A stretch of DNA of 64,000 nucleotides, taken from contig NZ_JRAO01000018.1 of the NCBI RefSeq assembly GCF_000768875.1, positions 1-64,000 on the forward strand. The letters are read 5' to 3'. The notes beneath the pieces are model-generated. The model saw only the letters and a program-made list of their open reading frames with translations, was not told where the DNA came from and ran no database searches. Origin of the DNA: Porphyromonas sp. COT-239 OH1446. Lineage in GTDB: Bacteria; Bacteroidota; Bacteroidia; Bacteroidales; Porphyromonadaceae. This document shows, piece after piece, positions 1 to 64,000 of the stretch (positions are counted from its first letter, which is position 1; the number at the start of each line of letters is the position of its first letter). The translations under genes and the position numbers were made by a program.

Positions 1-223
1 AGGTTTCCCCCTGCAACCCCCTCTAGGTGTTTAGGGGGTTAAAGCCTGTATCCCACTGCCAAAATTTGCACTTCTAAGTTGAATATAGCGCCTACTCGAT
101 TATACCCTTCTCTTGCAGACAAAGTAGTTCGTCGCATGTATAGGGAGGAGTCTAGACTCCATCCCTCCTTTATTGACGTAAGCGTCCCCCAAGCTCCAAG
201 GGTCTCTCGGTAAAGATCTTTAT

Positions 224-290
224 GAGACTATTGCACGGCATTTTGCAACTTTTCTAGCCCAAAAGAGGCAAAATACTGTGCAACGGTCTC
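224..290. repeat. 67-bp imperfect inverted-repeat element (IS/MITE-like remnant)
   Basis: Two 23-nt arms (224-246 and 268-290) are inverted copies with four mismatches. They share the outer GAGAC, the TTGCAC core and the inner ATTTTGC, and enclose a 21-nt spacer. Outer ends of the GAGAC...TTGCA type are common in bacterial insertion sequences, so this may be a minimal MITE or a collapsed element. No target-site duplication is obvious. It could also simply form a hairpin in the 3' region of the minus-strand gene. Confidence 0.45.
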
Positions 291-321
291 TTTTGTATCT
301 GCTCGAAATGATAAGCGAAAA

Positions 322-361
322 GCTAAGCGAGAGGTCATCCATGAATGACTCCTCGCTTAGC
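322..361 (-). terminator. Hairpin terminator of the GH31 gene
   Basis: A 10-bp perfect stem (GCTAAGCGAG against CTCGCTTAGC) extends inward through GGTCAT/ATGAC pairing. It lies about 20 nt past the GH31 stop codon, and on the minus strand is followed by a short T-rich stretch. Confidence 0.65.
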
Positions 362-380
362 AAGGCTTTTTAAGGGACGA

Positions 381-2711
381 CTAGTTATATCTCACCCAAA
401 TCCGACGTCGCTCAGAACAACTTGCGGATGACACCTCTATTCTGGTACATTTCTGCGAGGTATCATAGGTATAGTTGGCCGTTTTCCCGTCGACCATCAC
501 CAAGAGTGGTTTGGAGGTATTATAAATATTCAGCTTGTAAGAGCGCACAGCAGGTGCTTTGCGAGATATGCCCTTGCGCGCAGAAATGATATACTCACCT
601 ATATTGCCTTGATAGTTTTGCTCCAGCTGGGTAACCGCAAATGAGGAAGAATAATTTGCATTGTCGCCATCATCTTCGTAAATAGAGGCTTTTCCATTTT
701 CCCCAGACACGACGTTGATGATTATTTCGCTTGGACGCTCTGTTACGTTCATCACAGTAGACGGGTTGTAAGGGATCAGGGATCCCACGCGAAAGAAATA
801 AGGTATCTGACTATCGGTAAAAGACATCCTAACCTTACGCGGGCCTTCAATCATCTCGTGAGTAGATACGCTCCACCACTTACCCTCTGGAAGCCAAATA
901 TCCTTGAGAGTCAAACCATTGTCCTCTGGCTTTTGAGTGATAGGTGCAACGAGGATATCGTCTCCGAAGAAATATTCGTTCTCGTATATATACGACTCCT
1001 CTGCCTCCGGATACTCATAATATAGTGGACGACAAATAGAAACACCTGTATCGTATGCCTTACGTGCCATCGTATATATGTAAGGGAACAAGGAATAACG
1101 CAAGCGCACAGCTTCCAAGATGGTAGGGAAATTAGGGAATTTCCATATTCTGCGCTCTATTCGAGGTTCGTTTGTTGCATGTGTACGAAATATCGGGGTA
1201 AACACGCCAAATTGTATCCAGCGCAAAACCAGGTTAGGATCGTTTACCTGGCCCTCACTAAGGGACATATGGCCACCCAAATCATGTCCCCAATAGCCAT
1301 AACCAACGTTAGATGCCGTGGCCGTGAAATAGGGCTCAAAAGCAAAGGCTTCATAGCTAATATTGGCATCTCCAGAGAAACCTATTTGATAACGATGGCT
1401 GCCCAACCCTCCCCATCTATGGAATATCACAGGACGACGGCCGGCACGCTTCGTTGCTTCGTTGAAGAAGACATGATTGCACCAAAAGGTTTGGCTGAGC
1501 GAATTGGTGTGCTTACTCGTTAGATGCTGTTGCCAATCTAACCACCAGAAATCCACGCCCTCCTTTTCGTGATCACGTATAATATTCTTAAAGAAAGACT
1601 TCGTGAAATCTGTATAATCCAGACACCAATCGATATTGTTTTTATCCTGATTGAGGTATTTCCCATTCAGCTCATTCTTCATCGCAGCAAAATAAGGAGG
1701 AGATTCCACTTGGTTGATACCATCAGCTGGATGCAAATTCAAGGCCGTCTTGAAGCCCTGCTCGTGTATCTCTGCAAGCAAACCCTTGGGATCAGGAATA
1801 AGGTTGGTATTCCATGACCATCCTGTCCAGCCTCCACGACCTGCCGACATGCTGTGGGCATTTCCATTCCAATGCCAGTCCATGTCGAGGATCATGACAT
1901 CGGTAGGGATCTTATTACTCTTCAAATCGCTCATGATACCTCGATAATCATCTGCCGAATAAGAAGAGTACTTGCTATACCAATAGCCAAACACATAGTC
2001 TGGGGGCAATGGTATTTTACCTGCAATTTTAGTATAGTCAGAGATAGCCTTCTTATAATTATGACCATAAGCTAGCAAATAGGTATCCATAGCCTGTGGA
2101 TCGCTACGTTCTGCCCACCATAAATATCCCATGTCGGCATTTGGCACCAAAGCATACGAACGACCACCATCGGCACGTCGTGCACTCCAAGAATCATCAA
2201 TGACAGCCCAACCAGAACGAGACACTAAGCCATCTTCTAGATCCTTCCGTTTACTATCGCCCATCATACCATCTAGTGTGCGACAGGTACCCTTTAGGTT
2301 TAGAGAATCTGTCTTGCCTGGATACCAAACTGTAGAAACACCATTGCCATGGATGGCAACACTGAGGTTGGTAGGAGAGGCCGGAAGGGTGCGAGGATCG
2401 GAGCCTTTCCTATATCTCAGCTTCAAATGAGCAGTCTCTATATATAAATAGGTACTATCCTCAGATTTGGTAAACTGGGGGACTGCTAATTTACGGTTGA
2501 TCACCGTAAAAGTAGCATTGTCTTCAAATCTTGCATGATCACTATACTCGACCCTGACCATTTCAGAGGTAAGAATAGTGAAACGAGCCTTACCACATTT
2601 CACAACAGCCCTATCTACAGCTACAGGGTTACAGCTTACAACTTGAGCAGATGCCAGTTTCCCAAGAAATGCAAAACACCCTAAAAAGAGGGACAAGAGT
2701 CGTCTATTCAT
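381..2711 (-). CDS. Exported GH31 family glycoside hydrolase
   Basis: A predicted secreted alpha-glycosidase of family GH31 (alpha-glucosidase or alpha-xylosidase type), acting in the periplasm or at the cell surface on alpha-linked oligosaccharides. The 776-residue product starts with a signal peptide ending near LASAQ. An N-terminal beta-sandwich is followed by the (beta/alpha)8 barrel from about residue 235. The expected nucleophile is Asp392 in FWWLDW, and the expected acid/base is Asp448 in GFSGD. The DILVAPI segment and a C-terminal beta region of DUF5110 type follow. Family assignment is firm; substrate is not readable from sequence. The gene stands alone, divergent from the cmr operon, with its own promoter box and terminator, and no SusC/SusD pair is nearby. 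Confidence 0.9.
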   Translation of the reverse strand: MNRRLLSLFLGCFAFLGKLASAQVVSCNPVAVDRAVVKCGKARFTILTSEMVRVEYSDHARFEDNATFTVINRKLAVPQFTKSEDSTYLYIETAHLKLRYRKGSDPRTLPASPTNLSVAIHGNGVSTVWYPGKTDSLNLKGTCRTLDGMMGDSKRKDLEDGLVSRSGWAVIDDSWSARRADGGRSYALVPNADMGYLWWAERSDPQAMDTYLLAYGHNYKKAISDYTKIAGKIPLPPDYVFGYWYSKYSSYSADDYRGIMSDLKSNKIPTDVMILDMDWHWNGNAHSMSAGRGGWTGWSWNTNLIPDPKGLLAEIHEQGFKTALNLHPADGINQVESPPYFAAMKNELNGKYLNQDKNNIDWCLDYTDFTKSFFKNIIRDHEKEGVDFWWLDWQQHLTSKHTNSLSQTFWCNHVFFNEATKRAGRRPVIFHRWGGLGSHRYQIGFSGDANISYEAFAFEPYFTATASNVGYGYWGHDLGGHMSLSEGQVNDPNLVLRWIQFGVFTPIFRTHATNEPRIERRIWKFPNFPTILEAVRLRYSLFPYIYTMARKAYDTGVSICRPLYYEYPEAEESYIYENEYFFGDDILVAPITQKPEDNGLTLKDIWLPEGKWWSVSTHEMIEGPRKVRMSFTDSQIPYFFRVGSLIPYNPSTVMNVTERPSEIIINVVSGENGKASIYEDDGDNANYSSSFAVTQLEQNYQGNIGEYIISARKGISRKAPAVRSYKLNIYNTSKPLLVMVDGKTANYTYDTSQKCTRIEVSSASCSERRRIWVRYN

Positions 2712-2755
2712 GTACGTTTAAATTAATAAAAAAGCAACTTTGTCTATTCGTATTA

Positions 2756-2763
2756 CAAAGGTA
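2756..2763 (-). promoter_or_regulatory. -7 box TACCTTTG of the GH31 gene
   Basis: An exact match to the Bacteroidetes TAnnTTTG element on the minus strand, 45 nt upstream of the GH31 start. A clear -33 TTG at 19-20 nt spacing is not seen, so the call rests on the -7 box and its position. Confidence 0.5.
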
Positions 2764-2877
2764 AGGATATTCAACATATTGTCGTGTACTGAAAAAAGTT
2801 GACAGAGGTGGAGCAGAATTCTTATTGATTATGCCCGTAGCATCTAGTGATTTTGAACGCCTTGCGATCATCGAAGA

Positions 2878-2992
2878 GTACCTATTTGGATCTCACCTGC
2901 GCTCCTACTTAGACCTAGATCGAGCTCCTATTTGAGTCTCCACTGCGATCCTATTTGAGTCTCGATAGAGACCCTACTTACGTCTCATCTTC
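2878..2992. repeat. 23-bp-period degenerate tandem repeat, locus A (5 units)
   Basis: Five consecutive 23-nt units follow the pattern gnTCCTAYTTnnRTCTCnnnnnn, starting at 2878, 2901, 2924, 2947 and 2970 with no spacer between them. The period is exact although the units have diverged. A 23-nt period breaks the reading frame, so this is not coding. It sits in the 537-bp gap between the divergent GH31 gene and cmr operon; the rest of that gap holds the two promoters and no recognisable gene. Related arrays occur at 15563, 26118, 52155 and 59851. Confidence 0.8.
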
Positions 2993-3167
2993 GATCTCAC
3001 TGAGGATTTTGAGGGGGCTTTTATGGGATTGATCTTAGGCTAGGAGTGAAGGGGGAATGTCCTCCCTCATCCGCCCCATCTTCCCCTCTAGCTGACTAGA
3101 CTCTCCCATGGGTGTAGCAAAGCCCCATCAATGAAGTATATCTTGCGAAAAAATCTACCTCTAGGTG

Positions 3168-3198
3168 TTGGGCATATTGAGGATTATCGTTACCTTGC
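3168..3198 (+). promoter_or_regulatory. Candidate promoter of the cmr operon
   Basis: TTG at 3168-3170 and TACCTTGC at 3191-3198 are separated by 20 nt, matching the Bacteroidetes -33/-7 layout with one deviation in the -7 box (TTGC for TTTG). The putative 5' leader is about 45 nt before the first cmr start codon. Confidence 0.45.
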
Positions 3199-3248
3199 GA
3201 GGGTTATTTAATTCCCTCTGTTAGAAAATCTCTAATACGAATTTATCT

Positions 3249-4670
3249 ATGCACAGACTAACATTTGATCTCATCCAACATACGCCGATCATCCACTTCC
3301 AATCGGTGTATCGAGGAGCAACCCTCCGTGCCTCCGAAGTCAAACCCAAGCTCGACAAGTATTTGCTAAAATATCATGCTCAGCATATCGCTGAGTGCGA
3401 TAAGTCTATTCACGGAGAGAGTGATGCTCAAGAGAAGCGGATTTCTCTTAACTATAAGCTATCCTTTGAGGCAGAGGATGTCATTACTTGGCCTGCCGAT
3501 AGGAAGAATGCACCCATGTACTTTGGGAACATAGGAGATGGCAAGCCTAAGAATCTAGTTTTTGCTAGTGGAGGAGTTACGATGACTATACTTGTTGGTC
3601 GTCAAAATAGGGAGTGTCAAGAAAAGCCTAAACTCGCCGACTGGCTTAACAGTGACAGTGGCCATGAGGCTATTTGTAATTTCTTCATGCTCCATAACTT
3701 TGGCTCACGTGAGAGTAAAGGCTATGGATCCTTTACGGTGAAAGAGGATGGCCTACTTAAGCGAGGAGATAACTGCTATCGTTATCTAAGTTTTGAGATT
3801 AAAATACGTCCCTATAGAGATGAGGGTAGTAAAGAATCAGAGGAGAAAAAGCGAGAAAAAAGGCTCTGCAATGCTCAGAGAGAGATTTTCTCAACAATCA
3901 ATTACTTTTACAGAACACTCAGAAGTGGGCTGAATGAATGTCGAGGAGGAGGTCAATCTGTGTTGTATATGAAACCGATGATTTTCTATTATGCTGCGAA
4001 CAAAAGACGAAAGACTTGGTGGGATAAGCGTAGCATTAAGTATGCTTTTGCTTTGAGCTGGTTACAGATGCACGACGAGGATCACCAATACCATGAAACC
4101 AATAAAGATTGTAGGATTGATTATAGAGATATTTTTGGCCTCTCTACCAATGAAAGTTGGGGGGCTCATTACGATAATATAGCAATAAAAAAGACTTGTT
4201 TCTCTAGTAACAAGGAGGTCAATCGCATGAAGTCTCCCCTGCAATTTAAGCCCATTCTGTTATCGGAGTATGAGGGCAAACAAATTTACAGAGTATACAT
4301 TGGGATTTTTGAGGAGGAGGTGGGGTTATCGGAGCTCGTAGCCAACGAAACGATAGTTAAGGTTAAAGCAATTCGTAATGATCAAGAGATTACTCCTCAA
4401 CATACTGAAGACCCCTCTAACAGTATTTCCCAGGGCACATCTGATAATGACAACTCTTTGCCACTTACCTTCCCCAAAATTGAGTCGATTGTAGATGTCA
4501 TCAATTTTCGAAATTATCAAACGAAATTGCAGAATGAACTTATCTGTATCGATGAAGAGGGAAAAAGAATCAGAGATTTGCTTCTTGGTATTTATAAACA
4601 ACTAGCCAAATGCGAACAAAAATGGAAGGATACAATAGAAAAGGAAAAGTCTACATCGCTATCACGATAG
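3249..4670 (+). CDS. cmr1: Cmr1-like RAMP protein, type III-B CRISPR effector subunit
   Basis: First gene of the Cmr operon and the probable Cmr1 subunit, which caps the effector filament at the 3' end of the crRNA. The 473-residue product is long for a single RAMP fold and may contain two. Supporting motifs are an N-terminal beta strand plus R/K-rich helix (GATLRASEVKPKLDKYL, residues 23-39), in the position where canonical Cmr1 has its R-P-S-I-K-G-x-L-R segment, and a glycine-rich loop NFGSRESKGYGSF at 150-162. The C-terminal 100 residues are charged and helical. Its DNA is visibly richer in A+T than the genes that follow. Assignment relies on gene order plus the glycine-rich loop; it could be a divergent Cas7-like subunit particular to Bacteroidetes. 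Confidence 0.72.
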   Translation: MHRLTFDLIQHTPIIHFQSVYRGATLRASEVKPKLDKYLLKYHAQHIAECDKSIHGESDAQEKRISLNYKLSFEAEDVITWPADRKNAPMYFGNIGDGKPKNLVFASGGVTMTILVGRQNRECQEKPKLADWLNSDSGHEAICNFFMLHNFGSRESKGYGSFTVKEDGLLKRGDNCYRYLSFEIKIRPYRDEGSKESEEKKREKRLCNAQREIFSTINYFYRTLRSGLNECRGGGQSVLYMKPMIFYYAANKRRKTWWDKRSIKYAFALSWLQMHDEDHQYHETNKDCRIDYRDIFGLSTNESWGAHYDNIAIKKTCFSSNKEVNRMKSPLQFKPILLSEYEGKQIYRVYIGIFEEEVGLSELVANETIVKVKAIRNDQEITPQHTEDPSNSISQGTSDNDNSLPLTFPKIESIVDVINFRNYQTKLQNELICIDEEGKRIRDLLLGIYKQLAKCEQKWKDTIEKEKSTSLSR

Positions 4671-6217
4671 GGCCGATCGGCAAGACGCTCGACAAGGCAC
4701 GCAAGGTTAAGGCCTATTGGAGTGCCAGCTACATGTTCTCTTGGATTATGCGAGGGCTATTATCTCGTATCAGCAAGATTGAAGGGCTGGAAATCCTCTC
4801 GCCTGCGTATGATCAGAATACTATTCCCTCCATCCCCAAGGGCGTGGGGCTATTCCCTGACAGAGCCTTTATTCGTGGAGAGGGGCTAAGCGATGAAGTC
4901 CTCAAGAAACTTAAAGAGGAGGTGCTAGGGGATTTGGCTAAGGAGCTACATAAGAGTCTTAGCAGCAATAAGGAAGGAGAGCCTCAAGCTACATCCGAAG
5001 AGGATCTTAAGCAGTATCTCAATGACTACATTATGATCTCGTCGGTTAGGATCGAGAGAGAGGAGAAGAAGGGTATCATCAGCAAGCTCAACCAATACCT
5101 CGACACCCTAGAGCTACGGCAGAGGGCAACTAGCTCGAGGAACGACTACCTCACCCCCTTTCTCGCTCAGAACAATAGCTTTATCACGCAGGAGATCGGG
5201 GAGAAGATCCCATTCGCTACGACCTCTCTCATCGCTGTATCGGGCTGGATGAATGATGAGCAGATCAAGGCCTGCTCGGACGGAGAGGGCTCGATCGACT
5301 ACGCTAAGGTGCGCAAGAACGAGGTGCTACAAAAGAGCTATCGCAACTGCTACAAGTACCTTGCCGTAGTCAAGGCCGATGGCGATAGCTTCGGCAAGTT
5401 CATCGCAGAGCTGAAGGACGAGGAGATGAAAGCGTTCTCCAAAGCATTCTTCGACTTCTCGGTACAGGTAGCCAAGGATATTGCTTCGCCTCGTACTGTG
5501 CCCGTTTACATCGGTGGGGACGACCTCTTCTTTTTCGTGCCGATCTACAGCCACGAGCGCAACGAAGACATCTTTAATATTATCTCGTCTGTAGAGGCGT
5601 GCTTCGGGCGGTTTAAGGCGGCAGTCAAGGGGGCAGAGGGACTGAGCCTCTCCTACGGCGTGAGCATCTTCTACTACAAGAGCCCTATGTCCGAGGCGAT
5701 TGAGGTGGCTAATCAGCTACTCGGGCAGGCCAAGAGCAGTGGGCGAGATCGAGTAGCCGTCTCGATCCGCAAGCATAGCGGGCGCACGATCGAGTTCACC
5801 CTGCCCTGCAAGGAGAGTACGCACACGGCTCCAGCCCCAGAGGGAGAGCAGAAAAAGAGCCCGAAACTATATAGCGAGGCTCTCGAGTTGATGCGAAGCC
5901 TAAGCAAGGATGAGGAGGTCATGATCGAGGGGCTAATCTATTGGCTCGATGATATGCTAGACACGGTGGTCGTACCGATCCTACAGATCGAGGACAAGGA
6001 GCTGAGAAAGAAACGACTGGATGCACTGAGGGCGAACTTCTTCGACGAGGACATTCATACTAATTATGATAGTTTCCTGAGACAAGTGTTTGACTTCATG
6101 TATGAGCTTAGCCTAGAGCATGGGGTCGGGACAGCGGAGGAGATCTCGGAGTTTAAGAAGCTCATCTATGGCCTACTGCGTTACTGCCAATTCATCACAG
6201 ATACAGAGGAGAGATAG
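4610..6217 (+). CDS. cmr2: Cas10/Cmr2, GGDD cyclase subunit without HD domain
   Basis: Large subunit of the type III-B complex, expected to sense target RNA and make cyclic oligoadenylate. The 535-residue product opens directly with the Cmr2 N-terminal segment (VYIAITIGPIGKTLDKARK, residues 14-32, then a helix). A first palm-type motif ADGDSFGK lies at 256-263 and the catalytic GGDD at 302-305 in VYIGGDDLFFF. No N-terminal HD nuclease domain is present, and no four-cysteine zinc motif is apparent. The start overlaps the cmr1-like gene by 61 nt; a second ATG twelve bases later (4622) is equally possible. The next gene begins two bases after the stop. No CARF-domain partner is visible in the window. 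Confidence 0.93.
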   Translation: MRTKMEGYNRKGKVYIAITIGPIGKTLDKARKVKAYWSASYMFSWIMRGLLSRISKIEGLEILSPAYDQNTIPSIPKGVGLFPDRAFIRGEGLSDEVLKKLKEEVLGDLAKELHKSLSSNKEGEPQATSEEDLKQYLNDYIMISSVRIEREEKKGIISKLNQYLDTLELRQRATSSRNDYLTPFLAQNNSFITQEIGEKIPFATTSLIAVSGWMNDEQIKACSDGEGSIDYAKVRKNEVLQKSYRNCYKYLAVVKADGDSFGKFIAELKDEEMKAFSKAFFDFSVQVAKDIASPRTVPVYIGGDDLFFFVPIYSHERNEDIFNIISSVEACFGRFKAAVKGAEGLSLSYGVSIFYYKSPMSEAIEVANQLLGQAKSSGRDRVAVSIRKHSGRTIEFTLPCKESTHTAPAPEGEQKKSPKLYSEALELMRSLSKDEEVMIEGLIYWLDDMLDTVVVPILQIEDKELRKKRLDALRANFFDEDIHTNYDSFLRQVFDFMYELSLEHGVGTAEEISEFKKLIYGLLRYCQFITDTEER

Positions 6218-6219
6218 CT

Positions 6220-7380
6220 ATGCCTACATATTTAGTGAAACTAACGCCCGTGGAGAAGTTCTTCTTTGGGCAAAAGAATACCTTCGAGACGGATAACGTC
6301 AATTACTTCGTGCGCTCGGCTCGCCTGCCTCAGCAGACGACGATACTAGGTCTACTGCGCTACCAATATCTCCTACATGCAGGCGATCAGGTCTTCAAGG
6401 GTAATAAGATCGTCAGTTGGCGCAAGGCAAAGAGATTGGTTGGTCTTAGGAGCTTCTCCACGACGGCTAGTGCTGAGCATAATAACTTCGGGCAGATCCA
6501 AGGGCTCTCGCCAGTCTTCTTGATCGAGCAAGGGGAGGCAGGGGAGGTTGCCTACTTCCCGGCAGGGCTACGCTACCAGAAGAGAGAAAAGGAACTCAGG
6601 CGGCTAGAGCTTGTCAAGGAGCAGGGGGAACCGCATTTACTCCAGGAGTCGGAGCAGCCCGATGAGGTGTATTCGCCTAAGAATGGGCTGAGCTCGGTGT
6701 GGATAAGCTCAGAGGGCAAGCTCGTTGCCGAGGAGGACTTCTTCGAGGAGGACTGCCGTGTCGGTATCACCAAGGACTACGAGGGTGGGGTACGGGAAGA
6801 TGCATTCTTCTACCAAGTCTTCTACCGCTTTAGGGGCAAGTATAGTTTTGCCTGCTACTTCGAGGCGAGTGAGGCGTGCAAGCTCCCTCTGCGCAAGCTC
6901 GTGCACTTCGGGGGCGAGCGGCAGAGCTTCGTGATGGAGTGCATCCCAGTAGACAAACTTCCAGCCAATGAGCAAAGCTACACCCAGCGGATACGCCAAG
7001 CCTTCTACCCCTCCGAGGAAACTTACCACGCTGTACTCCTCCTCTCGGATGCGCATATCAAGGCTAAGGCACTCGAGGGGGCAGCCTTCTCCCTCACTGA
7101 GATCCGAGAGTTTGCACGGGTCATCACCTCCGTAAGGAAGACAAAGCACTATTACAATAGAAATAGTACACGTAGCAAGGATAAGGTCGATACCCAAGGC
7201 AATATGTGCGTAAGCGAAGAGATGGAGCTCTATGCCCGTGGATCGATCTTCTACTTCGACTCTCTAGACCAAGCGGAGGTATTCCAAAAACAAGTACACG
7301 CCTCCACCTTCCATAAAATTGGCTATAACTATACCCAGCTCATTACCAATACTCAAGCAACAAATACAGCAACTATATGA
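6220..7380 (+). CDS. cmr3: Cmr3, type III-B effector subunit
   Basis: Cas5-group RAMP protein that, with Cas10, holds the 5' tag of the crRNA at the foot of the Cmr complex. The 386-residue product has the family's opening (VKLTPVEKFFFGQ followed by the RSARLPQQTTILGLLRYQYL segment). Gene order between cas10 and cmr4 supports the name. It begins directly after cas10, and its stop overlaps the cmr4 start as ATGA, so the two are translationally coupled. Confidence 0.88.
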   Translation: MPTYLVKLTPVEKFFFGQKNTFETDNVNYFVRSARLPQQTTILGLLRYQYLLHAGDQVFKGNKIVSWRKAKRLVGLRSFSTTASAEHNNFGQIQGLSPVFLIEQGEAGEVAYFPAGLRYQKREKELRRLELVKEQGEPHLLQESEQPDEVYSPKNGLSSVWISSEGKLVAEEDFFEEDCRVGITKDYEGGVREDAFFYQVFYRFRGKYSFACYFEASEACKLPLRKLVHFGGERQSFVMECIPVDKLPANEQSYTQRIRQAFYPSEETYHAVLLLSDAHIKAKALEGAAFSLTEIREFARVITSVRKTKHYYNRNSTRSKDKVDTQGNMCVSEEMELYARGSIFYFDSLDQAEVFQKQVHASTFHKIGYNYTQLITNTQATNTATI

Positions 7381-8198
7381 AAACAGCAGTTTACCTCATC
7401 AAGTGCCTCACAAACCTACATGTGGGAGTGGGAGGCGCAAGCTATCAAGCCGTAGACAACACCGTACAGCGAGATGTTACCACCCAGCGGCCATGCATCT
7501 ATGCCTCGAGCCTCAAGGGGGCACTCAGGCAGTTCATGACCACCCAACCAGGCAAGGATCATGAGATGATCAACCACGTCTTCGGTACAAGGGTAGAAAG
7601 AAAGAACACCAAAAGCGAAGAAGCTGATAATCAAGAAGGCAAGGAGACTGATAGCAAAGAAGGCAAGGAGAACCAAGGCAACCTGATGAATGGCATTGGG
7701 CACTTCAGCTTCTTCCAAGCGAACCTCGTGGCCTATCCGCTGAGAGATGGTAGTGCACAGGGCTACACCCTAGGGGCGCACACCAAGTGGCAGCAGGAGG
7801 TCTACGAGCTCTACCAGCAGCTCTCGGGCACAGCCTCTGAGCAGCTAAAGCAGCGTCTAGAGGCGGACACCGCCATAAGCAATGAGCAGAAGGGAAAGGA
7901 GCTAGAGGAGGCTATCGAGAGCTTACCTATCATCGCCCGCAACTGCCTCGACAATGGCGAGAGCAAAAACCTCTGGTACGAGGAGGTTGTGCCTTCCGCC
8001 TCGTGCTTCGTCTTCTTCGTAACCTACCCCGAGGGCAACAGTTACTTCGAGCAGTTCAACCAAGCCCTCCACGGCAAGGTCGTCCAGATCGGGGCGAATG
8101 GCTCTGTTGGCTATGGCTTTTGCAAGATCGAGTGCCTCACAGATGAGCCTGATGCTAACTCAAAGGGTGGAGAGGAGGTGAGCCATGATCATCAATAG
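7377..8198 (+). CDS. cmr4: Cmr4, backbone RNase subunit
   Basis: Cas7-group RAMP protein forming the crRNA-bound backbone and cutting target RNA at 6-nt intervals. The 273-residue product shows LTNLHVGVG at 11-19, then AVDNTVQRDV, in which Asp27 falls at the position of the known catalytic aspartate of Cmr4. The YASSLKGALR segment and a C-terminal glycine-rich loop IGANGSVGYGF near residues 238-248 complete the family pattern. All key features for target RNA cleavage appear intact. It overlaps the next gene by 14 nt. A Lys/Glu-rich insertion lies around residues 75-101. Confidence 0.92.
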   Translation: MKTAVYLIKCLTNLHVGVGGASYQAVDNTVQRDVTTQRPCIYASSLKGALRQFMTTQPGKDHEMINHVFGTRVERKNTKSEEADNQEGKETDSKEGKENQGNLMNGIGHFSFFQANLVAYPLRDGSAQGYTLGAHTKWQQEVYELYQQLSGTASEQLKQRLEADTAISNEQKGKELEEAIESLPIIARNCLDNGESKNLWYEEVVPSASCFVFFVTYPEGNSYFEQFNQALHGKVVQIGANGSVGYGFCKIECLTDEPDANSKGGEEVSHDHQ

Positions 8199-8679
8199 GC
8201 ACGAGATCCAGCGGCTTATCCCCATGGCCATTAAGGCTCTAGAGACTGTTGGCATCGCCAATGCCAAGGGAGAAGTCTCCAAGGTGAATGAGGGCTACAT
8301 CAACGCCATGGGCCCCAGCATCATCCAGTCGGGCCTCCTCCCTACGCTCATCTTCTACAACAAGAGCAAGAAGGAGGGCAACAACACCGAGGGCGAACCC
8401 TGCCTTTGGCTCAAAGCCCTCTACTACATGCACCTCCCCGAGGGGGAGCGGGGGGAGATCAATTGGCGAGAGCTTGCCCCGACGACGCTCATCAAGAAGA
8501 TCATCGACGGGAAAGACGGCAGCCTGGAGCAGATCTCTAGGAGAGATGGCCTTAAGCTTAAGGACTGGGAGGGGAAGATCCTCAAGTACATCGTCGCCCT
8601 CAAGCTCGCCCTACGCACCTTTGAGATCAAGGAAGACAAGGAGGATAAGAAGAACAAGAAGGAAGGAGGCAACGAATGA
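8185..8679 (+). CDS. cmr5: Cmr5, small helical subunit
   Basis: Small alpha-helical subunit that lines the inner filament of the Cmr complex opposite Cmr4. The 164-residue product is all-helical by composition, with the family-like pattern of a long N-terminal helix (HEIQRLIPMAIKALE), a central GLLPTLIFYN segment and a Lys-rich C-terminus. Its position between cmr4 and cmr6 supports the call. The start lies inside cmr4, and the stop overlaps the cmr6 start by ATGA. Confidence 0.88.
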   Translation: MIINRHEIQRLIPMAIKALETVGIANAKGEVSKVNEGYINAMGPSIIQSGLLPTLIFYNKSKKEGNNTEGEPCLWLKALYYMHLPEGERGEINWRELAPTTLIKKIIDGKDGSLEQISRRDGLKLKDWEGKILKYIVALKLALRTFEIKEDKEDKKNKKEGGNE

Positions 8680-9419
8680 ACTACGGCAAATGGTACTATC
8701 GGGACTACTTCTATCGCCTAAGGCTCGATAACGAGGGGCAGCTCAAGGTGCCAGAGAAGTTCGGGCATGGTGGCGATGCACTAAGTCAAGTGAGGCAGGT
8801 TCCCCCGTTTCTAGAGTCGCTAAAGGACGTCAAAGGCTTTAGACTCCAAACGACCTACCCCGGTCTACTCTGTGGCATCGGCTATCACCATGAGGTCAAT
8901 AGACCCAAGGAGGAGGGGCAAGGCAAGAAGAAGGACGAACCGCTACTCTATCAGCTCGGGATGTACTTCGACTACAGCTCGGGGCTGCCCGTCATCCCTG
9001 GCTCGTCAATCAAGGGAGCACTGAGGTCTGCGATCAAGGAATGGGAGTTCTTCAAGGGGGCAGATACGGATAAGCCTTGGTCAGGGTGGAATGCCGAGAA
9101 CTTCGTTAAGGCGGTCTTCGAGGGCAAGGGGCAGTCGATCTACGAGCGAGACATCTTCCTCGATGCCATCCCTGTCGAGGTCTCGAGAGCGGGGCTCTTC
9201 GGCGAGGACTACATCACCCATCATCCTGGCCCTCTAGAAGAGCCCAACCCCGTGCGCTTCCTGAGAGTCAATCCCGGGGTAACCTATCTATTCAGATTTA
9301 TCTTGCGAGATAGAGCCGGCTTTGAAGCAAAGGATAAGCTCGAGCTATTCGAGGAGATCATCCTCGCCCTCGGGCTAGGGGCTAAGACGAATGTAGGCTA
9401 TGGACGCTTCCAAAAGTAA
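8676..9419 (+). CDS. cmr6: Cmr6, type III-B effector subunit
   Basis: Cas7-group RAMP protein near the 3' end of the Cmr filament. The 247-residue product has the Cmr6 pattern: a TYPGLLCGIGYHHE segment, GSSIKGALR at 109-117, and a C-terminal glycine-rich loop GAKTNVGYGRF at 235-245. The next gene starts 20 nt before its stop, so the operon remains tightly packed. Confidence 0.92.
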   Translation: MNYGKWYYRDYFYRLRLDNEGQLKVPEKFGHGGDALSQVRQVPPFLESLKDVKGFRLQTTYPGLLCGIGYHHEVNRPKEEGQGKKKDEPLLYQLGMYFDYSSGLPVIPGSSIKGALRSAIKEWEFFKGADTDKPWSGWNAENFVKAVFEGKGQSIYERDIFLDAIPVEVSRAGLFGEDYITHHPGPLEEPNPVRFLRVNPGVTYLFRFILRDRAGFEAKDKLELFEEIILALGLGAKTNVGYGRFQK

Positions 9420-10584
9420 GCCGAAGGTAGGTCTCGAGGGACTACCTCGCTTCCTCGAGGGCTTCACCGCCTACCACCTGCGGGTGCGCTTCGTGGCGGA
9501 GCGGGAGGTCGCCTTCGGTGGGAAGTGGTACTTCCTGCCTCGCTTCGCCCTAGGCAATGCACTGATGAATAGCCCTCGCTTTGCCCATCTCTACACCGAG
9601 CTCTTCAAGCCCGAGCCACAGACGGGGGCGGACGGGCGGCAGCACACCTCGGCCTCTCGCCTCGTGGTGCGTGCCGATCGGCCTACACGGCGTGGCCTTG
9701 CCCGCCGAGAGCCACTCGACCTCTACATCACGATCGTCGTGCGGGAGGCAAGGCTTGTGGAGGACTTTGTGGCCTTCCTGCCCGAGTGGCAGGGGTACAA
9801 CTTCATGCAGGAGCATGGGCTAAGCTACCACAGCTACCAGCTGCTGAGCCCCGAGACTGGCCGCTACGAGACGGGTCTCGGGGTGGGGGAGGCAAGGCTG
9901 GATATAGGCTTCTTCGAGCGGCAAGCCCCCGAGTGGGTCGAGGGGCTAAGTGTGCGCTTCCTCACGCCTACGACGCTGAGGCTCGACCAGCTCCTCTCGG
10001 CCGAGATCCCTCTGTCGCGCCTCCTGAACCGCATCTCTCGCCGCCTCTACGAGCTCTACACGCAGTGCCTTGCCTCTGAGGGCGAGTCGGTCGCCCCCTT
10101 CGTCTTCGCCGAGCGCAATGACCTCATGCTCTCGGAGGTGAGCCTACCGCAGAGCCCCACGATCAAGGCGCATCGGCAGTACGATATGTCGGGCATCTTG
10201 GGGCAGCTCCACTACCGCACGCCCTACGACCCCGTGGCAGCCCTGATGCTCTCTGTGGCTCACTGGGTGCATATCGGCACGCATACGGTCTCGGGCAATG
10301 GGCAGATCCTCGCTTGGGGAACGGATGCCTCAGCTCAGCCGAGCCCTAGTCCCTCGAGCGTCCTCGATGAGGATGGCTGCCTCGTGGTGCAGGGCGAGGG
10401 GCTAAGGCTAGGGCTTCAGCGTCTAGACCTTGTGATCCGACAGGGGAGCCAGCTCATCAGCCGCCACCCTGCTACCTCCATTCGTGAGCTACGCCTCGTG
10501 GGCGAAGCCCCCTCGCTCAGTAGCGGAGTGCTCAGCTTCTGCAACAAGCGGGGCATCCCCATCCTACACAGCGACAGTCTATAG
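9400..10584 (+). CDS. cas6: Cas6-like endoribonuclease fused to a truncated Cas1 N-terminal domain
   Basis: Residues 1 to about 310 read as a Cas6-type RAMP protein, the pre-crRNA processing endoribonuclease, ending in the glycine-rich segment HWVHIGTHTVSGNGQI. A Pro/Ser-rich linker (about 308-319) follows. Residues 319-394 then match the pattern of the Cas1 N-terminal beta domain: short strands, the LSSGVLSFCNKRGIPIL helix-strand unit, and no catalytic alpha domain. The frame ends at a TAG formed by the first, 5'-truncated CRISPR repeat, so the last codons come from repeat DNA. Cas6-Cas1 and Cas6-RT-Cas1 fusions are known in type III systems. This looks like one cut short by a deletion into the array. 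The Cas6 part may still work; the Cas1 part cannot integrate spacers. The gene is strongly GC-rich compared with cmr1. Confidence 0.78.
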   Translation: MDASKSKPKVGLEGLPRFLEGFTAYHLRVRFVAEREVAFGGKWYFLPRFALGNALMNSPRFAHLYTELFKPEPQTGADGRQHTSASRLVVRADRPTRRGLARREPLDLYITIVVREARLVEDFVAFLPEWQGYNFMQEHGLSYHSYQLLSPETGRYETGLGVGEARLDIGFFERQAPEWVEGLSVRFLTPTTLRLDQLLSAEIPLSRLLNRISRRLYELYTQCLASEGESVAPFVFAERNDLMLSEVSLPQSPTIKAHRQYDMSGILGQLHYRTPYDPVAALMLSVAHWVHIGTHTVSGNGQILAWGTDASAQPSPSPSSVLDEDGCLVVQGEGLRLGLQRLDLVIRQGSQLISRHPATSIRELRLVGEAPSLSSGVLSFCNKRGIPILHSDSL

Positions 10585-11472
10585 GATTATCAAGACGAAA
10601 TGAAGGAAAAAGGTCTGGTTAGTAATTTAAGTATCTATACAAATACAGTCTATAGGATTATCAAGACGCCCAGTAACGTAGTAGGTTTTTTTTGTTGTGC
10701 TTGAGTATCTATACAAATACAGTCTATAGGATTATCAAGACTAAGAAGAGGTGTCCCTTATGGTCTGGGAAGTACTGGTATCTATACAAATACAGTCTAT
10801 AGGATTATCAAGACAGGATCTCGAAAGAGATCGTAGTATCTCCATACGACGTATCTATACAAATACAGTCTATAGGATTATCAAGACTGTTTATCAATCT
10901 GACTTACATCACCATAAAACAAATGTATCTATACAAATACAGTCTATAGGATTATCAAGACTGTGCTCAAAGCCATCTTTTTTAGGGTTATATCTGAGTA
11001 TCTATACAAATACAGTCTATAGGATTATCAAGACAATGAAAAAAAATAATTTTGTTTTCATTTTTGTTTGGTATCTATACAAATACAGTCTATAGGATTA
11101 TCAAGACTTCGTTGCCTTGAGCAAAAGTCTTCCCTACTCCCAAGTATCTATACAAATACAGTCTATAGGATTATCAAGACACAAAAGGAGGCTCAAGTCC
11201 TCTTGCTCGCAAAAACTCTTGTATCTATACAAATACAGTCTATAGGATTATCAAGACTAGTTCAGGGAGGAGGACTTGGTAGCATCCAAGACGTATCTAT
11301 ACAAATACAGTATATAGGATTATCAAGACAGAGCTTTGAGGATTAATTCTTCGTTGCCTTGAGCAAGTATCTATACAAATACAGTCTATAGGATTATCAA
11401 GACCCCATATAATGGGCCAAATGAAACACCAATGCATATCGTATCTATACAAATACAGTCTATAGGATTATC
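10574..11472 (+). CRISPR. CRISPR array, 13 repeats of a 37-nt type and 12 spacers
   Basis: Full 37-nt repeats start at 10631, 10705, 10778, 10851, 10925, 10998, 11071, 11144, 11221, 11293 and 11367. Each begins GTATCTATAC and ends ATTATCAAGAC. The first repeat (10574-10596) keeps only its last 23 nt. The repeat at 11293 has C-to-A at 11312. The last (11441-11472) loses the final five bases of the consensus. Spacers are 34-40 nt. The decayed last repeat and the AUCAAGAC 3' end, which would serve as the crRNA tag, point to transcription on the plus strand with the leader originally on the left, where it is now missing. Spacers at 11108 and 11330 overlap in sequence by 17 nt. Confidence 0.97.
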
Positions 11473-11580
11473 CAGCGGAGGGAGGGTGGGGAGAGGGCGG
11501 TTTTGCTTTTTGTTGAGGCTTCGGGGTTTATATACCATAAACTTAATGCTTGGTGTGGGTGCGCTTTGATATTAAATTGC

Positions 11581-11588
11581 TACCTTTA
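11581..11588 (+). promoter_or_regulatory. -7 box TACCTTTA upstream of the lipoprotein pair
   Basis: A near-match to TAnnTTTG located 83 nt upstream of the lipoprotein start, in the 199-bp gap after the CRISPR array. No good -33 element at 19-20 nt was found. The remainder of this gap is G-rich then A+T-rich, with no recognisable gene or cas remnant. Confidence 0.35.
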
Positions 11589-11671
11589 TCGTCGAGAAAT
11601 GAATGCACTAGCCCTCGTCCGCCTTTGGTTGTGATTAGGACTAGTGAGTACTAATCTAAATCAATAAATCT

Positions 11672-13894
11672 ATGAAGAAACTGAGTACCCTTTGGCTGCT
11701 CTCCGCCCTCCTCGTTGGAGGCCTGGTAGGATGTGCAGACAAAACGAAAGAGTTCATCGGTGTGGATGTCGTAGACCCCTACGACGTTACCTTCGAGATC
11801 GAGGACGGGGATGTAACCTCCACCTCCTACTCCTTCACCGTAACTCCCTCGGACAGCAAGAGCCCCTATGTCTGCCTCTATGTGGACAAGAGCGTGATCG
11901 ACAAAGTGCCTAAGCAGGAGCTACCAGCCTTCCTCGTCAAGGAGCTGAAGAAGAATGCCCAGGCAGCGAATAAGACCTGGGACGACTACCTCTCGGGCCT
12001 CCTGGCTACGGGACGGATTACCCGCACGATCAAGAACCTACTGCCCGGCAATATGTACGAGCTGGTGGTCTTCGGCGTTAAGGGGCGACAGCTCTCTCGT
12101 AGTGCTGGCTACAGGTTTTTTGAGACACTCATTGCAGACCCTGTCGATATGACCTTCCAGGTGAGTGTAGACACCTCGAACCCCAGACAGGTCGTTCTCG
12201 ACGTAACACCCTCGCTGGCTGATGTGCGGTGGTACTTCTGCTCCTTCCCCAAGGATCAGTACGACAAGCTCAAGGCCTCGGGCATGAGAGACGGGCAGAT
12301 GGCTCAGGCCTACCTCGGGCAGGAGTTTAGAGGCTTCCTACAGATGAACCCCGACCCTACACGAGAGCAGATCGAGGAGTTCATCAATAATAAGTTCCAT
12401 ATCGGAGGACAGAAGTTAACTGTCAGAGGTCGAGCCCTCAAGGCTGATACCGAATATGTTTATCTGCTGACTGCAGTCTACGTCTCGCCCAGCTTTGAGG
12501 TAGTCTTCATCTCCAATACAACCCCAGGGAGCTTCAAGACAGCTGCCGTACCGCAGAAGGATACGACCTTTGACCTCAAGGTGAGCAATATCACGAAAAC
12601 TCATGCATCCATCTCGATCACACCTTCGGCTCTAGGGCAGGCATATGTATGGCGATGTGAGCCCCTCAACTCCCAAACGCTCAAGATGACCCCTGAGCAG
12701 CATGCTCGCCACGTCATTGATACCAATCCCTATATCTTCTTCGAGGCCTTCCCCCACAGGGTGGTCAATTATCCCACTCGCAAGCTCGTCCCAGGCACGA
12801 AGCACTATCTGATGGCCTTTGGTTACGAGGGAGGGATTTGTACTAAGGTATATCGAGAGCTGTTCGATCCTCTTGAGGCTGGAGATCCTAAGCAGACGAC
12901 CTTCACTGTAGAGAAGCTCAAGCTCACTACCGATAGGGCACAGCTTAAGATTACTCCTAGCGATGAGTCCGTTTATTATATTCCCCTGCTCTATCCCGAC
13001 AGCGAGAGCAAGGAGAGCCTCAAGGGTCGTCTGATCGCAGGCTTGAGGCGTAGCCTCGATCAGACCAAGGGCAGTGGCTTCAATCCCTATGCAGAGCTTT
13101 GGGATGTGATATCGAACCAGGCTACGCTCGGAGAGAGTGATTTCCAGTGGTCTAACCTCAAGCCAGGGGAGAAGCACACCTTACTCATCCTAACATTCGA
13201 TAAGAAGGGCATTGCCAGTGACAAGCACTTTGAGCCTGGCTTCTTGACAGTCCCAGGCTTCTCCACCGAGACGGTCGATGGGATGCAAATTGCTGGGGTC
13301 TTCGATGGGAATGAAGAGAATGGCTCTATATTTAATCAGCCCGATATGGTGAAGGATAAAGTTATCTTGGTACTCAAGTACAATATCTCGGCAGGTATCA
13401 GTGAGGCCTACTCATCTGTCAGTCAAGATGTAGACAATGTTGATGAGCTTGATCCCAATGTCCTTCCTGATGCAGAGATCCTCAACAATGGTAGCTTGAC
13501 CTGGACGAAGATGAAGCTCCAGGCTCCATATCAATTCATCGTTTCTCCTTGGGGCTTGCCTCAGGTGAGCTACAGCTATGGTCTCAGCAAGACTTTTGAG
13601 CGAGGCCCTATTGCTCGTACAGCGATCAAGGCTCTAGAGCCCAAAGACAAGATGGACATTGCCAAGCTGAAAGATATCTTTGACGAGGCCAATGCTGCAA
13701 CAGCAAGCCTGATCCAAGAACCCATCTTTGCTCGTTGGTCGCTCGGTCAATCAGCCTCCGTCGAGCATTATCTACCCGAGCGCATCACAGAGCAGAAGCC
13801 CCAGCCCGAGCAGATACGCCCCATGCGTACACCACTCAGACCTCAGACGGAGAGCGCAGAGATACACATCCCTCTCGTGAATGCAGTCAAGTAA
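11672..13894 (+). CDS. Multi-domain surface or periplasmic lipoprotein with four FN3-like repeats
   Basis: Function not recognised. The 740-residue product has a lipoprotein signal peptide with lipobox LVGC (Cys21), so it should be lipid-anchored. At least four diverged repeats start near residues 38, 152, 293 and 408. Each opens with a (D/T)xTF segment and an S-x-T(I/V)TPS strand, and closes with an LxPGxxYxLxxF(G) strand, a pattern like fibronectin type III or other Ig-like beta sandwiches. The C-terminal third is unrelated to the repeats. It lies 27 bp upstream of a lipoprotein metalloprotease and is probably cotranscribed with it, suggesting a binding or substrate-presenting partner. This is inference from context only. 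Confidence 0.75.
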   Translation: MKKLSTLWLLSALLVGGLVGCADKTKEFIGVDVVDPYDVTFEIEDGDVTSTSYSFTVTPSDSKSPYVCLYVDKSVIDKVPKQELPAFLVKELKKNAQAANKTWDDYLSGLLATGRITRTIKNLLPGNMYELVVFGVKGRQLSRSAGYRFFETLIADPVDMTFQVSVDTSNPRQVVLDVTPSLADVRWYFCSFPKDQYDKLKASGMRDGQMAQAYLGQEFRGFLQMNPDPTREQIEEFINNKFHIGGQKLTVRGRALKADTEYVYLLTAVYVSPSFEVVFISNTTPGSFKTAAVPQKDTTFDLKVSNITKTHASISITPSALGQAYVWRCEPLNSQTLKMTPEQHARHVIDTNPYIFFEAFPHRVVNYPTRKLVPGTKHYLMAFGYEGGICTKVYRELFDPLEAGDPKQTTFTVEKLKLTTDRAQLKITPSDESVYYIPLLYPDSESKESLKGRLIAGLRRSLDQTKGSGFNPYAELWDVISNQATLGESDFQWSNLKPGEKHTLLILTFDKKGIASDKHFEPGFLTVPGFSTETVDGMQIAGVFDGNEENGSIFNQPDMVKDKVILVLKYNISAGISEAYSSVSQDVDNVDELDPNVLPDAEILNNGSLTWTKMKLQAPYQFIVSPWGLPQVSYSYGLSKTFERGPIARTAIKALEPKDKMDIAKLKDIFDEANAATASLIQEPIFARWSLGQSASVEHYLPERITEQKPQPEQIRPMRTPLRPQTESAEIHIPLVNAVK

Positions 13895-13921
13895 GTGATC
13901 AACATCAAAGAGATAAAGACT

Positions 13922-15274
13922 ATGAAAGCAAAACTTTTGTATATACTCGCCTGCCTGCTCTGCCTCAGTCTCGTGGCCTGCAAGAAGGATGATACTATCA
14001 AGATCAATCCCTCTCGCACGAGCATCTCTCAAGTGCCAGCCGAGGGCGGAAGCTACGAGATTAAGGTGCAGTCTGGTGGCTCCTGGGTCGTTAGGGAGCA
14101 TGACCAAGCCTGGATTAAGATTGCCCAGTCAGGTAGTGGAGCGAATCAGTACCTGACGATAGAGGTTGAGAGCAACCTCAGTGAGGCTGCTCGTACTGGG
14201 CAGATCGAGCTACTGAGCCGCAACTCTAAGAGGATGATCACTATCTCTCAACAGGGTAAGCCTGCTGGGCAGGAGCTCAAGTATAGAGTACCGCTGGTCT
14301 TCCACGTCCTCTATTATCACCATCAAGATCCGAATCAAAACATCGCCAGCGAGCGTATCTACAAGGTACTCAAGGAGGTGAATGAGCTCTATGCGAAGAA
14401 TAATATCAACCTTGAGTTTTACGCAGCAGGCATTGACCCTAGTGGCAATGCGATGGCCGAGCCTGGCATCGACCGCATCAAGTGGGTTGCCCCAGAGATC
14501 AACCCGATCGAAGTGATGACTGAGGAGAATAATCAGTATCTGCACCTGCTTTGGGACCCTAACAAGTATGTGAATGTAATGCTCTACCCCTTCTCGATAG
14601 ATGCGATACTGGGTATTGCGACCTTCCCCTTGACCCCCGAGCAGTTCCCCTTGGAGGGTCTCGATCCTGTGAAGTTCGCTAACCTACAATTCTCTGACCT
14701 CAAGCGTCTGAGAGGGGTGTCGATCAATAGCTCTTGGTTCGTCGATGATGTGCAGGACCCCTTCGGTGGCTATATCAGCTCCGATCTGCTCAAGCGTCAG
14801 GTCAGCACTGCCACGACGATCGCCCACGAGCTGGGGCACTACCTCGGTCTCAGGCACGTCTTCTCCGAAGGGCCTCAGGGCTCGTGTGTAGACACAGACT
14901 TCTGCTCCGATACCCCCAGCTATGACAAGAGGACGAACTACGACCCCTTCGTCCAGGCGATGATGTCTGAGGCTAAGTACAATCCTAACTTCAAGAATGA
15001 GTTTAAGTGGCAATCCCTCTTCGAGCGTGAGACCTGCGATGGTAAGAAGTTCGAGGCACGCAACATCATGGACTACGCTTACTGCTACCTGGATACCTTC
15101 ACCCCTCAGCAGAAGGCCCGTATGCGTCATACCCTGACCTATAGCCCCTTCATCCCAGGGCCTAAGCATTCGGCTCTCTCTACGATCCGCCAGGTGCACC
15201 TAGGCCCAGTGTCGATCCCCCACAATGTGGTGATCTGTCGTGCACCCGAGGGTTACCCTATGCCCAATAAGTAG
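13922..15274 (+). CDS. BACON-domain zinc metalloprotease lipoprotein
   Basis: Predicted lipid-anchored zinc endopeptidase. The start at this ATG gives a clean lipoprotein signal (LLCLSLVACKK, Cys at the lipobox), better than an upstream in-frame GTG. A BACON domain spans roughly residues 25-105, ending ITISQQGK; this Bacteroidetes-specific module is often linked to glycan or mucin binding. The catalytic motif HELGHYLGLRH begins at His302, which is the extended HExxHxxGxxH metzincin motif. A downstream NIMDYAYCY segment supplies the Met-turn, and cysteines around the site resemble the pappalysin (M43) group. Product length is 450 residues. Substrate is unknown; host proteins or glycoproteins are plausible. 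Confidence 0.87.
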   Translation: MKAKLLYILACLLCLSLVACKKDDTIKINPSRTSISQVPAEGGSYEIKVQSGGSWVVREHDQAWIKIAQSGSGANQYLTIEVESNLSEAARTGQIELLSRNSKRMITISQQGKPAGQELKYRVPLVFHVLYYHHQDPNQNIASERIYKVLKEVNELYAKNNINLEFYAAGIDPSGNAMAEPGIDRIKWVAPEINPIEVMTEENNQYLHLLWDPNKYVNVMLYPFSIDAILGIATFPLTPEQFPLEGLDPVKFANLQFSDLKRLRGVSINSSWFVDDVQDPFGGYISSDLLKRQVSTATTIAHELGHYLGLRHVFSEGPQGSCVDTDFCSDTPSYDKRTNYDPFVQAMMSEAKYNPNFKNEFKWQSLFERETCDGKKFEARNIMDYAYCYLDTFTPQQKARMRHTLTYSPFIPGPKHSALSTIRQVHLGPVSIPHNVVICRAPEGYPMPNK

Positions 15275-15304
15275 TGCGCCCCGAGCGTTACCTTCTATAA
15301 GCTA

Positions 15305-15340
15305 TAAAGGCCGTGCGACCCGTTCGTCGCACGGCCTTTA
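15305..15340 (+). terminator. Hairpin terminator after the metalloprotease gene
   Basis: A perfect 15-bp stem with a 6-nt loop, arms TAAAGGCCGTGCGAC and GTCGCACGGCCTTTA, begins 31 nt past the stop codon and runs into TTATTGT. Confidence 0.85.
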
Positions 15341-15453
15341 TTGTACCCCCTTGGGTGGAGCTTTCGTGGGGGCGATCGCTCGGGTAGGGTAGAGTCTCAA
15401 TTGAGTCCCTAGTGATACCTCCCCAGGCTACTCATTGATCAGATCTTTTCTTT

Positions 15454-15543
15454 CAACTTACAAGCTCATTGACTACTAACTTATCGGATTTTTTCTTGCA
15501 ACTTACAAGCTCATCGACTACTAACTGATCAGATTTTGCGCTG
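15454..15543. repeat. 45-bp direct tandem duplication
   Basis: Two adjacent 45-bp units (15454-15498 and 15499-15543) both begin CAACTTACAAGCTCAT and differ at only a few positions. A partial third copy of the TGATCAGATYTTTT portion lies just to the left. It is intergenic and of unknown function, directly before the 23-bp repeat array. Confidence 0.8.
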
Positions 15544-15562
15544 CCAGTTAGCCCTCCACTGC

Positions 15563-15747
15563 ACTCCTACCGATCTCCCGATCGAGCCCCCAGTTGTCTC
15601 TCTCCTGTGATCCTATCTTGGGCCTCATCGCCGATCCTACTTATATCTCATCGTCGCTCCTACTTGAGCCTCGATGGAGCTCCTACTTATATCTCATCGT
15701 CGCTCCTACTTGAGCCTTGATGGAGCTCCTACTCGTATCTCAATGGA
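15563..15747. repeat. 23-bp-period degenerate tandem repeat, locus B (8 units)
   Basis: Eight units, all 23 nt except one of 24 at 15609. The last five alternate between two subtypes, one with CTTATATCTCATCGTC and one with CTTGAGCCTYGATGGA. This gives a 46-bp higher-order period and implies recent expansion by pairs. The array fills the gap between the metalloprotease terminator and the DUF2723 promoter. No gene is present. Confidence 0.85.
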
Positions 15748-15804
15748 GGGGCTAGAGAGTATGCAGAGGATGGGGTAGGCGAGGGGTGTTTGGCTTTTCT
15801 TTAG

Positions 15805-15812
15805 TACTTTTG
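15805..15812 (+). promoter_or_regulatory. -7 box TACTTTTG of the DUF2723 operon
   Basis: Exact TAnnTTTG match 78 nt upstream of the chosen start codon of the DUF2723 gene. No -33 element at the usual spacing is obvious. Confidence 0.45.
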
Positions 15813-15889
15813 TGCCCGATTGACCCTCCGAAGGGCCCGAGGGCCTCTGCAGGAGATTCATCATTCAAATGATAAGCAATTTAGGGATC

Positions 15890-18800
15890 ATGAATTGGAA
15901 GCAATTTCGACTAGCTAATAACCTCATGGGGTGGCTGGTCTTTGCCATCGCCACGGTGGTATATCTGATGACCATCAGCCCCACGGCTAACCTTTGGGAC
16001 TGTGCAGAGTTCGTCGCTTGTGATTACAGGCTGGAGATTGGGCATCCGCCAGGGGCTCCCTTCTACATGCTGGTCTACAATGTTATCTCGCATCTAGCTG
16101 GCGACCCCCAGCAGGCAGGTCTGATGGCCAATGCGACCAGTGCCCTGCTCAGTGGTCTCACGATCCTCTTCATGTACTGGACGGTAACGCATATGATGCG
16201 TCGGGTGCTAACCCCCGAGTTTCGCCGTGAGGGCCGAGATCGGGAGACAATCACTCGGGCTCAGTCGGTGGTGATCCTAGGGGGGGCTCTTGTGGCCTCG
16301 CTCATCTACACCTTCAGCGATACCTTTTGGTTCAGTGCTGTGGAGGCCGAGGTTTATGCCTTCAGCTCGCTCTTTACGGCTGTGGTCTTTTGGCTCATGT
16401 TCATGTGGGACGAGCGGGCCGATGAGCCTCGAGCCGATCGCTGGCTCATCCTCATTGCCTATCTGATGGGTTTGAGCATTGGGGTGCACCTGCTCAACCT
16501 GCTCTGCCTGCCTGCTATGGCCCTCGTCTACTACTACCGCAGGGCCGAGCGACCCACGCTCCGAGGGGCTGTGCTCTCGGTCGGGGTCTCCTTTGTCTTG
16601 ATCGTGGTGATGATGTACGGCATCGTGCAGGGAGTGCCCAAGATGGCCGGACGCTTCGACCTCTTCTTCGTCAATACCCTGGGGCTGAGCTTCAATAGTG
16701 GCCTCTATACCTATCTCTTCCTCTTGGCCGCTGTACTGGCCTGGTCGGTGTACGAGTCCGCCCGAGCGATCTCGGTGGGCGAGGGCTCGAGCCGCATGCG
16801 CCTCTCGGTGCTGCTCTCCATCGTCTTGATGGGTATCCCCTTCTTCGGCAGTGGCGTCGTGCTAGGGCTTGCGCTGAGCACTGCGCTGGGCGTCTTCCTC
16901 TTCTCCTACAAGGGACTCAAGCCCCGCTTCGTGCACAGCATGCAGCTGGGCCTGATGGTCATCGCCATTGGCTTCTCCTCCTACGGGGTCATCCTCGTTA
17001 GGGCGATAGCCGATACACCGATGAACGAGAATGCCCCCGACAACCCCTTCTCCCTGCGCTATTACCTGGCCCGTGAGCAGTATGGCTCTGCCCCCCTCAT
17101 CTATGGGCCTACCTTCGCCTCGAGGCATTCGGGCGTCGAGGATGGCGAGGAGGTCATGGGCAAAGCCCCCCGAGAGGATGAGTCTGAGCCCGACCGCTAC
17201 GTCGTGCGCTACCGCAAGCCTGAGCCTCGATACGATGCTTCGCAGAAGATGCTCTTCCCTCGTGTCTACAGCCCCTCGCACACAGAGGGGTACAACCGAT
17301 GGATGAACCGCCGAGCCGACGACTACACGCCCCCAACCTTCGGCGAGAACCTCCTCTACTTTTGGAACTATCAGGTCAATCACATGTACTGGCGTTACTT
17401 CCTTTGGAACTTCGTCGGTCGGCAGAATGACCTCCCCGCCGATGGTGGACGCCTACGAGGCAATGCCATCACAGGCCTAGACTTCATCGACCGCTACTTC
17501 GTCGGCTCTAGCGAGGGAATGCCCGAGTGGCTCAAGGGCAACAAGGGGCGCAACGTCTACTACGCCCTGCCGCTCATCTTGGGCCTAGTGGGCATGTTCT
17601 ATCAGATCTCTCGCACCCGACTGCGCCGCCTCTCCAATGGCAAGCAAGAGGAGCAGGCCGTCGGCCTGGAGAGCTTTTGGATTGTCTTCATGCTCTTCTT
17701 CATGACTGGCCTAGCCATCGTCCTCTACATCAACCAAAAGCCCAATGAGCCTCGAGAGCGAGACTATGCCTACGCAGGTTCGTTCTACGCCTTCGCCATG
17801 TGGACAGCCTTTGGCGTGGCAGCCCTGTGGTCGCTGCTGCGTCGGGCCAAGCTCTCCAGCCTCACCTCAGCCACTGTGGCAACCCTCATTGCCCTCCTCA
17901 TCCCCATACAAATGGCAGGGCAGAACTGGGACGACCACGACCGATCGGGCCGTACCCTAGTGCGCGATATTGGGATCAATTACCTCGAGAGCTGCGAGCC
18001 GAATGCGATCCTCTTCTGCTTCGGCGACAACGATACCTTCCCCCTATGGTACATCCAGGATGTCGAGGGCGTACGTACCGACGTGCGTACGGTCAATATG
18101 AGCTATCTAACGGGTGAATGGTACGTTGATCAGATGAAGCGAGCCACCTACGAGGGTAAGCCCTTGCCTCTGAGGCTCATGAAGCCCAGCTATTACTATT
18201 ACCACGAGGCAGCCTACCTCGACCCCAAAGCCTCTGCTCCGATGTCCGTGCCCGAGGCCCTCACCCGAGTGGTCGATGGATCGAGCCGAACAGCCCGTGG
18301 CGAGGCCGTCTTACCCTCGAATACCCTCTATGTCGATGTCGATAGTGCTGAGGTTGCCAGTCGCCTCTTCGCCAGCGAGCCCGACCTCGCCCGACGGGTA
18401 CTGCCTCGTCTGCCTATCTCGGTCAAGGCCAAGCGTTACCTCGATCGCTCGGGCCTCAGCATCCTCGACCTTATCGAGAGTAACCGCTGGGAGCGTCCCC
18501 TCTACTGGACCTTCACCTCGCCCCGCAATGCTTATGACAATATGCCTCTACATATGATGCAGACCGGCATGGCCTACCAGCTCCTGCCCATCTCGCTCGA
18601 GGGTTCAAAGGCCGACAGCCTCCCCGCCCTCGATGCCGTACGCATCGAGCAGATGTACGACAATGTCATGAATAGGTTCGTATGGGGTGGGGCAGACAAC
18701 CCCTCCATCTACTTCGATGCTACAGGGCGTGAGACGCTACAGGGCGTGCGTGTGGGTGTCTATGAGGTGCTCGCTCGTGCGCTGATCAATCGGGGCGACA

Positions 18801-19174
18801 AGGAGCGTGCCCAGAGGGTGCTACAGAGGTGTCTCGAGGTCATTCGCCCCGAGGTCGTGCCCTATGACTTCCGCTCGATTCGTCTAGCGCAGAGCCTCTA
18901 CGAGGCAGAGATGAAGCTAGAGGCCGACAAGCTCATCGAGGCCGTCGGCTCGGATGCTATGAAGTCGCTCGCCTGGTACTTCCGCCTGTCCGATCATCTG
19001 CTCGAGGCCGTCTACAAAGATCGGGAGATTGATCTCGCCCTCGAAACTGCTCTGATGGCTCTACAGCTCTCGAAGAAGTATGGCAGCCAGGTGATGGAGC
19101 CCTACACGCAGCAGCTCGCCCAGTACAGCAAGCTACTCCTGCCAGCCTCCCCTCAGCAAGGTCAAGCTCGATGA
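15890..19174 (+). CDS. DUF2723 multi-pass membrane protein, putative O-glycosyltransferase
   Basis: Large inner-membrane protein of the DUF2723 family, typical of Bacteroidetes. This internal ATG gives the family-like opening MNWKQFRLANNLMGW directly before the first membrane helix; an in-frame ATG at 15869 would add seven residues. The N-terminal 600 residues hold many hydrophobic segments and the conserved LWDCAEF and GHPPGAPFYML motifs. The C-terminal part is soluble. The eukaryotic homologue TMEM260 is a protein O-mannosyltransferase, so a GT-C type role in protein O-glycosylation is a reasonable inference, not shown here. Its stop overlaps the next gene's start (ATGA). Confidence 0.85.
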   Translation: MNWKQFRLANNLMGWLVFAIATVVYLMTISPTANLWDCAEFVACDYRLEIGHPPGAPFYMLVYNVISHLAGDPQQAGLMANATSALLSGLTILFMYWTVTHMMRRVLTPEFRREGRDRETITRAQSVVILGGALVASLIYTFSDTFWFSAVEAEVYAFSSLFTAVVFWLMFMWDERADEPRADRWLILIAYLMGLSIGVHLLNLLCLPAMALVYYYRRAERPTLRGAVLSVGVSFVLIVVMMYGIVQGVPKMAGRFDLFFVNTLGLSFNSGLYTYLFLLAAVLAWSVYESARAISVGEGSSRMRLSVLLSIVLMGIPFFGSGVVLGLALSTALGVFLFSYKGLKPRFVHSMQLGLMVIAIGFSSYGVILVRAIADTPMNENAPDNPFSLRYYLAREQYGSAPLIYGPTFASRHSGVEDGEEVMGKAPREDESEPDRYVVRYRKPEPRYDASQKMLFPRVYSPSHTEGYNRWMNRRADDYTPPTFGENLLYFWNYQVNHMYWRYFLWNFVGRQNDLPADGGRLRGNAITGLDFIDRYFVGSSEGMPEWLKGNKGRNVYYALPLILGLVGMFYQISRTRLRRLSNGKQEEQAVGLESFWIVFMLFFMTGLAIVLYINQKPNEPRERDYAYAGSFYAFAMWTAFGVAALWSLLRRAKLSSLTSATVATLIALLIPIQMAGQNWDDHDRSGRTLVRDIGINYLESCEPNAILFCFGDNDTFPLWYIQDVEGVRTDVRTVNMSYLTGEWYVDQMKRATYEGKPLPLRLMKPSYYYYHEAAYLDPKASAPMSVPEALTRVVDGSSRTARGEAVLPSNTLYVDVDSAEVASRLFASEPDLARRVLPRLPISVKAKRYLDRSGLSILDLIESNRWERPLYWTFTSPRNAYDNMPLHMMQTGMAYQLLPISLEGSKADSLPALDAVRIEQMYDNVMNRFVWGGADNPSIYFDATGRETLQGVRVGVYEVLARALINRGDKERAQRVLQRCLEVIRPEVVPYDFRSIRLAQSLYEAEMKLEADKLIEAVGSDAMKSLAWYFRLSDHLLEAVYKDREIDLALETALMALQLSKKYGSQVMEPYTQQLAQYSKLLLPASPQQGQAR

Positions 19175-19803
19175 TCGGTAAGTTCCTCAGTCGAGTGCCC
19201 TTGGCCTATCGGATGCTCTTCCCAGGGGCTCGCTGGCGCATCCCTGCGATCAAGGGTAAGAGCATCTACCTGACCTTCGACGATGGCCCTATCCCCGAGG
19301 TAACGCCTTGGGTGCTGGATCAGCTCGATGAGCTAGGGGTCAAGGCGACCTTCTTCTGCGTGGCAGACAATGTGCGCAAGTACCCCGATCTCCTGGCCGA
19401 GATCCTGCACCGTGGCCACCAGGTGGGCAATCATACCTATCACCACCTCAAGGCCCTGGGCTGCTCCACCTCCCGCTATATGGAGGATGTATATGCAGCC
19501 CATGAGCTGCTGCAGACACGCTACTTCCGTCCACCATATGGACACCTAAAACTCTCACAGACACGAGCTCTGAGCCACAGCTTCGAGATCGTGATGTGGG
19601 ATGTCTTGACCCGAGACTATAACCCGAGGATCAGCCCTGAGTGCGTGCTCGGCTACGTCAAGCAGTATGCCCGCAATGGCTCTATCGTTGTCTTCCACGA
19701 CTCGATCAAGGCCGAGCGCAATATGCGCTATGCCATGCCCGAGGCTGTACGCTGGTTGCAGGCCGAGGGTTATCACTTCCTCCGTATGGGGGATGCCCCT
19801 TAG
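19171..19803 (+). CDS. Polysaccharide deacetylase (NodB homology)
   Basis: A carbohydrate esterase family 4 enzyme, expected to remove N- or O-acetyl groups from a cell-envelope glycan. The 210-residue product carries TFDDGP at 35-40 (metal-binding and catalytic Asp), the histidine motif NHTYHH, and RPPYG. No cleavable signal peptide is evident, although the first 20 residues are basic and hydrophobic. It is translationally coupled to the DUF2723 gene, so it may act on the same glycan; this link is inference. Confidence 0.9.
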
Positions 19804-19818
19804 GGGGCTACCTAGATC

Positions 19819-19850
19819 CTCGTGCCCCCACTGAGGTGGGGCGAGGTAGG
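19819..19850. terminator. Weak hairpin between deacetylase and queF
   Basis: CCTCG and a GC-rich block pair with a downstream GTGGGGC plus CGAGG, leaving small bulges. No T-tract follows, so it may be an attenuator or only an intergenic hairpin. Confidence 0.35.
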
Positions 19851-19852
19851 AG

Positions 19853-19860
19853 CATCTTTG
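19853..19860 (+). promoter_or_regulatory. Possible -7 box CATCTTTG of queF
   Basis: One mismatch from TAnnTTTG, with the box ending 11 nt before the queF start. If used, the transcript leader would be only a few bases long. Confidence 0.35.
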
Positions 19861-19871
19861 TCAAATCGTTA

Positions 19872-20354
19872 ATGAACCAATCTATGAGCAGTATTAGAGA
19901 AGCAGAACAAGAGCTTACCCTCCTTGGGGGAAGCACCGTATACCGTCAAGACTATGCCCCCGAGTGCCTCGAGGTCTTCACCAACAAGCACCAGGAGAGC
20001 GACTATTGGGTGCGTTTTCATTGTCCCGAGTTTACCTCTCTGTGTCCTATCACGGCACAGCCCGACTTCGCCACGATCTACATCAACTATATCCCCGATG
20101 TCAAGATGGTCGAGAGCAAGAGCCTCAAGCTCTATCTCTTCAGCTTCCGTAGTCATGGGGCTTTTCACGAGGATTGTGTCAATATCATCATGAAAGATCT
20201 AATCCGGATCATGGATCCTCGCTACATCGAGGTGTTGGGCGACTTCACTCCACGAGGGGGGATCAGCATCTTGCCCTATTGTGTCTATGGTCGTCCAGGG
20301 ACGAAGTACGAGGCACTGGCAGAGCAGAGGCTGGCTAACTATCCAGTACGATGA
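19872..20354 (+). CDS. queF: NADPH-dependent preQ0 reductase QueF
   Basis: Reduces 7-cyano-7-deazaguanine to preQ1 in queuosine biosynthesis (cytoplasm). The 160-residue product is of the short QueF type, with catalytic Cys58 in [10 protein letters not shown] and Asp65 at the expected spacing. The family motif [13 protein letters not shown] follows, then the NIIMKDL helix and a C-terminal TPRGGISI segment. The reading frame is open far upstream, but this ATG gives the family length. It overlaps the next gene by ATGA. Confidence 0.94.
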
Positions 20355-21244
20355 GAAAGGTTCTTGCCATTATCAATCCGATCTCTGGCACTGGCTCGAA
20401 GACCAGCATCCCGATGCTGCTCGCAGAGGCCTACCAGGAGACCGACCTCCAGCTCTTCGTTACCTATACGAAGGAGGGTGGACATGCTTACGAGCTCGCC
20501 CGCCAAGCTGTCGAGCAGGGTTACGAGTATGTCATTGCCGTCGGCGGTGATGGTACGGTCAATGAGATCGCTAAGGCCCTTATCTATACCGATACAGCAC
20601 TGGCTATCATCCCCAAAGGCTCGGGCAATGGCCTGGCTCGAGCCCTAGGGATGCCGATGCGAGAGCGTTCAGCTATCGATGCCATTCTGCGAGGCAGTGT
20701 GCACGTCATCGACTGCTGCAAGGCCAATGGCCGGCCCTTCTTCTGTACCTGCGGGATGGGCTTTGATGCCCAGGTGAGCAAGCAGTTTGCCGAAGCTCCC
20801 TTCCGAGGCCCTCTGACCTACTTCGCAACGATGGTGGACAAGTACATCAACTTCAAGCCCGAGCTCTATCGCATCAGCATAGAGGACGGGCAAGAGGTGT
20901 GGGAGACAGAGGCCTTCATCGTCGCTGGGGCTAATGCCTCGCAGTATGGTAATAATGCCTATATTGCACCCAATGCCAGCATGACAGACGGGATGATCGA
21001 CCTAATCGTGCTGCGCCCCTTCGGAGGGCTCAAAGCTCCGCAGGTAGCTCTTCAGCTCTTTACTAAGAGGCTAGAGAGTAGTAATCTTCAGGACTCTTTC
21101 AAGGTCTCTCGGGCTATCATCGAGCGTAGCAAGGCTGGCCCAGTCCATTTGGATGGCGAACCGATCGAGATGGGCACTCGCCTGGAGATCGAGGTCGTAC
21201 CTGCCTCGATCAAGGTCATTACCCCTGCGGCAGAGGTCCTTTAG
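20351..21244 (+). CDS. Diacylglycerol/lipid kinase family protein (YegS/DgkB type)
   Basis: A soluble lipid kinase of the DAGK catalytic domain superfamily, which phosphorylates diacylglycerol or another lipid alcohol. In the 297-residue product the nucleotide-binding motif GGDGTVNE sits at 65-72, followed by [11 protein letters not shown] and a C-terminal beta domain ending with the HLDGEPIEM segment that binds the metal in this family. Probably translationally coupled to queF, though no shared pathway is known. Confidence 0.9.
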
Positions 21245-21292
21245 CCCCTCGAGCTCGAGTATTCCTCCTCCATAGTCTCTCGTTATATAAGA

Positions 21293-21330
21293 CTCGAGCG
21301 GGGCGAAGCTTAAGCTTCGCCCCGCTCGAG
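21293..21330. terminator. Perfect 38-bp palindrome, bidirectional terminator between convergent genes
   Basis: Two 19-nt arms are exact reverse complements with no loop base between them. They lie between the stop codons of the plus-strand lipid kinase and the minus-strand MurF-Alr gene. Neither side has a long T-tract. Function as a shared terminator is inferred from position. Confidence 0.75.
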
Positions 21331-21368
21331 CGTTGTGTAGAGGTGTTGTAGGGCCTCATACCTCTCGC

Positions 21369-23885
21369 TTACTCCTGGTAATAGAGGCGCTGCACACGAG
21401 GAGAGATAGAGGTTATGATCTCGTAGGTAATTGTCCCACAGATCTTCGCCATTGCTTCGACGGGAAGCCTAGGAGAGCCGAAGAGTAGCACTCGATCGCC
21501 CTCGCAGACCTCTGGCACGTCTGTAACATCAATCATGCAGGCATCCATGCAGACATTGCCAATGGTGGGGCAGAGCTGGCCTCGGATCTCCACCTGGTAA
21601 GCTCCTCGGCTAAGATTGCGACCGAAGCCATCGGCGTAGCCAATAGGGATCACTGCAATGCGAGAGGGGCGGGAGAGTCGAGAGCTACACCCATAGCCGA
21701 TGTATTCGCCCTCGTGGAGCTGCTTGATCTGTAGGATGGTGGTCGAGAGCTGCACGACAGGATGTAGTTCCGAGCCTGTGGGGCTGAGCCCATAGAGCCC
21801 AATGCCTAGACGAGCCATATCCATCGCTCGATGGGCAAATCGCTCCATCCCAGCAGTATTGAGGATGTGTCTCAGGGGGCGATAACCCAGTAGCTGGACT
21901 AGACGTTCGTAAGCCTCGTCGTAGAGGGCAAACTGTCGCTCGGTATAGTTGTCTAGCTCGGGCATATCTGCCGAGGAGAGGTGGCTGAAGACGCTACGCA
22001 CGATCAGCGTATCATCCTCGCAGAGAGCCCTAGCGGCAACTTCTAGCTCCTCAAGGCAGAAGCCCAGGCGATGCATCCCTGTGTCGAGCTTGAGGTGGAT
22101 GCCGAAGCCTCGTATCCCAAGCCGTCGAAGCTCCGCTCTTAGAGCTTGTAGCAGCCTGAGGCTATAGATCTCGGGCTCGAGCTGATAGGCAACGAGGGTC
22201 TCCACGCTCTGAGGCTCAGGGTTCATGATGAGCAGCGGGCTCTTGATCCCCTTGAGGCGAAGCTCCTTGCCTTCGTCGGCCACAGCTACGGCAAGGTAGT
22301 CCACCCGATGCTCCTCGAGTGTTCGGGCGATCTCGAAAGCTCCTAGCCCATAGGCATCGGCCTTGATCATGCAGATCATCTGATGCCCTTGAGGCATGAG
22401 TGAGCGGTAATGTTTGAGGTTTGAGACCAAGGCCGAGAAATTAATCTCTAGCGTGGTCTGATGCTCTCTCAGGGAGTAGGAGCGATAGATCCGTTCGAAG
22501 GCGAACCTGCGCCCCCCCTTGAGCAGAATACACGAGTGTCGCAGTCCCTCAAGCTTGCCCGAAGACAACAGCTCGTCCGTTGTGGCAAAGAAGTCTGCCT
22601 GCACCCCCTCGAAGCAGCACTTCTGTCCCATGAGTGCAGGCCCTACACCTAGTAACCTCTTGACCCCTAGGTGGTCGAGTAGACGTGCAACCTCATGATA
22701 GAGCTCCTCCTCCCCTAGGCCACTCTCGGCGATGTCTGAGAGGATGACTACAGCCTGTGCCCCTGCTCCCTCGGCCTTACGTCTGAGGAAGTCTAGGGCG
22801 ATCTGTAGCGAGAGTAAGTCGTTGGAGTAGGAGTCGTTGATGATCGTATTGCCAAAGACACTAGCCTTGACCTCTAGGCGCATGGATATAGGTCCAAGGC
22901 TTTGAGTGAGCTCTAGATCCTCCAGCAGCTCAGGGCATAGGTATGCTGTTGTGGTGAGAGCGTGGAGGGCATCCATGAGGTAGGCCTCGTCCGTGAAGGG
23001 AAGCTCGTAGCTATATCGCTTGCCTGAGATCTCCAGCTCTAGATAGGTGTGCGAGGCCTCTATTCTCTCGTGGGCAATGAAGACGAAGGCCGAGCGATCT
23101 TTCCTGCTCCACCCCCTCAGACGAGCCTGCCAGCCTCGCTCTTCAATGGCCTTCATGATGCGAGGATCGTCCATCGAGGCGATCAAGGTCTCGACCCCTT
23201 CGAAGAGGTTGAACTTCTCGCTCAACAGCTCCTCCTGGCTGCTGAAGTGCTCAGCATGAGCCTGTCCGAGGGTGGTGAAGATGCCTATCTGAGGACGAAT
23301 GATGCGAGAGAGGCGGCTCATCTCGCCAACCTCGGAGATCCCAGCCTCGATGAGGGCAATATCCACCTCGGGGGATATTTGCAGGATGGATAGGGGGACG
23401 CCGATCTGAGAATTGTAGCTGCGGGGAGATCGGCCTACCTCCATCCGCCGAGAGAGTAGGGTAGCGACGAACTCTTTGACGATCGTCTTGCCATTACTTC
23501 CTGTGATGCCGACTACAGGCATAGTCCACCTAGAGCGATGGTGTGCCGCTAGAGCTTGGAGGGCATCAATCGACGAGGCAACCTGCCACAGGTTGGCCTC
23601 GGGCAACAAGTTCCGAAGGGGCTCAAGGCTCTGCTCTACGACAAACGAACGAACGCCTCGACCGTATAGCTCGACGAGATAACGATGCCCATCGCCCGAG
23701 CCCGTGCGGATAGCGAAGAAGAGAGTCCCCTCCGTCTCAACCAGTGAGCGACTGTCCGTGAGGCAGCGATAGATCCCCCCTCCCTGCCTGAGGTGATGTG
23801 CCTGGGCATGGACGATCTCGGCCAATTGTTCGGCCGAGCAGAGTGAGCAGAGTGGGATTGTAGAGGTAGCTTCGGTGATGGTCAT
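21369..23885 (-). CDS. Bifunctional MurF / alanine racemase fusion
   Basis: One 838-residue polypeptide joins a Mur ligase to a PLP-dependent alanine racemase, a known Bacteroidetes arrangement that couples D-alanine production to the peptidoglycan UDP-MurNAc-pentapeptide step. The N-terminal half has the ATP-binding motif GITGSNGKT at 126-134. The C-terminal half begins near residue 470 and carries the PLP lysine Lys508 in KADAYG. A complete second MurF is encoded at 47933, so the ligase half here may be redundant or specialised. Its start codon overlaps the uridine kinase stop by one base. Confidence 0.93.
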   Translation of the reverse strand: MTITEATSTIPLCSLCSAEQLAEIVHAQAHHLRQGGGIYRCLTDSRSLVETEGTLFFAIRTGSGDGHRYLVELYGRGVRSFVVEQSLEPLRNLLPEANLWQVASSIDALQALAAHHRSRWTMPVVGITGSNGKTIVKEFVATLLSRRMEVGRSPRSYNSQIGVPLSILQISPEVDIALIEAGISEVGEMSRLSRIIRPQIGIFTTLGQAHAEHFSSQEELLSEKFNLFEGVETLIASMDDPRIMKAIEERGWQARLRGWSRKDRSAFVFIAHERIEASHTYLELEISGKRYSYELPFTDEAYLMDALHALTTTAYLCPELLEDLELTQSLGPISMRLEVKASVFGNTIINDSYSNDLLSLQIALDFLRRKAEGAGAQAVVILSDIAESGLGEEELYHEVARLLDHLGVKRLLGVGPALMGQKCCFEGVQADFFATTDELLSSGKLEGLRHSCILLKGGRRFAFERIYRSYSLREHQTTLEINFSALVSNLKHYRSLMPQGHQMICMIKADAYGLGAFEIARTLEEHRVDYLAVAVADEGKELRLKGIKSPLLIMNPEPQSVETLVAYQLEPEIYSLRLLQALRAELRRLGIRGFGIHLKLDTGMHRLGFCLEELEVAARALCEDDTLIVRSVFSHLSSADMPELDNYTERQFALYDEAYERLVQLLGYRPLRHILNTAGMERFAHRAMDMARLGIGLYGLSPTGSELHPVVQLSTTILQIKQLHEGEYIGYGCSSRLSRPSRIAVIPIGYADGFGRNLSRGAYQVEIRGQLCPTIGNVCMDACMIDVTDVPEVCEGDRVLLFGSPRLPVEAMAKICGTITYEIITSISPRVQRLYYQE

Positions 23886-24511
23886 TATTGGATGAGCGAG
23901 CGGATATTCTCGATCAATAGGGCTAGAGCTACAGAATTGAAGCCTCCCTCGGGAATGATGATGTTAGCATACCTCTTACTGGGCTCGACGAAGTCTCGAT
24001 GCATGGGCTTGACGGTGGAGAAGTACTGCTTGAGTACGGAGCTCATATCTCGTCCTCGCTCCTGCACATCCCGCACAAGCCTTCTAGCCAGGCGGACGTC
24101 ATCGTCCGTATCGACGTAGACACGCACGTCCATGAGCTCTCGGAGCGTCTTATTCTCCAAGATCAAGATACCGTCGAGGATAATAACCTTGGCGGGGTGC
24201 ACAAGCACGGTCTGAGGGAGGCGATTGTGTTCGGTGAAGGAGTACACTGGCCGATGGATGCTCTTGCCTGCCTTCAGAGCCATAATGTCCTCGATCATCA
24301 TATCTGTATCGAAGGCATCGGGATGGTCGTAGTTGAGGGCCGAACGCTCGCTCAGACTCAGGTCGTTGTGGGCCTTGTAGTAGAAGTCGTGGCAGAGGGT
24401 GGTTACCTGCTCCTCGGCGAAGGCTTCCTGTAGTTTGCGGACTAGAGTGGACTTGCCCGAGGCCGAGCCACCAGCCACACCGATGATCGTAGGGGTAAAT
24501 GTAGTATCCAT
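23885..24511 (-). CDS. udk: Uridine kinase
   Basis: Phosphorylates uridine and cytidine to their monophosphates in pyrimidine salvage. The 208-residue product has the P-loop GGSASGKST at 14-22, the substrate-site segment LCHDFYYK, and the NYDHPDAFD motif typical of uridine kinases. It is upstream of, and overlaps by one base, the MurF-Alr gene, so both are probably on one transcript. Confidence 0.95.
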   Translation of the reverse strand: MDTTFTPTIIGVAGGSASGKSTLVRKLQEAFAEEQVTTLCHDFYYKAHNDLSLSERSALNYDHPDAFDTDMMIEDIMALKAGKSIHRPVYSFTEHNRLPQTVLVHPAKVIILDGILILENKTLRELMDVRVYVDTDDDVRLARRLVRDVQERGRDMSSVLKQYFSTVKPMHRDFVEPSKRYANIIIPEGGFNSVALALLIENIRSLIQ

Positions 24512-24551
24512 AGCGATGCTGTTATGATGATAATGATAATTGCCCTAGTAT

Positions 24552-24567
24552 GCCCTAAGCTTAGGGC
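24552..24567. promoter_or_regulatory. 16-bp palindrome in the udk leader
   Basis: A perfect palindrome (GCCCTAAGCTTAGGGC) lies 8 nt downstream of the -7 box on the minus strand, near the predicted transcription start. It could be an operator or a 5'-end hairpin. Confidence 0.4.
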
Positions 24568-24574
24568 TGTGCCT

Positions 24575-24582
24575 CAAAGATA
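24575..24582 (-). promoter_or_regulatory. -7 box TATCTTTG of udk/murF-alr
   Basis: Exact match to the window's dominant -7 octamer, 63 nt upstream of the udk start codon. The -33 region is not clear. Confidence 0.55.
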
Positions 24583-24632
24583 CGCAACATCTGGGATACA
24601 CGCCCCACCTTTAGTTCGCTCGAGGTTTCGTG

Positions 24633-26081
24633 TCATTTCTTTGGCGACAGACCGAGTGAAGCTCCCACCTCGAGCATATAGGCATGGGCAGGGGCATATT
24701 CGTTGGGGATAGTCCCCTCGAGGATGGCATCCTTGATGGCGTCCTTGATGATACCGATTTCCTTGCATGGCGAGAGAGAGAAGGCCTGCATGATCAGAGC
24801 TCCATCGACAGGGGGTTGGAAGTTTCGGATGCGATCCTTCTCCTCAATGTCCTTGAGCTTGCGTCTGACCACGACATAGTTGTCGAGGTATTTGCGTACT
24901 CGTGCGGGGTTCTTGCTCGTGATGTCAGCCTCGACGAGGAGCATTAGATCGTCAATATCGTCCCCTGCCTCGAAGAGTAGTCTGCGTACGGCCGAGTCTG
25001 TAACGCCTTCGTCCACAAGTGTGGCGGGGCGCATGTGCAGATCGACCAGCTTCTGCACGTACTTGAGCTTGTTGTCTAGGGGAAGGCGTAGGCGGCGGAA
25101 GATCTTGGGAAGCATCTTCGCTCCCACATAGTTATGGTTGTGGAAGGTCCAGCCGATCTTGCGGTCAAATCGCTTTGTTCTAGGCTTACCAATGTCGTGC
25201 AGCAGAGCAGCCCACAGGAGCCAGAGGTCTTCGTCCTTGAGGCCTCTAGCCCATAGGACTTTGGCCAGGTTGTCCACGACCTTGTAGGTGTGGGTTAGGT
25301 TATCCTTGTGCCCGACCCCGTCTTTGGTCTCAGCCCCTTTGAGCTCGAGGAGCTCGGGGAAGACCTCCTGCATGAGGCCTGTCTGCTCGAAGAGTTCTAA
25401 GCCAATTGAAGGGCGGGGGCTCATCAATATCTTGTTGAGCTCGACGATAATACGCTCGGCCGAAACAATCTCTATACGTTTGGCATTGCGTGCGATGGCT
25501 GAGAAGGTGTCGGGATCAATGAAGAAGCCGAGCTGTGAGGTGAAGCGAATGGCGCGCATCATACGCAGCGGGTCGTCGCTGAAGGTGATATCCGGATCGA
25601 GTGGTGTGCGGATCGTAAGCCCTTCCATGTCCCCAAGCCCATCGAAGGGATCGATGAGTTCACCGAAGCGATCTGCATTCAGGCAGATGGCCAGGGCATT
25701 GATCGTGAAGTCTCGACGCTGCTGATCCTCCTCGAGCGTCCCATCTTCGACCACCGGCTTGCGGCTGTCTCGGCTATAGCTCTCTCGTCGAGCTCCAACG
25801 AACTCGATCTCTAGGTCGCCATGCTTGACCTGTGCCGTGCCGAAGCGGGCAAAGACTGACAGATGGGCCTTGCGTCCCAGACGCTTTGCCACGGCTTGGG
25901 CGAGATCGATCCCTTTGCCGACAGAGACCACGTCTATGTCTTTGCTGGGGCGATGAAGGATGAGGTCTCGTACGAATCCTCCGACGACATAGGCTTCGAT
26001 ACCAAGTTCGTCAGCGCAAGCTCCTATGAGCCTGAAGGTCGGGGTGTCTATCTTGTCGTAAATAAAATCTTCGTCTATCAT
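24633..26081 (-). CDS. cca: CCA-adding enzyme / HD-domain tRNA nucleotidyltransferase
   Basis: Class II nucleotidyltransferase that builds or repairs the CCA end of tRNA. In the 482-residue product the G-G-x-V-R-D segment (YVVGGFVRDLIL) and the catalytic DIDVVSVG carboxylates come first. The RRDFTINALAI motif follows, then an HD domain with LLHDIGKPRTKR. The start is the only in-frame ATG before the conserved region and lies just 8 nt from the promoter box, so the mRNA is probably leaderless. Confidence 0.93.
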   Translation of the reverse strand: MIDEDFIYDKIDTPTFRLIGACADELGIEAYVVGGFVRDLILHRPSKDIDVVSVGKGIDLAQAVAKRLGRKAHLSVFARFGTAQVKHGDLEIEFVGARRESYSRDSRKPVVEDGTLEEDQQRRDFTINALAICLNADRFGELIDPFDGLGDMEGLTIRTPLDPDITFSDDPLRMMRAIRFTSQLGFFIDPDTFSAIARNAKRIEIVSAERIIVELNKILMSPRPSIGLELFEQTGLMQEVFPELLELKGAETKDGVGHKDNLTHTYKVVDNLAKVLWARGLKDEDLWLLWAALLHDIGKPRTKRFDRKIGWTFHNHNYVGAKMLPKIFRRLRLPLDNKLKYVQKLVDLHMRPATLVDEGVTDSAVRRLLFEAGDDIDDLMLLVEADITSKNPARVRKYLDNYVVVRRKLKDIEEKDRIRNFQPPVDGALIMQAFSLSPCKEIGIIKDAIKDAILEGTIPNEYAPAHAYMLEVGASLGLSPKK

Positions 26082-26088
26082 ACGTCCG

Positions 26089-26096
26089 CAAAGGTA
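26089..26096 (-). promoter_or_regulatory. -7 box TACCTTTG of cca
   Basis: Exact match ending only 7 nt before the cca ATG. Transcription would start at or within a few bases of the start codon. No clear -33 TTG is present. Confidence 0.55.
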
Positions 26097-26117
26097 AACA
26101 TTCTCCTCCGATGGCCC

Positions 26118-26301
26118 TCCTACCTATCGCACTCCATCAAGCTCCTATCTATGCCTCGATTGAGGCCCTACTTATACCTCGGTCGAAGTCCTACTTATAC
26201 CTCTGTGGCGATCCTATTTATACCTTTACCGAGCCTCTACTTGGGTCTCCACTACATCTCGATCGAGGCCTCTATCGAGGTCCTATCTTAGAGCTCATTC
26301 G
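26118..26301. repeat. 23-bp-period degenerate tandem repeat, locus C (8 units)
   Basis: Units begin at 26118, 26141, 26164, 26187, 26210, 26233, 26256 and 26279, all exactly 23 nt apart. The best-preserved ones contain TCCTAYYTATRCCTC. They occupy the 455-bp gap between the divergent cca and beta-galactosidase genes. The rest of the gap holds the two promoters and no gene. Confidence 0.8.
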
Positions 26302-26425
26302 TATATCTGTCGAGGGCTCTGCCGAGGGGCTACGGGTAGATCGGAGATGCTAGCAGGAGAGCCTCTGTCCTCACCTCTCTGACAGCTCACCTCTGTAGGT
26401 TGCGCAGAGGCTCGTTTAGCTCATC

Positions 26426-26455
26426 TTGACAGCTTACTCAAAAAGATTATCTTTG
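26426..26455 (+). promoter_or_regulatory. Promoter of the beta-galactosidase gene
   Basis: TTG at 26426-26428 and TATCTTTG at 26448-26455 are separated by 19 nt, a full match to the Bacteroidetes primary sigma factor promoter. The 5' leader would be about 75 nt. Confidence 0.7.
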
Positions 26456-26536
26456 CTCAGATTTGCCCCTAAGCTGAGGGGAATGCTGCGTCGCAATTAT
26501 TCAAAGATCATTTATCAATAATTTACCAAACACAAC

Positions 26537-29500
26537 ATGAGCAAGATCTCTTTGCTAGCCCTCTGTGCTACGATGACGCTCTCCGCTTTGGCCAATACTC
26601 CCGTCCCCACACTCAAGGGCTTCGGCTATGGTCAGCAGAGTGCGCCGAATGGCTCTGAATGGCAAGCCCCCGAGCAGTATGCGCATGGCAAGGAACAGCC
26701 CCATGCCTACTTCTTCTCCTTTGCCTCCACGTCCTCGGCAGTGCGTGTCCTGCCTGAGCACAGCGAGTACTATCGTTCGCTCGATGGGGCTTGGCAGTTT
26801 CATTGGGTTGGGCATCCCGACGAGCGTCCGAAAGACTTCTACGCCACCGACTACAACGCCTCGTCTTGGGACACCGTAGAGGTACCGATGAACTGGAATG
26901 TCTACGGCATCCAAAAGAATGGTCAGCAGAAGTACGGTACGCCGATCTATGTCAATCAGCCTGTGATCTTCAAGCATGAGGTGAAGGTCGATGACTGGCG
27001 TGGCGGGGTGATGCGTACCCCTCCACAGAACTGGACTACCTACAAGCATCGCAACGAAGTGGGTTCATACCGCCGCACCTTTGAGATCCCCAGCGACTGG
27101 GACGGGCGTGCGGTCTATATCAACTTCGATGGGGTGGACTCCTTCTTCTACCTTTGGATCAATGGCCAGTATGTTGGTTTCTCCAAGAATTCACGCAATC
27201 TGGCCAGCTTCGACATCACCTCCTATCTGCGTCCAGGGGCGAACGTGGTGGCTGTCGAGGTCTATCGCAGCAGCGACGGCTCCTTCCTCGAGGCACAGGA
27301 TATGTTTAGACTGCCAGGTATCTATCGCTCAGTCTACCTCACCTCCAAGCCTCAGGTGCAGATCCGAGACCTACAGATTATCCCCGACCTAGACGCCCAG
27401 TATCGTGAGGGCAGTTTAGCTCTCTCGGCAGAGCTACGCAACCTCTCCAAGAGGTCTGCCAAGGATCTACGAATAGACTACTCTCTCTATTCGCTGCCCC
27501 TCTACTCGGATCAGCCCATCCTTATCTCGGGAGCTACGGCACAGACCGCTCGGCTCAAGAAGCTCGCCTCGGGTGAGCGCACCATCCTCAAGGCTGAGCT
27601 CATGCTCTCCAAGCCCCAGCTTTGGTCAGCCGAGAGCCCCTATCGCTATCTCGTGGTAGCCGAGCTCAAGGATCGCAAGGGACGTGTGCTCGAGACGGTA
27701 TCGACCTACACGGGCTTCCGCAAGGTTGAGATCAAGGAGACAAAGGCCGAGGAGGATGAGTTCGGCCTCTCGGGGCGTTACTACTACATCAACGGCAAGA
27801 CAGTCAAGCTCAAGGGTGTGAACCGCCACGAGACCAATCCCGCTCGTGGTCATGCGATTACCCGAGAGCAGATGGAGCAGGAGGTCATGATTATGAAGCG
27901 GGCCAACATCAACCACGTGCGCAACTCGCACTATCCGACCGATCCCTACTTCTATTACCTCTGCGACAAGTATGGGATTTACCTCGAGGATGAGGCCAAC
28001 ATCGAGTCGCACCAGTATCACTATGGCAAGGCATCGCTCTCGCATGTGCCTGAGTTTGAGACTGCCCATACGAACCGCATGCTCGAGATGGTGTATGCCA
28101 CCATCAATCACCCCAGCATTGTCATCTGGTCTTTGGGGAACGAGGCAGGCCCTGGGATCAACTTCGTGAAGTCTTACCAGGCTACCAAGGCCGTCGATAC
28201 GAGCCGCCCTATCCAGTACGAGCGCAACAACGACATCGTCGATATGGGCTCGAACCAGTACCCAAGTATCCCTGGCACTTTCGAGCTAGCAAGCGGCAAG
28301 ACGAAGGCAAAGTACCCCTTCCATATCTCCGAGTACGCCCACTCTATGGGTAATGCTGTCGGGGGGCTCGAGGACTACTGGAAGGCTATTGAGTCTACCA
28401 ACTTCATCTGTGGCGGAGCTATCTGGGACTGGGTCGATCAAGCCCTCTACAACTACACCCCCGAGGGCAAGCGATACCTCGCCTATGGTGGCGACTTCGG
28501 CGATACCCCCAACGACGGGATGTTCGTGATGAATGGTATCGTTTTCGCAGATCTAAGCCCCAAGCCTCAGTACTATGAGGTGAAGAAGGTGTATCAGTAT
28601 ATCGGCACAGAGCTCGTCTCGGCAGAGGGCGGGGCTGCGAAGATCCGTGTACACAACAAGAACTACTACACCGACCTCTCCGACTATCGTCTACGCTGGA
28701 GCATCCTGCGCAATGGCCACAAAGTCCGTGAGGCTTTCGCTGAACTTCCTCGTCTAGAAGCTCGCCAGCGTGCCGAGATCACGATCCCCTATGAAGTTAA
28801 GATGGCCGAAGACCCTAGTGGTGAATACTTCCTCAAGCTAGAGTATATCCTCGCCCAAGATATGCCCTGGGCCAGGGCTGGCTATGTACAGGCAGATGAG
28901 CAACTCCTCCTGCGCAAGCCCATCACTAAGCCCTCTATTGCCCAGGGACAGACGGGCAAGCTGACGTCCGACCTCCCTACCCCCAAGGGCAAGAAGAAGG
29001 CAAAGGAGCAGCCCTACACTACGATCGAGGGTAATGGCTTCACCGCTGTCTTCGACAACGCCCTGGGGACTATCCACAGCCTTAAGTATGGCTCGGACGA
29101 GGTGATTACAGCGGGCAATGGGCCTAAGCTCCACCTCTTCCGTGCACCCTGCGACAACGATATTTGGGTCAGAGGTGCATGGGGCAAGAATGGCCTGCAC
29201 AACCTACAGCACAGAGTCCTCAAGTCCTCTGCCTACAAGCACCGAGATGGAATGATCGTGCTGCACTTCAACGTAGAGAGCCAAGCACCTCAAGGGGCAA
29301 ACCTATACGATCATAGGGCGTCGGGTCGCTACAAGGTAGACGAAGAGACGGACAAACCCTTTGGGATGGAGGACTTCAAGGTCAATAGCGAGCTCGTATG
29401 GAGCATCTACCCCGATGGTTCGATCGAGCTCAATACAACGCTCGTGAGCAACAAGCCTAAGTTAGCTTTAGCAAGGCTTGGCTACGAACTTGTCGTTCCC

Positions 29501-30595
29501 AAGCACTATAGCTACTACAGCTACTACGGTCGTGGACCCATCAATAACTACTCCGACCGTAAGAGCAGTCAGTTTGTAGAAGTGCATCGCAGCACTGTGG
29601 CCGAACAATTTGTGAACTTCCCCAAGCCTCAGACGATGGGCAACCGTGAGGATGTTCGCTGGGCAGCCCTCTCCAACGATGCTGGTCGTGGACTCCTGGT
29701 CGTGGCTGGAGATCGGATGAGCACCTCTGCTCTACCCTGGAGTCAGATGGAGCTCATGATGGCTCCACATCCACACCAGCTACCAGAGATGGGCGACACG
29801 CATCTGCACTTGGATGCCAGTGTGAATGGTCTCGGTGGAGCTAGCTGTGGTCAGGGAGGCCCTCTAGATCATTGTCGTAGCTTCGCCAAGCCCCAACGTT
29901 TCAGCTTCATCATCCGCCCCTACGACAAGGCTCGTGAGCAGGAGCTCACTCAGGTATCTTCTCTAGCGATGGAGCTGCCTGTGCTCATCGATCGCGACCA
30001 TCGTGGTATGCTTACGCTCTCGCATCCTGTAGGCTCTGAGATCAAGTATACCATTGATGGCGGTAAGGATCAGACCTATACGACACCCATCCAGCTGCGC
30101 AGTGATGGAGAGGTCGTGGCTTGGTCTATGCACACTCCTCACATCAAGAGCTATATCAAGTACGGCAAGATAGAGACCGTACCCCTGAACATATCCTATG
30201 TAAGTAGCGAGGAGATCCACTATGGCGAGGGGGCGAGTAACCTGATCGACCAAGATCCTGCTACTTTTTGGCACTCTGTCTACTCTGTAACTGTGGCTCA
30301 GTACCCACACTGGATCGACTTCGATATGCAGGAGGAGCAACCTATTAAGGGCTTCACCTATCTGCCTCGCCAGGATGGTGAAAATGGTCGTATCAAGGAC
30401 TATGTCATCGAAGTAAGCACCGATGGCAAGACCTGGACTGAAGTACACAAGGGTAGTTTCGATCGCAATAAAGATCTCAAGCGTGTCGAGTTCTCAGTGA
30501 TTTCAGCTCGCTATGTGCGCTTCAAGGCCCTGAGCTCTCATGCGGGTAATGACTTCGCTTCTGGGGCAGAGTTTGATGTGATTTCAGCAAATTAA
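26537..30595 (+). CDS. Exported GH2 beta-galactosidase with C-terminal discoidin-like domain
   Basis: Large secreted beta-galactosidase of the LacZ type, probably removing terminal galactose from host glycans. The 1352-residue product begins with a signal peptide (ending near SALA). The GH2 sugar-binding, Ig-like and TIM-barrel domains follow, with acid/base Glu536 in WSLGNEAG and nucleophile Glu599 in ISEYAHSMGN. A beta-galactosidase small-chain domain comes next. The last 220 residues add a chitobiase C-terminal-like segment (SEIKYTIDGG) and an F5/8 type C domain starting near NLIDQDPATFWHS, a likely carbohydrate-binding unit. It is monocistronic, with its own promoter and terminator. Confidence 0.93.
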   Translation: MSKISLLALCATMTLSALANTPVPTLKGFGYGQQSAPNGSEWQAPEQYAHGKEQPHAYFFSFASTSSAVRVLPEHSEYYRSLDGAWQFHWVGHPDERPKDFYATDYNASSWDTVEVPMNWNVYGIQKNGQQKYGTPIYVNQPVIFKHEVKVDDWRGGVMRTPPQNWTTYKHRNEVGSYRRTFEIPSDWDGRAVYINFDGVDSFFYLWINGQYVGFSKNSRNLASFDITSYLRPGANVVAVEVYRSSDGSFLEAQDMFRLPGIYRSVYLTSKPQVQIRDLQIIPDLDAQYREGSLALSAELRNLSKRSAKDLRIDYSLYSLPLYSDQPILISGATAQTARLKKLASGERTILKAELMLSKPQLWSAESPYRYLVVAELKDRKGRVLETVSTYTGFRKVEIKETKAEEDEFGLSGRYYYINGKTVKLKGVNRHETNPARGHAITREQMEQEVMIMKRANINHVRNSHYPTDPYFYYLCDKYGIYLEDEANIESHQYHYGKASLSHVPEFETAHTNRMLEMVYATINHPSIVIWSLGNEAGPGINFVKSYQATKAVDTSRPIQYERNNDIVDMGSNQYPSIPGTFELASGKTKAKYPFHISEYAHSMGNAVGGLEDYWKAIESTNFICGGAIWDWVDQALYNYTPEGKRYLAYGGDFGDTPNDGMFVMNGIVFADLSPKPQYYEVKKVYQYIGTELVSAEGGAAKIRVHNKNYYTDLSDYRLRWSILRNGHKVREAFAELPRLEARQRAEITIPYEVKMAEDPSGEYFLKLEYILAQDMPWARAGYVQADEQLLLRKPITKPSIAQGQTGKLTSDLPTPKGKKKAKEQPYTTIEGNGFTAVFDNALGTIHSLKYGSDEVITAGNGPKLHLFRAPCDNDIWVRGAWGKNGLHNLQHRVLKSSAYKHRDGMIVLHFNVESQAPQGANLYDHRASGRYKVDEETDKPFGMEDFKVNSELVWSIYPDGSIELNTTLVSNKPKLALARLGYELVVPKHYSYYSYYGRGPINNYSDRKSSQFVEVHRSTVAEQFVNFPKPQTMGNREDVRWAALSNDAGRGLLVVAGDRMSTSALPWSQMELMMAPHPHQLPEMGDTHLHLDASVNGLGGASCGQGGPLDHCRSFAKPQRFSFIIRPYDKAREQELTQVSSLAMELPVLIDRDHRGMLTLSHPVGSEIKYTIDGGKDQTYTTPIQLRSDGEVVAWSMHTPHIKSYIKYGKIETVPLNISYVSSEEIHYGEGASNLIDQDPATFWHSVYSVTVAQYPHWIDFDMQEEQPIKGFTYLPRQDGENGRIKDYVIEVSTDGKTWTEVHKGSFDRNKDLKRVEFSVISARYVRFKALSSHAGNDFASGAEFDVISAN

Positions 30596-30620
30596 TTCCC
30601 TTAGTCAAGTTGATAGAGAT

Positions 30621-30658
30621 GATCGGGGTCTCGGTGCCACAGCACCGAGACCCCGATC
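30621..30658 (+). terminator. Terminator of the beta-galactosidase gene
   Basis: A perfect 17-bp stem with loop CACA, followed by TCTTTGT, begins 25 nt past the stop codon. Confidence 0.85.
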
Positions 30659-30663
30659 TCTTT

Positions 30664-30867
30664 GTGGAGGGAGGCTCGAGCCGCTCCTTGGGCAGTCCTC
30701 TAAGTTTGTTTGCGGACGAAAAATTATCTCTTCAGGCAGTCCCTCAAATTTGTGTGCGCAGAGAAATAAATTTTCGTGCGCACGAAAATTTATTTTCTTC
30801 CGCAAGAAAAAATATTTTCTTCCGCAAGAAAATTAGAGGCCCTTTTTGAGCCCCCCTCCGCCCCTAG
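30664..30867. repeat. Composite intergenic element, copy 1 (two 44-bp units)
   Basis: The element begins GTGGAGGGAGGCTCGA. It continues with two 44-bp units headed GGGCAGTCC or AGGCAGTCC (30690, 30734), a perfect palindrome centred on TCGTGCGCACGA, and two copies of TTTTCTTCCGCAAGAAAA (each a hairpin). It ends in CCGCCCCTAG. The same order of parts occurs at 46055-46472. It fills most of the gap between the beta-galactosidase terminator and the DUF5020 promoter. Short frames across it are repeat artefacts, not genes. Confidence 0.8.
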
Positions 30868-30906
30868 GCATAGCTCTCAAGAGGGGAGGGGATGGCCTAT
30901 AATCAC

Positions 30907-30914
30907 TATCTTTG
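30907..30914 (+). promoter_or_regulatory. -7 box TATCTTTG of the DUF5020 gene
   Basis: Exact -7 octamer 45 nt upstream of the chosen ATG. It lies in the A+T-rich segment after the composite repeat; no TTG at the -33 position. Confidence 0.5.
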
Positions 30915-30959
30915 CACAACAAGGTGGCACTGTCGCTACCTTATATATATTATATACTT

Positions 30960-31733
30960 ATGACCAAAACCATTCATTTCGTACGGAGGGCATCGATTGT
31001 CCTCTCTCTTGTGCTTGGAGCTCAAGCCTTGCCAACCTCGGCGCAGAACATTCAGCTACATTATGACCTCGGTCGCTATACCCATCCCGAGGTGCAGGCC
31101 TCCCGCCCTAGGATGACCGCAACGCTAGAGCAGCAGAGCCTAGATCGCTGGGGAGACACCTTCTATTTTGTCGATATGAGTTGGCTCGATCAGGGGGCTG
31201 TAGCAGCGAATTGGAAATTCATGCGTAATCTACGCTTTTGGCGTTCGCCCTTCTCTTGGCATGTGCGTTACGATGGGGGCTTGCGCTTTGTTGCTCCTCA
31301 TGCTCCCTCTCCCGCATTATCCTCGAGGGCTATTTCTATCAAGGATGCTTTCATGACAGGAGGGACCTACACCTACCTCAGCTCGGACAGGAGGCTGATG
31401 CTCAGCCTCTCGCTCCTCTACAAGTATATCAAGGGGCACGGCAAGCCTCACAATGTCGAGCTATGCCCCGTTTGGCGTTACAATAGTCCTAGCGGATTGC
31501 TGACGGCCTCGGGCTTTATCAGCCTGTGGACAGAGCAGGACGACAGAATGGGTTGGGGGACAAACTTCAAGCTCATGAGCCAACCCCAGCTGTGGGTCAA
31601 TCTGAATCGCCTCAAGGGCTTCGCCCGAGACTTCAACCTAAGTCTGGGTACAGAGCTACGCATCTCGCGCAATATTGATGCTCCGCAATGGATCTGTGCC
31701 CCTACGTTGGCTCTGAAGTGGAGCTTCAAATAG
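30960..31733 (+). CDS. DUF5020 family outer-membrane-type protein
   Basis: A Bacteroidales protein of the DUF5020 family; its function is not established, and family members resemble nucleoside-specific (Tsx-like) beta-barrel channels. This ATG gives a signal peptide ending near PTSAQ. The family pattern is clear: QLHYDLGR after cleavage, then LDRWGDTFYFVDMSWL, then a run of amphipathic strands (WHVRYDGGLRF, LMLSLSLLYKYI) and an aromatic/basic C-terminal strand ending KWSFK. Length after processing, about 230 residues, fits a small barrel. It is monocistronic. Confidence 0.8.
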   Translation: MTKTIHFVRRASIVLSLVLGAQALPTSAQNIQLHYDLGRYTHPEVQASRPRMTATLEQQSLDRWGDTFYFVDMSWLDQGAVAANWKFMRNLRFWRSPFSWHVRYDGGLRFVAPHAPSPALSSRAISIKDAFMTGGTYTYLSSDRRLMLSLSLLYKYIKGHGKPHNVELCPVWRYNSPSGLLTASGFISLWTEQDDRMGWGTNFKLMSQPQLWVNLNRLKGFARDFNLSLGTELRISRNIDAPQWICAPTLALKWSFK

Positions 31734-31755
31734 CAAGGCTGTCAGCAAATAACAC

Positions 31756-31763
31756 TACCTTTG
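31756..31763 (+). promoter_or_regulatory. -7 box TACCTTTG of the dapB operon
   Basis: Exact -7 octamer 93 nt upstream of the dapB ATG and directly before the leader hairpin at 31772. Confidence 0.5.
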
Positions 31764-31771
31764 CTCTCCCT

Positions 31772-31818
31772 GAGCTTTCTCCCCTGTCCTCCGTTTTTAG
31801 GAGGGCAGGGGAGAGCTC
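31772..31818 (+). promoter_or_regulatory. Strong hairpin at the 5' end of the dapB leader
   Basis: A 5-bp outer stem (GAGCT/AGCTC), a 2-nt bulge and a 14-bp inner stem with one G-U pair enclose a 7-nt loop GTTTTTA. It begins about 9 nt after the -7 box, so it would form at the very 5' end of the mRNA. It may protect the transcript, act as an attenuator, or be a leftover terminator of the upstream gene if the promoter call is wrong. Confidence 0.55.
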
Positions 31819-31856
31819 GCCTCACCTCCCGAATGGGAATTTTGCTTAGAAGAAGT

Positions 31857-32618
31857 ATGGAAGAGAACGTAACGCATAAGCTCAAGATCCTACTCATCGG
31901 CTACGGCCGTATGGGGCACATGATCGAGCGCATTGCCCAGGAGCGGGGGCATGAGATCGTCGCTCGTGTGGATAAGACTACTGGCCTGGAGCTCACGCCC
32001 GAGCTGATGCAGCAGGCCGACGTAGCGATCGAATTTACCCAGCCTAGTGCTGCCTATGAGCATTGTCGGCGGTGTCTCGAGTTCGGCCTCTCGGTCGTCT
32101 CGGGTACGACGGGCTGGACTGAGGGCGTACGGCAGTTGCAGGCTTGGGCCGAGGAGCTCGAGGCAGCTTTCTTTTGGGCCTCGAACTTCAGTATTGGGGT
32201 CTACCTCATGGACGAGATGAATCGTCGTATGGCCGCCCTCATGCGCTCGGCAGCCCCAGAGTATCGTGTCTCGCTCGAGGAGACGCACCACGTGCACAAG
32301 CTCGATGCCCCCAGCGGCACAGCCATTACCTTGGCCGAGGGCATCCTCTCGGAGCGTCCTGAGCTCCTCGGTTGGCACTTGGCGGACGAGGCTACACCTC
32401 TAGCGGACAATCTGCTCCCGATCTATGCCCATCGAGAGGGCGAGGTGGCAGGCGTTCACAGCGTAGAGTATCGCTCCGAGGTGGATGTGATCACGCTGCG
32501 CCATGAGGCCTTCGGTCGCGAGGGTTTTGCCCTTGGGGCGGTCTTGGCGGCCGAGTTCACTCGAGGGCGGCGTGGCCCGCTGAGCATGCGTCAAATGTTA
32601 GCTTCACCCAATCTATAG
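31857..32618 (+). CDS. dapB: 4-hydroxy-tetrahydrodipicolinate reductase
   Basis: NAD(P)H-dependent reductase of the lysine and meso-diaminopimelate pathway. The internal ATG is preferred because it places the dinucleotide-binding motif GYGRMG near the N-terminus, giving 253 residues, the usual size. The active-site motif ETHHVHKLDAPSGTA, with the catalytic His and Lys, is intact, as is VVSGTTGW. It is followed 10 nt later by the signal peptidase gene, so dapB, lepB and wbqC appear to form one operon. Confidence 0.95.
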   Translation: MEENVTHKLKILLIGYGRMGHMIERIAQERGHEIVARVDKTTGLELTPELMQQADVAIEFTQPSAAYEHCRRCLEFGLSVVSGTTGWTEGVRQLQAWAEELEAAFFWASNFSIGVYLMDEMNRRMAALMRSAAPEYRVSLEETHHVHKLDAPSGTAITLAEGILSERPELLGWHLADEATPLADNLLPIYAHREGEVAGVHSVEYRSEVDVITLRHEAFGREGFALGAVLAAEFTRGRRGPLSMRQMLASPNL

Positions 32619-32628
32619 ATCTAGCTCT

Positions 32629-34059
32629 ATGAAACTCTATCGTCCTACAGGCGAGAGCACCCGACACCGCCTGCGCCGTTATCTTTGGGGCATTCTGCTC
32701 ATGATCCTCATCCTTGTGCTAGCTCTCTGGGCTAGTCTGTGGTGGCTCTTGGCTCTTCCCTTGGCATTTGACTATTACTTCCTGCGCCTCATCCCCTGGG
32801 GTTGGGGGCGTAATAGCTCCAATCCGATCGTGCGCTTCCTGGCTACCTGGGTCGGGGATTTGATTTTCATTGTCGTGCTGGTGTCTGTGCTGCAGACCTT
32901 CCTCTTCCAAAATTTCGGCATTCCAAGCTCCTCTCTCGAGAAGACGATGCTCGTCGGAGACTACCTCGTAGTCGAGAAGCTCAGCTATGGCCCTCGAATG
33001 CCTATGACCCCTGTGGCTATGCCTCTAGTGCACGAGAGCTTCCTCGGGATGAAGGCCTATCTCGACAAGCCTTCCTGCCCCTATCGCAGGCTCAAGGGAC
33101 TTCGTCAGATCGAGCGCAATGATCTTGTTGTCTTCAACTTCCCCGCTGGAGATACAGTCGCCCTCTCTGTCTCCATCCCCGATTATTATACTTTGTGCGC
33201 TCAGTACGGCAGGGAGGCCGTGCATCGAGATCGGGCTACCTTCGGCGAGATCATTTACCGGCCAGTGGATAAGCGAGCTCACTATATTAAGAGGTGTGTA
33301 GGCCTGCCTGGAGAGCGTATCGAGATCCGAGACAATCAAGTCCTTATCGATGGCAAGACAATAGGCAACCCCTCGAAGATGCAGCTCAATTATCTGCTAC
33401 AGACCGATGGACGTACGCTCTCGAAAGAAGTCCTTGATGCACTCAAAATCAACTATAGAGACGTGAACGAGATCTCGATGCAGATCCATTCTCAAAAAGA
33501 AGCGGAGGCTCTGGAGCTCGAGCTCGGCTTGACACCCATTGACAGTACGCTCTCGATGGGGCGCATCTACGAATTGCCCCTGACCCAAGCGATGAGGGAG
33601 CAGCTCACCCGTGAGCCCTATGTGCGTAATATCGTCGTTGAGCGCAGTCGAGACCGAGGGGTGTGCTACCCTCTCTCTAAGGACTTTGCCTGGACGGGGG
33701 ACAACTATGGGCCTCTTCTCATTCCCAAGGCTGGGCTGACTATCGAGCTCAACGAACATAATCTAGCCCTCTATCGCCGCTGCATAGAGGCCTATGAAGG
33801 GCATCGCCTCGAGACGACGCCCGAGGGGCGTTTCCTCGTCGATGGTGTAGAGCAGCGTAGCTATACCTTTGCTATGGACTATTACTTCATGCTCGGAGAC
33901 AATAGGCACAACTCTGCCGATAGTCGCTACTGGGGCTTTGTCCCCGAGGATCATATTGTCGGCCGACCCCTCTTCATCTTCTTCTCTCGCAACGATGAGC
34001 AAGGATTTCTAAGCGGTATTCGTTGGGGAAGAATGTTTAGAGCCGTCGATGCAGACTAA
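32629..34059 (+). CDS. lepB: Signal peptidase I, long Bacteroidetes form
   Basis: Membrane serine protease that removes signal peptides. At 476 residues it is nearly twice the usual length. Two N-terminal membrane segments are followed by FGIPSSSLEKTML (catalytic Ser in the P-S-x-S box). The catalytic Lys lies in HYIKRCVGLPGE and the conserved GDNRHNSADSRYWG comes near the C-terminus. An insertion of about 150 residues sits between the Lys box and the GDNRHNS box, as in other Bacteroidetes homologues. Confidence 0.95.
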   Translation: MKLYRPTGESTRHRLRRYLWGILLMILILVLALWASLWWLLALPLAFDYYFLRLIPWGWGRNSSNPIVRFLATWVGDLIFIVVLVSVLQTFLFQNFGIPSSSLEKTMLVGDYLVVEKLSYGPRMPMTPVAMPLVHESFLGMKAYLDKPSCPYRRLKGLRQIERNDLVVFNFPAGDTVALSVSIPDYYTLCAQYGREAVHRDRATFGEIIYRPVDKRAHYIKRCVGLPGERIEIRDNQVLIDGKTIGNPSKMQLNYLLQTDGRTLSKEVLDALKINYRDVNEISMQIHSQKEAEALELELGLTPIDSTLSMGRIYELPLTQAMREQLTREPYVRNIVVERSRDRGVCYPLSKDFAWTGDNYGPLLIPKAGLTIELNEHNLALYRRCIEAYEGHRLETTPEGRFLVDGVEQRSYTFAMDYYFMLGDNRHNSADSRYWGFVPEDHIVGRPLFIFFSRNDEQGFLSGIRWGRMFRAVDAD

Positions 34060-34696
34060 GCTAGATCTCTCGGAGGCTTTGCTGCTCTCGACAGCCTATG
34101 CCCCGCCGATAGAGTACATGATTCGTCTCTATAGAACCCAGGGGCAAGTCGCTTATCTCGAGGCACAGGAGCACTTCGTCAAGCAGAGCTACCGCAGTCG
34201 CTGCCATATCACTGGCCCGAACGGGCTTCAGGCTCTAACGATCCCTGTCGAGCATAAGGCTAGCCCCATGATCAGAGATATACGAATCTCCGATCATGGG
34301 GCTTGGCGACATCTACATCGGGGAGCATTGATGGCCTCTTATGGTCGTAGTCCCTACTTTGAGTACTACTGGGATGATATTCGCCCATTCTACGAGCAGG
34401 GACGCTATACCTACCTTTGGGACTTCAACTGGGAGCTCCTACATTGCCTCTCGAGGCTCATTGACTTGGAGCTGAGCCTAGAGCCTACGCAGAGCTTCCT
34501 CCCACCTGAGAAGCAGTCCTCCCAAGACTATCGCTATAGGCTTAGTCCTAAGTCTATACAGCAGTCTGAGGACATCTCCTTCGAGGGTTATTATCAGCCA
34601 TTTGCCGAGCGGTGGGGCTTCGTCCAAGCGTTGAGTATCTTCGATCTAATCTTCAATCTAGGCCCAGAGGCTTTGCTTTACCTCAGCAAGGCTTGA
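34049..34696 (+). CDS. WbqC-like family protein
   Basis: Member of the WbqC-like family, often found near polysaccharide or lipopolysaccharide genes; biochemical function unknown. The 215-residue product shows the family's TAYAPPIEYMIRL opening with an E-A-Q-E-H-F-V-K-Q-S-Y-R-S-R-C segment, then the HRGALMASYGRSPYFEYY core. It overlaps the signal peptidase gene by 11 nt, so it is translationally coupled. Confidence 0.88.
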   Translation: MQTKLDLSEALLLSTAYAPPIEYMIRLYRTQGQVAYLEAQEHFVKQSYRSRCHITGPNGLQALTIPVEHKASPMIRDIRISDHGAWRHLHRGALMASYGRSPYFEYYWDDIRPFYEQGRYTYLWDFNWELLHCLSRLIDLELSLEPTQSFLPPEKQSSQDYRYRLSPKSIQQSEDISFEGYYQPFAERWGFVQALSIFDLIFNLGPEALLYLSKA

Positions 34697-34733
34697 TGAC
34701 CTCTAGCCTGGTCGATCGGTAGGCCAGCAAAGA

Positions 34734-34773
34734 GCTCGCCCCCAGTCAGTATGAGTACTGACTGGGGGCGAGC
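34734..34773. terminator. Bidirectional terminator between wbqC-like gene and GH20 gene
   Basis: An 18-bp perfect stem with loop TGAG (arms begin GCTCGCCCCC and end GGGGGCGAGC) lies between two convergent genes. Confidence 0.85.
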
Positions 34774-34795
34774 AGTTCATTATCCTCTCTAGCGG

Positions 34796-36829
34796 CTAGG
34801 GCATAGCGACGAGGTAGTTATATACCTTGAAGTTTGTGATGCGGCTCTCGAACCCTCCTGCTTCCTTTAGGGGGAAGACAAGAGTGCGCTGATAGTGCAT
34901 CTTCGCCCCTCCTCTATAAACTGTTGGGGTGAAGGGATCTGGAGCATTGTGCTGGACGTCGAGCTTATTTTTCTCTTCGAGTACATAGACTGTTTCGGGG
35001 CTGAGACGTTGGCGGAGCTTGCCATTGACGAAGATCGAAGTCTCCCTATTCGTCCCCTGTATGCTAATGTTGATCTTTTCCCCAGCTTTGGGTAGGCGGA
35101 CAGAGAAAGTATTGAGGTAACCATCTCGCTCAAATCCTATAGCTCCGCTTTTAGGATCAGCTAGATAGACCGTGGCGTGCGGAGAGCGAAGCAGTATAGT
35201 CCCCTTAGCCTCTTCGGCGGCCTCGAGGTCGAAGCTGATGGTATAGTCGTAACCTATCTCCATATAGGGGAGGGTATCTCCAGCCCTAAGCTCAGAGCGT
35301 TCGTAGACAAGCTGTTTGCCTCGACCAATACGTCCGAGCTCATTCACTCCAGGAGCTTCGCTTAAGTTCAGCCTCTTCTCATTATACTCAGCATAGGGGA
35401 TACTAGTGTCGTGAGCTGTCCAGGTCTTCAGAGCCATTATCTGCATGGCGGGCATGACCCGATGGTGAATGTCCTTGACCGAGATCCCATTGCCATAGTG
35501 GTCATTCCACACGGCAAACATCCCTCCCAATAGAGATGGGTCCCCGTCCTCGAACTTTTGGTTACCTATTTGTGCTGGGGTCCAGGACTTATGCAGATAC
35601 TCCGTATTCAGATAATCGTAGTAATAGCCTGCTGCTGGGACGATATAGGTATAGCCATCGGGGATGCTGACGATTTGATAGCCAGCCTCCTTCATCGCCT
35701 TAGGGTCTGCATATCCATTGTACCAGCACATCATGACAACATCTTTGCTCGCCACGGGTGTCTTACCATAGGCATGGGTGAGTGCTCCCCACAGGCAGGC
35801 CTGCTTGCCAAAGCCCTGTACATACTTGATATAGCGATCGGTGAAGTAACGGAATTTCTCTCGTACCTCCTCCTTGGCATTGCTATATTCGTCCGTGCCA
35901 ATATTGACCCGCTTACCTCGGAATACTGGATTCTTACCCGATAGATACTCCTTGAAGAGGGCATCCACAAACTCGTAAGTGCCAGGATTGAATAGGTCTA
36001 GGTGATCGATCCCATACTCCTTGCTCCCAATCTCAGGTTTGATACGTGAGAAGGCTAACGAGTGAGCTGGGACGTCGATCTCTGGGATGATCTCAACGAA
36101 TTGGCTTTCGGCCTTAATTTGGAAGTCAATGAACTCTTTCTTAGAGTAGGATGCCCCTGCTATAGCTAGATCCGGGAAGGTCTCACTCTCTAGCCTAAAG
36201 GCCGATGACGTTTTGCTCCAGTCATGGTCGAAGTACTGCTTGAAACCATTGTCATTGAGGTGCACCTGCAATGTATTCATCTTGTAGTAGGCCATGACCT
36301 TGACGAGGTTATTCAAATAGTCTATCGGGATGTATTTGCGACCTACATCCATCAGTAGCCCCCTGAGAGCATAGCGAGGGATGTCGATCGTACTCCCCTG
36401 GGGTAGCTTGCGCTCGGGGTCTTGCTCAGAGAGCTGAAGTAGTGTCCGTGTCCCCCAGTATAGCCCCCTAGGAGTGGCAGCTGTGAGCTTAGCCGACTGG
36501 GCGATGTCCAGGCGATAGCCTTCCTCCCCAAGAGTCTTGTCTTTCAGAAGAGAGAGGGCTAGGTCTCCCTGGCGAGCCTTGCCGTAGGAGATCTTGAGCT
36601 CACGGCCAAACATGAGGCGATAGTCTTCTATCAGGCTCTTGGCTACAGAGAACAGAGCCTTATCTCTAGACCCTAAAACAATGCGACCAGTGGGGGTAAA
36701 GTGCCCATCTCCTCCTGTCCAGGAGGTGAGCTCGGGGATTACAAAAGGCTTCGGGTTCTTCCCTTCGGCCATGAGACTCGGGCTTAGAATGAATAATGCT
36801 ACAGCGAATAGGCAGCGAATGTACTTCAT
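34796..36829 (-). CDS. Exported GH20 beta-N-acetylhexosaminidase with C-terminal lectin-like domain
   Basis: Predicted secreted hexosaminidase that removes terminal beta-linked GlcNAc or GalNAc. The 677-residue product has a signal peptide (ending near SLMAEG), a GH20b domain, then a barrel with the catalytic pair Asp313-Glu314 in NIGTDEYS. The usual HxGGDE is changed to NIGTDE here, a variant in the bases before the catalytic pair, while the pair itself is intact. The C-terminal 180 residues resemble a LamG/concanavalin-type beta sandwich (TISFDLEAAEEAKGTILLRS onward), a likely glycan-binding module. Monocistronic on the minus strand. Confidence 0.88.
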   Translation of the reverse strand: MKYIRCLFAVALFILSPSLMAEGKNPKPFVIPELTSWTGGDGHFTPTGRIVLGSRDKALFSVAKSLIEDYRLMFGRELKISYGKARQGDLALSLLKDKTLGEEGYRLDIAQSAKLTAATPRGLYWGTRTLLQLSEQDPERKLPQGSTIDIPRYALRGLLMDVGRKYIPIDYLNNLVKVMAYYKMNTLQVHLNDNGFKQYFDHDWSKTSSAFRLESETFPDLAIAGASYSKKEFIDFQIKAESQFVEIIPEIDVPAHSLAFSRIKPEIGSKEYGIDHLDLFNPGTYEFVDALFKEYLSGKNPVFRGKRVNIGTDEYSNAKEEVREKFRYFTDRYIKYVQGFGKQACLWGALTHAYGKTPVASKDVVMMCWYNGYADPKAMKEAGYQIVSIPDGYTYIVPAAGYYYDYLNTEYLHKSWTPAQIGNQKFEDGDPSLLGGMFAVWNDHYGNGISVKDIHHRVMPAMQIMALKTWTAHDTSIPYAEYNEKRLNLSEAPGVNELGRIGRGKQLVYERSELRAGDTLPYMEIGYDYTISFDLEAAEEAKGTILLRSPHATVYLADPKSGAIGFERDGYLNTFSVRLPKAGEKINISIQGTNRETSIFVNGKLRQRLSPETVYVLEEKNKLDVQHNAPDPFTPTVYRGGAKMHYQRTLVFPLKEAGGFESRITNFKVYNYLVAMP

Positions 36830-36871
36830 ATAGGTTATTTTATAGGATGAATGCTTTTGGTGTTGAGATAG

Positions 36872-37879
36872 TTATTGGGCTAGGATATAAGAGACAAGCT
36901 CCTTGAGGATCTCTCCATCAGAGATAGAGGCATCGACCCCCTTGGAGGCAGCATCGCTCAGACGTATTTGTCGGATAATATTGAAGGTAGCCATAGAGCT
37001 ATACACTCGACTGGCAACGATATAGTCTCGGGCTGCATAGGTGGATACACGCAAGGCCTCCGCAATAGCCTTATCACTGGCTTGGGGCATGTAGTAGACT
37101 CCCATGAGAGCTGAGAAGAAGTTGTAGAGAACGGCTAGGGTCATCTGCACGGGATAATTCCTCTCGTTGGCGGAGAAGTATAGGGCTATCTTGTAGGCTC
37201 GAGCAGCATCTCTCTCGATGATAGCCCTTAGGAGCTCAAAATTGTTGTATTCCTTACTCAGCCCAATGTATTCCTCTATATGCTCAGTTGTTACGATATG
37301 CCTGCCAGGGCCTAGGGCTATGGATAGCTTCTGGATCTCTCCGAGGATCTTCTCTAGGTCATTGCCAGTATGGTCGGCCATGATGTAGGCTGTACGCTGA
37401 TCGATAGACATTCCCTCGGCAGCAAATGACTTGATGATGAAGTCCGGGACTTTGGAGTCGTAGATCTTAGCACTTTCGTAGAGAGCTTCGGCCTCCTCTA
37501 GAGCCTTGTAGAGGGCCTTACGCTTGTCTATCTTCTTCTTGTAGCAGAGTACGAGGCAGGTCGTTTCAGGTAGGCGAGGGATGTAGCCTGAGAGACGCTC
37601 TAGATCCTTGATTTGCTGGGCCTCTCGCACGAGTACTAGATGACGCTCCCCGAGCATGGGGAAGCGCATAGCCTCCGTCAGAACGTCTCCGATCTGCGTG
37701 TCATTGCCATAGAGGATGGTCTGATTGAAGTCTCTTTCATCCTCTGGAATGAGTTGAGTCGCAAATAACTCTGCTAGGCGATCGATGAACAGAGGCTCTT
37801 CTCCCCAAAGCATATAGATGCGCTTGGGTTGTTTGCGTTTGAGGCTTCGAACTATATCATCATAGGAGAGCATGGGCAA
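36872..37879 (-). CDS. holA: DNA polymerase III delta subunit
   Basis: Clamp-loader delta subunit that opens the beta clamp during replication. The 335-residue product has the family's opening (YDDIVRSLKRKQPKRIYMLWGEEPLFIDRL), the alternating beta-alpha AAA-like fold lacking a functional P-loop, and the C-terminal helical collar domain with the ARDYIVASR segment. Length and pattern match HolA. It is divergent from a HsdR_N gene 47 bp away. Confidence 0.92.
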   Translation of the reverse strand: MPMLSYDDIVRSLKRKQPKRIYMLWGEEPLFIDRLAELFATQLIPEDERDFNQTILYGNDTQIGDVLTEAMRFPMLGERHLVLVREAQQIKDLERLSGYIPRLPETTCLVLCYKKKIDKRKALYKALEEAEALYESAKIYDSKVPDFIIKSFAAEGMSIDQRTAYIMADHTGNDLEKILGEIQKLSIALGPGRHIVTTEHIEEYIGLSKEYNNFELLRAIIERDAARAYKIALYFSANERNYPVQMTLAVLYNFFSALMGVYYMPQASDKAIAEALRVSTYAARDYIVASRVYSSMATFNIIRQIRLSDAASKGVDASISDGEILKELVSYILAQ

Positions 37880-37895
37880 CTAATATAGAAATATG

Positions 37896-37924
37896 TATCT
37901 TCGTAGACAGATGTCGCAAAGATA
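37896..37924. promoter_or_regulatory. Face-to-face promoter boxes for holA and the HsdR_N gene
   Basis: TATCTTTG on the minus strand (37917-37924) serves holA. A TATCTTCG variant on the plus strand (37896-37903) could serve the HsdR_N gene, whose start is at 37927. The two would overlap, so the genes may compete for polymerase. The minus box is stronger. Confidence 0.45.
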
Positions 37925-37926
37925 AG

Positions 37927-38388
37927 ATGATTAGGCTAAATCTCCCCCCTTACGCCGCACAAGTGTCTCAACAGGCTGGTAAGCCCTACATATATGACTG
38001 CCTGCGCAGGCGGACTGTACGCCTTACCCCCGAAGAGTGGGTGCGGCAGCATTTCGTTCATTATCTTATCGATCACCTAAGGTATCCCCCAGAGCTCATG
38101 ATGAACGAGGTCTCGATCCGTGTGGCACAGCGAAGCAAACGTTGCGATACTGTCATCTATAATCGTAACCTTCGACCTCTCGTCTTGGTCGAATATAAAG
38201 CTCCTGAGGTAGCTCTTAGTGAGCGAGTGCTGCAGCAGGCTATCCGCTACAACTATACCCTCCTAGTCCCTTACCTTATCTTGAGTAATGGGCTAGAGCA
38301 TTTAGTCTATCATATCGACTATGAACAAATGACTTATGAGCCTTTGAGGGAAATCCCCCCCTTTGGGCATCTCATGTCTCCAATCTAA
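37927..38388 (+). CDS. HsdR_N-type (PD-(D/E)XK) nuclease-domain protein
   Basis: A 153-residue stand-alone protein with the type I restriction enzyme R-subunit N-terminal domain. The motif RCDTVIY then LVLVEYKAP gives the D...ExK catalytic triad of the PD-(D/E)XK fold, and QQAIRYNYTL matches the following conserved helix. No specificity, methylase or helicase partner is present, so this is not a restriction system as seen. Such solo proteins are common in Bacteroidetes, with unknown function. Confidence 0.85.
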   Translation: MIRLNLPPYAAQVSQQAGKPYIYDCLRRRTVRLTPEEWVRQHFVHYLIDHLRYPPELMMNEVSIRVAQRSKRCDTVIYNRNLRPLVLVEYKAPEVALSERVLQQAIRYNYTLLVPYLILSNGLEHLVYHIDYEQMTYEPLREIPPFGHLMSPI

Positions 38389-38420
38389 ATAGATTCGTAT
38401 TATCATTCACCTATAAACCT

Positions 38421-39338
38421 ATGTTTTTAGAAGCAAAGAACGTGTACAAGCACTATGCTGCTCATACGGCCCTCGATGACGTGAGCATTGAGGTCGAGAG
38501 GGGCAGAGTGTTCGGTCTGCTTGGCCCCAATGGGGCGGGTAAAACCTCTTTGATCCGCATCATTAACCGCATTACTGCTCCAGATCAAGGGCAAATCTTG
38601 ATCGATGGGAAGCCTATGCAGCAGAGTGATATTAACCGTATTGGCTATCTACCAGAGGAGAGAGGCCTATATCGTAAGATGAAGGTTGGTGAGCATGCTA
38701 TTTACCTGGCTCGTCTCAAGGGCGTTGAGAAGTCTGAGGCTCGCAAGCAGCTGAAGCAGTGGTTCGACAAATTTGATATCATGCCTTGGTGGGACAAGAA
38801 GGTCGAGGAGCTCTCCAAGGGGATGCAGCAGAAGGTCCAATTTGTCTGCACTGTCATTCATAAGCCCGAGTTGCTTATCTTCGACGAGCCCTTTAGTGGC
38901 TTTGACCCTGTTAATGCCGATTTGCTCAAGAGAGAGATCTTAGAGTTGAGAGATGCTGGGCATACGATTATCTTCTCCACGCATAACATGCAGTCTGTCG
39001 AGGAGATCTGCGATGATATTGCCTTGATTAATCGTTCTAGGGTCGTGTTGAGTGGCCAAGTGGACTCTATCCGCCGTCAGTATGCTTCGGGTATCCTCTC
39101 AATGCGCTTTGAGCAGAACCTCTCAGAGGAGTCCCTCAGAGAGTTTGATGTCGTGGAATATAGGGAGGAGCGAGGCGGCTCTGTACTACGCCTGCACAAG
39201 CCACAGAGCCTAACTAACTGGGAGCTAATCTCTCAGATGCCCCATGGGGTGGAGTTGCTTAGCTTCTACGAAGAAGTCCCCAGTATGCACGAGATATTCA
39301 TCCAAACAGTCCAAGAAAACGGTTACCATGGAGAGTAA
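38421..39338 (+). CDS. ABC transporter ATP-binding protein (Nat-like exporter)
   Basis: ATPase subunit of a probable ABC-2 type exporter. The 305-residue product has Walker A GPNGAGKTS, signature ELSKGMQQK, Walker B LLIFDEPFSG, and the switch histidine in FSTHNM. A C-terminal extension of about 80 residues follows, as in NatA-type subunits. It overlaps the permease gene by 11 nt, so the two are coupled. Confidence 0.95.
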   Translation: MFLEAKNVYKHYAAHTALDDVSIEVERGRVFGLLGPNGAGKTSLIRIINRITAPDQGQILIDGKPMQQSDINRIGYLPEERGLYRKMKVGEHAIYLARLKGVEKSEARKQLKQWFDKFDIMPWWDKKVEELSKGMQQKVQFVCTVIHKPELLIFDEPFSGFDPVNADLLKREILELRDAGHTIIFSTHNMQSVEEICDDIALINRSRVVLSGQVDSIRRQYASGILSMRFEQNLSEESLREFDVVEYREERGGSVLRLHKPQSLTNWELISQMPHGVELLSFYEEVPSMHEIFIQTVQENGYHGE

Positions 39339-40641
39339 GATTAGTATCATCATTGCCCGAGAATATCTCTCGAGGCTTCGCAAGCGTAGCTTTATCATCA
39401 TTACCCTGCTTGCTCCTTTGTTTTTCATCCTCATATCCTTTCTACCAGTACTATTGATGCAGATCGATAGCGATAGTGATCAGCAAATTGTGGCTGTTAT
39501 TGATCGCACGGGTCAGTATGCTTCTCTGCTTGAGAGTAATGAGCAGTATCGCTTCGTCGATGCTGACAAGACTGCTGAGGAATACAAAGCCCTCGGGGAG
39601 GAACAGGAGATTACAGCTGTGCTAGAGATCCGCCAAGATCTACTCCAGGATCCTAAAGCTATTGGTCTCTATGCTTTCCGACAATTGCCCCCAGGGCTCG
39701 AGGCTTATGTCAATGCCACTCTGTCGAAGCATCTATCGGAGCAGAAAATGGCCTCGTATGACATCCCTAATCTCCCAGAGATCATACGAGACAGCAAGGT
39801 GAATATCTCCCTGGCAACCTATAAATGGAATGAGAGTGGGGCAGAGACGGCTAGCTCGAGTGATTTTGCCTCTATCCTTGGTCTTGTCCTTGCTCTGATG
39901 AGCTACATGTTCATCCTTACTTATGGTACGATGATCTTACAGAGCGTTTTGGAGGAGAAAAAGAGTCGTATCATGGAGATTATGGTCTCTTCTGTACGTC
40001 CCTTTGATCTCATGATGGGTAAAATCCTGGGTGTAGGCCTCCTCGGGCTAACACAGATAGCAATATGGTGTGTGCTCACCTTTAGCCTTTATATTGCAGC
40101 ACAATTCCTTTTGATCGGGCAACTGTACAGCCCAGAGCTACTCCTAGAGGCCAGTCAGTCGGATATTGGTATGCAGAGCATGCATATGGTCTATGAGCTC
40201 TTTGGGATTGTCCAAGGAATTAACTTCGTTGAGATCATCGTACTCTTCGTTCTTCTCTTCTTGGGTGGCTTTCTGCTCTATGCCTCAATTCTGGCGGCAC
40301 TTGCCTCGTCTGTCTCCAGCGATGAAGATGCCGGACAGTTGATGTTGCCCGTTACATTGATCATCATGGTATCCTTCTACATTGGTATGGCTTGTATGAA
40401 CAATCCCGAGGGGAACTTAGCCTTTTGGGCTTCGTTGATCCCCTTCACTTCACCTATTGTGATGATGGTACGACTGCCCTATGACGTATCTTTGTGGCAA
40501 CAGGCCTTGAGCATCTTGATCCTATATCTGAGCTTTGTGGGGATTACCTTCATCAGTGCGAAGATCTATCGTATTGGGATCTTGATGTATGGTAAGAAGC
40601 CTAGCCTTAGGGAGCTATGGCGATGGACTCGATACAAGTAA
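39328..40641 (+). CDS. ABC-2 type transporter permease (Nat-like)
   Basis: Membrane partner of the preceding ATPase. The ATG within the ATPase gene gives MESKISIIIAREYLSRLRKRSF, a typical NatB/ABC-2 opening before the first membrane helix. A large extracytoplasmic domain (about residues 50-200) precedes five or more membrane segments starting with the SIL...YGTMILQSVLEEKKSRIMEIMVSS region. Product length 437 residues. Likely exports sodium, drugs or a lipid; substrate unknown. Confidence 0.93.
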   Translation: MESKISIIIAREYLSRLRKRSFIIITLLAPLFFILISFLPVLLMQIDSDSDQQIVAVIDRTGQYASLLESNEQYRFVDADKTAEEYKALGEEQEITAVLEIRQDLLQDPKAIGLYAFRQLPPGLEAYVNATLSKHLSEQKMASYDIPNLPEIIRDSKVNISLATYKWNESGAETASSSDFASILGLVLALMSYMFILTYGTMILQSVLEEKKSRIMEIMVSSVRPFDLMMGKILGVGLLGLTQIAIWCVLTFSLYIAAQFLLIGQLYSPELLLEASQSDIGMQSMHMVYELFGIVQGINFVEIIVLFVLLFLGGFLLYASILAALASSVSSDEDAGQLMLPVTLIIMVSFYIGMACMNNPEGNLAFWASLIPFTSPIVMMVRLPYDVSLWQQALSILILYLSFVGITFISAKIYRIGILMYGKKPSLRELWRWTRYK

Positions 40642-40652
40642 CCCTATATATT

Positions 40653-42302
40653 ATGGAAAAGAATATAATCAAGCGTCTATCACTTCTCTTCCTGCTTTTA
40701 TGTCCCCTTTGGGGGCTAAGGGCACAGGAGTCCATGGATGCTTATGGGCTTATTCCACAGCCTCGAATGATCCAAAAGACAGGGACTCGCTATCGCTTGC
40801 CTGCAAAGCTCCGCCTACACTACAACGATGCTCGCCTCGGTTTCGCTTCTGAATATCTGCATCAATATCTGCGTCAGGAGCTGAGCCTTAGTCCCACAAG
40901 TAAGCTTAGCAAAGCTCCTGGGCATATATCACTCTTGATAGACCCTCAGGTTTCAGACGAGGAGGCCTATAGACTCTCCATATCGAAGACTGGTCTAAGT
41001 GTGCGTGCTGGCCACGAACGAGGAGCTCTCTATGGAGTAATGACCTTAATGCAGTTGCTGCATAGCCATCGTCCTCGCTTTGGAGGGAGGTTTGTATTGC
41101 CTGGGTTGGAGATTGATGACCAGCCTCGCTATAGGATGCGTGCCTTGATGCTTGACCCTGCCCGTAACTTTCTCCCAGTAGCTCAAGTAAAGCGATTTCT
41201 CGATCGTATGGCTCGCTACAAGTTCAATACGCTTCAACTTCATTTGACCGACGATCAGGGCTGGCGGGTTGAGATCGCTTCTCACCCAGATCTCACGAGA
41301 ATTGGGGCTAGGCGTAGTTCTCATGAAAGCATTACGGATAATGGCTTCTATACTGCCAATGACCTTAAGGAATTGGTCGCTTATGCCGCACAGCGAGGGA
41401 TAGAGATTATCCCCGAGGTCGATGTCCCCGGTCATACGGCTGCGTTGCTCCTCGCTAAGCCAGAGCTGCGCTGCGATATTGCTCGGGAGACAGACTTTGT
41501 CCTAGGTAAGACAGATAATGTAATGCTTTCGGCTGTAAGTGAGGCGACTTTTAAGGTATTGGACGATGTCTTGAGGGAGCTCTCAGAGATCTTCCCTAGA
41601 GGTACGCGCATACATCTCGGTGGAGACGAATCAGCCATTGAACGTAACTGGGCCGTAAGTCCTGAGCATCAGGAGCTACAGAAGAAGTTGGGCTATGATG
41701 GGCCTCGAGCTCTGATGAGCTACTTTTTCGAGCGGGTATTGAGCTCTGCTCGTAAGTATGGTCTGAGACCAATGCTGTGGTGTGAGTTGGATAATATCCG
41801 TATGCCTGCCAAGGAGTATCTTTTCGATTACCCTAAGGATGTCGAGTTGATCACTTGGCGCATGGGGCTGACACCCAAGTGCCTCGATTTGACTAGGGCT
41901 TCGGGGCACAAGATCATCCTAGCCCCGGGCGAGGCAGCTTACTTCGATTATCCTCAGTTTCGAGGAGATCTGCCCGAGTTTAATAATTGGGGAATGCCAA
42001 TCACAACACTTGAGCGAGCCTATACCTGGGACTTGAAGAACAACCTCTATGCCTCTGGCGATGGCCACGTTTTGGGAGTTATGGGAACACTTTGGGGAGA
42101 GGCTATTAAGGACATGAATAGGGTGTTTTATATGACCTATCCTCGTGCCCTTGCTCTGGCGGAGATTGGCTGGACGACTCTGCCTCGTAGAGACTGGGCA
42201 TCATTCGTGCATCGACTGCCTTTGGTATTGGATGAGCTCTTGCGCTCGGGCATACCCTATCGTCCCCCTTTTGAGGTCTACGCTCCTCAGCCCAGCAAGT
42301 AG
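40653..42302 (+). CDS. Exported GH20 beta-N-acetylhexosaminidase
   Basis: Second hexosaminidase of the window. The ATG used here gives a clean signal peptide (ending near LRAQE); an upstream ATG would spoil it. In the 549-residue product the GH20b domain precedes the barrel motif HLGGDE with Asp325-Glu326 as the catalytic pair. Substrate-binding aromatic residues occur around WGEAIKDMN near the C-terminus. It starts 11 nt after the permease stop codon, but shared function is not implied. Canonical motif, in contrast to the other GH20 gene. Confidence 0.93.
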   Translation: MEKNIIKRLSLLFLLLCPLWGLRAQESMDAYGLIPQPRMIQKTGTRYRLPAKLRLHYNDARLGFASEYLHQYLRQELSLSPTSKLSKAPGHISLLIDPQVSDEEAYRLSISKTGLSVRAGHERGALYGVMTLMQLLHSHRPRFGGRFVLPGLEIDDQPRYRMRALMLDPARNFLPVAQVKRFLDRMARYKFNTLQLHLTDDQGWRVEIASHPDLTRIGARRSSHESITDNGFYTANDLKELVAYAAQRGIEIIPEVDVPGHTAALLLAKPELRCDIARETDFVLGKTDNVMLSAVSEATFKVLDDVLRELSEIFPRGTRIHLGGDESAIERNWAVSPEHQELQKKLGYDGPRALMSYFFERVLSSARKYGLRPMLWCELDNIRMPAKEYLFDYPKDVELITWRMGLTPKCLDLTRASGHKIILAPGEAAYFDYPQFRGDLPEFNNWGMPITTLERAYTWDLKNNLYASGDGHVLGVMGTLWGEAIKDMNRVFYMTYPRALALAEIGWTTLPRRDWASFVHRLPLVLDELLRSGIPYRPPFEVYAPQPSK

Positions 42303-42330
42303 TCAGCTCTGGGAGCTGCTTGCATACGAC

Positions 42331-42365
42331 ATCACCCCCGACTAGATCATCTAGTCGGGGGTGAT
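42331..42365. terminator. Bidirectional terminator between GH20 and flavodoxin genes
   Basis: Two 17-nt arms (starting ATCACCCCCG) are exact reverse complements around a single central base, between convergent genes. A TGTTT follows on the plus side. Confidence 0.85.
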
Positions 42366-42410
42366 TGTTTCTCTACCTTGGCTTAGGGTGAGGAAAGTAT
42401 ACCTTCTGCC

Positions 42411-42911
42411 TTAGAGCTCAGCCTTGATAGCAGCGAGCCAAATGTCGATACGCTCGTCTGTCATATCGGACTGATTGATCTCGTCTGCGCAGAGGCCGAT
42501 GAGCTTGCCATCCTCTTCGCTACGTGTGCAATCATAGCTATAACCCTCTGGGGTATAAGCTCCGACGAAGCGGCAGCCTGTACCAGCAAGCCCCTCCTTG
42601 ATCAGGGCCAAGGCTTCACAGAAAGAGTCTGGGTAGCTATCAGCATCGCCACAGCCGAAGAGGGCTACAGCCTTGCCTGCTAGATTTTGGGTTGCGAGCT
42701 TGGGCAGGAAGCCGTCAAAGTCATCCTGTAGCTCTCCGATACCCCAAGTAGAGCTACCGAGCAGGAGTACTTCGTAGTCTGCTGCCATAGAGGCATCAGC
42801 ACTAGCTACGTCATGGACTTCTGCCTCGGCACCCACTGCCTTGGCGATACGCTGAGCGAGCTCAGAGGTTGAACCGGTTGATGAACCGTAGAAAATACCG
42901 AACTTTTTCAT
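42411..42911 (-). CDS. fldA: Flavodoxin
   Basis: FMN-containing electron carrier of the cytoplasm, often replacing ferredoxin under low iron. The 166-residue product has the phosphate-binding loop GSSTGSTSELA near the N-terminus, LLGSSTWGIGELQDDFDGF in the second FMN loop, and FGCGDADSYPDSFCEAL, as in long-chain flavodoxins. Monocistronic with its own promoter box; the neighbouring terminator isolates it. Confidence 0.95.
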   Translation of the reverse strand: MKKFGIFYGSSTGSTSELAQRIAKAVGAEAEVHDVASADASMAADYEVLLLGSSTWGIGELQDDFDGFLPKLATQNLAGKAVALFGCGDADSYPDSFCEALALIKEGLAGTGCRFVGAYTPEGYSYDCTRSEEDGKLIGLCADEINQSDMTDERIDIWLAAIKAEL

Positions 42912-42943
42912 AACTAATTAATAGGTGTTTCGTTTGTTCGAAG

Positions 42944-42964
42944 CAAAGATAGAGGTTCGACCTC
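42944..42964 (-). promoter_or_regulatory. -7 box TATCTTTG and adjacent inverted repeat upstream of flavodoxin
   Basis: The box (42944-42951) lies 33 nt upstream of the flavodoxin start. A GAGGT-TCG-ACCTC inverted repeat (42952-42964) directly abuts it on the upstream side, in the spacer between -33 and -7, a plausible operator position. No matching repressor is identified. Confidence 0.4.
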
Positions 42965-43050
42965 ATCCCCTCGATCCCCACATATAGGTATAATTGTTAT
43001 ATTCGCTACTTATCCATAGGGATATTCGACTGCGGAGGGGCAAAAACAAA

Positions 43051-43080
43051 CGGTGGATACAACCATCGCTGTATCCACCG
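43051..43080 (-). terminator. Terminator of ilvE
   Basis: An 11-bp perfect stem (CGGTGGATACA/TGTATCCACCG) with an 8-nt loop. On the minus strand it is followed by TTTGTTTTTG. Confidence 0.85.
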
Positions 43081-43132
43081 CTAGATTTCCTTTACAGGTA
43101 CTGGCCTTCAGAGGCCGATCTATGCACTTCGT

Positions 43133-44164
43133 TTAGAAGTCGTAGACACGAACCCAGCCGTGTGTATCAGGCTCATCTCCATACTGGATGGCACGTAGTT
43201 TATTGTACATACGCTCACTGATTTCACCCGCTTTGCCGTCTGTGCTATAGACGTAGCTTGTGCCCTCGTCGAGGTCGTCGATGCGTGCAATAGGGCTAAT
43301 AACAGCAGCTGTACCGCAAGCACCAGCCTCACTGAAGGTAGCTAGCTCCTCTACGTGGATAGGGCGACGCTCCACCTTTAGACCCATATCTTGGGCGATC
43401 TGCATGAGACTCTTGTTCGTGATGGAGGGCAGGATCGAAGTGCTTTCGGGGGTGATGTAGGTATTGTCCTTGATCCCGAAGAAGTTGGCTGGGCCGCATT
43501 CGTCAATGAACTCCTTGTGCTTGGCATCGAGGTAGATCACAGCCGAATATCCCTTGCTGTGGGCCAGGTGTCCTGAATAGAGGCTAGCGGCATAGTTCCC
43601 GCCGACCTTGTAAGTTCCTGTTCCTAGAGGGGCGGCACGGTCATAGCCTCGCATGATGGCCATAGGGGTAGGGCGGAAACCCTCCTTGAAGTAAGGCCCT
43701 ACGGGTGTAACGAAGACCATGAACATGTACTCAGTGGCAGGCTTGACACCGACCTGCTGGCCGAGCCCGATCATCAGTGGACGAAGATAGAGCGATGCTC
43801 CCGAACCATAAGGGGGGACAAAGCGACGGTTGAGGCGGACGACACGCTCGATAGCCTCTAGGAAGAGGTCTGTCGGCATCTCAGGCATCATAATACCTCG
43901 GCTGGTGTGCTGCATACGGGCAGCGTTCTCCTCTGGGCGGAAGATGCGCACCTTGCCGTCTTTGCCCTCGAAGGCTTTGAGCCCTTCGAAAGACTCCTGT
44001 CCGTAATGCAGGCAGGTCGCTGCCATCGGGATCGTCAGCATATCCGACGAAGATACCTCCAGCTCGCCCCAGGCCCCATTGCGCCAGTAGCATCTAATGT
44101 TGTAGTCCGTAGGGACGTAGCCAAAGGTCAGCGAAGACCAATCCAATTCTGCTCTGTTTCCCAT
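43133..44164 (-). CDS. ilvE: Branched-chain amino acid aminotransferase
   Basis: PLP-dependent fold-type IV transaminase for leucine, isoleucine and valine. The 343-residue product has the PLP lysine in GTGTYKVGGNYA, the ATCLHYGQESFEGLKAF opening typical of the larger bacterial/mitochondrial type, and the ECGPANFFGI motif. No other ilv or leu genes are nearby. It has its own promoter box and terminator. Confidence 0.95.
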   Translation of the reverse strand: MGNRAELDWSSLTFGYVPTDYNIRCYWRNGAWGELEVSSSDMLTIPMAATCLHYGQESFEGLKAFEGKDGKVRIFRPEENAARMQHTSRGIMMPEMPTDLFLEAIERVVRLNRRFVPPYGSGASLYLRPLMIGLGQQVGVKPATEYMFMVFVTPVGPYFKEGFRPTPMAIMRGYDRAAPLGTGTYKVGGNYAASLYSGHLAHSKGYSAVIYLDAKHKEFIDECGPANFFGIKDNTYITPESTSILPSITNKSLMQIAQDMGLKVERRPIHVEELATFSEAGACGTAAVISPIARIDDLDEGTSYVYSTDGKAGEISERMYNKLRAIQYGDEPDTHGWVRVYDF

Positions 44165-44214
44165 AACAATGTTTAATTAGGTGGTTAGTAACAGTTAATG
44201 TAGTGTATGATGGA

Positions 44215-44222
44215 CAAAGATA
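44215..44222 (-). promoter_or_regulatory. -7 box TATCTTTG of ilvE
   Basis: Exact -7 octamer 50 nt upstream of the ilvE ATG, in the gap before the fumarase stop codon. Confidence 0.5.
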
Positions 44223-44289
44223 AGATAAACTTACGAGGACGCCGCCTCTTATCTTGTGTATTTGTCCCCTTATCACTCAGGGATGTTGT

Positions 44290-45939
44290 CTATTTGCCCA
44301 GTCCGCAGGAGCTGCACTTGCTTTTGATCTGTTCGAAGAAGTCATTGCCCTTGTCATCGACCAGGATGAAAGCGGGGAAGTCTACAACCTCGATCTTCCA
44401 AATGGCCTCCATGCCGAGCTCTGGATATTCGAGGCATTCGACCTTCTTGATGCTATCCTGGGCAAGGATGGCTGCTGGCCCTCCGACGCTGCCGAGGTAG
44501 AAGCCTCCGTACTTGTGGCAGGCATCAGTTACCTGTCGGCTGCGGTTTCCCTTGGCGATCATGAGCATGCTACCGCCGTGGCTCTGGAAGAGGTCTACAT
44601 AGCTATCCATACGCCCAGCCGTCGTGGGGCCGAATGATCCGCTAGGCATTCCCTTGGGGGTCTTGGCAGGCCCTGCGTAGTAGATGGGGTGATCCTTGAT
44701 ATACTGTGGCAGGCCCTCACCTCGGTCGATCCGTTCCTTGAGCTTGGCGTGTGCTATGTCTCGCCCGACGATGATTGTACCACTGAGCGAGAGGCGAGTG
44801 GAGACAGGGTACTTGCTCAACTCGGCAAGGATCTCGCTCATGGGACGGTTGAGGTCGATCTTCACCACATTGCCCTCACCCTTTTGACGAAGCTCTTCGG
44901 GGATGAGGCGTGCGGGGTTGGTCTCGAGCTTCTCGATCCAAATGCCATCTCGGTTGATCTTGGCCTTGATATTGCGGTCGGCTGAGCAGCTGACACCCAT
45001 CCCTACGGGGCAGGATGCTCCGTGGCGAGGGAGGCGGATGATACGCACATCGTGGGCAAAGTACTTCCCGCCGAATTGGGCTCCAAGCCCCAGACGATGA
45101 GCCTCGGCGAGTACCTGCTCTTCGAGGGCGATGTCTCGGAAGGCCTGTCCGCCCTCATTGCCCTCGGTGGGCAGGTTATCATAGTACTTGGCAGAGGCGA
45201 GCTTGACGGTCTTGAGGTTTGTCTCGGCCGAAGTCCCCCCGATAACGAAGGCAATATGGTAGGGAGGACAAGCGGCTGTGCCGAGCGAACTCATCTTCTC
45301 GACGAGGAACTTGACTAGGCTCTCAGGATTGAGCAGTGCCTTGGTCTCCTGATAGAGATAGGTCTTGTTGGCTGAGCCTCCTCCCTTGGCAATGCAGAGG
45401 AAGTTATACTCCATCCCATCGACTGCGAGTAGATCAATCTGTGCGGGCAAATTACAGCCCGTATTGACCTCTCGGTACATGTCTAGGGGGACGTTCTGCG
45501 AATAGCGTAGGTTATTCTCTGTGTAGGCATCGTACACCCCGTGTGAGAGGTGCTCCTCGTCGTGGCCTCCGGTGAAGACTTGCTGCCCCTTCTTACCCAT
45601 GATGATCGCGGTACCAGTATCTTGGCAGAAGGGGAGCTGCCCCTTGGCGGCCACCTCGGCATTGCGCAGGAAGGTCAGAGCGACGAACTTGTCATTGTCG
45701 CTGGCCTCGGGATCATGCAGGATCTTAGCGACCTGCTCCTGGTGCTCAGGGCGCAGGTAAAACGACACATCGTGAAAGGCCGTACGGCTCAAGAGGCGCA
45801 GGGCTTCGGGCTCAATGCGCAGCATCTCATGCTCGCCAAATTGCTCTACTGAAACATAATCCTTTGTCAGCAGATAATACTCGGTCTTGTCCTCTCCCAC
45901 GGGGAAAGGCTTTTGATAACGGAAGGTAGGTGTAGCCAT
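44290..45939 (-). CDS. Class I fumarate hydratase (iron-sulfur)
   Basis: Converts fumarate to malate; in anaerobic Bacteroidales it feeds the reductive branch that ends in succinate. The 549-residue product carries both alpha and beta regions of class I fumarases in one chain. Candidate cluster cysteines lie in [19 protein letters not shown] and [16 protein letters not shown], and the [25 protein letters not shown] segment marks the beta part. A Cys-rich tail (KCSSCGLGK) ends the protein. Monocistronic. Confidence 0.93.
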
Positions 45940-45976
45940 CTGAAAATAGTTTTTGTTTGTGATCCTTATATGTCCG

Positions 45977-45984
45977 CAAATATA
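45977..45984 (-). promoter_or_regulatory. -7 box TATATTTG of the fumarase gene
   Basis: Exact TAnnTTTG match 37 nt upstream of the fumarase start codon. Confidence 0.5.
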
Positions 45985-46054
45985 CGAAAACTACCTCGTC
46001 TCCCAGGGTTGTCTGCGGGTGAATTTCCCCTCTTACTCCCGTCTCATGCGAAGG

Positions 46055-46472
46055 GTGGAGGGAGGCTCGAATGGACTCCTTCGGGCAGTCCTCCAAATTT
46101 GTGTGCGGACGGAAAATTGCCCTTCCGGGCAGTCCTCTAAATTTGTTTGCGGACGGAAATTTGCCCTTCCGGGCAGTCCTCTAAATTTGTTTGCGGACGG
46201 AAAATTGCCCTTCCGGGCAGTCCTCTAAATTTGTTTGCGGACGGAAAATTGCCCTTCCGGGCAGTCCTCCAAATTTGTGTGCGCAGAGAAATAAATTTTC
46301 GTGCGCACGAAAATTTATTTTCTTCCGCAAGAAAAAATATTTTCTTCCGCAAGAAAATTTTTTCTTCCGCAAGAAAATTTGGCCCTCTGCGGGCCATTCG
46401 TTATCCGATTGGTTTCTAGTGATTTATGCGAAGCCTCTAAGAGGGCCTTTTGGAGGCCTCTTCCGCCCCTAG
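46055..46472. repeat. Composite intergenic element, copy 2 (five 44-bp units)
   Basis: Same plan as the element at 30664, but expanded. Five units headed GGGCAGTCC start at 46083, 46127, 46171, 46215 and 46259, exactly 44 bp apart and nearly identical. The shared palindrome centred on TCGTGCGCACGA follows, then three TTTTCTTCCGCAAGAAAA-type hairpin copies and a tail ending CCGCCCCTAG. The last bases overlap the rpoN stop codon. It occupies the 529-bp gap between rpoN and the fumarase promoter, and no gene lies inside; the open frames are repeat artefacts. Confidence 0.85.
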
Positions 46473-47929
46473 AGTTGCTTGCGCAGGCGAGCCACGGGTA
46501 GGCGTAGCTGCTCTCGATATTTGGCCACCGTACGGCGTGCCAAGGGATAGCCCTCACGGGCTAAGACCTCCACCAGTTGAGCATCCGAATAGGGCGAGGC
46601 CTTGTCCTCTGTCTCGATGATTCGCCTTAGGGCCTCCTTGATCCGTCGGGTCGAGACCTCATCGCCCCCCTCGGAGGTGATCCCCTCGTTGAAGAAGAAC
46701 TTCAGCGGATACACCCCAAAGTCCGTCTGCACGGATTTGCTATTGCTCACCCGAGAGATGGTGCTGATGTCTAGGCCTGTGGCTTGGGCAATATCCTTTA
46801 AGATCATGGGGCGGAGGTCGAGTACTTCACCCGAGAGGAAGAACTCCCTCTGATGCACCATAATAGCCTGCATCGTCGTGCGTAGCGTGTGCTGACGCTG
46901 GGCCACGGCATCTATGAACCAGCGCGCCCTATCGATCTTGTGCCTGAGGAAGCTCATGGCCTCTCGAGCACCCTTGTTCCGAGAGCCCTCCTGACGCTCC
47001 TGTTCGATCATCTCCACGTACATGGGGCTCAGACGCAGGAGGGGGATCTCTCGCTCTCCGACGAGGGTCAGCTGCAGCTCGCCATCCCGCTCGCCCACGA
47101 TAAAGTCTGGGATATAATGGGCCAATCGATCCTCGCCCTCGTCCGAGGCAATGTTGCCAGGTTTGGGGTTGAGGCGGGAGATGAGGCTGTAGAGTGCGGC
47201 TAGCTGCTCAGCATCTACGCCTAGAGCTTCCCGAAGCTGGTCGAAGCGTTTATTGACAAAGTCCTCATAGTGATGCCGCAGCAGCTCGAGGGCAAGGTGC
47301 GTCTCTGAGTCGCCCTCACCCTCGCCTTTGCGTTCGAGCTGGAGGATAAGGCATTCCCTCAGATCCTTAGCCCCCACGCCAGCAGGGTCGAGGGTCTTGA
47401 TTCGAGCGATCATTGTCTCTAGCTCGGCCTCAGAAGTGTCGAGGCCGACCTTGAAGAGCAGATCGTCCTGCAACTGCTCGATCGAGCGGTCAAGGTAGCC
47501 ATCAGCATTGATGTTGCCGATGATGTATCGGGCTAGCTCTCGCTCTCGTTCGCTGAGGCGGGTCATCGAGAGCTGCTCCATCAGCAGTTCATCGAGCGAG
47601 GGGGCAGAGGCGGCGAAGGGGATCTCCTCCCGGCGGCTCTGACGCTCCTGGATCTCCTGAAGCTTGTAAGCGGGGATGTCGTCTTCGCTGGCATATTCGC
47701 CCAACTCCCAGTCTTGTCCGTCGAGGCCTTCCTGCCCCTTGGCCTCCTCATCTTCTCCGAGGCGTTCCCCCTCGGGGTTCTCTTCGAGGGCAGGGTTCTC
47801 CTCGAGTTCCTGCTCGATGCGTCCCTCGAGCTCAAGACCCGTGAGTTCCAGCATCTTGATAGCCTGGATCTGAGAGGCGGAGAGGTTGGTTGTCTGCTCG
47901 AGACGCTGCTCTTGACCGATCTTATTCAT
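46469..47929 (-). CDS. rpoN: RNA polymerase sigma-54 factor
   Basis: Alternative sigma factor that needs an AAA+ activator. The 486-residue product opens with the Gln/Leu-rich region I (QEQRLEQTTNLSASQIQAIKMLEL), followed by an acidic region II. The core-binding domain, a helix-turn-helix region and the C-terminal RpoN box (ARRTVAKYREQL, residues about 464-475) complete it. No sigma-54 activator gene occurs in the window. It starts 3 bp after murF, so they share a transcript. Confidence 0.95.
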   Translation of the reverse strand: MNKIGQEQRLEQTTNLSASQIQAIKMLELTGLELEGRIEQELEENPALEENPEGERLGEDEEAKGQEGLDGQDWELGEYASEDDIPAYKLQEIQERQSRREEIPFAASAPSLDELLMEQLSMTRLSERERELARYIIGNINADGYLDRSIEQLQDDLLFKVGLDTSEAELETMIARIKTLDPAGVGAKDLRECLILQLERKGEGEGDSETHLALELLRHHYEDFVNKRFDQLREALGVDAEQLAALYSLISRLNPKPGNIASDEGEDRLAHYIPDFIVGERDGELQLTLVGEREIPLLRLSPMYVEMIEQERQEGSRNKGAREAMSFLRHKIDRARWFIDAVAQRQHTLRTTMQAIMVHQREFFLSGEVLDLRPMILKDIAQATGLDISTISRVSNSKSVQTDFGVYPLKFFFNEGITSEGGDEVSTRRIKEALRRIIETEDKASPYSDAQLVEVLAREGYPLARRTVAKYREQLRLPVARLRKQL

Positions 47930-47932
47930 GCA

Positions 47933-49252
47933 CTATAGCTTGGGGAGGATGTTGTTGAGTCTGATGCCATTCGATCCCTTGACTAGGATCAGATGTCCGT
48001 GAGGTACGTTCCCTTTACTGAGATAATGCTCGAGCTCGACGGCTGAGGCGAAGGTGCGCTCTGTCAGCCCCATCCCTGCCCATATCGGGCCGCAGAGCCA
48101 GAGTTGATCGCCCTCTTGAGCCAGTCTCTGTATCTCCTCATAAAGGATTTGGTGCGCCTCGTGTGCCTGAGTTCCGAGCTCATTCATATCGCCCAGGATA
48201 AGCAGTCGAGGGCGAGGGCTCTCGATGGCGAAGAAGTTCTCCAGTGCGTGGTGCATGCTGCTCGGATTGGCATTGTAGGCGTCGGCAATGACGAGGTTAT
48301 CTAGAGGGGTGTGCATCAGCTGAGAGCGACTGTTACTGGGGCTGTAGGCTGCGATCGAGCGGACAATCTCTTCGCTAGGGACATCGAGGAAGAGGCCTAG
48401 GGCGACGGCGGCCAACACATTGCCCATATTGTACGCCCCAACGAGCTGTGTTGCCTGTCTCTGCCCCTCGATGCCGATGACCTCGGCAGACCACTGGAGC
48501 TCGAAGAATAGCTTCCCCGCCTCCTGGGATAAGAGCTCCCCCCTGATGAGGGCCTCTGAGCCCTGACCATAGAGTACCGAGGGGATGCCGTCGGCGATGT
48601 CTCGGAGTAGTGGATCGTCAGCATTGCGGATCGCCTTCCCCTCGTGGTTGCGTAGCCAGTCATAGAGCTCACCCTTCGTCCTAAGGACGCCCTCGAGCGA
48701 GCCGAAGCCCTCGAGGTGTGCTTGGCCAATATTGGTAATGATGCCATAGTTGGGCTCGGCGATGGCACAGAGCTCTGCGATGTCGCCAGGCTTGCTCGCA
48801 CCCATCTCGACGAGAGCAAGTTGGTGCTCTTGCCTCAGGCGCAGCAGGGTCAGGGGCACGCCGATATGATTGTTGAGGTTGCCCTGGGTATAGAGCAGCC
48901 GATAGGTCGTAGAGAGGACGGCAGCAGCGAGCTCTTTGGTCGTTGTCTTGCCGTTCGTCCCTGTGATGGCAATCACGGGGATACCCATTCTACGACGGTG
49001 CTCCCGAGCCAAGGCCTGCATTGCTCCGAGGACATCCTCCACGAGGAGGAGGCGAGGATCATTGGGCAAGCGGGCATCATCGATCACAGCATAGGCAGCC
49101 CCAGACTCGAGGGCCTCGAGGGCATACTGATTACCATCGAACCGAGCCCCCTTGAGGGCAAAGAAGAGGCACCCAGGGAGTATCTGTCTACTATCAGTTA
49201 CGATCTCGGGGTGTTGGCAAAATATTTCGTATAACTTGTCTGTCTGTATCAT
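47933..49252 (-). CDS. murF: UDP-MurNAc-tripeptide--D-Ala-D-Ala ligase
   Basis: Adds D-Ala-D-Ala to the peptidoglycan precursor. The 439-residue product has the ATP-binding motif AITGTNGKTTTKE, the VEMGASKPGDIAEL segment and the DAYNANPSSM motif, all canonical MurF features. The ATG chosen here is the first in frame; a TTG three codons earlier would overlap the promoter box. The gene appears leaderless. A second MurF module exists in the MurF-Alr fusion at 21369. Confidence 0.94.
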   Translation of the reverse strand: MIQTDKLYEIFCQHPEIVTDSRQILPGCLFFALKGARFDGNQYALEALESGAAYAVIDDARLPNDPRLLLVEDVLGAMQALAREHRRRMGIPVIAITGTNGKTTTKELAAAVLSTTYRLLYTQGNLNNHIGVPLTLLRLRQEHQLALVEMGASKPGDIAELCAIAEPNYGIITNIGQAHLEGFGSLEGVLRTKGELYDWLRNHEGKAIRNADDPLLRDIADGIPSVLYGQGSEALIRGELLSQEAGKLFFELQWSAEVIGIEGQRQATQLVGAYNMGNVLAAVALGLFLDVPSEEIVRSIAAYSPSNSRSQLMHTPLDNLVIADAYNANPSSMHHALENFFAIESPRPRLLILGDMNELGTQAHEAHQILYEEIQRLAQEGDQLWLCGPIWAGMGLTERTFASAVELEHYLSKGNVPHGHLILVKGSNGIRLNNILPKL

Positions 49253-49258
49253 AATAAA

Positions 49259-49290
49259 CAAATGTAAGCATTTCGCCTTATCTCTTCAAA
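49259..49290 (-). promoter_or_regulatory. Promoter of murF-rpoN
   Basis: TTTG (49287-49290) and TACATTTG (49259-49266) on the minus strand are separated by 20 nt, a full Bacteroidetes promoter. Only six bases separate the -7 box from the murF ATG. Confidence 0.7.
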
Positions 49291-49300
49291 TCCTTGATCT

Positions 49301-49349
49301 CTCGAGCCCCAAGCTCGAGGGGTACATCATCGAGAGAGTAGGCTCTCGA
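49301..49349. other. Two small hairpins upstream of the murF promoter
   Basis: CTCGAGC/GCTCGAG (49301-49319) and TCGAGAG/CTCTCGA (49330-49349) form adjacent 7-bp stems in the 192-bp gap between the lipoprotein gene and murF. They could end transcription of the lipoprotein gene; no T-tract is seen. Confidence 0.35.
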
Positions 49350-49444
49350 CTGGGCGGAAGAGTCTCAAATACAGATACGAGTACCCTGCACCACTACGGA
49401 GCAAAGCACTCGTATCCATAATCAAACCTAAATGAGATGGAGGG

Positions 49445-49813
49445 CTACTTGTCGGAGGCTATGTCTACCTTCCAGTCGTCATCGACTTTGATGAGGTACA
49501 CCTCGGTCGTGTCGTTCTGCCCCTTGCCTGCAATGTCAGTAAACTTTACCCATGCCTCTCGGCCCTCTATTCTCTCTTCGACGAGCTTGAACTTGAAGTT
49601 TGGATTCAGCTCCTTCGATGACCCTAGGGCTGCAGCCATCTCGAGCAGACGCTCTGTGCGCTCGGTACAATAATCCTCTGCCTCCTCGATCTGACCCGTA
49701 GAGAGGTATTCGTAGAACTTACGAGTAGCCTTTTCGGGGCCCGACTCGCAGCTGCTTAGGCCCACAAGGGCTAAGCCTGCGAAGGCCATGGCGATCATAG
49801 CTTTTTTCATCAT
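49445..49813 (-). CDS. Small DUF4878-like lipoprotein
   Basis: A 122-residue lipoprotein with a signal peptide and lipobox (LSSC). The rest resembles a DUF4878/NTF2-like cone fold: a helical ATRKFYEYLSTGQIEEAEDYC segment, then strands ending in YLIKVDDDWKVDI. Function is unknown; such proteins are widespread in Bacteroidetes envelopes. It lies 33 bp downstream of serS on the same strand and may be cotranscribed with it. Confidence 0.8.
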   Translation of the reverse strand: MMKKAMIAMAFAGLALVGLSSCESGPEKATRKFYEYLSTGQIEEAEDYCTERTERLLEMAAALGSSKELNPNFKFKLVEERIEGREAWVKFTDIAGKGQNDTTEVYLIKVDDDWKVDIASDK

Positions 49814-49846
49814 GTCGTTTTTACTTCAGAGTGTGATCAATAGCTG

Positions 49847-51124
49847 CTAAGGAGCAGGGATGAGGTCAAAGCCCGTATAGGGCACAAGGGCCTTGGGGAT
49901 GTGAATACCCTCTGGGCTCTGGTGGTTCTCTAGGAGGGCTGCAACGATGCGGGGCAAGGCTAATGCACTGCCATTGAGAGTGTGTACGAGTTGAACCCCC
50001 GTCTGAGCATCACGATAGCGACACTTGAGACGATTGGCCTGATAGCTCTCGAAGTTCGATACCGAGCTCACCTCGAGCCAACGCTGCTGAGCCGCAGAAT
50101 AGACTTCAAAGTCATAGGTGAGTGCACTGGTGAAGCTCATATCCCCCCCACAGAGACGCAGGATGCGCCAGGGGAGCTCGAGCTTGTCTACAAGCGTCTG
50201 CACGTAGGCGACCATCTCGTCGAGACGTTCGTAGCTGCGCTCGGGCTTGTCAATGCAGACGATCTCGACCTTGTCGAACTGGTGCAGACGATTGAGGCCT
50301 CGTACATCCTTGCCATATGAGCCTGCCTCACGGCGGAAGCAAGCCGAGTAGGCCGTATTCTTAATAGGTAGCTCTGCCTCGGAGAGGATGACGTCTCGGT
50401 AGATATTCGTTACAGGAACCTCCGCTGTGGGGATGAGATACAGCCCATCGAGACCGATATGGTACATCTGCCCCTCCTTGTCTGGGAGCTGGCCTGTGCC
50501 ATAGCCCGAGTCTTCATTGACCACATAGGGGGGCTGTACCTCCACGAAGCCAGCCTCTCGAGCTTGATCGAGGAAGAAGTTGATCAGGGCTCGCTGCAGA
50601 CGTGCTCCATAACCCTTGTAGACGGGGAAGCCTGCGCCTGAAATCTTCACTCCGAGCTCGAAGTCAATGAGGTCGTATTCCTTGGCCAAATCCCAGTGAG
50701 GCTTGGCTGTAGTTCCGAGCTCAGGCATCCGTCCACCTGAGCGCACTTCGAGATTGTCTGCGGCTGATTTGCCTTCGGGGACAATGTCATTGGGTAAGTT
50801 GGGGATCTGTAGGAGCAGGTTTCTGAGTTCTCTCTCATAGGCCTCCTTGGCCTCCTCGACCTCTTTACTTCGGGCCTTCATCGAGGCGACCTGAGCCTTC
50901 TTGGCTTCTGCTTCGTCCTTTTGTCCGGCCTTCATCAGAGCCCCAATCTCTCGGGCACACTGATTTTGCTCAGCGAGCAGGCTGTCGAGCTCTGTTTGGC
51001 TCTGACGCCGAGCCTCGTCCAGTCGCAGGACTTCGTCTATGATATCGTCGGCTTTGAAGCCCTTTTTAGCAAGCTTGAGTATGACCTCTGCCCGGTTATC
51101 CTTAATCTGCTTGAGTGTAAGCAT
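49847..51124 (-). CDS. serS: Seryl-tRNA synthetase
   Basis: Class II aminoacyl-tRNA synthetase that charges tRNA-Ser. The chosen ATG gives MLTLKQIKDNRAEVILKLAKK, the standard start of the N-terminal coiled-coil arm, and 425 residues. Motif 2 (CFRREAGSYGKDVRGLNRLHQFDKVE) and motif 3 (LNGSALALPRIVAALLENHQ) are intact. The longer upstream frame passes through a terminator hairpin and is not used. Confidence 0.95.
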   Translation of the reverse strand: MLTLKQIKDNRAEVILKLAKKGFKADDIIDEVLRLDEARRQSQTELDSLLAEQNQCAREIGALMKAGQKDEAEAKKAQVASMKARSKEVEEAKEAYERELRNLLLQIPNLPNDIVPEGKSAADNLEVRSGGRMPELGTTAKPHWDLAKEYDLIDFELGVKISGAGFPVYKGYGARLQRALINFFLDQAREAGFVEVQPPYVVNEDSGYGTGQLPDKEGQMYHIGLDGLYLIPTAEVPVTNIYRDVILSEAELPIKNTAYSACFRREAGSYGKDVRGLNRLHQFDKVEIVCIDKPERSYERLDEMVAYVQTLVDKLELPWRILRLCGGDMSFTSALTYDFEVYSAAQQRWLEVSSVSNFESYQANRLKCRYRDAQTGVQLVHTLNGSALALPRIVAALLENHQSPEGIHIPKALVPYTGFDLIPAP

Positions 51125-51145
51125 AGAGTGGTGTATGATCCATAA

Positions 51146-51194
51146 AGAGAGAGGTTGCCCCAAAGGTCCTACGACCCTCAGAGGCAACCTCTCT
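51146..51194 (-). terminator. Terminator of the rplU-rpmA operon
   Basis: A 12-bp stem (GAGAGGTTGCC with GGCAACCTCTC) encloses a smaller inner GGTC/GACC stem, lying between rpmA and the serS start. Confidence 0.75.
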
Positions 51195-51247
51195 CGTGAG
51201 TTCTAATCTAAATCTAAAGATGTGATCTACTCGTCGTGCAGTAGAGA

Positions 51248-51505
51248 TTAAGCCTCTGCCTGTACAGACACATACGATCGGTTGTCCTTCTTGCGTGTGA
51301 AGACAACCTTACCATCGATCAAGGCATAGAGCGTGTGATCCTTGCCGATACCTACACCAGCACCAGGATGATGCTGCGTACCACGCTGACGCACGATGAT
51401 GTTACCAGCCTTAGCTGTCTGACCGCCATAGAGCTTTACCCCCAGGCGCTTGCTTTCTGATTCGCGTCCGTTCTTGGAACTACCGACACCTTTTTTATGA
51501 GCCAT
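51248..51505 (-). CDS. rpmA: 50S ribosomal protein L27
   Basis: Ribosomal protein near the peptidyl transferase centre. The 85-residue product has the invariant opening [20 protein letters not shown] and the [21 protein letters not shown] core. It starts 30 bp after rplU, the usual operon order. Confidence 0.97.
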
Positions 51506-51535
51506 TTCTTTGTTCTAGTTTAAGGGGTTAATGAA

Positions 51536-51853
51536 TTAAGCGACAACTTCCTTTACGAGGATCTCCGTGAACTGCTGGCGATGGCCGTTGAGCTTACGGT
51601 AGCCCTTTCTTCTCTTCTTGTGGAAGACGAGTACCTTGTCTCCTTTAACTAGTGGAGAGAGGACTTCGCACACAACCTTAGCACCCTCTACGACAGGAGC
51701 ACCTACAGTTACGAGGCCATCCTTGTCTGCAAGGAGTACCTTGTCGAACTCAACTACTGAACCACTCTCTGCACCAGCGATGTGGTGCACGAACAAGCGA
51801 CGGCCCTGCTCAACCTTGAACTGCTGTCCTTGAATTTCTACGATAACGTACAT
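51536..51853 (-). CDS. rplU: 50S ribosomal protein L21
   Basis: Binds 23S rRNA. The ATG used here gives the standard opening [17 protein letters not shown] and 105 residues; an upstream in-frame start would add 20 atypical residues. The C-terminal [20 protein letters not shown] matches the family. First gene of the L21-L27 operon, with a leader of about 85 nt from its promoter box. Confidence 0.97.
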
Positions 51854-51946
51854 TTGAATATTACTAATTGAAATTAGTCCCGTAAGGTGGATCAGATTTC
51901 TCGATCTTCTCACTTAATACGCATACCCTACTTAGGAAAATCTGTG

Positions 51947-51954
51947 CAAAGGTA
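51947..51954 (-). promoter_or_regulatory. -7 box TACCTTTG of rplU-rpmA
   Basis: Exact -7 octamer. The resulting leader of about 85 nt is long enough to hold a ribosomal-protein regulatory structure, but I could not recognise one. Confidence 0.5.
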
Positions 51955-52154
51955 ATGCTTCTCTCTGAGACCCGCAAGTCTGCATTAGTATTGTCCCTCG
52001 GATGGTTCTGCTCATTGCTGGGTTCAGAGTCTTGCTACGCTCCCTATCGAAGCCTCTGACACGACCGAAGAGTGAGGACGAACGAGGGCTCCACTGTGCA
52101 TGGATAGCCATCCTGATAGGGGCTCGAGGGAGGCGTTAGGAGAAGCTCCATTTC

Positions 52155-52338
52155 GATCCTATTTATACCTCGGTGTAGGCTTAGATAGGATCGTAAGTGA
52201 GACCCAAATAGGAGCTCCACCACGATCCTACTTACACCTCGATTCAAGTCCTACTTAGATCTCTACGTCGATCTTACTTAGATCTCCATCGAGGCCCTAT
52301 CTGCAACCTCGTCAGTGTCCCTATCTACATCTTCGGAT
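52155..52338. repeat. 23-bp-period repeat, locus D, with inverted units
   Basis: Direct units start at 52155, 52224, 52247, 52270, 52293 and 52316. Between the first and second lies a block (52178-52223) that matches the consensus only on the opposite strand (AGGATCG...AATAGGAGCTCC), so the array contains head-to-head copies. It fills the centre of the 572-bp gap between the divergent rplU and protease genes; the rest holds promoters and no gene. Confidence 0.75.
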
Positions 52339-52383
52339 GTGTCTCATGGATACACATAGGCCGGAAGTGTCAAGCATTCTCTT

Positions 52384-52391
52384 TACCTTTG
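52384..52391 (+). promoter_or_regulatory. -7 box TACCTTTG of the S41 protease gene
   Basis: Exact -7 octamer, 34 nt upstream of the chosen start codon. An AAGGAG sequence at 52407-52412 lies between box and start, one of the few Shine-Dalgarno-like sequences here. Confidence 0.5.
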
Positions 52392-52425
52392 CGGTACATT
52401 GAAACTAAGGAGAACTACAAGCTAT

Positions 52426-54132
52426 ATGTATCGTCAGCGAATGATCAAGAAACTATCCCTAGGCGTCCTGATTGCCCTATCCCTTGGCTGTAGCCTGCCC
52501 ATGCATGGGCAGAATGCCAGCAGTAACAAGAAAAGCTATACCAAGGCTCTCGACGTCATGGGCTCATCAATGGCATTGCTCAATAGGTACTTCGTCGATA
52601 GCGTCAATATCGAGAAGATCAGCAAGATTGGTATCAATGCTATGCTGCATAGCCTAGACCCCTATACAGAGTACTTCTCGGAGGAGGACTCCGAACGTCT
52701 ACGCTTGATTACCACGGGCGAGTACGGAGGGATCGGGGCTATCATTTCCCAACGCCCCGATAGCACTGTTATCATCAACGACCCCATGGAGGGAATGCCT
52801 GCCGCCGAGGCTGGGCTCAAGGCTGGGGATGTGATCCTCGAGGTCAATGGACATGACCATCGCCGCTCGAGCAGCGAGGCCGTAACTAAAGATCTCAAGG
52901 GAGAGCCTGGGAGCATGCTAACGATCCTCGTGCAGCGCATGGGAGAGAAGAAGCCTCGTAAGGTCTCTTTCAAGCGTCGTAAGATTAGGATCAATCCTGT
53001 GTCGTATTACGGAATGATCGATCAAGACCTGGGCTATATCGCCCTCAACTCTTTCCCAAATACTGCCACCATAGAACTCAAGAAAGCTCTCGACAAGCTC
53101 ATGCAAGAGCCCAACCTCAGGGGGCTCGTCCTGGATCTGAGAGGTAATGTCGGAGGACTGCTCGATGAGGCCGTGAAGGTTGTAAACCTCTTCGTCCCCA
53201 AGGGTAAGGCCGTGGTGATGACCAAGCAGCGTGCGGATCTCAAGCAGGACATTACCCTCAAGACGATGACCAGCCCCATTGCCCCCAGGCTTCCCCTAGC
53301 TGTCCTTATCGATTCGGAGACGGCTTCGTCGGCCGAGATCGTCAGCGGTGCACTACAGGATCTAGATCGGGCGGTTATTATCGGGCAGAAGAGCTTCGGC
53401 AAGGGTCTTGTGCAGACCACCATGCAGCTGCCTCACAATGGAGTGCTCAAGCTGACCACGGCCAAGTACTACATCCCTAGTGGCCGCTGCATCCAGCGCA
53501 TTGACTACAAGAAGGTGCGGGATGGGCAGCGTGATGCCGTCTTGCCCGATAGCTTGACCCATACCTTCTACACCGAAGCAGGGCGACCTGTGCGCGATGC
53601 GGGAGGCATCTTGCCCGATATTCAAGTCTCTCGAGACTCCCTTCCTACGATGATGCTTTACCTGGGTATTAACCCCGATGCTTTCGACTGGATCACGGCT
53701 TACACGCTGCGTCATAAGAGCATTGCTTCGCCCACACAGTTCCAGCTCAGCGATGAGGACTATGCAGACTTCGGTCGAATGCTCATCGAGAAGAAGTTCG
53801 ATTACGATCGTCAAACCGCCAAGAGTCTCAGCACCCTCGAGGAGATCTCCAAGATCGAGGGCTACTACACCAAGCATGCGCAGCTCATGCAGCAGCTTCG
53901 AGAGGCTCTCAAGCCAGACCTCAAGCACGATCTCGAGAGCCTTCGTCCGCATATCGAGAGCTTCCTGGAGAGTAGCATTGTCGGACGCTACTACTATCGC
54001 CGTGGAGTCATTGAGAGAGAATTGCTTACCGACAAGGTCGTTCAAGAAGCTAAGGAGGTGCTCAGAGATGCAGCTCGCTACAGCTCTATCCTAAGCCCTA
54101 GTGTGCAAACCGCTACAAGTTCGGCGAAGTAG
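52426..54132 (+). CDS. S41 family carboxy-terminal processing protease with PDZ domain
   Basis: Periplasmic serine protease of the CtpA/tail-specific type. A second ATG five codons later (52441) directly precedes the signal peptide MIKKLSLGVLIALSLGC and is nearly as likely as the one chosen; a TTG further upstream is not favoured. A PDZ domain (residues about 80-170, GIGAIISQRPDSTVIINDPMEG) precedes the protease fold. The catalytic Ser lies in TASSAEIVSG and the Lys in GQKSFGKGLVQT. About 568 residues. The FHA gene follows directly after the stop, so they are cotranscribed. Confidence 0.93.
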   Translation: MYRQRMIKKLSLGVLIALSLGCSLPMHGQNASSNKKSYTKALDVMGSSMALLNRYFVDSVNIEKISKIGINAMLHSLDPYTEYFSEEDSERLRLITTGEYGGIGAIISQRPDSTVIINDPMEGMPAAEAGLKAGDVILEVNGHDHRRSSSEAVTKDLKGEPGSMLTILVQRMGEKKPRKVSFKRRKIRINPVSYYGMIDQDLGYIALNSFPNTATIELKKALDKLMQEPNLRGLVLDLRGNVGGLLDEAVKVVNLFVPKGKAVVMTKQRADLKQDITLKTMTSPIAPRLPLAVLIDSETASSAEIVSGALQDLDRAVIIGQKSFGKGLVQTTMQLPHNGVLKLTTAKYYIPSGRCIQRIDYKKVRDGQRDAVLPDSLTHTFYTEAGRPVRDAGGILPDIQVSRDSLPTMMLYLGINPDAFDWITAYTLRHKSIASPTQFQLSDEDYADFGRMLIEKKFDYDRQTAKSLSTLEEISKIEGYYTKHAQLMQQLREALKPDLKHDLESLRPHIESFLESSIVGRYYYRRGVIERELLTDKVVQEAKEVLRDAARYSSILSPSVQTATSSAK

Positions 54133-54699
54133 ATGAAGAAGATCTTCTGTCCCAAGTGCGATGGGGTGATTATCCTTTCTCATGCACGTCTCAGGGAGAT
54201 CCGTGAGAGCCAAAGTGATCGAGCCGCTATTGTCTGCCCGAGCTGTGGACATCAGCTGCGCATTCGTCTGAGGTCAGCATCCTCTGAGCCTCAGGAGCAG
54301 GGTAGGCAAGCATCTACAGGCGAGAGCCTAGGCCACATTGTCGTCCTGGAGAATGTATTTGGTTACAAGCAGCTCTTCCCTCTTTATCTTGGACTAAATA
54401 GGATAGGGCGACGCAACAAGGATACTCAGACCGATATCCCCATCATTACGGGTGATCCTAGTATGGATCGTCATCATGCCATAATCAAGGTCATGCAGCG
54501 CAAGGGTGGGGGGCTGAGCTTCGCGCTCTCGGATGATGACAGCCGTGTTGGGACTTTCGTCGCTGGGAGGTTGCTCGCTCCTCGTGAGTGGTGCAACCTC
54601 GAGACGGGCGACGTCTTCACCCTTGGGGCGACGAGTGTGATCTTCTCCAGTGATCCATTACCCTCCGAGGCCCAGGAGCAGGTAGAAAGTGATATTTAG
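54133..54699 (+). CDS. Zinc-ribbon plus FHA domain protein
   Basis: A 188-residue cytoplasmic protein with an N-terminal zinc ribbon (CPKC at 6-9 and CPSC near 36-39), a short Ser/Gln-rich linker, and a C-terminal FHA domain starting near residue 72. The FHA motifs NRIGRR, DPSMDRHHAII and VGTFVAGRLLAPREWCNLETGD are in order. FHA domains bind phosphothreonine peptides, so a role in protein-kinase or secretion signalling is plausible but unproven. No Ser/Thr kinase gene is in the window. Transcribed with the protease gene immediately upstream. Confidence 0.87.
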   Translation: MKKIFCPKCDGVIILSHARLREIRESQSDRAAIVCPSCGHQLRIRLRSASSEPQEQGRQASTGESLGHIVVLENVFGYKQLFPLYLGLNRIGRRNKDTQTDIPIITGDPSMDRHHAIIKVMQRKGGGLSFALSDDDSRVGTFVAGRLLAPREWCNLETGDVFTLGATSVIFSSDPLPSEAQEQVESDI

Positions 54700-54761
54700 G
54701 CTCTGTCTCTATATTTTGCTTGGGAATATTAATCTGTTGATACAAACATATTGGAAGAATA

Positions 54762-55733
54762 ATGAATGCCGTAGAAAGAGTTAGAAACATTTTGAACTAT
54801 TGTATCAATGAGGTACAAATGTACCGTCAGTGTCCGAACAGTAAGTACTATAACTTTTGGCCGTGTGATTACAACAATAACTGGTTCAATCACTTTGTTG
54901 AGCATCGAGGCCTGGCGAAGGAGCGGCATCGATTGAATTTCTTTTCTGTATTCGGGAATCCATTACTCCCCAGAATCATTCCCGGTAAAAAGGTCTTTTT
55001 TACTGGAGAAAACTTGGCAGATAATTCCATTCATAGTATTGGAAGGGCGTTTAAGAAGACCTTCCCCGTTTATGATCTCGTTCTTGGTTTTGACTATGAG
55101 GTTGAAGATAGCCGTGTCAACTATATGCGTTTCCCTCTGTGGATAGCTTTTCTCATTGATCCCACCGCTGATTATCAAAAGATTAAAGAGACGATCGAGA
55201 GGATCAATGACCCCTCCACGAGGCTTAATGCCAGCCGAGATCGCTTTGCTTGCCTTGTGGCTAGCCATGATAAGACTGGGATACGTCAGAAGCTGTATGA
55301 TGTACTTATGCCCATTGCCTCAGTTACTTGCCCTGGAAGGTTTCAGAATAATACGAATGAATTGCATGATCTGTATGCAAATGACAAAAGGGAGTATCTG
55401 AAGCTCTTCAAGTTCAATGTTTGTCCTGAGAACTCCTCTACTCCCGGCTATATTACAGAGAAACTATTTGATTCTTTTGCATCAGGTTGTATCCCGATAT
55501 ACTTTGGAGGAGGAACAGAAGAGATAGAACCGGATATCGTTAATCAAGGAGCCTTTATTCGATACTGGGATGATGGTCGAATGGACTGGATGGACACGGT
55601 TCGAGAGCTTTGGGAGTCTCCCTCCGCATACAGAGCTGTGGCCGAAATTCCTCCCTTTAAGGAGCAAGCAGCAGATGTTATCTATGCTTACATGGAGAAT
55701 CTTCATGACAAGCTTGCCGCAATTGTCCGTTAA
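54762..55733 (+). CDS. GT10 family (alpha-1,3) fucosyltransferase
   Basis: Transfers fucose from GDP-fucose to a glycan, probably in lipopolysaccharide or a surface polysaccharide. The 323-residue product has the hallmark GT10 segment FNVCPENSSTPGYITEKLFDSF followed by GCIPIYFGG, and lacks a membrane anchor. DNA here is clearly more A+T-rich and differently coded than the surrounding genes, suggesting horizontal acquisition. The GDP-fucose synthase gene follows 104 bp downstream, supplying the donor sugar. Acceptor and linkage cannot be read; Lewis-type structures are possible. Confidence 0.9.
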   Translation: MNAVERVRNILNYCINEVQMYRQCPNSKYYNFWPCDYNNNWFNHFVEHRGLAKERHRLNFFSVFGNPLLPRIIPGKKVFFTGENLADNSIHSIGRAFKKTFPVYDLVLGFDYEVEDSRVNYMRFPLWIAFLIDPTADYQKIKETIERINDPSTRLNASRDRFACLVASHDKTGIRQKLYDVLMPIASVTCPGRFQNNTNELHDLYANDKREYLKLFKFNVCPENSSTPGYITEKLFDSFASGCIPIYFGGGTEEIEPDIVNQGAFIRYWDDGRMDWMDTVRELWESPSAYRAVAEIPPFKEQAADVIYAYMENLHDKLAAIVR

Positions 55734-55837
55734 GGCGGAAGTGGAGTTAATATGAATACAACAGATTTAGTGGACAGATATACCATAAAGCCCACTAAAA
55801 ATGGTTAGATCTACAACTACTTTTTTATACGAAGTTC

Positions 55838-56926
55838 ATGGAACGTAGTGCCAAGATTTATGTTGCAGGCCATCGAGGCCTCGTCGGTAGTGCCATCCTC
55901 AGAGCCCTTCAAGGGCAGGGGTACACCAATCTAGTAGTTCGAACCCACGCCGAGCTAGACTTAACGGATGCTGTGGCCACACGAGCCTTTTTCGAAGAGG
56001 AGAGGCCCGAGTATGTCTTCCTCGCAGCTGCCAAGGTCGGAGGGATTATGGCAAACAATACCTATCGGGCAGACTTCCTACTCGATAATCTTGCTATCCA
56101 GCAGCATGTGATCGGAGAAAGTCTCCGTACAGGGGTCAAGAAGCTCCTCTTCTTGGGTAGTACCTGCATTTATCCCAAAGAGGCTCCTCAACCCATGAGC
56201 GAAGATTGTCTCTTGACTTCCCCCCTCGAATACACAAACGAACCCTATGCTATTGCGAAGATCGCAGGACTCAAACTCTGCGAGAGTATGAATTTGCAGT
56301 ATGGTACGAACTTCATCGCTGCCATGCCTACGAATCTGTATGGCCCGGGGGATAACTTCGACCTTGAGCGCAGTCATGTCTTGCCCGCAATGCTACGCAA
56401 AATGTTGCTGGCAAGGGCTTTGTCCGAGTCGGACTGGGCATTCATCCGTCGAGACCTTGAGGTGAGACCCCTCCTTCAGCTAGGGGCTCTGAGCGAAGAG
56501 AGCAATGAGGCTATTGCCCAAGTACTAGACGAGCACTATGGCATCAAGGCTAGTGAACTAATCCTTTGGGGCAGTGGGCGGCCTCGCAGGGAGTTCCTTT
56601 GGAGTGAGGATATGGCCCGTGCCTGTGTGTTTCTCATGCAGCAGGTGAACTTCTCTGACCTCATCCCTGAGACAGGCCCTGTGCGCAACTGCCACATTAA
56701 TGTTGGTACTGGAGAGGATATTAGCATCAGTGAGCTGGCTCATTTGATCGCCTATGTCGTTGGCTATAAGGGGAAGATCTCCTTCGATGTTACGAAGCCA
56801 GACGGTACGATGCTGAAGTTAACTGATCCTAGCCGCCTGCATCGCATGGGCTGGAGGCATAGTGTAGGGTTGGACGAGGGGATCGAGCAGCTACACCGTT
56901 GGTATCTCTCTAGCCTTGAGCAATAA
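55838..56926 (+). CDS. fcl: GDP-L-fucose synthase
   Basis: Epimerase-reductase that makes GDP-L-fucose from GDP-4-keto-6-deoxymannose. The 362-residue SDR product has the NADP motif AGHRGLVGSA, the Y-x-x-x-K catalytic motif in EPYAIAKIAG, and the conserved FLGSTCIYPKEAPQP and NLYGPGDNFD segments. Its length is longer than the usual 310-320 residues because of an insertion around residues 190-235. GDP-mannose 4,6-dehydratase (gmd) is not in the window. Confidence 0.94.
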   Translation: MERSAKIYVAGHRGLVGSAILRALQGQGYTNLVVRTHAELDLTDAVATRAFFEEERPEYVFLAAAKVGGIMANNTYRADFLLDNLAIQQHVIGESLRTGVKKLLFLGSTCIYPKEAPQPMSEDCLLTSPLEYTNEPYAIAKIAGLKLCESMNLQYGTNFIAAMPTNLYGPGDNFDLERSHVLPAMLRKMLLARALSESDWAFIRRDLEVRPLLQLGALSEESNEAIAQVLDEHYGIKASELILWGSGRPRREFLWSEDMARACVFLMQQVNFSDLIPETGPVRNCHINVGTGEDISISELAHLIAYVVGYKGKISFDVTKPDGTMLKLTDPSRLHRMGWRHSVGLDEGIEQLHRWYLSSLEQ

Positions 56927-56977
56927 CTTGTCCCCTATAGATTTCCTATGGCTCAGCCGAGAGCTTACGAGCATTAG

Positions 56978-58312
56978 ATGAACGAACAATCCAGCCCGAT
57001 ATGCCTCATCGGATCGAGATCCAGGCCTAGGTTGCTTGTTCTGATGCTTGTTTTTCTTGCCTCGGCCCTCCCTCAGAGCCTATGGGGCAACATGCCACTG
57101 CGTGATAGCCTCTTCTCTTTGCCTCGGGAGGCTTTCGATGCCACGAGTGATTCGCTGGTCAAGCATTTGCTTATAGAGGAGGGTTCGCCTATCCGTCGGA
57201 GCAATCGTGTGCGCCTATTGACCAGTGGGCAGGAGAAGTTCGACGATCTCTTCGACCATATTCGTCAGGCACAGCATCATATTCACATGGAGTACTTCAA
57301 CTTTAGAAATGACTCCATCTCGCATGCTCTCTTTACCTTGCTCGCCGAGAAGGCAGAGCAAGGGGTGGAGATACGCATCCTCTTTGATGACTTTGGCAAC
57401 TGGTCGAATAATCGCCCCCTCAAGCGTCGAGACCTCCTCGAGCTTAGAGATTTGGGAATAGATATTGTCAAGTTTGACCCCATCCGCTTCCCCTATATCA
57501 ATCATGCTAAGAGCCGCGACCATCGTAAGATCGTGGTGATTGATGGCTATATCGGCTATGTCGGGGGGATGAATGTCGCAGACTATTACATCAATGGCCT
57601 ACCTAAGATCGGCCCGTGGAGGGATATTCACATGCGGATCGAGGGGGATGCAGTGCTGGATCTGCAGCAGGTCTTTATTGATATGTGGCGAGGGGAGACT
57701 GGGCGAGACATTTCGGGCTATGGCTACTATATCGGTAGCCCCAATCCGCCCCCTGCGGACTCTGCCATCGCTGTGGCTATTGTCGATCGAGAGCCGAATA
57801 TCAGCCCAGAGGCTATTAAGAGGGCCTATGCGGCCTCGATACAGGTCTCGGACGATAGGGTTCGGATCATCAACCCTTACTTCGTCCCAACGACCTCGAT
57901 TTGGCGAGCTATTCGCTCTTCGCTTAAGCGCGGTATTCAGATCGAGATCATGGTGCCTGAGAAGTCTGACATCCCCTTCACCCCGGATGCGATGTTGCAT
58001 AAGTTGCGTAAGCTATCCCGGCATGGAGCTAAGGTATTACTCTATCAGGGAGGCTTTCATCATTCCAAAATCATGACCGTGGACGATCGCTTCTCAACAG
58101 TAGGGTCTGCTAATCTCAACAGTCGTAGCCTGCGCTATGACTATGAGACGAATGCCTTTATCTTCGATCGGGGCTTTACTGCGGAGCTCGACTCGCTCTT
58201 TGATCGGGACAAAGAGCATTGCATCCCACTGGATGATGACTATTGGGAGCGGAGAAGCCTATGGCGTAAGTTCGTCGGTTGGTTTGCTAATCTACTGACA
58301 CCCTTCCTTTGA
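56978..58312 (+). CDS. Cardiolipin synthase-like phospholipase D family protein
   Basis: Predicted envelope phospholipid transferase with two HKD motifs: HRKIVVIDG in the first half and HSKIMTVDD in the second, each with the HxK(x)4D pattern. The 444-residue product starts with a hydrophobic segment that may be a signal anchor (LLVLMLVFLASALPQSLWG). The HIHMEYFNFRND and WRDIHMRIEGDAV segments match cardiolipin synthases. Function as cardiolipin synthase is likely but other PLD-type activities are possible. Confidence 0.87.
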   Translation: MNEQSSPICLIGSRSRPRLLVLMLVFLASALPQSLWGNMPLRDSLFSLPREAFDATSDSLVKHLLIEEGSPIRRSNRVRLLTSGQEKFDDLFDHIRQAQHHIHMEYFNFRNDSISHALFTLLAEKAEQGVEIRILFDDFGNWSNNRPLKRRDLLELRDLGIDIVKFDPIRFPYINHAKSRDHRKIVVIDGYIGYVGGMNVADYYINGLPKIGPWRDIHMRIEGDAVLDLQQVFIDMWRGETGRDISGYGYYIGSPNPPPADSAIAVAIVDREPNISPEAIKRAYAASIQVSDDRVRIINPYFVPTTSIWRAIRSSLKRGIQIEIMVPEKSDIPFTPDAMLHKLRKLSRHGAKVLLYQGGFHHSKIMTVDDRFSTVGSANLNSRSLRYDYETNAFIFDRGFTAELDSLFDRDKEHCIPLDDDYWERRSLWRKFVGWFANLLTPFL

Positions 58313-58317
58313 ATGAG

Positions 58318-58347
58318 AGATCCGAGGCCTTTACAGGTCTCGGATCT
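58318..58347. terminator. Bidirectional terminator overlapping the BrkB gene end
   Basis: A 13-bp stem (AGATCCGAGGCCT/AGGTCTCGGATCT, one mismatch) with loop TTAC, followed on the plus strand by TTTTCACTTT. The loop contains the stop codon of the minus-strand gene. Confidence 0.7.
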
Positions 58348-59695
58348 TTTCACTTTGAGTATTCGCCAGGCATGCTGATCGGGCTCTGAGCATAGCCTCC
58401 CATTCGGCTGAGAAGCGTTCGTTCCTGTCTATCTTAAAGTCCTCCACCCCATGTCGATCGATCAGGTCGAGGACGTAGCCTACAGTCAAGAGTTCGGGGT
58501 CAAAGGCTGGCTGATAATAGACCCCCTCAGGGTCGCTGGAGAGGCGCACTTCGACGATGAGGCCTAGCCTACGCAGCAGTGTAAGTGAGCGTCCCAGCAT
58601 GCGGGCAGGGATCTTGCATTCGCTCGAGAGACGTGCCGCATCGTAGGGTGGGAGGTAGGGGTCGGCGAAGTGCTTGGTCATGCGGCTGAGGATGATCAGA
58701 GTGACGAAGTCTTGGTAACGCCTAGAGGCATTGTCGCTGGCAGCCTCGAAGTAGAAGTTGCCTACATTCTGTATTGAGTGGCTCAGTTGTGCTCCGAATA
58801 GGGTAATCACCCAGGAGAGCTGTAGCCAGAGGAGCAGTAGGGGAAAGGCCGCAAAGCTCCCATAGATCGCATTGTATCGAGAGATCCATAGTACCCCGCT
58901 GATGTAGAGGGCTTGGAAGATCTGAAAGGCCGATCCTGCGATCACCCCTGCGATCAATGCAGGCATGAAGCGCACTCGTACATTCGGCATGAATTTGTAT
59001 AACCCGAAGAAGAGTATGATCGAGAGTGCATAGGGGAGAAATTTGAAGAGCTGTGCCGTCAGCGGGCCAATAATCATGAGGTCGCTGAGGTAGGTATTCT
59101 TGATCGTTGTCATGAAGATCGTTACCCCACTGGAAAGGATCATCAGCACAGGGATAAGGACGAATATTCCGAGGTAATTGATGATCCTACGCCCCCAGGA
59201 GCGTCGGTGTGGAGCCTGCCAAATATCGTTGAAGGTATCCTCAATGTCCACGACGAGCATCAGCACGGTGTAGAGCAGGATCAGGAGACCCAAGCCGACG
59301 AAGAGCCCCCCCTGAACTTGGTTTAGATAATTCTCCACATATTCGAAGCCTCGCTGTAGCTCCTCCTCATGCCCAGGAAGAGCCTTGTTGAGCCCATTGC
59401 GTACTACATGCTGTAGCCCAAAGCCCTTGGCAATGCCGACAATGACGGCTAGCATGGGGACTAGGGATAGGATGGTACTATAGGTGAGCGATGAGGCCTT
59501 GCTGTAGAGGTTCGTTTGGAAGAAGCTATTTACGCTCATCGAAAAAGCCTTGATGGCAGAGATGCCAATAGCTTTAGACCCCGAGAGCTCATCATGGCTG
59601 ATGCGCCACATATCGAGCGTGAGGAAGCGGAAGCCCTTGATAAATCTGAGGCGTAGATTGCGCAGTATGGCCGATAGGCGGGTTTGTTTATTCAT
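58331..59695 (-). CDS. YihY/virulence factor BrkB family membrane protein
   Basis: Inner-membrane protein of the YihY/BrkB family; the E. coli homologue was once, wrongly, named RNase BN, and the function remains unknown. The 454-residue product has six hydrophobic segments in its N-terminal 300 residues, with the family signatures SLTYSTILSLVPMLAV and YNAIYGSFAAFPLLLLWLQLSW. The C-terminal 130 residues look like a winged-helix domain (RLSSECKIPARMLGRSLTLLRRLGLI). Confidence 0.9.
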   Translation of the reverse strand: MNKQTRLSAILRNLRLRFIKGFRFLTLDMWRISHDELSGSKAIGISAIKAFSMSVNSFFQTNLYSKASSLTYSTILSLVPMLAVIVGIAKGFGLQHVVRNGLNKALPGHEEELQRGFEYVENYLNQVQGGLFVGLGLLILLYTVLMLVVDIEDTFNDIWQAPHRRSWGRRIINYLGIFVLIPVLMILSSGVTIFMTTIKNTYLSDLMIIGPLTAQLFKFLPYALSIILFFGLYKFMPNVRVRFMPALIAGVIAGSAFQIFQALYISGVLWISRYNAIYGSFAAFPLLLLWLQLSWVITLFGAQLSHSIQNVGNFYFEAASDNASRRYQDFVTLIILSRMTKHFADPYLPPYDAARLSSECKIPARMLGRSLTLLRRLGLIVEVRLSSDPEGVYYQPAFDPELLTVGYVLDLIDRHGVEDFKIDRNERFSAEWEAMLRARSACLANTQSEKIRDL

Positions 59696-59767
59696 TCTTT
59701 GTTGTCGAGGTAAATCTATGCACCATTACAGACCTCAGAGAGACGTCGGGGCGGCTGAGGATCTAAG

Positions 59768-59775
59768 CAAAGGTA
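59768..59775 (-). promoter_or_regulatory. -7 box TACCTTTG of the BrkB family gene
   Basis: Exact -7 octamer, 72 nt upstream of the start codon. Confidence 0.5.
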
Positions 59776-59850
59776 GTAAATCTCTCTAAGCTCTACCTCC
59801 ACAGCATCTTGAGCATTTATCAGATCTAACGCCACTGGTCTCCCTCTAGG

Positions 59851-60012
59851 AATTCAAGTAGGATCGATGATGAGATCTAAGTAGGAGTTCGAGTGAAGTC
59901 CTATCTGATCCTCGAGTGAGATCCTATCTATATCTCCACTGCGACTCTATTTTATGTCTCTACGGAGTTCTTATTGGCCGCTCGCCCGCGATCCTATCTA
60001 GATCCTTTTACG
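59851..60012. repeat. 23-bp-period repeat, locus E, with inverted units
   Basis: Direct units start at 59897, 59920, 59943 (24 nt), 59967 and 59990. The block 59851-59896 matches the consensus on the other strand (AAGTAGGATCG, AAGTAGGAGTTC), so inverted copies flank the direct array, as at locus D. It fills the 326-bp gap between the BrkB and glycosyltransferase genes, both on the minus strand. No gene is present. Confidence 0.75.
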
Positions 60013-60021
60013 ATATGATCT

Positions 60022-61167
60022 CTAGGTGTTGACTTCGCCTAGTAGAATCTCGAAGAGGGCAGACCAATCTTGTGCGTACGGAGCAGATACTTCTTCCCTG
60101 GTAATTGATTGGGTTGCGAGCTTACCGCATAGTGCCTGCTCCATCAGATCGGCTAGCTTAGCGGCATCCTCCACGGGGAAGAAGGCCACTCGTTCGCCTC
60201 CAGCAGAGGTCTCGTGCGCATAGGGTAGATCTGCCAAGAGCACGGGCTTGCTTACCCCCAAGGTGTGGCAGGTCTCGAGAAACTCTGTGATCGGCAATCC
60301 CCAGGTCTCCACCCGAGAGGGGAAAACGAAGCAGTCAGTCGAGGCATAGTGAGCATACAATCGATCTCGATCCATGAGTCCTGCAAAGTGTAGGGAGCGT
60401 ACTTCACCCCATCGAGCCTTGATGTACTGAGCATACTTATTCTCATCCCCCCGGATCGTCATGATGGTCTCAAAAGCCCCACAGCCCACTCGCCTCTCCA
60501 GCAGTCGTGTGGCCTCGGCTAAGGTCTCGAAACCCTTATGGGTATCGGGTGTAGAGGCAAAGAAGAAGCGGTAGGGTACATCCTCCTCGCCTCTGCTCAA
60601 GCTGGAGAGGCTCGCTGGTAGCTGTGCGTTGCGGGGTGGGGGGGCAACGATGAAGCGTTCGGCTGTGATGCCAAACATCTTGCTGAAGCCTCTACGCAGC
60701 CACTCTTGCTGGACAATCAAATAGCGATTGCGCCTGATACCTATTTGATAGGCGAACCTGGTGAATAGGGCAAAGAGTGGGATCTTGGGATCAAAGCGGA
60801 AGTCCCCCCAATGCCACTTGAGGAAGGGAAAAGAGGTCTGACAGTAAACCGCTTGACGGGCAGCCCGAACCCTCGGTGTCGTATCATGTAGAGAGAGCCA
60901 TAGGTCGATCGATTCGAGCTCTTTCGATATGCGGTGCATGGTCATGTATTCGCACCACAGACGCTTAGCCCACCCATCGATGGCCCAGGGTAGTTCGATA
61001 TACTCTATATGGGGATAGTCTGCTAGATCACGCCGATGTACCAGGGCGATGATGCGCCAGCCTTGCCTATTGACCTCGGAGGACAGGAATGAAAGGCATT
61101 GTCTGAGGATGGTCAACGTCCCCCCTTTGCGCAGGTTTACGGCCGAAATGACAATCGTTCGCTTCAT
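60022..61167 (-). CDS. Glycosyltransferase (GT4/GT1-like), minus-strand operon
   Basis: A GT-B fold sugar transferase for a surface polysaccharide, exact reaction unknown. The 381-residue product has an N-terminal domain starting TIVISAVNLRKGGTLTILRQ. The C-terminal nucleotide-sugar domain carries FFASTPDTHKGFETLAEA, and the FVFPSRVETWGLPITEFLE motif contains the E-x7-E pair common to GT4 and related families. It begins 4 bp after the preceding glycosyltransferase on the same strand. Confidence 0.86.
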   Translation of the reverse strand: MKRTIVISAVNLRKGGTLTILRQCLSFLSSEVNRQGWRIIALVHRRDLADYPHIEYIELPWAIDGWAKRLWCEYMTMHRISKELESIDLWLSLHDTTPRVRAARQAVYCQTSFPFLKWHWGDFRFDPKIPLFALFTRFAYQIGIRRNRYLIVQQEWLRRGFSKMFGITAERFIVAPPPRNAQLPASLSSLSRGEEDVPYRFFFASTPDTHKGFETLAEATRLLERRVGCGAFETIMTIRGDENKYAQYIKARWGEVRSLHFAGLMDRDRLYAHYASTDCFVFPSRVETWGLPITEFLETCHTLGVSKPVLLADLPYAHETSAGGERVAFFPVEDAAKLADLMEQALCGKLATQSITREEVSAPYAQDWSALFEILLGEVNT

Positions 61168-61171
61168 CGGC

Positions 61172-62314
61172 TCAATGTTTCGTGTGGAGTAACTGGCCGA
61201 ATAGCTCTTCCCATTGTGCCATAATGGGCTCTATTTGGTATCGTTCGGAGGAGCGAATAGCTTCGGCAGACATCTTTTGACGAATAGCTTCATCACCCAT
61301 GAGTTTCGCTAGTGCTTCAGCGAAGGCCTGTTCATTCCCCGGCTCAATCAGATAGCCAGATTGCCCGTGGCGGACGATATCTCTTGGACCACTTGGACAC
61401 GCATAGGAAACAACAGGTAGTCCAATAGCCTGTGCTTCAATGAGTACCATTGGTAGACCCTCGTAATGAGAACTCATTACGTAGATAGATGACTTACAAT
61501 ACTCCCTTTCGATGTAGTGGCTAATACCTCCAAGGATGATCTGCTGCTCTAGTCCTAGTCTATTGATTTTATCTTGAAGCTCTTGTCTTAATGGCCCATC
61601 CCCCATAATAACTAGCTCCCAATCAGGAAATTGTTTCGCAACTAGAGCCCATAGATCTATGAGTGAAGAGAAATTTTTCTGATATTCAAATCGTCCTACA
61701 GCAATGGCTCTTTTAGAAGAAATATCGGCAATCTTTTTAGGTGCAAAGGGGCAGGCGTTAGGGATGACTATTACGTTCTTATTACGCTTCCATAGTTTTA
61801 ACTCTTCTTGAGTTAAGATGACAAAACGATCGTAGCGGCGAGAAAGTAGCTCTTCTGCCCACACCCGTAAGACTCCCCAAAGACGATACAACCATCTATT
61901 TTTGGGGTACATTAGTATTCGTGTATACTTAGAGCTATGGAGTTCTAGCACCTTGAGGCTGCCATCTCGAAGAGATGGCAATAGTGGTGCATCTTGGAAG
62001 AAGGTCGATACCGTAATGTCGGGCTTGATCTCGGCGAGTAGGGCCTCGAGTTTGCGCTTATGCTCGCCTCTCTTGATACGTAGAGCCCGCAGACGACGCC
62101 ACCGTCCGAGAGCATTGTCCAGCTCATAGTTGAGCGCAAGGTCATGTAGCTGAACCCGATCGTCTAGATCAAAGGCTGGCCTCGCCCCTCTCTGATCAGT
62201 CGTGATGATGTGTACCGTATGCCCATGCTGCACCCAGTAGTTTGCCTTGCTCGATATTACTCGCTCGATGCCACCTCTGCGGTGCAGTGCCTGAAGGCAA
62301 TATGCTATAACCAT
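61172..62314 (-). CDS. Glycosyltransferase family 4 protein
   Basis: Predicted retaining glycosyltransferase acting on a lipid-linked or surface glycan. The downstream ATG used here gives the normal GT4 opening MVIAYCLQALHRRGGIERVI and 380 residues; the longer frame upstream covers the promoter and leader. Key motifs are AVGRFEYQKNFSSLIDLW, HYEGLPMVLIEAQAIGLPVV with the E-x7-E pair, and GYLIEPGNEQAFAEAL. Codon use in the middle of the gene is more A+T-rich than in its neighbours. Confidence 0.9.
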   Translation of the reverse strand: MVIAYCLQALHRRGGIERVISSKANYWVQHGHTVHIITTDQRGARPAFDLDDRVQLHDLALNYELDNALGRWRRLRALRIKRGEHKRKLEALLAEIKPDITVSTFFQDAPLLPSLRDGSLKVLELHSSKYTRILMYPKNRWLYRLWGVLRVWAEELLSRRYDRFVILTQEELKLWKRNKNVIVIPNACPFAPKKIADISSKRAIAVGRFEYQKNFSSLIDLWALVAKQFPDWELVIMGDGPLRQELQDKINRLGLEQQIILGGISHYIEREYCKSSIYVMSSHYEGLPMVLIEAQAIGLPVVSYACPSGPRDIVRHGQSGYLIEPGNEQAFAEALAKLMGDEAIRQKMSAEAIRSSERYQIEPIMAQWEELFGQLLHTKH

Positions 62315-62338
62315 AATGTACGTAACTATTTCTTTAAG

Positions 62339-62346
62339 CAAAGGTA
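62339..62346 (-). promoter_or_regulatory. -7 box TACCTTTG of the glycosyltransferase pair
   Basis: Exact -7 octamer 24 nt upstream of the chosen GT4 start, which supports that start over the upstream in-frame ones. Confidence 0.55.
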
Positions 62347-62401
62347 GCAAAAGGAATAGAGACTTTGTTGCCTGCATGCTGGAGGTTCTTGCAAAAGGAA
62401 A

Positions 62402-62437
62402 AGGGTTGCGGAGAGGCCTCAGCCTCACCACAACCCC
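62402..62437 (-). terminator. Terminator downstream of tpiA
   Basis: GGGTTG/CAACCC outer stem and GAGGC/GCCTC inner stem separated by small internal loops. On the minus strand it is followed by TTTTCCTTTT. Confidence 0.65.
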
Positions 62438-62468
62438 TCTCGGATAGTTTTGCTCTCCGTTGAGAGAC

Positions 62469-63224
62469 TTAGAAAGCCTCGATGATGGGAAGGAACTTCT
62501 CAACAGACAGAGAAGCCCCGCCGATCAGTCCGCCATCAACGTCTGGACGAGAGAAGAGCTCCTGAGCATTACCTGCATTGCAGCTGCCACCATAGAGGAT
62601 CGTGCAGTCCTCTGCGATCTGAGCCCCATACTTGTTGGCTATGAAGCTGCGGATGTGCGCATGAATCTCCTGAGCCTGATCGGAGGTAGCGGTCAGACCT
62701 GTACCGATAGCCCAAACAGGTTCGTAGGCCAGCACGATCTTGCCAAAATCCTCTGCTGAGAGCGAGAAGAGTGCTTGAGCGATCTGCTGCTCTACAACCT
62801 CGAAGTGCTTGCCAGCCTCACGCTCCTCCTTCACTTCACCGATGCAGAAGATAGGTGTCAGGCCATTGGCTAAGGCTAGCTTCACCTTCTCTGTCAGGAT
62901 CTGATCCGTCTCACCATAGTAGGCTCTTCGCTCGGAATGTCCTAGGATCACATAGCTAGCCCCAGTAGAGGCCACCATAGCGGCAGATACTTCGCCCGTG
63001 TAAGCTCCCTCAGCCTTGTCGGCACAGTTCTCAGCAGCGATGCCGATGGGGCTATCAGTGGCTAGTTCGGCAATGCTTGCCAGGTGAATGAAAGGAGCAC
63101 CAATGATGACTTCGCAGCGGAGCTGCTTGCCCGATAGGGTGGACTTCAGTTCTTCGATGAAGCTCTTCCCTTCACAGAGGGTTTTATTCATCTTCCAGTT
63201 CCCTGCTACAATGTTCTTTCTCAT
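62469..63224 (-). CDS. tpiA: Triosephosphate isomerase
   Basis: Glycolytic enzyme interconverting dihydroxyacetone phosphate and glyceraldehyde 3-phosphate. The 251-residue product has AGNWKMNK (catalytic Lys), ILGHSERR (His95-type electrophile), and [10 protein letters not shown] (catalytic Glu) followed by the [10 protein letters not shown] phosphate loop. It starts 13 bp after the gene upstream on the same strand. Confidence 0.97.
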
Positions 63225-63237
63225 TTGTCGTTTACTT

Positions 63238-64000
63238 TTATGAATGATGATTAGTTGAATTTGTCTCTCTTCCTCTTCTGACTAGTTGGGAGAGTACCAT
63301 GATGTACCTTAGTAGCAGTCGCAGAGCCCCGTGTAGCAGTAGTGCTGCCCACAGCCCGAGCAGTGCCATGCGCCAGTAGGTAGGGTGGGTTGTCTTACCC
63401 TCCTGCATACGACTATGCAGGTAGGTCGTGATTTGCTCCGTTTCGGGTAGGTTGGCCGTGGAGATCTTGTCTACTATCTTACCCGAGCGCAAGAGCAGTA
63501 GTGTCGGATTGCCTCTGCCGATCGTCTTGATGGTCGTCGCATCCGCTGTTAGGAACGGATAGCTAGCTCCGGTCTGATATTGCCACCACTCCATAGCAGA
63601 CTTAGAGCCATCTGAGACACCATAGAAATTATAGCCTAGGCTTCGGCTCTGTCTGTAGAGCTCGTTGATTTGGTCGATGTGCCCTTGGTCGGCACGTTCA
63701 AGATTGGCCGAGAGGAGGAGGATTGCCCCCATGCTATCGCTCAGAATGTTCTCTGTGAGGTTCTCCCCATCCGCCCCCAGCAGGTCGAGACTGTAGCGTG
63801 ATGACTCCAGTTCTGTGGGGGCAAGGCTCTCTACCTTGACGAAGCTCCATGAGCTATCGGGTAGGCTGTCGGGAGAGAAGCTCCCTTGCTCCCCGTTCCG
63901 CTCATAGATGTAGCGGCTGGCCTCGAGCAGTCGGGTCTGTCGCTCAGATTGCTCCATCGCAATGGCTTGAGCTAGATCTAGCCCTCTAGGGTAGGGGCGT
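63238..64000 (-). CDS. C-terminal part of a DoxX/BT_3928-like membrane protein (cut by the window edge)
   Basis: Partial gene. The frame stays open without a stop up to the right end of the window, so the apparent ATG at 63957 is internal; translated upstream codons read [14 protein letters not shown]. The visible 254 residues contain a thioredoxin-like domain ([17 protein letters not shown], then [15 protein letters not shown]) without a CxxC pair, and a C-terminal membrane segment. This pattern and the position before tpiA match the BT_3928/DoxX family of Bacteroidetes, whose membrane-embedded DoxX part would lie outside the window. Confidence 0.75.

Follow-up and report, generated by a model that had tools for sequence, protein, structure and literature searches.

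Most HU proteins bind DNA with little sequence preference, and they are usually treated as nearly non-specific DNA packers. IHF has the HU fold together with a sequence preference, but its heterodimer bends one asymmetric site, which differs from the proposal made below, where each paralogue has 22-bp dyads of its own, arranged in tandem. Among intergenic repeats, the GTAG/CGTC-tagged REP superfamily goes with a RAYT transposase. REP elements resemble the arrays reported here in being short intergenic palindromes present in many copies, but they are tagged at one end (PMC3733652, in excerpt), whereas the present arrays have a strict 22-bp tandem period and a link to genes of the HU_rel family. 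BldC forms cooperative multimers on tandem DNA repeats, but it has a MerR-like fold, binds direct repeats and belongs to another phylum (PMC5859096, in excerpt).

The nearest described repeat, as far as the available sections of its description go, is BrickBuilt of Porphyromonas gingivalis, in which a 23-nt unit is repeated in tandem, a variable number of times, at intergenic sites, with a leader and a tail bearing IS5-like 12-bp inverted ends; one copy is listed beside a PF00216 DNA-binding gene (PMC4596501). The arrays described here share the genus and the variable unit number but differ in period and ends: their units are of 22 bp (22 and 44) rather than 23 nt, they are dyad-symmetric, and no such inverted ends were found. 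In the sections covered, that report proposes no link to an HU_rel operator; it does mention 22-nt tandem repeats in P. gingivalis W83, citing an earlier genome paper, and these match the window-type arrays in period and species group (PMC4596501). The open-access literature, mostly abstracts, yielded no description of an operator or sequence preference for HU-HIG or TIGR01201 proteins, and abstracts together with parts of PMC4596501 and PMC5771137 contained none of 22-bp Porphyromonas or Bacteroidales repeats or of self-regulated HU-family operators. The four literature matches to array sequence words were due to chance, and the text term 'HU-HIG' led to a paper on cardiac support. We report here on a pair of repeat loci that are probably (at a probability of about 0.7) dispersed copies of the operator array of an HU_rel/HU-HIG protein, P0001, whose binding is predicted from sequence.

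Anatomy of the two window loci

The window analysed is a stretch of 64,000 nt, positions 1-64,000 of contig NZ_JRAO01000018.1 of Porphyromonas sp. COT-239 OH1446, whose genome is of 1.96 Mb. The initial annotation had described two loci in it, at 46055-46472 and 30664-30867, as sharing a start, 44-bp units, a palindrome, hairpins and an end, and this proved correct. Both begin with GTGGAGGGAGGCTCGA (46055-46070 and 30664-30679) and end with CCGCCCCTAG (46463-46472, overlapping the stop codon of an rpoN-like gene at 46469-47929 on the minus strand; and 30858-30867), and the 30-kb locus aligns to the 46-kb locus by BLAST with 93% identity over 145 bp (E 3.9e-57). TRF finds 4.7 copies of a 44-bp (2 x 22) tandem unit on the plus strand at 46078-46283 (95% matches), where the second locus has two units of this type, one of them diverged, on the plus strand at 30690-30758; a 25-base pattern of the 44-bp unit occurs at 7 places in the genome, all within the two loci (reversed control 0). 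The underlying layout has a period of 22 bp, in which TTTC and GAAA flank a palindrome-like centre of 8 bp and a 6-bp linker follows, and TRF reports 22-bp arrays at 46289-46378 and 30764-30833. Five dyad units of the form TTTC-N8-GAAA occupy 46275-46376, with starts at 46275, 46297, 46319 and 46341 and then, after a step of 20 bp, at 46361; their octamers are GTGCGCAG, the palindrome GTGCGCAC and three copies of TTCCGCAA. The second locus (30750-30831) has GTGCGCAG, GTGCGCAC and two copies of TTCCGCAA, so that unit number does differ between the loci, as had been noted. The 44-bp units and hairpin cassettes of the earlier description are both present, but they are not separate modules: each 44-bp unit spans two periods of 22 bp, the palindrome and the hairpins follow at that same spacing, and the whole is thus a single periodic array.

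A single mobile element with fixed ends, as first suggested, was rejected, because an exact GTGGAGGGAGGCTCGA occurs at only two places in the 1.96-Mb genome, which are the window loci themselves, and because the inverted repeats of at least 12 bp in 46000-46520 are all internal, with no terminal ones found. The composite ends are likewise common to just these two of the eight arrays in the host genome. A scan of the window against Rfam at gathering score gave no matches, in agreement with the earlier remark that the element was not recognised as a described family.

The 46-kb array has as its neighbours the sigma-54 (rpoN-like) gene and a gene for class I fumarate hydratase, and the 30-kb array is flanked by genes for a beta-galactosidase and a DUF5020 protein. 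The Bacteroidota -7 promoter consensus is TAnnTTTG. A -7-like box, TATATTTG, lies on the minus strand at 45977-45984, upstream of the fumarate hydratase gene (44290-45939), with some 95 bp between it and the first 44-bp unit; another, TATCTTTG, lies on the plus strand at 30907-30914, downstream of the second array, about 75 bp past its last dyad unit and before the DUF5020 gene. Promoter boxes within 100 bp had been claimed, and both distances fit.

The window holds further repeats of other kinds. A CRISPR-like array at 10615-11476 has a repeat of about 36 bp, GTATCTATACAAATACAGTCTATAGGATTATCAAGAC, in steps of about 73 bp. Minisatellites with a 23-bp period and a different spelling (like CTCCTACTTATATCTCATCGTCG) occupy intergenic positions at 2881-2976, 15624-15748, 26150-26225 and 52150-52320, and share their period with BrickBuilt; a 45-bp array lies at 15428-15537.

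Distribution of the arrays

The initial annotation had proposed searching the genome and related species for the unit, and it does recur in both, with unit number varying from place to place. The strict form TTTTCNTNCGNANGAAAA, with at most one mismatch allowed, occurs 24 times in the host genome, in eight places, against none for the reversed control. Of 61 genomes, 13 match the 46-kb element by BLAST, and these 13 belong to two genera of one family; the exact two-unit pattern, sought in the genomes of 84,980 species (a set outside which the window's own genome possibly falls), returned four records, namely Porphyromonas canoris, uenonis, crevioricanis and endodontalis. The bare scaffold TTTC-N8-GAAA-N6-TTTC-N8-GAAA discriminates less well: with at most one mismatch it occurs in 24/38 genomes of the family against 19/38 for the reversed control, which reaches 76 matches in one genome (G019); with no mismatch, across the order, it occurs in 16/295 genomes (up to 92 hits) against 12/295 (up to 15). 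The 76 matches in G019 (P. crevioricanis) are to the reversed control AAAG-N8-CTTT-N6 at a 22-bp step, and are probably another array spelling. TTTC-N8-GAAA arrays with CTTTAG/CAAAAG or ATATTT linkers were seen in four genomes of other Bacteroidales families (G141, G096, G240 and G310), and TTTCCAC...GTGGAAA arrays are present in G025, which we take to be P. gingivalis ATCC 33277.

Between arrays the octamer and linker are highly variable and the 22-bp step is constant. Unit steps in the scored loci were of 22 bp in 441 cases, 44 in 38, 21 in 8 and 23 in 6; this scoring is biased toward 22, yet the loci found by BLAST show a spacing of 22 between 42 of 45 adjacent exact cores. The arrays lean towards convergent gaps (19/66 vs 18/114) and away from divergent ones (9/66 vs 29/114), neither being significant at 0.05, and a gene-context bias, being this slight, was set aside. 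Called ORFs enclosed five of the arrays and had three more at their edges, some of these cases probably being artefacts of the simple ORF caller. One gene, 94% identical over 625 residues between G020 (L111) and G013 (L127), has an array on its 5' side in both genomes. Another, with 93% identity over 981 residues and taken by eye for secDF, is followed by an array in both G014 (L067) and G004 (L096); here the location is conserved and the units differ.

Arrays upstream of HU_rel genes

Genes flanking the arrays were compared between genomes, and most of those shared came as pairs. One gene was singled out by having an array on its 5' side in five genomes (the host, G014, P. endodontalis, P. 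canoris and P. crevioricanis). In the host genome this is P0001 (G000:C27:45247-45753), encoding an HU-family protein of about 165 residues that scores above the curated cut-off of TIGR01201 (HU_rel; E 3.4e-47, 160.5 bits, cut-off 68.6) and above that of PF18291 (HU-HIG; 5.4e-21, 75.4 bits, cut-off 26.2), and so belongs to that family. Its AlphaFold model (pLDDT 81.6) has an HU core and a low-confidence glycine-rich tail, and with it Foldseek retrieved HU/IHF proteins and the Bacteroides protein 4fmr. The family forms a large branch in the Bacteroidales, with up to 16 matches in G025 and 18 in G096.

The array lies directly upstream of this HU_rel gene in the host and in related species, and it is phase-locked to the -7 box. 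Close orthologues of P0001, grouped at a threshold of at least 55% identity set in this analysis, are present in 9 of the 38 genomes searched, as 12 genes in all; by eye, all 12 upstream regions carry 22-bp units, with species-dependent octamers. In the host (L061/L148) the upstream array has a 22-bp lag match of 0.86, and its TTCCGCAA units are those of the window arrays. Lag scanning detected an array at 8 of 11 orthologues (L151/L068 being excluded for runs of N), and the remaining three have in-phase units. For these 12 genes and two from another HU_rel group, the distance from unit end to -7 box was 6-8 bp modulo 22 in 13 of 14, the best TAnCTTnG being chosen where a gene had several candidate boxes; the exception, out of phase, is P. 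endodontalis (L156). Across 37 family genomes, a BLAST match to the window element was found in 7/9 with a P0001 orthologue against 6/28 without (Fisher 0.004). A second HU_rel gene in G014 (L069:11154-12098) has a 12-unit array of mixed octamers on its 5' side.

Many other HU_rel genes own differently spelled arrays of 21-24 bp. When the 300 bp upstream were scanned at lags of 12-40 with a threshold of 0.60 over 66 bases, a tandem array was detected for 38 of 88 HU_rel entries (at least one of them, L155, a gene fragment) but for only 9 of 332 other genes without a known array, a control that includes upstream stretches in coding DNA (Fisher 3e-21). The lags of the 38 were 22 (27), 23 (6), 21 (2), 24 (2) and 18 (1), placing 37 at 21-24. 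Ascertainment affects part of this first set, since it was an array that led to P0001; without the 11 tested orthologues, 30 of 77 entries still pass. In a stricter control of intergenic gaps 6 of 89 pass, all at lag 22 and all in array-rich genomes. A further set from other Bacteroidales families was picked on the TIGR01201 score, without regard to arrays, though two of the genomes, G096 and G059, did contain the scaffold; genes with less than 120 bp upstream were dropped. In this set 17 of 48 HU_rel genes pass, at lags of 22 (9), 21 (6) and 23 (2), against 0/20 canonical-size HU genes (Fisher 0.0015) and 3/50 other ORFs (Fisher 0.0003). By the same test, 50/88 and 31/48 HU_rel entries have no array. 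Although the spellings are quite different, column permutation shows dyad symmetry at p<=0.05 in 30 of 37 arrays. Array similarity tracks HU_rel protein similarity (Mantel r 0.49, reached in 0 of 2000 permutations), and across five genomes the dispersed arrays fit best to the HU_rel array of the genome in which they lie, the identity pairing being the best of 120; common descent can contribute in part to both results. Taken at the level of sequence, this suggests that each HU_rel relative recognises a private DNA address.

Not every array has such a neighbour. No HU_rel gene was found in 30 loci (overlapping, hence fewer distinct sites) with the CTNNAG-linker arrays of P. uenonis and G013, nor beside the arrays of G020, G025, G096 and G141 in the stretches examined, nor adjoining the TTTCC-type arrays of one relative, presumably P. 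asaccharolytica, in the loci examined. Two array types, TTTCC and CTNNAG linker, are thus without an HU_rel partner in these loci. Such arrays may be served by another protein or by a distant HU_rel gene, or they may be relics.

Competing readings and a proposed mechanism

These partnerless TTTC-N8-GAAA arrays would suit a different DNA-binding or nucleoid protein that reads the 22-bp step, for example as phased A-tracts bent to one face, with HU_rel genes as mere targets; so would a period that stays while array sequences vary widely. We consider this unlikely, since a general factor would not predict that array spelling follows the HU_rel protein, nor that canonical-size HU genes have no array in 20 cases. 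It is still less likely, in our estimate, that the arrays are a neutral or selfish, MITE-like minisatellite spreading in intergenic DNA and standing before HU_rel genes incidentally. The varying unit number and the flanks common to the window loci do show that copying has occurred, and the genus offers a precedent in BrickBuilt, where a MITE contains a 23-nt minisatellite (PMC4596501, in excerpt). However, the window locus has no inverted-repeat ends, and chance fails to explain the excess of 38/88 over 9/332, its replication in other families and the fixed phase to the -7 box.

The arrays might instead act as RNA, in the form of hairpin strings at transcript ends that serve as bidirectional terminators or stability elements. 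The dyad symmetry of the units and their non-significant leaning towards convergent and away from divergent gaps are what such a role would give, and pairing is in excess at dyad positions 8 and 4 (z 7.1 and 4.3), which leaves room for a hairpin role. Most other positions, however, pair at or near the level of reshuffled half-sites, so that covariation as a sign of hairpin selection is weak except at those two; the 22-bp step is kept regardless of sequence, and at HU_rel genes the arrays sit upstream of the promoter box. We regard an RNA function as the most improbable of these alternatives.

On the reading we favour, the arrays are probably operators through which HU_rel proteins control their own genes. 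One dimer would then occupy each dyad, and hence one every two helical turns; with units so spaced, the proteins would line up on one face of the DNA, allowing cooperative binding. At the protein's own promoter the last unit would cover the -33 region, so that binding would repress transcription and more protein would mean less transcript. The arrays would have multiplied through unit duplication and segment copying and, in Porphyromonas, have spread to other intergenic sites, the window loci among them. Those at 46055-46472 and 30664-30867 could then be additional sites for the protein, serving to titrate it, to give the chromosome local structure or to tune promoters close by.

A wider picture, which we put forward tentatively and with the odds slightly against it, is that HU_rel/HU-HIG proteins throughout the Bacteroidales form a diversified set of chromosome proteins with sequence specificity, each of them having a private address, a 22-bp dyad repeated in tandem as an operator before its own gene. 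Protein and address would change together, and some addresses would be broadcast along the chromosome to give nucleoid domains or regulons specific to one paralogue. If this is true, a large branch of Bacteroidales HU proteins has readable operators, and its regulons would therefore be predictable and testable. Some intergenic minisatellites known from Porphyromonas might be accounted for in the same way, and there would be a natural set of matched protein-operator pairs in which to follow the gain of sequence specificity by the HU fold.
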